IMG/VR virus record: IMGVR_UViG_3300049489_000091 | Location: 1-25,802 of that record | Origin: a virus | Strand: one strand, 5' to 3' | Length of the DNA stretch: 25,802 nt | Part shown: piece by piece, positions 1 to 25,802 of the stretch | How positions within the stretch are numbered: the stretch's first letter is position 1 | Layout: the number at the start of each line of letters is the position of its first letter | Notes under the pieces: model-generated | What the model was told of the DNA's origin: nothing | Seen by the model: the letters and a program-made list of their open reading frames with translations, nothing else | Database searches by the model: none | Position numbers and translations under genes: made by a program

Positions 1-2227
1 CCCCTGATGCATCGATGTCCATTGAACCGGCAATGGTTAATGCCGTATTAAATGAACTTCCACCAATACATACACGTTGGTCGTTACGTCCTTTTATAAT
101 TGAATTCCCGGACGAACCGACAACCCATAACGCATAGGCAGTATCATCTTCTGTTGTTCCCTTAACGTGCAATGCGCCACTTGGAGTGGTTGCGCCAATA
201 CCTATTCCGACAAGTCCTCTGCTACCCGTCGTTCCTGCACCACCTGTAATTATCATTGTCGGTACATCAGAATAAGTCCCAAGACCAATAGAATTGTTTA
301 AGCTATTTACATTTTGCGTTCCACCTGAAGCATAACCTGTACCAATCATCATAGAATCGCTACCTGTTGCGCTAACTTGCCATCCAATTGATACTGATTG
401 CGAACCACTCGATATTGTTTTTTCACCGATACCAATAGACGAGGCTCCAATTGTTGTTCCAAAATTAGAGGTGTAACCCAACGCTATATACCTTGTTCCT
501 CTTGTAGTACCTGCATTAGCAGCATACCAACCAATCGCGATTGAACCTGCTGTTGTGGCTTTTGCAAAAGCCCCAATCGCTGTTGCAGCATCGCCTCCAT
601 TTGCCTCAACATATCCAATCCCAATGTTGTAGTTCCCTGTCGAGCCGACTAAAGGGGCATAGCCAATAGCAACTGCATAATCGCTTGTTGCTGTTGGAGC
701 GTAACCGATACCAACTGCTGTTGCGCCTGTAACATTACTTGCGTAGCCTATCTTTATTTTTGCAGTATTGACGGCAGACGAGATTTCAACATCATTTGAA
801 TAAACCAATACGCCATCATTTCTGAAATGGAAATATTTTGTATTATCGGAGTTCCTGAATTTTGCAATAAATTTAGTTACATCATTAGTTGCGCCATTAA
901 TAGTTAATCGTGAATCGGCATAAGGACTTGAATTTGCAATCCCAACTCTGCCATCTCCACTATCTGTTGTTACGGTAAAGTATTCGCCATCAGAATTATT
1001 TAAAACTTTAAAATTGGTTGTATTAGTATTCGCACCGGCATCAATCGTAATACCATGTGTCATTGTAATCGTTGCGGACGAATTAGTAATCCTTGTTTCA
1101 CCCTCAACGCGCAATACAACACCTGTTACAGGAGCAGCTCCTATTCCAAATTCACCAACTGAATTAACTCTCGAAACATAGCCTCCTGCAGTTGTTGCTA
1201 TCTCAAAAATATTAGTACCCGAAATTCCCTTTATATGTAGCGTAGCAGTTGATGAAGTATCAGAATACCCAAAGCCAACTTTTTGTTTAAAAAAGCTACC
1301 ATTAGAATTAGTAGATATGTACGCTTGACTGACAGCCGCGGAATCGTACATGTCCAAATAAACATCAGTTGATCCGTTTTGTCTAAAATCGAATGATGCG
1401 TTATTATTGTTAGCTCTGAACATTGCAATACCACTTGTTCCAGTAAGCAATCCCCTTGCATACAAACCATAACCACCGCCTGCTAAATTGCCTGTTGTTC
1501 CAATGCTCAAACAGCCATCTGTCGAAAATTGATACCTTGTTGTACTTGAATTAACAAACTCGAGCGCACTATTAAAGTCAATAGTACTGCTCATGTAAAT
1601 AGTACTTATCCTTTTACTTGCGCTACCAATTTCACTTCCTGTTGTTACAGGCACAAGGTTGTTGCCTATCAATTGCCATGATCCAAACTCAACAGCACTT
1701 TCTCCGTTTTCAACTTTTAAAATTTTATTAGCATGACCTACATAGTTGCTCGGAGTATCGCCAAGCGATCCGGCAAAATTAATATTGCCAATAGTAGCAA
1801 CCTCTTTCCATGCGTTTAGATTATCAGTAAACCACAACGATTGAGTTGAACTGTCATAAACTTGCAACCCGGCTCTTAATCCTGAAATAGCAGTCCTTTG
1901 ACCGCTTGTCATTCCGGGCAATCCGAATGCTTTAGTGGTTGAAATTAACCCGAATAAAGCTCCTGCAACATCGCCTGCAGCACCAATTGCTATGTTAGAA
2001 TTAGCGTTGTCCTCGAATATCAATGACTGCACTAACTTAGTACCATCGTTTGAGTATCTCGGTAAATACCCTGCAGTTCCACTTACGCCAAGCGTTGCAC
2101 GTAAGTTAGTTTGTGTCATTTTACGGCTTTCAAAATTACCACCGCCAATGTCAACCGATACGTCGATTAAATCGCCGTCACTAAGTACGGTTTCAGCATT
2201 TGGGTATTGTGAGATTTTTCCTGCCAT
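1..2227 (-). CDS. Tail fibre / receptor-binding protein with YadA-like head repeats (C-terminus off the window)
   Basis: An open frame starts at ATG 2227 (MAGKISQYPNAETVLSDGDL) and runs without a stop to the left edge, giving at least 742 residues. The sequence is rich in Gly, Ser, Thr and Asn, as in trimeric phage fibres. Residues about 500-640 hold roughly ten short repeats of the form [A/G/S]IG[Y/W/x]xA, spaced about 14-16 residues, for example GIGYAPTATSDYAVAIGYAP. This resembles the left-handed beta-roll of YadA-type adhesin heads (hep_Hag family). A receptor-binding role is inferred from composition and from its place as the last visible late gene. The stop of the 791-residue gene lies 3 bases upstream. 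A C-terminal chaperone or peptidase domain, if present, would be outside the window. Confidence 0.8.
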   Translation of the reverse strand, partial: MAGKISQYPNAETVLSDGDLIDVSVDIGGGNFESRKMTQTNLRATLGVSGTAGYLPRYSNDGTKLVQSLIFEDNANSNIAIGAAGDVAGALFGLISTTKAFGLPGMTSGQRTAISGLRAGLQVYDSSTQSLWFTDNLNAWKEVATIGNINFAGSLGDTPSNYVGHANKILKVENGESAVEFGSWQLIGNNLVPVTTGSEIGSASKRISTIYMSSTIDFNSALEFVNSSTTRYQFSTDGCLSIGTTGNLAGGGYGLYARGLLTGTSGIAMFRANNNNASFDFRQNGSTDVYLDMYDSAAVSQAYISTNSNGSFFKQKVGFGYSDTSSTATLHIKGISGTNIFEIATTAGGYVSRVNSVGEFGIGAAPVTGVVLRVEGETRITNSSATITMTHGITIDAGANTNTTNFKVLNNSDGEYFTVTTDSGDGRVGIANSSPYADSRLTINGATNDVTKFIAKFRNSDNTKYFHFRNDGVLVYSNDVEISSAVNTAKIKIGYASNVTGATAVGIGYAPTATSDYAVAIGYAPLVGSTGNYNIGIGYVEANGGDAATAIGAFAKATTAGSIAIGWYAANAGTTRGTRYIALGYTSNFGTTIGASSIGIGEKTISSGSQSVSIGWQVSATGSDSMMIGTGYASGGTQNVNSLNNSIGLGTYSDVPTMIITGGAGTTGSRGLVGIGIGATTPSGALHVKGTTEDDTAYALWVVGSSGNSIIKGRNDQRVCIGGSSFNTALTIAGSMDIDASG

Positions 2228-2230
2228 TTT

Positions 2231-4606
2231 TTATTCAATTATTTTGGTCGTTCCATCTTCCATTAGTTTGATGGTTCCGTCCTCCATTAATTTTGCACCT
2301 GTCGGTATTGTTTCATAAATACGTGATGTTATCGCAAATTTATTAAAATTTTGCAACAAAGTATTATCAATTAATGCCTCACCTTTAAAAATATTTCCAA
2401 CCTGAGTAACGACAACCTTATCGGATAAGTCAACAGACAGCCATTGGCTATCTGTACTTTTTGGTCGCTTACTCGAAATCCTCGTGGACACAAATTGTCC
2501 TCCATTCTCAAACGGCTCAAGCCTCAATAATATAACAACATTACTTAAACTCGGTGGTGAACCGAACATACTATCCCACTCGAACTCTGCAATAACCTTT
2601 GTTTTATCGAATCCAAGTATGTACTCATTAAGTCCGGATATTAGCTGATTGTTACTTAAGTCGTATGTCTTAATGTTCTCGTTTATCCATTTCGCATTAG
2701 AATTATAATCAACCAATGCAAAGTTGTTATTGAACTCGTACTCCTGATTGATGCCGTTGATGCTAACAATCATTGATGTTCTTACATACAAGTTAGCATT
2801 TCTCCACCACTCCTCATTCAGACCATTATTCGGCTCAGCGATATCGAACAATGATGGATTAGCTGCCAAGTTTTGAACCCAATACTCCCACCGATTAATA
2901 AAAGGATAATAAACATCGTAATAGCTTACAGGTGGCGCATCTGCCGGAATATCCCTCTTTGCTGTAAAGAACGGCAGCCTTTCAGTCAATGGAGCTTTGT
3001 AAGGTACAGGTAATGATAAGTCAACAAATTCAATGTTACTAACAATAGGAGCGTTCAGCACGTCCAATTCCCTCTCCTGCAAAACATATTCATTCATTCC
3101 AACAACAGCAACAATTCTCCCGACTATCTTTTTAATTGATACCGGGAATGTAGTTGTTGACAAGTCAACCTTAAGTCTTGAATAAGCAATTATCTCATCT
3201 TCGGTAAATGATGTTAATGTTGTTGAGCCATCAATCGGATCCTGTGCCGGGTGTTCAATAAACTTAAAATCGTCCTCAGTAACCAATCCGGTAACACCAA
3301 GATTTACATAGTAATCATTGAAGTCAACCAAAAGAGAAACGCCATCGCTGTTCTCGGATGCGCCAACAACTTGTGTATAAACTGCAATTAAGAACTTTTG
3401 GTCTGTCATTGCGCCAATACGATTGTAAACGGCAGTCGGCAATTCAACATTAAATTTCACCTCGACTTCACTTGCGTTCAGATGCGTAACACTAAACTGC
3501 TTTATTCCGTTGCTAAAATCACCATCGGCAGCAGCCTGATTCAACACCCTTTTAACTCTATCAAACGAGAAATTGTATTTAAAATCAGTCGTTGTATTTT
3601 GATACTCATCGTCCTCTTGCGGCACATTTATTAAATTGATAACAAAATTATTTGGAGTTACCAATGTAAAAGGACTATCAACAGTATTTTTTATCTTAAA
3701 TTTTACCTCTGTAAATATGGTATCGGAAAGGTTTATACCGGGAATAATTGCATTATCAGATAGCCTTTTGTATTGTAAATTATCTATGCTGTAATTGCTT
3801 ATCCCGGTATTGTTATTCTCATTAAACCATCCTGTTGCCCCAAGCTCAGAATCAAATGTTATTGATTGCACCCTTGTAACATCAGTTGCATTTCTTTTAA
3901 CATCGAGCCTAAAGATATATTTAAGACAATTATTGTTAAAGAAGTATGTAGGTGGCGTGTTTACATCGTCGTTTTTGGTAAAGAAAGGTGTAATCCAAAA
4001 GTCATGTTCAACAACGCCAGTCGATTTGAATGTTGCAGACGGTATGCCAATCCCAATCTTTGCCTCACCAAGCAACCAAGCCTTTGAAGTTCCAAGTGCA
4101 GTCATGCTTGCCGGAGCAAAAACAATATTGTCCTTTGTGAATTTCTGAGTGCTTCCATCAATCAATGAATCAAATGATGGTTGATCGCTATTCTCGACAA
4201 GATTATAAAAATAATCAGCACTTGTATATGTTGCAGCTAAATAAATTGCAGCAGTATTTGAAAGTTCAGGAACAAAGCCACCGCCAACCCTTATTGTGTT
4301 GTCGTCAATCTTTATGATGTTGGTATATGTGCCATTGTTTGAAGTCGTACCTTGAACAAGTATGTTATCGCCATTTACAAAATCAGCAAAAAAATTAGAG
4401 CCATTAACATCTACAATGTAATCACCGCTCGGAAATCCTGTCGGCGCAAATTCAATTTCACGATTAACTGTTGCAATTGCAAATGTGTGTATCTCGAACA
4501 AAACATTAGTTTTCATTTTAAAGAAAACATTGCCATGCAGATAACGAACACCAATCGCGTTTGTTATATCTGTATTAATTACAATCCCTGTTATAGTTAC
4601 CGGCAT
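2231..4606 (-). CDS. Large virion structural protein, probably baseplate or tail-tip associated (791 aa)
   Basis: A 791-residue protein with ATG at 4606, overlapping the stop of the upstream gene as TAATG. It is beta-rich, acidic and Asn-rich, with no signal peptide or clear membrane segment. I recognise no enzymatic motif. Position between the distal-tail candidate and the fibre gene suggests a baseplate, fibre-adaptor or upper-fibre role. The extreme C-terminus carries a short tandem repeat, KLMEDGTIKLMEDGTTKIIE, which could be a small trimerisation or capping element. Function is inferred only from synteny and composition. Confidence 0.72.
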   Translation of the reverse strand: MPVTITGIVINTDITNAIGVRYLHGNVFFKMKTNVLFEIHTFAIATVNREIEFAPTGFPSGDYIVDVNGSNFFADFVNGDNILVQGTTSNNGTYTNIIKIDDNTIRVGGGFVPELSNTAAIYLAATYTSADYFYNLVENSDQPSFDSLIDGSTQKFTKDNIVFAPASMTALGTSKAWLLGEAKIGIGIPSATFKSTGVVEHDFWITPFFTKNDDVNTPPTYFFNNNCLKYIFRLDVKRNATDVTRVQSITFDSELGATGWFNENNNTGISNYSIDNLQYKRLSDNAIIPGINLSDTIFTEVKFKIKNTVDSPFTLVTPNNFVINLINVPQEDDEYQNTTTDFKYNFSFDRVKRVLNQAAADGDFSNGIKQFSVTHLNASEVEVKFNVELPTAVYNRIGAMTDQKFLIAVYTQVVGASENSDGVSLLVDFNDYYVNLGVTGLVTEDDFKFIEHPAQDPIDGSTTLTSFTEDEIIAYSRLKVDLSTTTFPVSIKKIVGRIVAVVGMNEYVLQERELDVLNAPIVSNIEFVDLSLPVPYKAPLTERLPFFTAKRDIPADAPPVSYYDVYYPFINRWEYWVQNLAANPSLFDIAEPNNGLNEEWWRNANLYVRTSMIVSINGINQEYEFNNNFALVDYNSNAKWINENIKTYDLSNNQLISGLNEYILGFDKTKVIAEFEWDSMFGSPPSLSNVVILLRLEPFENGGQFVSTRISSKRPKSTDSQWLSVDLSDKVVVTQVGNIFKGEALIDNTLLQNFNKFAITSRIYETIPTGAKLMEDGTIKLMEDGTTKIIE

Positions 4607-4824
4607 TACAAACCTTTTATTTTATTCTGTAAATTGTTAAGCTCCTTATTAAGTTCTTTAATTTTAATATTTGCCTCTGCATTTATCTTTTCAAAATCCG
4701 TTATTATTTCAGGATTTTCTTTTGACAAAGTTAACAAATTATCATGCATGTCTTTTGTCATTTGCATAAGTCCTGCAACAAAATCATCGGCACTTTTCTT
4801 AAAATTAGTATCCTTTTGGTTCAC
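4606..4824 (-). CDS. Small coiled-coil protein of the tail gene cluster
   Basis: A 72-residue, highly charged protein. Its second half (about residues 40-70, with IKIKELNKELNNLQNKIK) has a heptad pattern typical of a coiled coil. The only upstream start is GTG at 4824; the next Met is 20 residues in. The start overlaps the 3' end of the 622-residue gene by 20 bases, and the stop overlaps the next start as TAATG, so translational coupling on both sides is likely. It could be a small tail component or assembly factor. No family was recognised. Confidence 0.6.
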   Translation of the reverse strand: MNQKDTNFKKSADDFVAGLMQMTKDMHDNLLTLSKENPEIITDFEKINAEANIKIKELNKELNNLQNKIKGL

Positions 4825-6673
4825 TTGTTGTTAATTTTAAATTGTTTGTATATAATTTATTTATCCTATATTCAATGTCCGCTTTCTGATCCCAAATATT
4901 CCACTTCAAACTTTCAATTTTCGCAATACTTCCATCAGGTGCAATTATTTTGTTACCATTCTTAACAAGCAAATAATCGTCAAAACAAAAAGGCGCATTC
5001 TCTATTCGCTTTCTTATCCATTGATTTGCATTAGGAAGTGCAGCACTCGGAGCAAAGCTATTTATAAAATGATAATTGTCATATAAATACTTAGCTGCTA
5101 ATTGTGTTTGATTGTTTGCGTTTAATTTATTGCCACGATTAGTTCCTCCAACGTCAATCAACATCATCTTTTGAACCATTACGGCATCATTCTCAAGCAC
5201 CATCATTCCTATTCGGTCATTAATTATCTGCCCAAAGTTAATTGCCTGTATCTTTTTAATCGGATTAAGCTTAATATTTACCTTAATCCCGATAAGATTA
5301 AGCACCTTTTTAATGCTGTTTAGAGCCTTTGCAATGCCATTAACAACGCTTATCATGCCGTTAACAACCTTAATTAATCCGTTCATGATGCCGGAAACAC
5401 CGGTTAAAAATACATCGACTATCTTTTCGGGCAACGTCAAAGAAGTTTTTGCCCTCGCCAAAGCAAAAGGAATTGTTACATTCTCATAATTCTGAATAAG
5501 CACCATGTCCTTGTTGGTAACTTTTATCGGTGTTTGCTGCACTTGGTATGATGTGCCTTTATAATTCTGAATCGTATTCTTATCGTTAACGTCAACTAAG
5601 AATTCAATCAATAAATTCGATTTAATTTCACTCGCATTGGTTCCAAATGTAGGCGAATATAAGTCAGGTATTTTATAAATAGCTCCTGAGGTATTAAAGT
5701 CCTTTCTCTCAAATATCAGCTTGCCGTTTTGCATTATAATCTTTGCATTGAACGCAGACTTTAAGGCTCTCAGTAAATCGCCAAACGTACCCTCGTAATA
5801 TCCCACCTGTTTAGTTTTGTCGAACTTCAAAAACCCAAGTATTCTGTTGTCTTTTGGATCGGGTGGGTTCTCAAGTTTGCGAGGTAAAATGAAAAGCTTA
5901 TCCCAATTAGGTGCTAACAAAGTTGATTGAAAAGTCAATCCAAGATATTGGCAGGCAGAATTGATTAAGTCTTTAACATACATTCCGGAATGATACTTTA
6001 CAGGTTGTATAAGCAAATCCAAAATATCTTTTATTAGCTTTACAAGTGAAATGATTAATGTAATTAAATAGAGTATCAGAAATGCAGCTCTTAAAGCCTC
6101 GCTTGGTGCGCTGAACGGATTAGCTGCAGCACTTACCAAGCCTGCCAACTCTGCCGTTGCCTTTTTAATTTGCTCAGCAATAAATATAGTTGCAATAGAA
6201 GCAATCAAAGCATCTTTGTAATTAGGAACGGAATTAATTACATACGGAACAGCGATAAATTTTGTATCGGGCAAAAAGCCGGTTATTTCATGTAGGTATT
6301 CAAAAGTAAAGCTGTCTGCAATCGTGTTAAGCCACTCTATTTTCCCCTTCTCCTCAGAACCACACTCAACTTCCTCGCAGGAAATAACTGTGTCATCGTC
6401 AACGAGATTTAAGTATTGTTCAAATTTTACGGAATTATTACCATCGGAAACAACAATATCAAATGGTATGCCTTCGAAGATACCTACTCCATTGTTTAAC
6501 CCATCGTTAAAATGCTTGTTAATCTCATCAGCATTCTCGTCGGTAAACCTCCATTTGTTTGTTGACAATTTAGCATCGGGAGAATCCCTGTCGAAATTCA
6601 ATTCAATAGCCAACTCCTTATGATTAATCGGAGTAACGCTCTTATTGTTTATGAAGTAATCAACCCTTTGCAT
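4805..6673 (-). CDS. Distal-tail / tail-associated protein candidate with internal hydrophobic segments (622 aa)
   Basis: Follows the tape measure gene directly; its ATG at 6673 overlaps the tape measure stop as TAATG. This is the position of the distal tail or tail-associated (Dit/Tal-like) gene in siphoviruses. The N-terminal 120 residues look soluble and beta-rich. Residues about 155-185 and 194-223 are strongly hydrophobic (AAFLILYLITLIISLVKLIK), and residues about 415-470 form an amphipathic stretch with repeated VNG steps. Hydrophobic segments in a tail protein could mean membrane contact during DNA entry. I cannot assign a named family from the sequence alone, so the role is inferred from gene order. 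Confidence 0.68.
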   Translation of the reverse strand: MQRVDYFINNKSVTPINHKELAIELNFDRDSPDAKLSTNKWRFTDENADEINKHFNDGLNNGVGIFEGIPFDIVVSDGNNSVKFEQYLNLVDDDTVISCEEVECGSEEKGKIEWLNTIADSFTFEYLHEITGFLPDTKFIAVPYVINSVPNYKDALIASIATIFIAEQIKKATAELAGLVSAAANPFSAPSEALRAAFLILYLITLIISLVKLIKDILDLLIQPVKYHSGMYVKDLINSACQYLGLTFQSTLLAPNWDKLFILPRKLENPPDPKDNRILGFLKFDKTKQVGYYEGTFGDLLRALKSAFNAKIIMQNGKLIFERKDFNTSGAIYKIPDLYSPTFGTNASEIKSNLLIEFLVDVNDKNTIQNYKGTSYQVQQTPIKVTNKDMVLIQNYENVTIPFALARAKTSLTLPEKIVDVFLTGVSGIMNGLIKVVNGMISVVNGIAKALNSIKKVLNLIGIKVNIKLNPIKKIQAINFGQIINDRIGMMVLENDAVMVQKMMLIDVGGTNRGNKLNANNQTQLAAKYLYDNYHFINSFAPSAALPNANQWIRKRIENAPFCFDDYLLVKNGNKIIAPDGSIAKIESLKWNIWDQKADIEYRINKLYTNNLKLTTSEPKGY

Positions 6674-9336
6674 TAAATACGTGGCTTTCTAAGTACCGTT
6701 CTTATTGTTCTTTTGTTGCCATTAGCAATCAATGTTTCAACACGCTCATCGTGGCTATTCCAATCAATCTTTACTTGAGTTTGAGTTCGCAACGACTTAT
6801 TAATTTCTTTAAGCTCTTTTAAGGCTTGATAGTTCGATTGACTTTCCGGTACAACCTCAGCATTTTTATTTACCCATTCGTTTACTTTTCCATCATTCAT
6901 TGCTGTTGCCAATCCTTTATACATTTTAGTGCCTCTTGCCGTAACAACCGACTCCCCTTTTGATAGCCATGCCGGGATGCTGTCGCTCGTTTCCGTTCCC
7001 GGACCATTCAAGTTCTCAACCCCTGATGCAAATGCGTTGCTAAAGCTCTCGGCAAGTACAGTTAATGCAAATGCTTTGGCTATTGCAGCTCCTGCTTCGC
7101 TCGGATTCTTTGCCCCCTCTAATGATGCGATAACAGATTTTAAAAATATTTGTCTTTTCTCTCTGCGCTCCTGCTCCTCTTGCAAACGTTTCTTTTCAAG
7201 TTCAGCCTCAGCCAACTTTTGCTTTTCAAATGCCAACGTATTGCTTAAACCCTGCTTGGCAAGCTCCTCTTGCCTATCAATGTTTTTCTCCCGGCTCTTA
7301 ATCTCGTCATCCAACTGCTTAATTTCAGCTTGTTTCCGCTTGTTTATTCCCTCAATTGTTTTGTCGGTTAACTCTTTGATTGTTTTGAGCTGTTCTTTCC
7401 GGCGTTCCTCTCGCTTCTTTTCATTCTCTTTTTCGGCATCTTCACGCTCTTTCAATGCTGTCTTTTCGAGTTCTGCAATTTTCTTAAGCGCATCCTGTCG
7501 GCTCTTTAAAGCGTCATCCGATTCCTTTTTTCTCAACGCCTCTTTATCTTTTAATAATTCGTCCTCAGCTTTTTTAAGTTTATCGTAATAATCTTTATTC
7601 AATTTATACAAATCCTGTAAAAGTTTCTCCTCAATCAATGCGATTAATTGAGCCTGTAACTTTTTGTCGGTAACGGTATTTTTAACATCCTCAATCCTGC
7701 GCTTTGCATCGAGCTTCAATCGCTCTTGTTGGCGAATATTATCATCTGCGATAAGGCTATTTTGCAAATCTTCAATTTCCTGATTTGCTTTTTTAATCAT
7801 TTCGAGATACTTTTTATATTCCTCAACAGCTTTTTTTCGCTTCTCCTCTTGTTCCTTTTTGAAATCTTCGGTCTGTTTAGCGCTTAACGCTCCGAATTTT
7901 GCATTAAATTCCTCCTCCAAAAGCAGCCTTGTCGAATTAAACTGAGTTGTTTGCACCTTTGCTTTATCGAGAAATTCCGAATAATCTTTAAATGTTCCGG
8001 TGAAACTGTCCTCGAGGTCTTTTTCAAGTTCCTTTAAATCAGCATCAGTTAATCCAAGCGCATTTTGTATACCTTTCTTTTGATTTCTGAAAGCAGTAGC
8101 CGACACATCAAAGTCCTTTAATAGTTGTTTAAGTCCTGCAAGCCTTGACTTATTTAAATCGGTTAATTTACTGTCAAACTCATCAAACAATCCAATCGAC
8201 TGCGCATCGAAGTCGTTTAGTTTGCCTTGAGATTTTAAAATTTCAGTATTTAATTTTTCAATACTTCCTCTAAGTTCATTGCGTTTGTCGATTTGCTCCT
8301 GAATAACATCGTTGTTTGTTTGAATTGCAGCTGTATTGTCACCCCAAAGCTTTGAGTTTTCATATAGCCAATATCCAACCGCAGCAAGTGCTGCTATTAA
8401 AGCTGTAAATGGATTTGCAATTAAAGCTTTTCCAACATTTAGAAGTGCGCTGCCAAGACTTTTTAATCCACCTAATACCTCAGCGAATGAAATCGACTTA
8501 ACAACAGCAGCAAATTGTTGTGCTTTCTCTGCAGCACCTTTAAAATCAAGGTCGGCAATATCACTACCTATTTGGCTAAATAAATTCTTTGCCTGTGTTG
8601 CCTTTGATTCGGTTGCAAAAGCCTTAGTCGCTGCCTTAGCATCGTCAATTTTATCCTTTAATTCCCCTGCTTCTTTTGCTACCTGATTAAACCTGTCGGA
8701 TCCGGGTGTTAATTGCTGTAATTCCTTCAACAAACCCTGAAGTTGTCCTCTGTAATCACCAACATTTCGTTGAAATTGTCCGGCTGTTTTATCAATATCC
8801 TTAAGCTCATTGTCAAGTTTATTAACAGAAACAGCCAACTGATCAAACTCTTTTTGCTGCGTATCGGATAATTTAACACCCTGTGCAACTAACGTCAAAT
8901 AATCTTTGTACCTGTTTCTTAAAATTATTAACTCGGTGCTCGTCTTTTTATAAGCACCGGTTGCAGAACTTTGAACAGTAGCCTCAAGTTTTGTTTGTCG
9001 ATTTACTTCTTGTTTCTCAACATTCAATTTTGCAAGCTCAAATGCCTCTTGCTTACGTGCGACAATTATAGCATCCTCAGTTTTTTTAATTGCTTCCTGA
9101 GTTTTTGCAAGCTGCTTAGTAACTCCATCGAGTTCTGCAACATCTTTACTATACTGTTTTACGTCACCTGTTGATTTTAGCGGATTGCTTTTTAGTGATG
9201 TTGTAAATTCTTTTCCAATTCCCTTAAGCTCAACATTTATTTGCTTCAATGAAACAAGCAATGATTCGGCACTCGCAATGGTGTCTTTGAACACATCCTT
9301 TTCAACAATGTCGGTTGATTTTATCTGCTTAGCCAT
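6673..9336 (-). CDS. Tail tape measure protein
   Basis: An 887-residue protein with the usual tape measure layout. There are long charged helices at the N-terminus (about 1-270), a hydrophobic Ala/Gly/Leu-rich segment (about 285-330, ending AALAAVGYWLYENSKLWG), and then a very long Lys/Glu-rich coiled coil (about 480-740). The C-terminal part has an Ala-rich helix followed by GPGTETSDSIPAWLSKGESV, a motif common near the C-termini of tape measure proteins. It sets tail length; at the customary 0.15 nm per residue this implies a tail of roughly 130 nm. The start overlaps the preceding gene by 8 bases. Confidence is high from composition, length and synteny. Confidence 0.93.
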   Translation of the reverse strand: MAKQIKSTDIVEKDVFKDTIASAESLLVSLKQINVELKGIGKEFTTSLKSNPLKSTGDVKQYSKDVAELDGVTKQLAKTQEAIKKTEDAIIVARKQEAFELAKLNVEKQEVNRQTKLEATVQSSATGAYKKTSTELIILRNRYKDYLTLVAQGVKLSDTQQKEFDQLAVSVNKLDNELKDIDKTAGQFQRNVGDYRGQLQGLLKELQQLTPGSDRFNQVAKEAGELKDKIDDAKAATKAFATESKATQAKNLFSQIGSDIADLDFKGAAEKAQQFAAVVKSISFAEVLGGLKSLGSALLNVGKALIANPFTALIAALAAVGYWLYENSKLWGDNTAAIQTNNDVIQEQIDKRNELRGSIEKLNTEILKSQGKLNDFDAQSIGLFDEFDSKLTDLNKSRLAGLKQLLKDFDVSATAFRNQKKGIQNALGLTDADLKELEKDLEDSFTGTFKDYSEFLDKAKVQTTQFNSTRLLLEEEFNAKFGALSAKQTEDFKKEQEEKRKKAVEEYKKYLEMIKKANQEIEDLQNSLIADDNIRQQERLKLDAKRRIEDVKNTVTDKKLQAQLIALIEEKLLQDLYKLNKDYYDKLKKAEDELLKDKEALRKKESDDALKSRQDALKKIAELEKTALKEREDAEKENEKKREERRKEQLKTIKELTDKTIEGINKRKQAEIKQLDDEIKSREKNIDRQEELAKQGLSNTLAFEKQKLAEAELEKKRLQEEQERREKRQIFLKSVIASLEGAKNPSEAGAAIAKAFALTVLAESFSNAFASGVENLNGPGTETSDSIPAWLSKGESVVTARGTKMYKGLATAMNDGKVNEWVNKNAEVVPESQSNYQALKELKEINKSLRTQTQVKIDWNSHDERVETLIANGNKRTIRTVLRKPRI

Positions 9337-9781
9337 TCTTTAAATGTAAGTAAAATTCTTTAACAGTCATTTGCTTTTTGTCAATCAAAAATCCAAGTTT
9401 TCGTTCCAACATTACAACGGTTTTATTGTAATCTGCCTCAGTAACCGGGTATTTATTCTTAAACTCAACCTCATCAATCTCGACAAACGTCAACAAACTT
9501 TTATCCTCTTTCCTAAATGCGTCAAATCTTGCTATCTGTATCTTGCCAAGTGAGCGTATATAGTTTCTGTAATTCTCATCAACCCCAAAGTAATTAATAT
9601 ACGAATCGTAACAATCCAATAAAGCCTGTCTTGAAATATCATTCTCCTCAATTTTTGAAAAGTCATTAGAAATAAATAAATATTTCGTGTCTTTTGTTTC
9701 ATTTGCTTTTATCCAATTCCACAAAGGTAAATACTCAATATCATTCCAAACCTTTAAAGATTTGAGATTTTGTTTTTTCAA
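9329..9781 (-). CDS. Small tail gene immediately upstream of the tape measure; possible tail assembly chaperone or frameshift extension
   Basis: About 150 residues ending 8 bases inside the tape measure start. The conserved-looking part begins near VWNDIEYLPLWNWIKANET. The frame stays open upstream to about 9892 but there reads as Lys/Leu low-complexity sequence, like a shadow of the overlapping gene. I chose a TTG start at 9781 (KKQNLKSLKVWND...). An ATG at 9814 is the alternative and would enlarge the overlap to 74 bases. The frame is +1 relative to the 148-residue gene it overlaps. In many siphoviruses the two genes before the tape measure (lambda G and T type) are joined by programmed frameshifting, so this may be an extension rather than an independent protein. 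Confidence 0.65.
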   Translation of the reverse strand: MKKQNLKSLKVWNDIEYLPLWNWIKANETKDTKYLFISNDFSKIEENDISRQALLDCYDSYINYFGVDENYRNYIRSLGKIQIARFDAFRKEDKSLLTFVEIDEVEFKNKYPVTEADYNKTVVMLERKLGFLIDKKQMTVKEFYLHLKNG

Positions 9782-10187
9782 TAAAAGTTTTTTGAGTTTC
9801 AATGATAATTTCATCTTTATTTTCTTTAGTCCATCCAAGAATATCATTTCCGTAGCGATCAAATAACCCCTTATCCTCATCATCTGCCCCAATCATGTAA
9901 TCTAAGTCGCTCGAAAATATTAATACAAAAGTATCATAAAATTCGCCTGTATCCTTTAATGTTGTTCTGTCAATTGGCTGATTTTTTCTCCTTTTTACGA
10001 CAACCGTATTTGCTGAGTACGGCACAAGCCTGTATCCATTCGCATCAATACCCTGATAAAATAATTGGTCGAGCCTGTTTTTATCTAATACATATTGCTG
10101 AAACCGTTTTTTTTCATAAATATCAATTAAGATATTTTCCCGGTTTAATTTACCAATATTCTTACATAGCTTTATCAGACTTTCCAT
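9741..10187 (-). CDS. Small tail protein, possible tail-completion (HK97 gp10-like) or chaperone protein (148 aa)
   Basis: ATG at 10187 lies just downstream of a strong terminator-like hairpin. The protein is 148 residues, basic at the N-terminus, and contains TTLKDTGEFYDTFVLIFSSD followed by GLFDRYGNDILGWTKENKDE. The 'LKDTGxFYDS' pattern is reminiscent of virion-morphogenesis proteins of the HK97 gp10 type that sit at the tail terminus, but I am not certain of the family. It ends at TGA 9741 inside the next open frame, with an overlap of about 40 bases or more. Its place between major tail protein and tape measure would also fit a tail assembly chaperone. Confidence 0.68.
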   Translation of the reverse strand: MESLIKLCKNIGKLNRENILIDIYEKKRFQQYVLDKNRLDQLFYQGIDANGYRLVPYSANTVVVKRRKNQPIDRTTLKDTGEFYDTFVLIFSSDLDYMIGADDEDKGLFDRYGNDILGWTKENKDEIIIETQKTFIEKTKSQIFKGLE

Positions 10188-10190
10188 AAC

Positions 10191-10216
10191 AAAAAACCCC
10201 CATTTACTTGGGGGTC
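10191..10216 (-). terminator. Intrinsic terminator between the major-tail and tape-measure segments
   Basis: On the minus strand ACCCCC (10196-10201 as read on plus) pairs with GGGGGT (10210-10215) around an 8-base loop, and the stem is followed by six T (10191-10196). Read on the plus strand the same stem is followed by CTTTTT, so it could act in both directions. It overlaps the end of the 68-residue gene and precedes the 148-residue gene by a few bases. Confidence 0.7.
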
Positions 10217-10410
10217 TTTTTAGTTGTTTTTATGTGCTTTATTAGCTTTTCCTTTTTGTCCTCGTAATTTACTGAGGCTGTTCCTGCAAGTTGCCTATAA
10301 GCATCCTTTATGTCAACCCCTTTCAATTTTCCGGCATACAGTTGATAAAACTCATCAAATGTCATGCCTTTTACGGCTTCCGGATTTATCGATAAATTAC
10401 CGACTTGCAT
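10204..10410 (-). CDS. Small tail-cluster protein (68 aa)
   Basis: A 68-residue protein starting at ATG 10410, which overlaps the stop of the probable major tail protein as TAATG. It is mostly helical (MTFDEFYQLYAGKLKGVDI, then DAYRQLAG) with a very basic tail (IKHIKTTKKTPK). Its stop codon lies in the loop of a terminator-like hairpin, so it is probably the last gene of the major-tail transcription segment. No family was recognised. A chaperone or minor tail role is a guess from position. Confidence 0.65.
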   Translation of the reverse strand: MQVGNLSINPEAVKGMTFDEFYQLYAGKLKGVDIKDAYRQLAGTASVNYEDKKEKLIKHIKTTKKTPK

Positions 10411-11333
10411 TATGGTATTGTTATCGCTGTTGCCTCAAGCAATGTGCTGTCAAATCCATCTTTGTCAATTGACAATTCAAGAACATCGGCACTTGATTGC
10501 GCAGGAAACACAAATGCATAAGTTCCGTCAGGAGTTTCCGTTACACTTGTAATTACTATTGCGCTCGAGGTTGTCTTATTGTATAAGTCAAAATCAGCAA
10601 GCACCAAACCTTTAACAACAACAGGAGCCTTAAGCGTTCCGTATAATGTTTTTAGCTTAGCTGTAAAGCCTGTGGTTGTAATCGAACTGATACCATCAGA
10701 AAGCACGTCAACCAATCCTTTTAGGTCAAACAAATCGATTGAAATATCAACAGCAGATATCATTCTGATGTTACTGTCTTTCTCTATAATATCCCATTCG
10801 AAATTCAATTGCACTTTTTGACTTTCAGTATCGGTCTTTTTTTGCAATCTTGGATACCAAGTATTGTTGTCGATTTTAATTGGTCTGATATAACCTGTTT
10901 TAGTTACGCCATTACCAATTAAATTACCATTCTTATCAACAACAAATGCGCTGAATTTTGTGCAGCCATTTTTCTCAAGCTGCCCAAGAAACTCAGCAGA
11001 TCCTTTTACGATAATTCCTGTAAAAGTTCTTGCACCTTGCTGAATAAAAATGTTTTTCCCATTGTTCAGCGTTTCAAAAATTGCATCAGCTCTTACGTCC
11101 TCGATATTTTCAATATCAGGAGTAGGATACCAACGCTTTGACGGATCAGCATCATTGATGCGTGCATCAAAGAAAACCTGATTAAAAGTTGTAGTAGTGG
11201 CGTATTCGTTTATCGTTCCATCACTTGCAAAAGTAGGAACAAGGATAAGACGTTTTGCAACATCCTGAATTGGTACGCAATTAGGAAGTCCGGTGTTTCC
11301 TAAAACCACTGAGCAGTTACATACTTCTGACAT
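10410..11333 (-). CDS. Probable major tail protein with C-terminal Ig-like domain
   Basis: 307 residues with ATG at 11333. The N-terminus has clustered cysteines (CNCSVVLGNTGLPNC), followed by a beta-rich body. Residues about 215-307 (VVVKGLVLADFDLYNKTTSS..., then GTYAFVFPAQS) look like an Ig-like or bacterial beta-sandwich domain, as often found fused to major tail proteins. It has its own short leader with a -7-like box, and a strong terminator closes its segment after the 68-residue gene. Both fit a highly expressed tail-tube protein two to three genes upstream of the tape measure. The identification rests on synteny and architecture. Confidence 0.72.
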   Translation of the reverse strand: MSEVCNCSVVLGNTGLPNCVPIQDVAKRLILVPTFASDGTINEYATTTTFNQVFFDARINDADPSKRWYPTPDIENIEDVRADAIFETLNNGKNIFIQQGARTFTGIIVKGSAEFLGQLEKNGCTKFSAFVVDKNGNLIGNGVTKTGYIRPIKIDNNTWYPRLQKKTDTESQKVQLNFEWDIIEKDSNIRMISAVDISIDLFDLKGLVDVLSDGISSITTTGFTAKLKTLYGTLKAPVVVKGLVLADFDLYNKTTSSAIVITSVTETPDGTYAFVFPAQSSADVLELSIDKDGFDSTLLEATAITIP

Positions 11334-11373
11334 TTTTATATTTTTTTATTGTTAAATTACTTTTTTGTTGTTA

Positions 11374-11381
11374 CAAATATA
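11374..11381 (-). promoter_or_regulatory. Candidate Bacteroidota -7 promoter box before the major tail gene
   Basis: The minus strand reads TATATTTG, a perfect TAnnTTTG box, about 41 bases upstream of ATG 11333 and in one of the few gaps of the late module (11334-11389). No convincing TTTG-type -33 box is seen at the usual spacing. The identical octamer occurs before the small terminase gene. Confidence 0.35.
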
Positions 11382-11389
11382 CTATTTTT

Positions 11390-12085
11390 TTAACATTCAG
11401 TACATTCATCGGTTTTTTTTATTGCCAAATTAATCGCAACCTCAACGCCTGATACCTCATCGGGTATCAATTGTTTTACATGTCCATTTTGATTAATGCT
11501 TATTCCAAACTTAGCATGATAAACAAGCTCATGATCGGGAAGTAAACCTATAAGTTTATTTTTCTTAAGATATTCCTTAAACCCAAACCAATAATTGAAC
11601 ATCGGCTTAATGGTATTGGAATAGTGTTTGTTGGTATCCCAATTATCAAACTGAGCCTCGTCCATTACAAACCATCTCATGCTACTTTCTCGCTCGATTG
11701 ACGATTCAACGTCCTCGACAAACCGATCTCTAAGGACTTCGTACAGGTAAAACATCGGTAATTTATCCCGGAAATTGTCAATAGTTGACAATTCGGAGTT
11801 AATCATGAATGGAGTGCCGTTAAAAAATTTCATTACAGGTGGCTCAAACACATCGCCAACAACCGGTGCAATTAAGCTGCTATATTTTACTGTATTTTCT
11901 GTAAACGAAATTACATTGTAAGCTATATTGTTTATCTTAACAATGCTATTTACCCTTGAATGAAAAACATTAGGACAAATAGTTGCAGTAAAGGTTCCAT
12001 CAAGGTTGTTTACAAACGACTTAACAGTACCCTTAGGCTGATATGCCTGTACCAATTCCTTTATTATCTCTGCTGTCGGCTTCAT
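11390..12085 (-). CDS. Head-tail joining / tail-completion candidate (231 aa)
   Basis: 231 residues, with ATG at 12085 overlapping the previous stop as ATGA. The N-terminal ~80 residues form a beta-rich domain (GTFTATICPNVFHSRVNSIV...). The middle has FFNGTPFMINSELSTIDNFR and then helix-rich sequence around VEDVESSIERESSMRWFVMD. The pattern of a small beta domain followed by a 'chemically plain' alpha/beta domain with conserved DNWDTNKHYSNTIKPM resembles hypothetical proteins of Bacteroidota phages encoded just before the major tail gene. It ends in two cysteines (TDECTEC). A role in tail completion or the neck is inferred from position only. Confidence 0.65.
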   Translation of the reverse strand: MKPTAEIIKELVQAYQPKGTVKSFVNNLDGTFTATICPNVFHSRVNSIVKINNIAYNVISFTENTVKYSSLIAPVVGDVFEPPVMKFFNGTPFMINSELSTIDNFRDKLPMFYLYEVLRDRFVEDVESSIERESSMRWFVMDEAQFDNWDTNKHYSNTIKPMFNYWFGFKEYLKKNKLIGLLPDHELVYHAKFGISINQNGHVKQLIPDEVSGVEVAINLAIKKTDECTEC

Positions 12086-12576
12086 ATATCTAAATCAATT
12101 GATGTTCTTTGACCTCCGTTTGTTGTCGCTGTCAACGTATCTTTTGTATCTAAAATATTTCTAAAGACAACCTCGACGTTGCCACCTCCAACATCTGTAA
12201 TTGATGTTTTGCCGGCATTAATAGCTAACAATAATTTCATTGCACTCCTTAAAGATATTCCCGGCTCAATTTCAACGTCCAAGACCGCACCTGTTACATC
12301 ATCCTGACTAAGCTTATTTATCGCAACATCTAATACAGCCTTAAGCCGTTTCTGCATTATCAGCGTATGTATCTGCGCAACTATTTGGACGTTTAATAAG
12401 CCATTCTTTCCACGCTGTGCATACAAGTAAGCAGCCGGCAATACAACGGCAACATCTAATGACATTCTTTTATTTTGCTTCATGCTTAACTGATTCGTTG
12501 GCATAGCAACCTCAACTGACATTGCAGCTGAGGCACTACCATACCACATCAAGTTAAAGAATGGAGCTAATGGCAT
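12082..12576 (-). CDS. Virion protein with conserved phage C-terminal motif (164 aa)
   Basis: 164 residues, ATG at 12576 overlapping the preceding stop as TAATG. The C-terminal third, LRSAMKLLLAINAGKT followed by VEVVFRNILDTKDTLTATTN, matches a pattern I know from the ends of minor tail or structural proteins of many phages, where 'G..T..FRDxxDTKDRITATVDxxGNR' recurs. The N-terminal half is hydrophobic and Ala/Val-rich. It belongs to a block of small beta-rich virion genes between the connector and the tail-completion candidate. The exact role is unknown. Confidence 0.65.
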   Translation of the reverse strand: MPLAPFFNLMWYGSASAAMSVEVAMPTNQLSMKQNKRMSLDVAVVLPAAYLYAQRGKNGLLNVQIVAQIHTLIMQKRLKAVLDVAINKLSQDDVTGAVLDVEIEPGISLRSAMKLLLAINAGKTSITDVGGGNVEVVFRNILDTKDTLTATTNGGQRTSIDLDI

Positions 12577-13202
12577 TATACGTCTGCATTAGTTGATTCA
12601 ACTGAAAACACAATTAACCACGCGAACGAGCCAACAGTCGTTGAAGTAAGCTGTTTAACTGTCAACCCTTCGGTTTCTCTTAACGTAAATACTTGAGATT
12701 TTAAATCGTCAAAGAATATGTTTCTGATTTGATTATTTCCGTTCAACAATGTTAAAGGAATTTCATCATTATTGAACGCAATCGGAAAGATTAAATTACC
12801 ATCAGTAACAGTACCGTTTGTTCTTACTGTAACACCTGCCGGTAAGTTTGAGTTGTTGCTATCAAATTTCTCCGGGGTTAAAGTAGTTCCTGCGCTCGGA
12901 GTACCTGATGTTTTTTTCACCTCAAATCTTACACCAACACCTGTAACAGCAGTTAACGACAGGTTTATTGGCAAAATCTTATATACCCTGACAGTTACAC
13001 CAGAACCTGATGCATTGTGAATTGTAATGTGATGCTTATTGGCTGCAAAAGCAACGGCATCGGCAACAACCGAATATGTTTCCTCCTCGCTTAGATAAAC
13101 TGATTGCTCAAGCACTGTTTCACCGCCCTTTGTTCGGTTTCTCATTGCCAATTTATCCCCTGTGCTATCAGGAGGAACCTGAGTGAATGTTCTATTTCCC
13201 AT
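12576..13202 (-). CDS. Beta-rich virion protein, possible decoration or accessory fibre protein (208 aa)
   Basis: 208 residues from ATG 13202, close behind the 142-residue gene. It is beta-rich, with Asn/Gly/Thr turns and no signal peptide. The core ITIHNASGSGVTVRVYKILP, followed by alternating hydrophobic strands, resembles the core of the 217-residue protein at 14306-14959 (LLISNPNGSGKKMAITSI), which suggests a shared fold or an old duplication. Such proteins may coat the capsid or the neck. The similarity was judged by eye, and no named family is claimed. Confidence 0.62.
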   Translation of the reverse strand: MGNRTFTQVPPDSTGDKLAMRNRTKGGETVLEQSVYLSEEETYSVVADAVAFAANKHHITIHNASGSGVTVRVYKILPINLSLTAVTGVGVRFEVKKTSGTPSAGTTLTPEKFDSNNSNLPAGVTVRTNGTVTDGNLIFPIAFNNDEIPLTLLNGNNQIRNIFFDDLKSQVFTLRETEGLTVKQLTSTTVGSFAWLIVFSVESTNADV

Positions 13203-13204
13203 TT

Positions 13205-13633
13205 TTAATCTTCTTTGAATATCATAGCTCCCGGTGCAAATATCGGTGTGCTAAGATGAGTTATACGAATTTGATTTGTTAACGCTCCTTTATAAAGTAT
13301 CTGCCCACCGCTTGTACATATAGAGCCATGCGTTAATGTTTCATCATCGGCAACACCTGTACATTCTGTGCCTGTTACTATGTTGGTATTCTTAGCTGCA
13401 GATCCATTAGCATTTGGCGTTCCATCAGCATCACATACAGTCCAATCAGCACCTCGCGTTGTTGCAATTCTTAAATACCCTGTATATGCAGCCTCATTAG
13501 TTGAACTTGTGCCACCTTCTCCCGGATCAGCTGTGTGAAAGTGAATGTATAATGTGCCACCATAAGCAGGCATCGCTGTATCTTTGAAAATAAACTTTAT
13601 CAAGTCATTTTCAGTTACATTTGATTTACTCAT
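13205..13633 (-). CDS. Small virion protein with 'FHTADPGEGG..TNE..YTGY' motif (142 aa)
   Basis: 142 residues, ATG at 13633. Residues about 28-55 contain LYIHFHTADPGEGGTSSTNE followed by AAYTGYLRIA. This 'LYxxLHTADPGxxGxxxTNExxYxGYxR' signature is widespread in phage structural genes, usually annotated as a minor or fibre-like virion protein. The rest is Gly/Thr-rich and ends in a short hydrophobic beta strand (IFAPGAMIFKED). It sits among other beta-rich virion genes. Membership in that structural family is fairly secure; its place in the particle is not known. Confidence 0.68.
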   Translation of the reverse strand: MSKSNVTENDLIKFIFKDTAMPAYGGTLYIHFHTADPGEGGTSSTNEAAYTGYLRIATTRGADWTVCDADGTPNANGSAAKNTNIVTGTECTGVADDETLTHGSICTSGGQILYKGALTNQIRITHLSTPIFAPGAMIFKED

Positions 13634-13663
13634 TTTTTATTATTTGTTACAAAATTAAACAAT

Positions 13664-13738
13664 TTACCAACCTGTTGGATAATAAACGCTACCCGATTCA
13701 ACTACTACTCCGCTCGATGCTCTTATTATTTTACTCAT
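13664..13738 (-). CDS. Possible micro-ORF (24 aa)
   Basis: An ATG at 13738, one base past the stop of the 189-residue gene, opens a 24-codon frame, MSKIIRASSGVVVESGSVYY plus PTGW, ending at TAA. It fills most of a 106-base gap that otherwise has no gene. The tight coupling and the sensible composition make translation possible, but a frame of this length can arise by chance. No family was recognised. Confidence 0.3.
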   Translation of the reverse strand: MSKIIRASSGVVVESGSVYYPTGW

Positions 13739-13739
13739 T

Positions 13740-14309
13740 TTATTTTACTTCAATGACTGTTGCTACTCCTGTTGCTGCCGATTCCCAAATGCAAAATAAA
13801 TCCCCCTTAAATTTATCCTCAAAATAAACATCCCCTGCTGCTAAGTCGATACCAACATTAACAACAGCAGGGTTGATAGTGCTAATCCACATTTTTTTAT
13901 TTGAATTATTCTTAATCACCAATGAATATCTGTTTATGTTTTTATCTACTAATTTAACAGAAGTTATCGAAGTTGCGACATTGACCTCTGTTTTTTCATT
14001 GCCATAATTCGTGTTGTTAATGGTTTCAGAAAGCATTTCATAAAGCTCAGTATTTGTCGTTGGCACTCTGCCATCAATAGAATCGACAATTAAACTACCT
14101 GATGCGCCATCCAATGATAAATGAAATTCATTTGACGAATGTAGCAATAGCGCATAAATAGTATTGTCGCTCCTAAATTCAAACTCAACATTTTTCTTTT
14201 GATAAATCTTGCATTTTGGCAATATCCCAAATGGCGTTACAGTTCCGGCATAAACACCGAAGTCAACATCTATACAATTAAGACTGCTTTTTATAATCAA
14301 ATTACTCAT
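13740..14309 (-). CDS. Beta-sandwich virion protein (189 aa)
   Basis: 189 residues, ATG at 14309 overlapping the previous stop as ATGA. The C-terminal ~80 residues (VKLVDKNINRYSLVIKNNSN, then GIDLAAGDVYFEDKFKGDLF, ending TGVATVIEVK) show the strand pattern common in small phage head-decoration or fibre-attachment domains, where 'xLxIxNNSxxxIYI..G..LxxG..Y' recurs. The N-terminal part is also beta-rich. It lies between two other small beta-rich genes. A virion role is inferred from fold pattern and location. Confidence 0.62.
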   Translation of the reverse strand: MSNLIIKSSLNCIDVDFGVYAGTVTPFGILPKCKIYQKKNVEFEFRSDNTIYALLLHSSNEFHLSLDGASGSLIVDSIDGRVPTTNTELYEMLSETINNTNYGNEKTEVNVATSITSVKLVDKNINRYSLVIKNNSNKKMWISTINPAVVNVGIDLAAGDVYFEDKFKGDLFCIWESAATGVATVIEVK

Positions 14310-14959
14310 GCTTCCTCATGCCATATTACGGTTAAACTCATGATTCTATTATTGCTCGACGGTCTACCTGTCAACAAAAGAGTATTGTTAGGATTAAGAA
14401 CTATTTTCCCCTTCTCATCCAACGTCATTGAATTATTATCCCTGCCATTAACAGCATTTCGTAGCTCATTACCAACGGCTGACGTGGTTGGAATAGAATG
14501 AACAGTCATTACAGAAGTGGCAACAGAGCCAATATTGTTATTTCTTATCGCCTGTAAAGTTCCATTTGCCGTTACGGTTGGATTAAAAAATAATCTCATA
14601 AAATAAAGGTTGTTCGTAACGGTGTCACCAAATAGTATTGATGTAATTGCCATTTTCTTTCCGCTACCATTTGGATTTGATATTAACAAAACATTGTTGT
14701 CAACTCCTGCATTGGGTGTTGCTATTGTTCCGGAGAAACTGAATGTCTTATCGACAATAGTATGTAGTCGGTAATTATCAATTACAGTTGTCGTGCCTGT
14801 TGTTAAATGTGTGTAAATATTTGCAATGGCTGTATTTATAGACGACAGAAACGAGTTTGTTGACGTAAGCAAAGTATTTGTAATAGCAATTAAAGATGCA
14901 ACAGCATTAACAGCCGTTGTCAAAACTTTCAAACATACTTTTCTTAAATCAAGCCTCAT
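14306..14959 (-). CDS. Beta-rich virion protein with N-terminal helix (217 aa)
   Basis: 217 residues, ATG at 14959 overlapping the prior stop as TAATG. Residues about 10-60 form a Ser/Thr/Ala-rich helical stretch (VNAVASLIAITNTLLTSTNS) that could trimerise or anchor the protein. After this comes a beta-rich body with LLISNPNGSGKKMAITSILF and a C-terminal strand MSLTVIWHEEA. The body resembles that of the 208-residue protein at 12576-13202. A decoration, whisker or accessory fibre role would fit, but this is inference. Confidence 0.62.
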   Translation of the reverse strand: MRLDLRKVCLKVLTTAVNAVASLIAITNTLLTSTNSFLSSINTAIANIYTHLTTGTTTVIDNYRLHTIVDKTFSFSGTIATPNAGVDNNVLLISNPNGSGKKMAITSILFGDTVTNNLYFMRLFFNPTVTANGTLQAIRNNNIGSVATSVMTVHSIPTTSAVGNELRNAVNGRDNNSMTLDEKGKIVLNPNNTLLLTGRPSSNNRIMSLTVIWHEEA

Positions 14960-15297
14960 TAATTTCGTATTTTTATTTTTAATTTAGCCTTTAATGTTCC
15001 TGTTGTTGTTCCGTTTGGTAATGTTTTAACTCGTATATACTGCATTGGAAATGTATCATCGCTCACAGAATTGACGATATCATCGAGGACTAAATCACCA
15101 TGACAGCTTTCAACTAAGTTGCTCCAATTAACATTGTCGTTGCTTCGCTCAATTATAAGTATTGGGTTGCCGTCAGTTCCTAACTTAATGACTTCAACTT
15201 CCCAAGCATAGTTTAGTGTCAAGCATTCTCCGTTACTTGTTTGATTTTGCGAAGCATCGACATTATCCAATAATTCTATAATCGGATTTTGTATCAT
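14959..15297 (-). CDS. Small virion protein near the head-tail connector (112 aa)
   Basis: ATG at 15297 overlaps the connector stop as ATGA, which decides the start over a TTG at 15303. The 112-residue protein is beta-rich: LTLNYAWEVEVIKLGTDGNP, then ILIIERSNDNVNWSNLVESC, ending in a Lys-rich strand (TLKAKLKIKIRN). The pattern 'xLxIExSNDxxxWxxL' is common in phage proteins with a carbohydrate-binding-like or decoration beta-sandwich. It may be a decoration or neck protein. No firm family is claimed. Confidence 0.62.
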   Translation of the reverse strand: MIQNPIIELLDNVDASQNQTSNGECLTLNYAWEVEVIKLGTDGNPILIIERSNDNVNWSNLVESCHGDLVLDDIVNSVSDDTFPMQYIRVKTLPNGTTTGTLKAKLKIKIRN

Positions 15298-15794
15298 ACC
15301 CAATAAGCCAATTTGAATTCTTGTCCATTGTAATCAGGAAAATCTGACTCATGCTCCCCTATATACCATTGTATCGTTTCAACATTCCTTACAGCCTCGT
15401 TGTATCTTTGGTAAACAGTAACCTCAGGATCCGCCTCGTTTGCTGCCTCAACATTATTTACTGTTCCACCGGATACAGTATTCTTGAATTTCAAATCTCG
15501 CAGGTATTCGAAATAAACAAAACCAAGAATCATCTCTTTCATGCCCTCGCTTATGCGTACACAATTGCCATCGTCCTCAATTATTGGTGCATAAATAGTA
15601 GTGTATGGTGGCGTTTGTGGCAAATATGCCGTAACATCAGCCTCGAATAGCTTATAAAGCTCAACACCAAGCAACCGGATTAAGTATAATTTCTCATACT
15701 TATCAATATACTTTTGCAACAAGGCTTCGGTCTGAGTATTTATTGCAACTCTGAATTTCCCTGTAAAATCTTCGGGTTTAATTAGTAATCCCAT
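15294..15794 (-). CDS. Head-tail connector (adaptor) candidate (166 aa)
   Basis: 166 residues, ATG at 15794, downstream of a terminator-like hairpin. It is helical: TEALLQKYIDKYEKLYLIRL near the N-terminus, then EGMKEMILGFVYFEYLRDLK and a C-terminal helix before an aromatic end (FPDYNGQEFKLAYWV). Size, helical pattern and place after the capsid gene fit the gp6/gp15-type adaptor that sits under the portal in HK97-like phages. In Bacteroidota phages similar proteins usually carry only a DUF name. The function is inferred from synteny and helix pattern. Confidence 0.68.
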   Translation of the reverse strand: MGLLIKPEDFTGKFRVAINTQTEALLQKYIDKYEKLYLIRLLGVELYKLFEADVTAYLPQTPPYTTIYAPIIEDDGNCVRISEGMKEMILGFVYFEYLRDLKFKNTVSGGTVNNVEAANEADPEVTVYQRYNEAVRNVETIQWYIGEHESDFPDYNGQEFKLAYWV

Positions 15795-15813
15795 TTCTCT
15801 ATTCTTTTTTAAA

Positions 15814-15849
15814 TAAAAAAACCCTGCCCCTACTTAATTCAGGACAGGG
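15814..15849 (-). terminator. Intrinsic terminator after the capsid / 68-aa segment
   Basis: On the minus strand CCCTGTCC plus T (15841-15849) pairs with GGGGCAGGG (15822-15830), allowing two G-T pairs, around a ten-base loop, and is followed by TTTTTTTATTT. It lies between the 68-residue gene (stop 15871) and the connector gene (start 15794). It would limit read-through from the highly expressed capsid segment. Confidence 0.72.
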
Positions 15850-15870
15850 CAAACTTGGAATCAAAGCATC

Positions 15871-16077
15871 TTATTCTACAATTCCCTGCTCACGCAACTG
15901 AGTTGCAGTAGTCGGGTGCATTTCATACTCTTGCCCCTTAATCATTCCTCCGGGAGTATCTTTTTTGCACTTAACAGTTACTCTTTCGTTAAACTTTACA
16001 ACCTTTCCCTCAGGATAAGCCTTATTAATAACGTCTTTTCTTTCGGATAATTCTGTGTTTTCTTTTTCTTTTGCCAT
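15871..16077 (-). CDS. Small head-cluster protein (68 aa)
   Basis: 68 residues, ATG at 16077, between the capsid gene and a terminator. It is very charged at the N-terminus (MAKEKENTELSERKD), followed by a compact beta pattern, VVKFNERVTVKC, KGQEYEMHPTTATQLREQGI. The 'GxEYExxPxxAxxLxxxGxxE' ending occurs in many small phage head-cluster proteins of unknown role. It might be a head-completion or decoration protein. Confidence 0.65.
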   Translation of the reverse strand: MAKEKENTELSERKDVINKAYPEGKVVKFNERVTVKCKKDTPGGMIKGQEYEMHPTTATQLREQGIVE

Positions 16078-16114
16078 GATAAAAATAAATTAAATTAAAC
16101 AATTAGTGAAATAA

Positions 16115-16132
16115 AGGGGCAGTTACGCCCCT
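16115..16132 (-). terminator. Weak terminator-like hairpin after the capsid gene
   Basis: AGGGGC (16115-16120) and GCCCCT (16127-16132) form a perfect 6-base stem with a 6-base loop in the 63-base gap after the capsid stop. On the minus strand it is followed only by TTATTTC, an imperfect T-tract, so it may attenuate transcription or protect the capsid mRNA 3' end rather than terminate fully. Confidence 0.45.
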
Positions 16133-16140
16133 GTTTTTGA

Positions 16141-17355
16141 TTACGGTTTAGTGATCGCAGTTTTGATTGTAGAAAGTTGGTCGTAAACGAATCCAACAGC
16201 TTCATTTGCGCTAATGTAGTGATGTAATCTCATTTCGCCAAGCATTGTAACAAGGTTCTTGCGGAAATCGTCATTCTCATAACCAACTGAAATCTCTAAT
16301 CCCATGTACTCACGAACATGCGACTTGGTAAAGTCACCAACAAGCACATAGCCTGCAGGGATACGAGTTGTTTCGATAATTTGCAAGCCATAAACTCTGC
16401 GACCATCGGCAGATGAGAATGGAGGCAATACATAATGCCCATCAGTTCCTTTTTGCAAATCCATTAAAGCAACATCGCCCGGATTCATGAATACATAATT
16501 CGGGTTGAAGCTCCTGTCTGTATCGCTATTGGTAACTATCTGAGCAACGCAGGCGCGAATAGCATCAGAGTTGTTTGGTGTTACAACGGCTAATGCTAAT
16601 GGTCCGGCAATGAATGCGGCAGCGTACTGAATGATACCATCGAATTCATCAGGGTTGGTATCGTCACCATTAAACACTTTCTCGTCAGCTTTTAAACGCA
16701 CTCTTGTTTCAAGTTTGCTTCTGATTTCGCTTTCCATAAAGTCGATATCATCCAACATTTCTTTTGATACTTTAATTGCAACAGCAACTTTTTTAGCATT
16801 AGAAACTTTTGGTTGAATTTCAAAGTCATGTAAAGGTTTTAAAGCACCCTCTGCAATGAATGATGCATCGCCTTCTTTATTTGCCTCGTCAATCCAAATG
16901 ATAACAGCGCTTGAAGTTGCGCTATAATCGACAACTTGAATTATTGATGGCGATTTTTCCGGAACATTAACCATACCCGGTATGTACTCAGGCTGTGGCA
17001 AGCGACTTGCATTTGCACCTGTGATGTTGCCCGGCCTTGTAATTGTTCCTGCAGCTTTCATGTTAAGCATCTCTTTAGAGCCTGCCTTAATCGCTTTTAA
17101 CTTTTCAATGTTATCTTTTAAAGTTTTGCGAATTGATGGAAGCTCCGTTTCAACAGCTGCTTTTTCTTTAAGTGCTTTAACGGCAGTCGACAATGCAATT
17201 ACTTCACTCTTTAATATTTCAATAGTTTCAAGTCCTTTTAATTTTTCAGTTAACGCATTAAGAGATTTTTCGTTTGCCTCTTTTTCACCTTTAACGATTT
17301 CGTTAACTTCTGATTTGATTTTCTCAATCAATTCAACTTCTTTTTGATTATCCAT
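16141..17355 (-). CDS. Major capsid protein, HK97 fold
   Basis: 404 residues, ATG at 17355. Residues 1 to about 75 are a charged coiled coil (ELIEKIKSEVNEIVKGEKEA), the likely delta/scaffolding domain that the protease next door removes. From about residue 105 the HK97-type core follows, with VVDYSATSSAVIIWIDEANK, EGALKPLHDFEIQPKVSNAK (E-loop/strand region), DDIDFMESEIRSKLETRVRL (spine helix), the A-domain segment NPNYVFMNPGDVALMDLQKG and RVYGLQIIETTRIPAGYVLV. The gene order terminase-portal-protease-capsid supports this. The mature N-terminus would lie near residue 100. A weak and a strong hairpin follow downstream. Confidence 0.93.
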   Translation of the reverse strand: MDNQKEVELIEKIKSEVNEIVKGEKEANEKSLNALTEKLKGLETIEILKSEVIALSTAVKALKEKAAVETELPSIRKTLKDNIEKLKAIKAGSKEMLNMKAAGTITRPGNITGANASRLPQPEYIPGMVNVPEKSPSIIQVVDYSATSSAVIIWIDEANKEGDASFIAEGALKPLHDFEIQPKVSNAKKVAVAIKVSKEMLDDIDFMESEIRSKLETRVRLKADEKVFNGDDTNPDEFDGIIQYAAAFIAGPLALAVVTPNNSDAIRACVAQIVTNSDTDRSFNPNYVFMNPGDVALMDLQKGTDGHYVLPPFSSADGRRVYGLQIIETTRIPAGYVLVGDFTKSHVREYMGLEISVGYENDDFRKNLVTMLGEMRLHHYISANEAVGFVYDQLSTIKTAITKP

Positions 17356-17373
17356 TTTGATTATTTTGTTTTG

Positions 17374-18123
17374 TTAAAATTTTAGGTTATTTATTATAAA
17401 ATCAACATCAATCCATTTGCTTTCTATCGGCTTGCTTAACTGCTTAGTGTTCTCAACGGCTAATTGCTGAACAAGTGATATTTGTTTCGCCCAAAGATTG
17501 CGGATTTGTAATTCGAAATCGTAATTGTCTGCCTTTCTAATTAAATATTCCAACTCAGAATTAAGCATCTTTTGCAAGTCCTCGATGTTACCTTTAAAAC
17601 CGGTAAAAGGAGTATGGCTGTTTGCGCCAAATGTAACAACAGAACCCTCGAATAGATTTATCTCTTTACATTCAAACACCTCTGCCATGCTATCCAATGC
17701 ACCCTCGATTGGCATTTTAATCCATTCGCATTTCTCCCAAATGTACTTAAAGCCAATAGAATGCTCTCTGTAAATACCATTCTTATAACGCTCAAGTATA
17801 ATGTCGCCAAGTGCTGTCTTTTCAATCTCGGCTTCAAACCCAAGTCCGAAGCCATCTTCGAACAATTGGTCAACTCTGCCGGTTGGCTCATTAACATTGT
17901 GCTGATGCAAGAACTTTATTTTTCGATTTCCTAAGCTTGCAGGCCCACGCTCCTGAATTGACTTAACAAAAGCACCCGGACGTATAATGTCCATGTCGCT
18001 ATCAACTATATTGAATGCAGCAAAATAACCTGTTACCTTTCGTGAGCTAATCTGCGGATATCGCTCCTCAGGTATGTCTTGCGACTTATATTCTATTAAC
18101 GAATTTTTATTTTTTTCTTTCAT
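17374..18123 (-). CDS. Prohead maturation protease, HK97 U35-type
   Basis: 249 residues with ATG at 18123; a TTG nine bases further upstream is less likely. The family motifs are visible: GYFAAFNIVDSDMDIIRPGA, FLHQHN with His73/His75, GRVDQLFEDGFGLGFEAEI, YREHSIGFKY with the presumed nucleophile Ser122, and EINLFEGSVVTFGAN. Family members are Ser/His proteases that cleave the capsid delta domain after prohead assembly. The C-terminal ~70 residues are helical. It lies directly before the capsid gene and is divergent from the plus-strand portal gene, so it needs either its own promoter in the 18124-18237 gap or read-through across the inverted portal. Confidence 0.9.
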   Translation of the reverse strand: MKEKNKNSLIEYKSQDIPEERYPQISSRKVTGYFAAFNIVDSDMDIIRPGAFVKSIQERGPASLGNRKIKFLHQHNVNEPTGRVDQLFEDGFGLGFEAEIEKTALGDIILERYKNGIYREHSIGFKYIWEKCEWIKMPIEGALDSMAEVFECKEINLFEGSVVTFGANSHTPFTGFKGNIEDLQKMLNSELEYLIRKADNYDFELQIRNLWAKQISLVQQLAVENTKQLSKPIESKWIDVDFIINNLKF

Positions 18124-18136
18124 AGCGTTCAAAAAA

Positions 18137-18161
18137 AAATACGCCTATTGTTGACGTATTT
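18137..18161. repeat. Perfect 7-bp inverted repeat in the protease-portal divergent gap
   Basis: AAATACG (18137-18143) and CGTATTT (18155-18161) are perfect complements around an 11-base loop. The site sits just before the protease start and upstream of the divergent portal gene. It could be an operator or an mRNA leader hairpin; the rest of the 18124-18237 gap is AT-rich with candidate promoter boxes. Confidence 0.45.
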
Positions 18162-18185
18162 CATTAAATTGCTTGCACTTCAAAA

Positions 18186-18193
18186 CAAAAGTA
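18186..18193 (-). promoter_or_regulatory. Candidate -7 box for protease/capsid transcription
   Basis: The minus strand reads TACTTTTG, matching TAnnTTTG, about 60 bases upstream of the protease start in the only divergent gap of the late module. No clear -33 box is seen, so support is weak. Confidence 0.25.
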
Positions 18194-18215
18194 ACAATTA
18201 TTTTGATATTTTAAT

Positions 18216-18223
18216 TATTTTTG
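18216..18223 (+). promoter_or_regulatory. Candidate -7 box for the inverted portal gene
   Basis: TATTTTTG on the plus strand matches TAnnTTTG and lies 15 bases before the portal ATG. The leader would be only a few bases. A TTTG occurs upstream but at too short a spacing (10 bases). Weak evidence in AT-rich DNA. Confidence 0.25.
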
Positions 18224-18237
18224 AAAAAAAATGCTCG

Positions 18238-19461
18238 ATGATTAGATTCGGTAATATTTCCGATTGGGTTCAAAACATGTTCACTTTCGGCAAACGCTCC
18301 TACTTTATAAACAGATCCTACATATTCGGACAAAAAGGTGAAGTGTGGATACCGGTTAATCAGCCATACGCTTTATATAATGAAATTCCACAACTAAAAA
18401 CAGTTGTTGATAAAAAGGCTAAATTGTTTTCGAACATGGAGCTTATTTTGGTTAATAAAGAAACCAAAGAGCCTGTTGAGGATTTCGATTTGCAAAAACT
18501 TCTTGCAAAACCAAACGTGCTTCAATCATTCAATAACTTTTTAGAGGAATATAAAATACAAGAGCAAGTTTATGGAAACCAGTTCATGTATAAGAACCAA
18601 CCAAGTTCTTTACAAAAGTACCCGGTTGCTCTTTGGAATATCAGTCCTCGTTACTTAGCACCGTATTTTTCGGGTAAAGTATTCAATCAGGTTGATTTGA
18701 AAGAAATTTTCCCATACTATGTATATAATCAAAACGGCAACACAGCGAAATACGAATCGGAGTATGTAATGTATTCAAAAATAAACGATCTTGACAATCC
18801 TGTAATCGGATGCAGTCCTATTGTTTCGCTTCAAATGCCATTATCAAATATTAAAGGCAGTTATTCATATAGAAATGTAATCCTAACTGAGAAAGGTGCT
18901 ATCGGTATCTTAAGTAATAAATCAAAGGACGGTATGGGCGTTGTTCCGTTGTCGCCAAAAGAGAAAGAGGAACTTGAAAGGCAGTACACTAATGAGTATG
19001 GCGCAGGAGCTGGACAAAGACGTGTTCACGTAACCAATTCAAGCCTCGAATGGTCACCAATGACTTACCCGACAAAAGACTTAATGCTATTTGAGGAGGT
19101 CGATGCAGATATGTTAACGATAATTGACTTGTACGGACTTAATGTTAATATATTTTCAAACAAAAATAGCACGTACGAGAATGTTAAAAATGGCATAAAA
19201 CTTGCATATCAAGATACCATACAGCCGGAAGCAGATAAGTTTGCGCAAGCACTTACAATTTTCTTAAATATTGACAAGAAAAATGAACTGATTGCATCTT
19301 ACCAGCACATTACCATACTTCAAGAAGACAGACTAAGCAAAACACAAACACTTGAAAGCAAAATACGAGCCTTAACACAAGTAAGTCAGCTTGGATTAAT
19401 TGATGGTGCGTTTCTAAAGGATATAATTGAAACAGAGCTTAAACTTAATAATAATGATTAA
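18238..19461 (+). CDS. Portal protein, HK97/SPP1-type, on the opposite strand to the rest of the late genes
   Basis: 407 residues from ATG 18238; a longer TTG-started frame adds an unlikely hydrophobic leader. Portal features are clear: an N-terminal stretch with VNQPYALYNEIPQLKTVVDK, FNNFLEEYKIQEQVYGNQFM, the segment DNPVIGCSPIVSLQMPLSNI typical of HK97 portals (xGxSPLxxAxxxI), then YRNVILTEKGAIGILSNKSK, a Lys/Glu-rich stem, DTIQPEADKFAQALT and a C-terminal clip/crown helix. It forms the dodecameric ring at the capsid vertex. It is the only late gene on plus: divergent from the protease and overlapping the large-terminase 3' end by 17 bases tail to tail. Confidence 0.92.
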   Translation: MIRFGNISDWVQNMFTFGKRSYFINRSYIFGQKGEVWIPVNQPYALYNEIPQLKTVVDKKAKLFSNMELILVNKETKEPVEDFDLQKLLAKPNVLQSFNNFLEEYKIQEQVYGNQFMYKNQPSSLQKYPVALWNISPRYLAPYFSGKVFNQVDLKEIFPYYVYNQNGNTAKYESEYVMYSKINDLDNPVIGCSPIVSLQMPLSNIKGSYSYRNVILTEKGAIGILSNKSKDGMGVVPLSPKEKEELERQYTNEYGAGAGQRRVHVTNSSLEWSPMTYPTKDLMLFEEVDADMLTIIDLYGLNVNIFSNKNSTYENVKNGIKLAYQDTIQPEADKFAQALTIFLNIDKKNELIASYQHITILQEDRLSKTQTLESKIRALTQVSQLGLIDGAFLKDIIETELKLNNND

Positions 19462-20809
19462 GTATTGTTCTTATAAACAATACCAACCCTGACATTGAAT
19501 CGGCTGCATCGTCATGTTTGCTCTTGCCCTCTTTCAGATAAGAGCAAAGATTTTCTATAAATTGCCTGTACTGATCAGACTGATATTCTTTTTCGAGAAA
19601 ATAACAATGTCTTTTTATAAATCCTGCATCCATGATTATCCGGGTATGCTTATTTGTTGTCGACACTGCTGTATAAATCTGAGTATTGTTGAGCTTTTTT
19701 TGAATATTCCTTGCGAACATAGCTCCCATGTTGTTGCTCTCTACCCTGCAATATTGCGCTCCTTTATTTAAGGCTGCAACACAAAGCTCAAGTCCTACAT
19801 CGGCATTCTCCCTCGTAAATACGACATCGGTAATGTATATTTTATCCTTTATGTTCCTGCCAATAGGCATTGATAAATAATCGCTACCCTCGTCTGCAAC
19901 GTCAATGTATGCAATAGAGCTTTCGAATTGCTCGTCAAGCAAGCTGCTTGGTTTAAAATAGTTTAATTCGTTTTTTGGAAACAACAATCCTTTTGCCTCT
20001 ATTGGATTTTGCATGTATTCAGCCTCAAATATGACGGCATCGATATTGGCTTTTATATCTAAATACTCCTCAGTTGTTTTAACGTCCTCGCAAAACGACT
20101 TTCCGTCGATTAAAGCCGGAACAACAATTGATAAGTCGTATCTTCCATCCTCTGTCATCTTGCCAATAACGTCACGCTTGGTCCACCTTGTTCCAATATC
20201 TATTTGCGGACAACATTTCTCAAGACGTGAATCGTGCGCTGATTGTTTCCAAGAATGCGTCTTGTCGTTGTTTGTGTCGCTCAATGCATCCTCGAGCGAC
20301 TTGTAAAGGTCATCCGTAATGGCTAATGCAGAAGCACCAAAGCCAATGATTGTGCCTCCTACGCCGTTGCCGAAATAACTAACTTGCTTTGCTGTGCTTA
20401 AATTCCAACCGGATATTGATTGCTTATCCCCTGCAAGTTTAATGTTTGGAAACACATCGACAAACTTATCGGACTTCACTATTGTTCTAACATCGTAACT
20501 AAATTTCTCATAAAGGGTGGCTGTGCAAGTGTTACGCATAACGCTTTCTGTTGGTTTTTTCGCCAACGTCCAAGCGCAAAACAAAGAAGTTATATATGAT
20601 TTCCCGGCTCTCGGAGGCATTGAAACAGACAATCGGAGAATTTCTCCATTGTGAATTTTCATGAAGCCGTCTGCGATTTGCTTTAAAAATGCTCTTTTTG
20701 TAAAAAAATCAACATCATAATAAAGACAAAAATCCCAAAAGTTACGCCTTGCGAGTTCCTTTTTCGCCTCCTGAATTATTGCTTCTTGCAAGTTCAAGTA
20801 ATTGCTCAT
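19445..20809 (-). CDS. Terminase large subunit (ATPase and nuclease)
   Basis: 454 residues, ATG at 20809. Walker A is MPPRAGKS at residues 64-71 and Walker B is LAITDD at about 162-167, followed by TRW (207-209). The C-terminal RNase H-like nuclease shows YIDVADEGSD with Asp303, RVESNN with Glu357 and KHDDAADS with Asp433/Asp434, the three acidic clusters expected. It packages phage DNA through the portal. The start overlaps the small-subunit gene by 68 bases, so a slightly later start is possible, but the N-terminal sequence NFWDFCLYYDVDFFTKRAFL looks family-typical. The 3' end overlaps the convergent portal gene by 17 bases. Confidence 0.95.
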   Translation of the reverse strand: MSNYLNLQEAIIQEAKKELARRNFWDFCLYYDVDFFTKRAFLKQIADGFMKIHNGEILRLSVSMPPRAGKSYITSLFCAWTLAKKPTESVMRNTCTATLYEKFSYDVRTIVKSDKFVDVFPNIKLAGDKQSISGWNLSTAKQVSYFGNGVGGTIIGFGASALAITDDLYKSLEDALSDTNNDKTHSWKQSAHDSRLEKCCPQIDIGTRWTKRDVIGKMTEDGRYDLSIVVPALIDGKSFCEDVKTTEEYLDIKANIDAVIFEAEYMQNPIEAKGLLFPKNELNYFKPSSLLDEQFESSIAYIDVADEGSDYLSMPIGRNIKDKIYITDVVFTRENADVGLELCVAALNKGAQYCRVESNNMGAMFARNIQKKLNNTQIYTAVSTTNKHTRIIMDAGFIKRHCYFLEKEYQSDQYRQFIENLCSYLKEGKSKHDDAADSMSGLVLFIRTILNHYY

Positions 20810-21113
20810 AAGTTAGATTGCTAAAATTAATCGGGATAGGCTTATTTTCGTCCCCCTCTAATGTTACACGATTTAATTTGGGTTTAAAAAACTCTAAAGC
20901 AGCTAAGTAAGCCGTTGAAAGTTCTTTGCCCTCTAATGTTTCAAAGTTTGAAATGAACTTGTCAGCCCCCTCGTTTAAGATGAATGATTGTAATCGCTCC
21001 CAAGATGATAGTCCGACTTTTTCTAAAAAAACGGTCTTGCCATTCTTTACTCCTTTTGCTTTTGTGCCTTTACTTTTGTGCCCGAGTTTGAATGATGTTG
21101 AAGTCTTAGCCAT
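20742..21113 (-). CDS. Terminase small subunit
   Basis: 123 residues, ATG at 21113. It has a basic Ser/Lys/Gly-rich N-terminus (FKLGHKSKGTKAKGVKNGK), a helical core (SSWERLQSFILNEGADKFIS, then ELSTAYLAALEFFKPKLNRV) and an acidic-to-polar tail with NFSNLTYEQLLELARSNNS. The core 'KxxxxYLxLLEYxKPKLxRxE' pattern matches small terminases of Bacteroidota phages, which bind the packaging site. Its 3' end overlaps the large subunit gene. It is the first gene of the late module and has a -7-like box 61 bases upstream. Confidence 0.82.
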   Translation of the reverse strand: MAKTSTSFKLGHKSKGTKAKGVKNGKTVFLEKVGLSSWERLQSFILNEGADKFISNFETLEGKELSTAYLAALEFFKPKLNRVTLEGDENKPIPINFSNLTYEQLLELARSNNSGGEKGTRKA

Positions 21114-21128
21114 CTTTTGCCAACTTTT

Positions 21129-21278
21129 TTAGCAATTAGTAAATAATTTCTTTACCATTATAATGGTGTCTTGCAAATATACGATAATTCTGTTATCTAT
21201 TACCCCGAATACAATGTCCGATGCTAAAATTATTGGCAATAAAATTATAACTAAAAATATTTTAAGAATAGTATGCAT
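21129..21278 (-). CDS. Possible small membrane protein (49 aa)
   Basis: ATG at 21278 overlaps the stop of the DUF3820-like gene as TAATG, the same coupling seen six times in this window. The frame encodes 49 residues, with a strongly hydrophobic segment at residues 4-20 (ILKIFLVIILLPIILAS), and ends at TAA 21129. It fills the gap before the terminase genes, which also holds a candidate promoter box, so the frame might be fortuitous in AT-rich DNA. A small membrane or lysis-related role would be speculation. Confidence 0.4.
   Translation of the reverse strand: MHTILKIFLVIILLPIILASDIVFGVIDNRIIVYLQDTIIMVKKLFTNC
21174..21181 (-). promoter_or_regulatory. Candidate -7 box before the terminase genes
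   Basis: The minus strand reads TATATTTG, a perfect TAnnTTTG box, 61 bases upstream of the small terminase start. A TTG lies upstream but 30 bases away, longer than the usual spacing. The same octamer precedes the major tail gene. It could start the late transcript. Confidence 0.35.
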
Positions 21279-21469
21279 TAATTAGAGCTGTAAATTTTCT
21301 TTTCAAGTCTTGCACGTTCAAGTATTCTATCCTGATTATCTTCGATGTACTTCTTTACCTTTCCATGAAGCCAATCAAAGCCGTATATGTGTAATAGGTA
21401 TCTTCCCGGTACTTCTCCCATTGTTTTGCCTTTGTGTATGCCAAAAGGCATGATGTCGGTGTCGTTCAT
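21278..21469 (-). CDS. DUF3820-like protein (63 aa)
   Basis: 63 residues, ATG at 21469 overlapping the previous stop as ATGA. It contains MPFGIHKGKTMGEVPGRYLL, the signature 'MPFGKYKGKxLxDVPxxYLxWL' of DUF3820 proteins, followed by a helical region (KVKKYIEDNQDRILERARLE). These small proteins are common in phages and bacteria. Some are related to an exonuclease-associated domain, but no activity is established that I can rely on. It belongs to the small-gene cluster upstream of the terminases. Confidence 0.75.
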   Translation of the reverse strand: MNDTDIMPFGIHKGKTMGEVPGRYLLHIYGFDWLHGKVKKYIEDNQDRILERARLEKKIYSSN

Positions 21470-21642
21470 AGATCAGCTTTTTTGATTAGCATAAATTCTT
21501 GTGTGCTAATATAAACAAAAGTATTACATATTTTATCGAGTTTTTCTTTTATGTTGTTGACTGTTAACTGATTTTCTGAATAAAAGTGTTCAGTAAGTTC
21601 TTTGTCGTATGCTCTGAATTTTGTAACGTATAAGTATCTCAT
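21466..21642 (-). CDS. Small unknown protein (58 aa)
   Basis: 58 residues, MRYLYVTKFRAYDKELTEHF..., from ATG 21642. Earlier in-frame starts at 21726 and 21810 exist, but that extension overlaps the upstream gene or reads as Lys/Asn low-complexity sequence, so the later start is preferred. It looks like a short alpha/beta protein, with strands YLYVTKF and FVYIST and a central helix. Stop and next start overlap as ATGA. No family was recognised. Confidence 0.55.
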   Translation of the reverse strand: MRYLYVTKFRAYDKELTEHFYSENQLTVNNIKEKLDKICNTFVYISTQEFMLIKKADL

Positions 21643-21709
21643 GTTATTTATTTGATTTTTATAATTTTTGTTAAAAGCGACTTGCTCATTATACCTATTT
21701 TTTTTTGTT

Positions 21710-21943
21710 TTAAGAGCCAATTTCATAATCATCAAAATCGCAAATTGACCTAACAAAAACATGACCTCTATCATCGTGTGCTTTGATGGCTGCGTTCCAT
21801 GTATCCCCATGTTGGTCTCGTTCTTTTTGTTTGGCTATTGCCATTGTAAATGTTAATGTTTCCAATAAGTCGCCATCATGTTCAAAGTGACTTTTAATTT
21901 TATCGTAGAACCATTCTACTGCTGTTTGTTTTTTTTCTGACAT
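21710..21943 (-). CDS. Small unknown protein (77 aa)
   Basis: 77 residues, ATG at 21943. It begins MSEKKQTAVEWFYDKIKSHF; the 'KQTAVEWLxxxI' opening is common in small proteins of Bacteroidota phages and mobile elements. It is acidic and helical (TLTFTMAIAKQKERDQHGDT), ending DFDDYEIGS. No function is known to me. Confidence 0.62.
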   Translation of the reverse strand: MSEKKQTAVEWFYDKIKSHFEHDGDLLETLTFTMAIAKQKERDQHGDTWNAAIKAHDDRGHVFVRSICDFDDYEIGS

Positions 21944-21954
21944 ATTTTGCGTAA

Positions 21955-22395
21955 TTAGTATTTAAAGATTATTATTTTTTTCCACACACCCCAACATTTA
22001 GTGTTTGTGTTCACGAGTAAATCAATTGTATTCTTAAATCGCTTATTCATGCAATCTTGAATGTAGTATTTGCCCGACAAATCACCAACACCAGTTACAT
22101 AGATGCTGTCACCATATTTGAACCGTTTAAGCAAGTCTTGACTTATGGCTACAATTCTATGTTTGCCGGGATTATCTTTGTTTATACAAAATCCTGATGC
22201 TGTTAAATAAGGACTTGCATCTGTTTGGTCGGATTCTGCATTGTAAATAGTGGCATTGACTGTTAGGGTATCAATTACACATTCGTGCTTAGTGTTATCT
22301 ACAATTATCGGTCGAGGTTTATTCACGAACTTCCATCCTAACCAAATGGTTAGACAAAGCACTAAGACTATTGCTGCTTGTTTGAGGTGTTCCAT
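21955..22395 (-). CDS. Membrane-anchored 3D/RlpA-like double-psi beta-barrel protein
   Basis: 146 residues from ATG 22395, one base after the previous stop; a TTG at 22404 is less likely. Residues about 4-24 form one N-terminal membrane segment (KQAAIVLVLCLTIWLGW). The rest matches the 3D (three-aspartate) domain: ATIYNAESDQTDASPYLTAS, then HRIVAISQDLLKRFKYGDSI, then YYIQDCMNKRFKNTIDLLVN, with Asp114 and Asp125 in the expected places. This barrel occurs in MltA and RlpA-type cell-wall proteins. A phage copy could act on peptidoglycan or at the envelope, in lysis or superinfection control, but no catalytic activity is proven by sequence. The domain call is fairly secure. Confidence 0.72.
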   Translation of the reverse strand: MEHLKQAAIVLVLCLTIWLGWKFVNKPRPIIVDNTKHECVIDTLTVNATIYNAESDQTDASPYLTASGFCINKDNPGKHRIVAISQDLLKRFKYGDSIYVTGVGDLSGKYYIQDCMNKRFKNTIDLLVNTNTKCWGVWKKIIIFKY

Positions 22396-22396
22396 T

Positions 22397-22579
22397 TTAT
22401 TCAAGTTTTAAATATTCTAATTTACAAATTGCCTTATCTCCTGGATATTCTATTTCTAAAATGAAAAATGGCTCAGGAATATCTTTTTTCAAAATTGCTA
22501 AAAAATCAGTTAGTTTTAAAATTGTCATTCGCTGACCTGTCAGCTTATGAATTATTCTGTCGCCTATTTCAAAAGTCAT
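22397..22579 (-). CDS. Small unknown protein (60 aa)
   Basis: 60 residues, MTFEIGDRIIHKLTGQRMTI..., from ATG 22579; a TTG 12 bases upstream is less likely. The opening 'FxxGDxVxxKLTGxxMxVxxI' pattern, a small SH3-like beta barrel, is common in short phage and host proteins of unknown role. It overlaps the preceding gene by 11 bases. Confidence 0.6.
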   Translation of the reverse strand: MTFEIGDRIIHKLTGQRMTILKLTDFLAILKKDIPEPFFILEIEYPGDKAICKLEYLKLE

Positions 22580-22757
22580 ATTCAAATTCAACTTTATAGC
22601 CCAAATGTTCTAATATTTGCTTAACAATAGTTTCGGTGTCAGTGTTATGACATGGTAATTCTACTCCGTTAATAGTTGTAATAGTGCCATAATGGTCACA
22701 ACAGCCATCCGTACATTTGTAATCATATTCCTCAAGTTTTATTTTTAACGTTTTCAT
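22569..22757 (-). CDS. Small unknown Cys-containing protein (62 aa)
   Basis: 62 residues, ATG at 22757 directly abutting the previous stop (TAAATG). It contains YKCTDGCCDHYGT and a later Cys-His pair (ELPCHNTDTE), which could bind a metal, followed by a helix and strand (ILEHLGYKVEFEYDF). No family is assigned. Confidence 0.6.
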   Translation of the reverse strand: MKTLKIKLEEYDYKCTDGCCDHYGTITTINGVELPCHNTDTETIVKQILEHLGYKVEFEYDF

Positions 22758-22988
22758 TTAAAAAGGTGTTGGTTTGTTTTCGATTAATTTAACTTTTGAA
22801 TTTATTTCGTTTTTGTTTACAAAAATTCCTTTAATATAATACCCAATACTCCCACCCGATTTTACTTGTTTCAAAACAGTACCTCGCTTCCTGTTAACTA
22901 CTTTACGACAAGCTGTAATTACATAGTCAGGCTCATCCTTAAATTGCCACTTAATACTATAAGTTGTTGTTATTGTTATCTTTAACAT
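22758..22988 (-). CDS. Small unknown protein (76 aa)
   Basis: 76 residues, MLKITITTTYSIKWQFKDEP..., from ATG 22988. A frame from 23051 would add 21 residues encoded by the repeat region, so it is rejected. The protein is basic and beta-rich (DYVITACRKVVNRKRGTVLK, then GGSIGYYIKGIFVNKNEI), in the style of small phage proteins that describe 'WQFKxxPxYxxTxCxKxxN'. It is the first gene next to the methyltransferase array. Confidence 0.6.
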   Translation of the reverse strand: MLKITITTTYSIKWQFKDEPDYVITACRKVVNRKRGTVLKQVKSGGSIGYYIKGIFVNKNEINSKVKLIENKPTPF

Positions 22989-23003
22989 ATTGCTTAGGTA
23001 GTG

Positions 23004-23036
23004 TTGCCCAGTAGTTATGGGCAATAAAAAAGGGGC
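23004..23036. repeat. Left boundary repeat of the first methyltransferase unit
   Basis: GTTATGGGC-AA-TAAAAAAGGGGC at 23014-23036 matches the reverse complement of 23716-23738 at 21 of 23 positions, so the pair brackets the first methyltransferase gene. A local palindrome, TTGCCCA (23004-23010) with TGGGCAA (23018-23024), sits in the same site. It lies about 20 bases after the gene's stop. Confidence 0.75.
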
Positions 23037-23057
23037 TAACAGCCAATACATTCATAC

Positions 23058-23792
23058 TTAAAATAATTGCGTTTGTGCTGTTATCTCTTTAAATCGCTTT
23101 TGTGCATCGTTAAAATATGTCGTATCAATTTCCAATCCCACAAAGTCAAGCCCTGCATAATGTGCCGCAATAGCCGAACTGCCACTCCCTAAATGAGTAT
23201 CTAATACCTTTTGCCCTTTCTCCGCATATTCATCAAACAACCATTTGTAAAGGTTAATTGGCTTTTGTGTCGGATGTATTCGCACCTCTTTATTTTTCAT
23301 ATCTGCCTGAAGCATTCCATGCCAACGGTGCTTTACTTTTCTTACAGCAGTTTTGTAACTTGTCCAAGCCAATTCACAGTCAGCATATCCGTTATCGCCA
23401 TTAACCTTATCCCAAACAATCCAACAAGGGCTTGCAAAAGGTATTAGATTTATGAAGTGATTTGCTCCCCAGATAATTTGATTTTTACTAACCCTCATCA
23501 ACTCCGCAAAGTATTCAGGCGGTGGCGGTGTTTTGTCCCAATCTTTTTTCTCATAGGTTTTACACTTTGCCGCACTTGCTCCATATTGAGTTCCGCCTCT
23601 TTCATAGTTGCTTGCATTTATCCCATAAGGAACATCCACCACCGCCAAATCAAATTGCTTATCGTGGCAGTTTTTTAGATAATCCATACAATCCACATTA
23701 AGTAATTGAACAGCCGCCCCTTTTTTACAGCCCATAACAGCACCTTGCGGCAATGCCGGGGTTCCTGCGTCCTCTGTCTTATTTGTTTTCAT
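23058..23792 (-). CDS. Beta-class DNA methyltransferase, first of three
   Basis: 244 residues, ATG at 23792. The beta-class order is visible: motif IV early (DVPYG, residues 53-57), a central target-recognition region, HPTQKP (173-178), and the AdoMet-binding motif late (VLDTHLGSGSSAIAAH, about 196-211). Motif IV is DVPY rather than the usual DPPY. The enzyme should methylate adenine N6 or cytosine N4; the site cannot be told. It is paralogous to the next gene (shared WGxNxx, GDNxYADxELAWTS, LDTHLGSG). Residues about 11-21 (TPALPQGAVMG) are encoded by the repeat, and an ATG at 23735 inside the repeat is an alternative start. It may protect phage DNA from restriction. Confidence 0.85.
   Translation of the reverse strand: MKTNKTEDAGTPALPQGAVMGCKKGAAVQLLNVDCMDYLKNCHDKQFDLAVVDVPYGINASNYERGGTQYGASAAKCKTYEKKDWDKTPPPPEYFAELMRVSKNQIIWGANHFINLIPFASPCWIVWDKVNGDNGYADCELAWTSYKTAVRKVKHRWHGMLQADMKNKEVRIHPTQKPINLYKWLFDEYAEKGQKVLDTHLGSGSSAIAAHYAGLDFVGLEIDTTYFNDAQKRFKEITAQTQLF
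23716..23738. repeat. Right boundary repeat of the first methyltransferase unit
   Basis: Inverted partner of 23014-23036. On the minus strand it reads GTTATGGGC-TG-TAAAAAAGGGGC. It lies inside the 5' coding part of the first methyltransferase and forms the outer box of the hairpin site at 23730-23864. Confidence 0.75.
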
Positions 23793-23864
23793 ATTGTATT
23801 TTTAGATCGTTAGTTTTCTACCTCTTTCTCCCGGCACTTCCGCAAGCTGCAAACCGTTAGCGGC
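23730..23864. repeat. attC-like hairpin site 1, between methyltransferase units 1 and 2
   Basis: The outer boxes are GCCCATAAC (23730-23738) and GTTAGCGGC (23856-23864), 7 of 9 complementary. The inner arms are 23740-23759 and 23831-23850 (CCGGCACTTCCGCAAGCTGC), 17 of 20 complementary. The loop is 71 bases and holds the start codon of the first methyltransferase. Spacers between outer and inner arms are 1 and 5 bases. A 135-base imperfect palindrome with nested box pairs is the form of an integron attC site; that identity is inferred. Confidence 0.6.
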
Positions 23865-23869
23865 AATGC
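23856..23869. repeat. Left boundary repeat of the second methyltransferase unit
   Basis: GTTAGCGGCAATGC; its reverse complement matches 24513-24526 at 13 of 14 positions, so the pair brackets the second methyltransferase gene. Confidence 0.7.
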
Positions 23870-23878
23870 TACGGACTG

Positions 23879-24580
23879 CTAAAACATAGTCAGTTGTGCT
23901 GTAAAATTTTTCCATCTTGTTTCCTGCATTTCAAAATAGTCCTTATCAATTTCAGTCCCCACAAATATTTTACCCGCCTTATGAGCAGCTATTCTGCTTC
24001 CGCCACTACCCAAATGAGTATCTAAAATCAAATTTCCTTCGCTCATAAATTCTTTAATTATCCATTCGTAAAGTTGTATTGGCTTTTGCGTTGGGTGTAT
24101 TCTGTCAATATCAAACTTCTCCTTTGCATTTCCACCGCTCCAAAATTTACTGAACTTTTTTACCACCTTATCAAATGAAGTCCAAGCCAATTCCCCATCT
24201 GCATAAGAATTATCTCCAGTTCCTTTATCCCAAAAAATCCAGCATCTTGAAGGTGGCAAAAATTCAGTCATATAATTTCCTCCCCACACAATTTGATTTT
24301 GAGATACTCTGAATAGCTGCTCCCAATACTCAGGTGCAGGAATTGATGTGTCCCAATCATTTTGTTTATGGAATTTTGAAGGTCTTACCCTTGTGCCACT
24401 TTTAAAGTTTACACTTCCTGCACCTATCCCATAAGGCGGGTCTACGATGGCAAGATGGAAAAATTTATCAGGCACTTGTTTCATAAATTCGATGCAGTCC
24501 ATATTGAACACCGCACTGCCGCTAACAAGGGCTTGCTGCAATAGCGGGTTTTGTGCATCTATGATAGTTTTGTCGTTCAT
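23879..24580 (-). CDS. Beta-class DNA methyltransferase, second of three
   Basis: 233 residues, ATG at 24580. Motif IV is canonical DPPYG (47-51), HPTQKP is at 162-167 and the AdoMet motif LDTHLGSGGSRIAAH starts near 186, giving beta-class order. It is clearly paralogous to the previous methyltransferase over most of its length, including SQNQIVWGGNYM and GDNSYADGELAWTS. The N-terminal peptide PLLQQALVSG is encoded by the hairpin repeat and parallels PALPQGAVMG in the neighbour. A shorter protein from Met27 is possible, since the family core begins near NMDCIEFM. Its stop lies about 15 bases from the boundary box GTTAGCGGC. Confidence 0.88.
   Translation of the reverse strand: MNDKTIIDAQNPLLQQALVSGSAVFNMDCIEFMKQVPDKFFHLAIVDPPYGIGAGSVNFKSGTRVRPSKFHKQNDWDTSIPAPEYWEQLFRVSQNQIVWGGNYMTEFLPPSRCWIFWDKGTGDNSYADGELAWTSFDKVVKKFSKFWSGGNAKEKFDIDRIHPTQKPIQLYEWIIKEFMSEGNLILDTHLGSGGSRIAAHKAGKIFVGTEIDKDYFEMQETRWKNFTAQLTMF
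24513..24526. repeat. Right boundary repeat of the second methyltransferase unit
   Basis: GCACTGCCGCTAAC, the inverted partner of 23856-23869, within the 5' coding part of the second methyltransferase. Confidence 0.7.
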
Positions 24581-24655
24581 TTTAAGTTTTGTATTTCAAT
24601 TAAACATTTGTGGTTTAAGCCCGCTACTGACAGCAAGCCCCGTCACGTTAGCGGT
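24518..24655. repeat. attC-like hairpin site 2, between unit 2 and the gene-free unit
   Basis: The outer boxes are GCCGCTAAC (24518-24526) and GTTAGCGGT (24647-24655), 8 of 9 complementary. The inner arms are GGGCTTGCTGCAATAGCGGG (24529-24548) and the 21-base partner 24620-24640, 19 of 20 complementary with one unpaired A. The loop is again exactly 71 bases and holds the start codon of the second methyltransferase. Spacers are 2 and 6 bases. The unpaired base and nested boxes are typical of integron attC sites, but membership is inferred. Confidence 0.65.
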
Positions 24656-24744
24656 AATGCCACCGCCCTAAATAACGCTTCGGGCATGGAAGCTATTCCT
24701 CGCGTTGCCAACCCTTCGCGGTGGACACTACCGCTAACAACGTG
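24644..24744. repeat. Gene-free repeat-bounded unit (about 100-bp palindrome)
   Basis: The left arm 24644-24666 (CACGTTAGCGGTAATGCCAC...) and the right arm 24718-24744 are complementary apart from a 3-base and a 1-base insertion and one mismatch. The 51-base interior holds no gene but nests further short stems, AACGC/GCGTT and GGAA/TTCC. It stands in the series of repeat-bounded units as an empty member. The 24581-24829 gap is otherwise without genes. Confidence 0.65.
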
Positions 24745-24765
24745 TATAACCAATGCAAAAAGGCG
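24742..24765. repeat. Left outer boundary repeat of the third methyltransferase unit
   Basis: GTGTATAACCAATGC followed by AAAAAGGCG. Its reverse complement is found at 25644-25667 with 23 of 24 positions identical, so the pair brackets the third methyltransferase. Confidence 0.8.
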
Positions 24766-24803
24766 TTGACGTGTGTGCTTCGTAGTGAGGTGCACAGTGA
24801 AAG

Positions 24804-24821
24804 AAAAATATTTTTAAATGC
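24804..24821. repeat. Left inner inverted repeat of the third methyltransferase unit
   Basis: AAAAATATTTTTAAATGC, 18 bases, is perfectly complementary to 25597-25614. It lies 8 bases beyond the gene's stop codon, and the partner overlaps the start codon. Confidence 0.8.
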
Positions 24822-24829
24822 CCCCGCGC

Positions 24830-25600
24830 TCATGGAAATACTAATTGAGGTTTGGACAATGCGATAGAAATTCTCTTGATTGAATCATCGTAATATTCTT
24901 TTTTGGTTTCAGAGCCAATAAACTTACGTCCTTCAATTATACAGGCTTCTGCGGTTGTTCCTGAACCACTGTACCCATCAAAAACCGTTTCACCTGGATT
25001 TGAGTAAGTTCTAACCAACCATCGAAATAAATCAAGTGGCTTTTGTGTTGGGTGGTCAATCTTATCAACTGAGTTTCCAATGACAGCCGTGCAAGCAATT
25101 ACACTTCTCGGATAAGACTTATTTGGGTCAAGGTCTGAAACGTAATCTTTTTGCTTACCATAGTTTTCTGTCTGCGGTTTCATTGTTTGTCCCTTGAAAT
25201 TTCTGTCAAGTTTATCCTGAGTGAATTGAGGGTTATATGTAATCTTGCCACGTCCAAAAACTATGATATTCTCATGTTGTCTCAATGGCATTATATCAGC
25301 GTTCAGGTGTCCAGTTGGTCTTTTCTTATCCCAAATAAGTTCATATTTGAAAAATCCTTGCCGTGATATTACTAAGTGAGAAGTGAAGGGTTGAGAAGCT
25401 GTAAACACAAAAGCACCGTTTGGTTTTACAACGCGTTCCCACTCTAACCACATTTCAGCAAGGTTGATAGGTTTATCCCAACCGTTCTGAGTAGTTGCAT
25501 ACGGTGGGTCAGTCAACATCAAGTCAACGGACGCATCGGGCAGACTTTTAAGTAAGTCCAAACAATTACAATTCAGTAATTCAATTCCCCCGCTTCGCAT
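24830..25600 (-). CDS. Beta-class DNA methyltransferase, third of three
   Basis: 256 residues, ATG at 25600, directly after an in-frame TAA, so the start is secure. Motif IV DPPY is at 31-34, HPTQKP at 183-188 and the AdoMet motif VFDGYSGSGTTAEAC at about 206-220. The order is again beta class, N6-adenine or N4-cytosine. The central region (ELIWDKKRPTGHLNADIMPL, HENIIVFGRGKITYNPQF) differs strongly from the other two, so it is a separate lineage of the N6_N4_Mtase family and probably has a different target site. It is bounded by two nested inverted repeat pairs. No restriction enzyme gene is visible nearby. Confidence 0.9.
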   Translation of the reverse strand: MRSGGIELLNCNCLDLLKSLPDASVDLMLTDPPYATTQNGWDKPINLAEMWLEWERVVKPNGAFVFTASQPFTSHLVISRQGFFKYELIWDKKRPTGHLNADIMPLRQHENIIVFGRGKITYNPQFTQDKLDRNFKGQTMKPQTENYGKQKDYVSDLDPNKSYPRSVIACTAVIGNSVDKIDHPTQKPLDLFRWLVRTYSNPGETVFDGYSGSGTTAEACIIEGRKFIGSETKKEYYDDSIKRISIALSKPQLVFP

Positions 25601-25614
25601 TTAAAAATATTTTT
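25597..25614. repeat. Right inner inverted repeat of the third methyltransferase unit
   Basis: Perfect 18-base inverted partner of 24804-24821. On the minus strand its ATG is the start codon of the third methyltransferase. Confidence 0.8.
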
Positions 25615-25643
25615 AGTGTGTGTTCCATAGTTACTATTGTGTT

Positions 25644-25667
25644 CGCCTTTTTGCACTGGTTATACAC
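25644..25667. repeat. Right outer boundary repeat of the third methyltransferase unit
   Basis: On the minus strand GTGTATAACCAGTGC followed by AAAAAGGCG, partner of 24742-24765 with one mismatch. It is preceded on the minus strand by GCCCTTGCAGG, similar to the inner arm of hairpin site 2. Confidence 0.8.
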
Positions 25668-25688
25668 TTGATACATTACCTGCAAGGG

Positions 25689-25802
25689 CTAAAGACGAAC
25701 TTTATCTATAAATTTACAGGTGTTTTTCATTGGATTGTAGTCTATTTTCAGTATAATATAATCGTCTTTGTTTTCATTTTGTTTCTTCATATAATCACCG
25801 CA
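25689..25802 (-). CDS. C-terminal end of a gene running off the right edge, unknown
   Basis: An open frame enters from the right edge and stops at TAG 25689. The visible end reads DDYIILKIDYNPMKNTCKFI then DKVRL. It could be the end of a longer gene, or a 33-residue peptide from an in-frame ATG at about 25790. The stop lies about 20 bases from the outer boundary repeat of the third methyltransferase unit, the same spacing as the other genes of the array show on their stop side. No family can be named from so short a piece. Confidence 0.4.
   Translation of the reverse strand, partial: CGDYMKKQNENKDDYIILKIDYNPMKNTCKFIDKVRL

Follow-up and report, generated by a model that had tools for sequence, protein, structure and literature searches.

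The window, by which we mean the whole 25,802-nt stretch analysed (IMG/VR record IMGVR_UViG_3300049489_000091, a 25.8-kb fragment), carries at 22900-25802 three N6_N4 methyltransferase genes (PF01555) on the minus strand, each in a unit bounded by inverted repeats, and one further repeat-bounded unit without a gene. An earlier note, made from the sequence alone, had reported these repeats, the three same-strand methyltransferases and the empty unit, and all were found where it had placed them. The inverted pairs lie at 23014-23036/23716-23738 (91% identity), 23856-23869/24513-24526 (93%) and 24742-24765/25644-25667 (96%), the last enclosing a nested pair around the same gene (24804-24821/25597-25614, 100%), and a palindrome of about 92 nt lies at 24647-24738. 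Two inverted pairs of at least 21/23 within 1 kb were present in 22900-25802, and none in twelve dinucleotide shuffles; at a threshold of at least 13/14, eight pairs were present, and one in total over the twelve shuffles.

The note had counted four consecutive units and set their limits at the repeats. All four are indeed repeat-bounded and the boxes are real, but the long stem-loops between units, at 24646-24527 and 23855-23739, had been overlooked and belong to the cassettes. In the gene direction, a full cassette consists of a hairpin of about 117 nt, a 15-nt box (S box), the methyltransferase gene and a matching inverted box (E box). Neither the gene-less unit nor the third gene unit has a recognisable hairpin, which leaves two full cassettes among the four units. 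In both of these, the start codon of the gene lies inside the hairpin.

Cassette 2 (23856..24646, minus strand) was recognised by its boxes and its site match. Its attC-like stem-loop (24527..24646, minus) is supported by the site model, the DNA fold and the covariation of the family: the site scored 119.6 bits (E 3e-27) with the covariance model, of whose training set it was a member, and the DNA fold of 24513-24660 on the minus strand gave z = -5.98. The S box GTTAGCGGCAGTGC (24513..24526, minus) and the E box GCATTGCCGCTAAC (23856..23869, minus) form the inverted repeat. The enclosed gene (23879..24580, minus) encodes 233 aa (PF01555 6e-16, phrog_23224 4e-38); its start codon at 24580 is in the loop, and the hairpin encodes the first 18 residues, MNDKTIIDAQNPLLQQAL. 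The unit boundaries in the window were taken from relatives, by analogy with phage indels, and on this basis the crossover of cassette 2 is presumed to occur at AAC|G on both sides.

Cassette 1 (23014..23855, minus) is the last in the array and is followed by AAC|TACTGGG. Its attC-like stem-loop (23739..23855, minus), with the start codon at 23792 in the loop, scored 98.0 bits (E 5e-22; also a training member), and the DNA fold of 23725-23869 on the minus strand gave z = -2.75. The inverted repeat is formed by the S box GTTATGGGCTGTAAAAAAGGGGC (23716..23738, minus), here extended to 23 nt, and the E box GCCCCTTTTTTATTGCCCATAAC (23014..23036, minus). The gene (23058..23792, minus) encodes 244 aa (PF01555 5e-13, phrog_23224 8e-48), the first 18 of which, MKTNKTEDAGTPALPQGA, come from the hairpin. 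Beyond the cassette, the array ends on the phage backbone at an attI-like AAC|TACTGGGCAACACTACC (23000..23013, minus), assigned from the same AAC|T junction in other phages.

The gene-less unit (24647..24738, minus), a palindrome running from the S box GTTAGCGGTAGTG to the E box CATTACCGCTAAC, has no hairpin of its own; its sole model match was 6.7 bits at 24725-24756, and it is probably a remnant. The third methyltransferase unit (24742..25667, minus) was delimited by its 24-nt (96%) and nested 18-nt (100%) inverted repeats; its boxes are variant (GTGTATAACCAGTGC) and the site model recognised no hairpin. Its gene (24830..25600, minus) encodes 256 aa (PF01555 8e-31).

Site family and box matching

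The first viral scan, using GGCATTRCCGCTAACG, returned 90 stretches, of which about 8 were real and about 40 were expected by chance. For this reason the search moved on to paired patterns and finally to a covariance model. Within the site family, 18 of the 19 inner-stem pairs changed on both sides, and the covariation score was 0.443, compared with 0.158 for shuffled and at most 0.151 for slid alignments. The AAC-to-GTT spacing was fixed, mostly at 113-122 nt. The boxes are 15 nt long, and every set shows the same single conserved mismatch, at position 11; only GTT/AAC is constant and the middle is cassette-specific. The site model was strand-polar (119.6 vs 25.9 bits). Covariation, DNA folds, the position-11 mismatch and the strand-polar scores all agree with the imperfect, strand-asymmetric hairpin of integron sites.

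The key inference of the earlier note was that the repeats match best within a pair. This holds: the two boxes of a unit were identical at the 6 variable positions in 84/102 comparisons, and no such match was seen across sites. The within-unit score averaged 5.58 against 3.01 when shuffled (maximum 3.38), and was 3.26 across a site. The result was repeated in 64 further chromosomal units (5.55 vs 2.42) and in 52 phage units (5.25 vs 2.80), the latter set partly overlapping the first. Rfam gave no match in the window. A regular expression for canonical attC also gave 0 matches, but it likewise gave 0 beside canonical Bacteroidota IntI loci and so carries no information.

Searches with the covariance model placed the sites in many Bacteroidota phages and in 104/248 sampled Bacteroidota genomes, compared with 2/120 Bacillota genomes. 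Many unrelated genes were flanked by the same sites in both phages and chromosomes, which answers the question of the note whether other genes occur between the boxes. The idea that the repeats are specific to methyltransferases was accordingly rejected; only 10/50 relatives of methyltransferase 2 adjoin a site. Genes in chromosomal arrays are read towards the hairpin, as integron genes are, whereas all phage genes are read outwards from it, often with the start codon inside. Transfer of a cassette between phage and chromosome was not seen at the DNA level in the compared set, where the best match was 78% over 167 nt.

Unit mobility and the recombinase beside chromosomal arrays

When related cultured Flavobacterium phages were compared, 27 distinct indels were found, 23 of which broke at the E box, at AAC|G; chance under a generous criterion gave a mean of 8 and a maximum of 17 of 1000. 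Near-identical phages gained or lost whole units exactly at the box, as exemplified by a 439-bp unit whose flanks were identical over 8315 nt (100%) on one side and nearly so over 5252 nt (99.96%) on the other. This gain and loss, together with the unrelated cargo, excludes a fixed, vertically inherited locus of methyltransferases only. One backbone anchor was abutted by nine different cassettes among 16 Flavobacterium phages. The AAC|T junction also ended the arrays of L093, L094, L023 and L043 and of the 16 Flavobacterium phages, and the array end of the filifjonk-like phages reads AAC|TACAATATT. Furthermore, two array-bearing genomes had a 1.3-kb cassette in common (99.3%) with identical boundaries. 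The indels and this shared cassette agree with the integron rule that a cassette is a gene plus a site, joined at G|TT.

In chromosomes, the array is found 3' of a tyrosine recombinase gene, and its sites are always on the opposite strand. In most of the about ten genomes read, the array starts at an attI-like A|GTT about 80-120 nt 3' of the recombinase stop, a junction that, judged from sequence, would correspond to the attI next to an integrase gene. The recombinase grouped with IntI, apart from Xer, with support of 100/100; monophyly of the integrases lacking the IntI patch had 44% support and was not rejected (p-AU 0.517). These patchless integrases fall outside the IntI family with its patch: TIGR02249 scored 190-211 bits against a cut-off of 265, with the match split in two, and the insertion of about 43 residues found in IntI1 between KGxKDR and HxLRH was absent in 17/17 members of the group. 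They have an extra N-terminal domain of about 70 aa; Pedobacter arcticus and Flavobacterium sp. J49 are examples of genomes that encode a patchless integrase. The integrase profile gave no clear match in 6/20 array-rich genomes and a match in 3/20 genomes without sites.

As the note had remarked, no integrase is visible in the window: PF00589 gave no match at E<=1 in the 25.8-kb record. With two sites and no such match in this fragment, the locus has the composition of a CALIN (at least two sites, no integrase nearby). Five other array phages likewise yielded no integrase, and hence a host enzyme must be assumed.

Alternative explanations and known systems

That phages can carry integron cassettes together with methyltransferases is already known (Qi et al. 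2023, PMC9892861): CALINs occur in virulent phages including Polaribacter P12002L and Tetrasphaera TJE1, and their sites are canonical attC, of which five out of six that were assayed were recombined by IntI1. The present locus resembles these in being a phage-borne array of DNA methyltransferase genes without an integrase, and could be an ordinary CALIN moved by a canonical, patch-bearing IntI of the host; such IntI are common in Bacteroidota (TIGR02249 above the cut-off in 70/248 genomes). We consider this unlikely. The canonical R box, RYYYAAC/GTTRRRY, fits 0/52 phage and 7/64 chromosomal units, the site model matches nothing in P12002L, in TJE1 or around seven canonical IntI loci, and in array-rich genomes it is the patchless recombinase that adjoins the arrays. 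In addition, the only complete Bacteroidetes integron reported by IntegronFinder 2 is that of Salinibacter (PMC9024848), an indication that the present arrays escape its attC model. The 17 CALIN phages of Qi et al. may nevertheless include some of those studied here.

Phage genomes are mosaics, the array phages examined lack an integrase, and the hairpins, which carry start signals, may have been kept for a role in expression; the pattern might then arise by homologous or illegitimate recombination between such regulatory stem-loops at conserved gene boundaries, with no site-specific step. This seems very unlikely, because breakpoints fall together at AAC|G even where no more than 5-7 nt are shared, boxes match within a unit and chromosomes hold integrase-linked arrays of the same sites. 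The inverted terminal repeats of 14-24 nt on each unit would also suit transposon-like or MITE-like elements with hitchhiking methyltransferases. However, insertions occurred only beside another unit (AAC|G) or at one anchor, indels showed no target-site duplication beyond the shared box, the annotated proteins of the window include no transposase, and the termini differ between units yet match within them; this explanation is thus extremely improbable.

We therefore regard the locus as very likely a short cassette array belonging to a site-specific recombination system of Bacteroidota that resembles the integron. Like sedentary chromosomal integrons (IntI, attI and attC), the system has a tyrosine recombinase adjoining the array, an attI-like start, cassettes of a gene plus a folded site with diverse cargo, crossover at G|TT in the R' box, R boxes that match within a cassette, and a strand-asymmetric hairpin with conserved mismatches. 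Unlike them, it has an integrase with the extra N-terminal domain and without the IntI-specific insertion, 15-nt boxes with a cassette-specific middle, and an array at the 3' end of the co-directional integrase gene. It thus appears to act like an integron while lacking two of the membership features tested, the IntI patch and the GTTRRRY boxes. The view of the note stands as to the array, its box pairs and the missing integrase, but this is not an ordinary integron, the phage genes also being inverted relative to chromosomal arrays.

Smyshlyaev et al. 2021 (PMC8138268) described an integron-like subgroup of tyrosine recombinases in which conservation of the integron-specific insertion is incomplete, although they regard this insertion as essential for integrons to function; unlike the present integrases, members without it are given no array or site in the available text. 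The Baltic Flavobacterium phages of Nilsson et al. 2020 (PMC7077304), whose plating differences were tied to the presence of one methyltransferase, hold 10-16 of the present sites each. That paper does not mention integrons, and the cassette structure of the variable methyltransferase region is added here. No description of the site family was found in the open-licence PMC literature; the sites, their integrase and the inverted cassettes of the phages seem to be new.

Proposed mechanism and significance

Sequence data establish the site family, the limits and the mobility of its units, the attI-like AAC|T at the end of the array and the IntI-sister recombinase beside chromosomal arrays. In the mechanism we propose, a phage cassette would comprise a hairpin with translation start signals, the 15-nt S box, the gene and the matching E box, which is inverted and has AAC at its end. 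Exchange of cassettes would take place by recombination at AAC|G, which is C|GTT on the other strand and the integron R' crossover position. The recombinase, presumably of the host cell and not of the phage, would act on the folded single-stranded site, new cassettes would enter at the attI-like anchor of the phage backbone, and the methyltransferases may protect phage DNA from host restriction. More broadly, it is reasonably likely that this is a second widespread integron lineage of Bacteroidota, in which an IntI-sister integrase recombines folded sites without the "essential" insertion, and phages exploit it through anchors resembling attI and through inverted cassettes that form a pool of their own, the site giving a start codon and an N-terminal leader to the captured gene.

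In earlier reports complete integrons are rare among Bacteroidota, and the insertion in IntI is described as essential. An insertion-free sister integrase linked to hundreds of hairpin sites would make it possible to test how integron recombination arose and what it minimally requires. In the phage arrays viruses acquire genes, probably by way of the recombination system of their host, and methyltransferases are one of the main cargoes. The published plating differences of Flavobacterium phages (PMC7077304) already connect one of these genes with evasion of restriction by the host. If true, the site as a donor of start codons would be a new way of expressing a captured gene.

Cassette units in the phage record

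The window is a complete virus record of 25,802 bases. Its phage late region, with terminase, prohead protease, capsid and tape measure, occupies mainly the minus strand, and three N6_N4 methyltransferases lie upstream of that region. The portal gene (18148-19461) lies on the plus strand between the minus-strand terminase and prohead protease genes; an inverted portal in a late region is unusual. Every inverted repeat that an earlier note had named was present in the window, far above chance. What the note missed was a plan common to the two lower units, with a stem-loop of about 117 nt ahead of the first box in the gene direction (cassette 2, 24646-23856, and cassette 1, 23855-23014; both on the minus strand). 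The ATG of each gene lies within the loop, exactly 54 nt before the box; accordingly, the hairpin encodes 18 residues of each of the two genes (MNDKTIIDAQNPLLQQAL and MKTNKTEDAGTPALPQGA). In the gene-less unit (24647-24738) and the third methyltransferase unit (24742-25667), boxes were observed and no recognisable hairpin was found by scanning with R1, a covariance model of the hairpin site built on 25 sites. Two nested inverted repeats, of 24 nt and 18 nt, enclose this third methyltransferase, whose start codon falls within the inner repeat; it may represent a separate type of unit, or a cassette whose hairpin has been lost.

From four units, the earlier note had also proposed that boxes pair within a unit, and larger sets bore this out. 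The six variable bases of the end boxes were all identical in 84 of 102 units (mean, 5.58 of 6; shuffled control, mean 3.01 and maximum 3.38), whereas boxes facing each other across one site matched at a mean of only 3.26 of 6. For another 64 chromosomal units the values were 5.55 and, when shuffled, 2.42; for 52 phage units, some of them shared with the first set, they were 5.25 and 2.80. The match between boxes spans 15 nt, in which position 11 is a conserved mismatch.

The site family and movement of its units

By pattern scans, the same arrangement was found in other viral contigs and in genomes of Flavobacterium, Pedobacter, Chryseobacterium and further Bacteroidota. Compensatory change at 18 of the 19 inner-stem pairs supports the structure of the site, and the covariation score was 0.443 against 0.158 when shuffled and at most 0.151 with slid partners. 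The AAC-to-GTT distance across the site is mostly 113-122 nt. The richest genome gave at least 143 R1 sites. In an evenly drawn sample of 248 Bacteroidota genomes, 104 had at least one R1 site at E ≤ 1e-8, and about 60 of these combined two or more sites with a best E ≤ 1e-12. Among 120 Bacillota genomes, R1 gave two matches, each single and weak. A contig binned as Bifidobacterium breve (L101, CALPIE020000117.1) has a Bacteroidota-type cassette array, and this placement is probably a binning error.

The units are mobile. Sixteen related cultured Flavobacterium phages carry 10-16 sites each. Comparing them gave 27 distinct indels; in 23 the breakpoint is the E box, at AAC|G, and the remaining four lie, by position, away from the array. 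A single 439-bp unit distinguishes phage sniff9-1 from sniff9-2, between flanks of 8315 nt (100% identical) and 5252 nt (99.96%). This insertion consists of hairpin, S box, gene and E box, indicating that the hairpin moves together with the gene it starts. Nine different cassettes adjoin the backbone anchor TACAATATTACATG among the 16 phages. On chromosomes, a 1.3-kb cassette common to two sampled genomes (99.3% identity) extends from its GTT box to the next CC|GTT. When both are written on one strand, the crossovers of phages and chromosomes coincide, at a position equivalent to the integron G|TT. The array ends at AAC|T in the window, in four other array phages (L093, L094, L023 and L043) and in the Flavobacterium phages, which on the other strand reads A|GTT, like the chromosomal attI. 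The Muminvirus and Lillamyvirus phages of Nilsson et al. (PMC7077304) have methyltransferase genes in or near such arrays.

The site is polar, R1 giving 119.6 versus 25.9 bits on opposite strands of one window site. Relative to this polarity, phage cassettes are inverted versus chromosomal ones. Chromosomal genes point toward the hairpin, as in the integron (54/54 in the first set and 42/46 in the second), and phage genes point out of it (22/22, and 36/36 in a larger, overlapping set), as did all ten viral loci having a methyltransferase relative and an adjacent site. A hairpin ATG opened a frame of at least 40 codons beyond the box at 32 of 74 phage sites (3 in the opposite direction) and at 20 of 185 chromosomal sites. 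Unrelated phage proteins accordingly start with related leaders (for example ..PPFCQTDVSGSAF, ..PPLLIADVSGS and ..PAFAKPLLPAV). The chromosomal cargo is diverse, including a PvuRts1I-like modification-dependent nuclease and a TerC protein.

A linked integrase and the relation to integrons

Of the first nine array genomes, six encode a tyrosine recombinase of about 350-410 aa close to an array on the same contig. When its N-terminal part was used as a profile, matches over the N-terminal domain appeared in about 14 of 20 genomes rich in arrays and in 3 of 20 lacking them. Gene and array lie on one contig in eleven genomes, and in every one of these the array follows the 3' end of the gene and its sites occupy the opposite strand. 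In most cases read, the box of the first unit starts at A|GTT, 80-120 nt past the stop codon and often behind a TATAA motif; by its sequence, this junction is an attI-like place. Against the integron-integrase model TIGR02249, the recombinases scored 190-211 bits (cut-off, 265) with the match split in two, because the integron-specific insertion is absent. In the tree, these patchless proteins grouped with IntI against Xer (100/100) and IntI formed one clade (100/100), a single patchless clade being neither supported nor rejected. The patchless integrases of L163, G052:C65 and G149:C98 have 570-700 aa, with the N-terminal W..S..W..P domain apparently repeated; this domain weakly resembles DUF5710 in one member only.

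The earlier note had seen no integrase, and a PF00589 search likewise found no such protein in the window, nor in five other array phages. The best-ranked phage matches to the integrase showed 36-39% identity in the catalytic part only. A full-length copy of the patchless integrase, at 64% identity, is present on a Chryseobacterium oryzae plasmid (L213, NZ_CP094530.1); IS91-type elements lie nearby, and no site could be recognised in the vicinity of the gene. Canonical IntI, above the TIGR02249 cut-off, occurred in 70 of the 248 sampled Bacteroidota genomes, far more commonly than literature on complete genomes suggests. No R1 sites were found around seven canonical Bacteroidota IntI loci.

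Qi et al. (PMC9892861, 2023) reported that phages carry integron cassettes with methyltransferases; R1 did not match the sites of their Bacteroidota phage example P12002L or of TJE1. IntegronFinder 2 (PMC9024848) found the Salinibacter integron as its sole Bacteroidetes case, in contrast to the arrays of dozens to hundreds of present sites in Bacteroidota. In passages on integron-like recombinases, Smyshlyaev et al. (PMC8138268) describe the insertion as not fully conserved and assign no sites there. In the open-licence papers searched, neither this family of sites nor phage cassettes that are inverted and start in a hairpin were found described.

At the level of sequence, these comparisons establish the site, the units and their exact boundaries, their mobility, the linked recombinase and the attI-like ends. 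The system works like an integron; it departs from integrons in two defining features, as the IntI insertion is absent and the boxes do not fit GTTRRRY, and we hence call it an integron-like sister system. The patchless integrase of the host would recombine folded single-stranded sites while the phage replicates, the attI-like end of the phage would be the entry point of cassettes, and selection would retain those whose hairpin supplies a translation start. Nilsson et al. (PMC7077304) reported that those of the Flavobacterium phage group above that plate poorly on strain LMO6 are without a specific methyltransferase, and the differences in plating were put down to one methyltransferase. The methyltransferase cargo is consistent with escape from restriction.

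Follow-up and report, generated by a model that had tools for sequence, protein, structure and literature searches.

Integrons (class 1 and Vibrio elements, with the recombinase IntI) hold one-directional arrays of cassettes beside a tyrosine recombinase. Their cassette genes are small and mostly of unknown function, crossover is at G^TT, and the canonical attC site is a one-strand hairpin with RYYYAAC / GTTRRRY boxes and a roughly equal unpaired spacer. Xer enzymes act on the double-stranded dif site. Arrays of attC sites in phages (CALINs) were described by Qi et al. 2023 (PMC9892861), examples being Polaribacter phage P12002L and Tetrasphaera phage TJE1, and a survey with IntegronFinder 2.0 reported one complete integron in Bacteroidetes proper, that of Salinibacter ruber (PMC9024848). 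In literature searches covering few subscription journals and no bioRxiv preprints, we found no description of the system reported here.

We analyzed a 25.8-kb virus record, referred to as the window, which encodes a major capsid protein, portal, prohead protease and terminase, and has three DNA methylase genes, all on the minus strand, at its right end (Table 1). A preliminary description had noted two attC-like hairpins at the first two of these genes. Both are present, and we consider it very likely that they are recombination sites of mobile gene cassettes, served by an IntI/XerA-type recombinase that is probably supplied by the host. The gene-cassette system to which they belong is integron-like and is widespread in Bacteroidota and their phages; in the window, MTase1 is the gene of cassette 1 and MTase2 that of cassette 2. 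An Rfam search of the window gave zero matches.

Table 1. Features at the methylase end of the window. R1 is a covariance model of the site family; hairpins 1 and 2 are both among its own model sequences, so that their R1 scores are not independent.
Feature	Position	Strand	Remarks
Cassette 1	23014..23855	-	842 bp; expected to cross over within the GTTA on either side
MTase1, N6/N4 DNA methylase (PF01555)	23058..23792	-	First codons within loop and arm of hairpin 1
Hairpin 1, attC-like site of cassette 1	23730..23864	-	R1 83.3 bits, E 1e-16; folds
Cassette 2	23856..24646	-	791 bp; own ends match 13/14
MTase2, N6/N4 DNA methylase (PF01555)	23879..24580	-	Start codon within loop of hairpin 2
Hairpin 2, attC-like site of cassette 2	24518..24655	-	R1 116.2 bits, E 2e-24; folds
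Cassette 3 body (no gene)	24647..24738	.	92 bp; ends pair with each other
Left inner arm, proposed third site	24742..24765	+	24-nt inverted repeat with 25644-25667
MTase3 (PF01555)	24830..25600	-	Entirely within the 878-nt loop of the proposed third site
Right inner arm, proposed third site	25644..25667	+	Box on its right degenerate

Folded as single-stranded DNA, the minus strand gave -22.1 kcal/mol for hairpin 1 and -30.6 kcal/mol for hairpin 2 (z -3.0 and -5.4), and the plus strand folded less stably, at -17.2 and -27.7 kcal/mol. The compensatory changes predicted for the arms were found, 25 of 29 pairs being altered on both sides. The unequal spacers are likewise a feature of the family, in which 5/1 is the most frequent spacer pair. 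The loop of 71 bases, earlier taken to be exact, is typical in length but not fixed, as sites of about 68-105 nt occur too.

The family was delimited with a purpose-made scanner that seeks outer boxes, unequal spacers and inner arms, pairing being a requirement; the loci scanned were picked by methylase homology or by a 15-mer taken from the box. In these loci the scanner recovered 55 hairpins, most of them 133-140 nt long, as against 0 in shuffled copies. The model R1, made from 51 scanner-type sites, had a covariation score of 0.528, compared with 0.164 when shuffled and at most 0.12 when slid. Pairing being a requirement of the scan, the percentage paired is partly circular; this does not apply to the G.T wobble, conserved in 41 of the 50 sequences having letters at model columns 35/164, or to the end-matching described below. 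Many Bacteroidota phages contain sites detected by R1, as do 53 of 60 sampled Flavobacteriaceae genomes, with up to about 50 in one genome. Set against the single Bacteroidetes integron of PMC9024848, this would, if confirmed, represent a large uncharted pool of mobile genes. A few sites were found in one Chlorobium, one Balneolaceae and one Kapabacteria genome, and none in 14 control genomes of other phyla. The 15-mer pattern alone was rejected as a marker, its occurrences outside Bacteroidota being mostly chance in genomes that have no R1 matches. Short site forms (about 68-105 nt) are mixed with 135-nt ones in loci L005-L084 and L423-L434. A CACNAA-type motif recurs in the loops of phage sites (e.g. 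L181, L223, L210), about 37, 56, 74 and 93 nt from the site end, i.e. at a spacing of ~19 nt, and is weaker in chromosomes; it could be a protein-binding repeat.

The arrays follow a cassette logic in which the array site is chimeric. On the folding strand, the bodies between consecutive sites begin with GTTA and end with TAAC. The two 14-base ends of one body agree at a mean of 10.9/14 positions in phages (n=53) and 12.3/14 in chromosomes (n=73), whereas the two boxes of one hairpin agree at 7.5/14, as do random pairs (7.3-7.7); for own ends against within-hairpin boxes or random pairs, p is 7e-13 in phages and 2e-24 in chromosomes. This result is not circular because R1 selects hairpins, not distant ends. 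The outer boxes had been described as partners in situ, a reading that does not hold for the family and that the window does not favor: boxes of one hairpin agree there at 8/14 and 12/14, the outer boxes of cassette 1 being badly paired in situ, and the ends of one gene body agree better. The ends of cassette 1, GTTATGGGCAATAA and the complement of TTACAGCCCATAAC, match at 12/14, counting the wobble position 11, and those of cassette 2, GTTAGCGGCAATGC and the complement of GCACTGCCGCTAAC, have their sole mismatch at position 11. The right box of hairpin 1 is the start of cassette 2. Since own ends match and hairpin boxes do not, a complete site arises only when the ends of one body meet; judged from sequence, such end-matching is the mark of units passing through a circle. 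Position 11 is mismatched in 35/36 phage and 69/69 chromosomal end pairs (104 of 105 well-matched pairs); in 32 and 63 of these, respectively, the mismatch reads G.T on the folding strand. The inner arm resembles this 14-base pattern and shares the wobble. The wobble and the bias in predicted stability would fit single-strand folding in vivo, with a recombinase acting on the folded strand.

We found no tyrosine recombinase (PF00589) in four complete genomes of cultured phages or in the window. In chromosomes, the best TIGR02249-like gene often adjoins an array. In Flavobacterium sp. AS60 it lies at 21373-22413, 0.6 kb from an array of about 50 sites that starts at 23019, and in one further locus (L413) it reads toward the array from 5373-6530, the first cassette beginning about 96 bp past its stop; in Flavobacterium celericrescens, Bacteroidales CF, Kaistella, Chryseobacterium and others, too, such a gene adjoins an array. 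A recombinase adjoining a one-directional array was seen in chromosomes and in none of these phages. The gene is present in 22 of 24 site-positive compared with 1 of 7 site-negative Flavobacteriaceae (p 2.5e-4), the site-positive genomes having been chosen for many sites. No close relative was found in site-bearing Pedobacter, Balneolaceae and Chlorobium genomes. The array-linked recombinase matches TIGR02249 only at about 2-180 and 238-315, and a gap of ~44 residues relative to IntI1 corresponds to absence of the IntI extra domain. The conserved Arg, His-x-x-Arg, His and Tyr positions are retained in the alignment, and most of the recombinases have about 70 extra N-terminal residues that are absent from IntI1. 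Its nearest full-length profiles are XerA and XerC-D (NF040815, TIGR02224/5), although its targets would be cassette sites in arrays rather than a double-stranded dif. By these alignments the enzyme is IntI/XerA-like. The recombinases of L411, L404, L406 and L407 share the N-terminal stretch MNWxAKLIKH..WSxxxKxWHxPDT.

The possibility that these are ordinary integron attC sites, of the kind that standard tools report as CALINs, moved by a canonical IntI, deserves consideration. The system shares with integrons the hairpin formed by one strand, R and L boxes, GTT-box cassettes delimited by their own matching ends, a crossover that fits G^TT, small genes whose function is mostly unknown, and a one-directional array beside a recombinase related to IntI1. 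Phage CALINs with methylases are also known, some of them recombined by IntI1 (PMC9892861), and these resemble our arrays in having cassette-type sites beside DNA methylases in lytic phages that themselves have no integrase. However, only 6% of phage boxes and 2% of chromosomal boxes fit GTTRRRY; in place of 7-bp boxes, there are 14-bp half-sites of the pattern GTTANNNNNNGTNN with a fixed G.T wobble, and the bulge is 5/1 instead of a roughly equal spacer. The adjacent recombinase does not have the IntI extra domain, and R1 matched neither the R388 class 1 integron nor P12002L, leading us to reject both as members of the same family. The described phage CALINs have canonical attC sites found by standard tools, whereas our phage arrays reach about 14 sites, have reversed genes, and show relocation between isolates. 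We therefore consider ordinary integron sites improbable. The earlier term attC-like is apt insofar as the hairpins are recombination sites for which single-strand folding is selected, as supported by covariation, the one-strand wobble and natural relocation; they are not standard attC sites. We do not class the system as an integron, though it works like one, because the extra domain and the GTTRRRY boxes are missing. The methylase of Tetrasphaera phage TJE1 (H12) is 49.5% identical to MTase2, and TJE1 has canonical attC sites (PMC9892861), so that both types of site carry related methylases.

Both loops hold start codons, as the preliminary description reported, and the better-folding strand is the coding strand, which raised the possibility of RNA hairpins that control methylase translation. 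An ATG is present in the loop at 52 of 94 phage sites as compared with 6 of 87 chromosomal sites; because the loop start codon is thus phage-specific, translation control cannot account for the whole structure. Among phage bodies that have a main gene, this gene has the direction of the folding strand in 60/60, whereas in chromosomes it runs against the folding strand in 74/77 bodies, as in integrons, so that chromosomes keep the structure with genes running the other way and starting outside it. R1 also found no site at any of 80 loci with MTase1 relatives, indicating that the site does not belong to this methylase family as a regulatory element, and the cassettes move as units. Translational control is therefore very improbable as the explanation of the hairpins, a secondary influence upon translation being possible. 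In about half of the phage sites, the loop ATG opens a frame running through the R box, and each such phage cassette therefore carries the start of its gene. One idea is that the inversion of phage cassettes is tied to a fixed relation between folding strand and replication.

Cultured lytic phages that Nilsson et al. (PMC7077304) reported, with Flavobacterium LMO6 and LMO9 as hosts, show natural relocation of a cassette, and their gene blocks differ exactly at the cassette sites. Phages lillamy9-2 and lillamy9-3 are each 38,268 bp and identical over positions 1-2036; a cassette of 439 bp lies at 5637 in one isolate and at 2037 in the other. The sequence between the two positions is identical (3600/3600), one base differs over the next 16 kb, and that base and the position of the cassette are the only differences in the first 22 kb. 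The candidate crossover points span GTTAT, which places the crossover within these bases, in agreement with G^TT. The 439-bp cassette moves with its own hairpin, and polarity is therefore fixed as in integrons; the opposite polarity, with the hairpin travelling with the neighboring body, is ruled out. More isolates hold this cassette at either place, and the sites of snork6-1 are empty. With regard to a possible attI site at the array head, one insertion point in the lillamy phages is the left edge of the array; no attI motif emerged. Between hemulen and stinky a block with a methylase differs. The evidence of relocation comes from the lillamy isolates, the window being a fragment in which no cassette movement was observed. 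Homologous recombination among the repeats, with no dedicated recombinase, would draw on the likeness of sites within an array and the free recombination of phages, but it is extremely improbable because the two sites share only GTTAT at the junctions and are unlike in their flanking halves. Nilsson et al. proposed a missing methylase behind the poor plating of some phages on LMO6 (PMC7077304), and two poor platers that they name, morran9-1 and lillamy9-1, are without the hemulen6-1 methylase block. A single methylase cassette deciding plating on LMO6 was rejected: the LMO6 isolates of snusmum6 are without the full block too, so the hemulen6-1 block alone does not decide plating.

Recombination at hairpins 1 and 2 as cassette sites would proceed as follows. 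The minus strand would fold so that half-sites R and L, each 14 bp long and following GTTANNNNNNGTNN, are brought together with a 5/1 bulge and a closing loop. An IntI/XerA-type tyrosine recombinase, most likely from the chromosomal cassette system of the host, would act on the phage sites and cut inside GTTA; the cassette would leave as a circle, in which its two matching ends form a complete site, and the circle would insert at another site. With the phage gene opposite to the usual direction, and often starting in the loop, each cassette would supply a complete gene with its start. With such an array, phages may take up or shed small genes, DNA methylases among them, and change their order, probably to their benefit against host restriction. 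We think it rather likely that this represents a separate hairpin-cassette class native to Bacteroidota, with an IntI-like enzyme that does not have the extra domain regarded as essential to integrons, and that lytic phages maintain a pool of inverted cassettes of their own and shuffle anti-restriction methylases by means of the enzyme of their host. Confirmation would mean that recombination at folded sites does not require the IntI extra domain, and would provide cultured phages in which cassette exchange, and perhaps an effect on restriction, can be watched directly.

A third cassette probably holds MTase3 inside the loop of its site. The gene-free cassette 3 body has the ends GTTAGCGGTAATGC..ACACTACCGCTAAC, and the stretch folds at z -3.9 to -4.3. 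The arms of the proposed third site pair at 23/24 positions, the lone mismatch being a G.T wobble, as is usual in the family. The third site is likely but weaker than the other two, because its right outer box is degenerate and R1 does not report it. Inside its loop, a perfect 18-bp inverted repeat (24804-24821 and 25597-25614) directly flanks MTase3.
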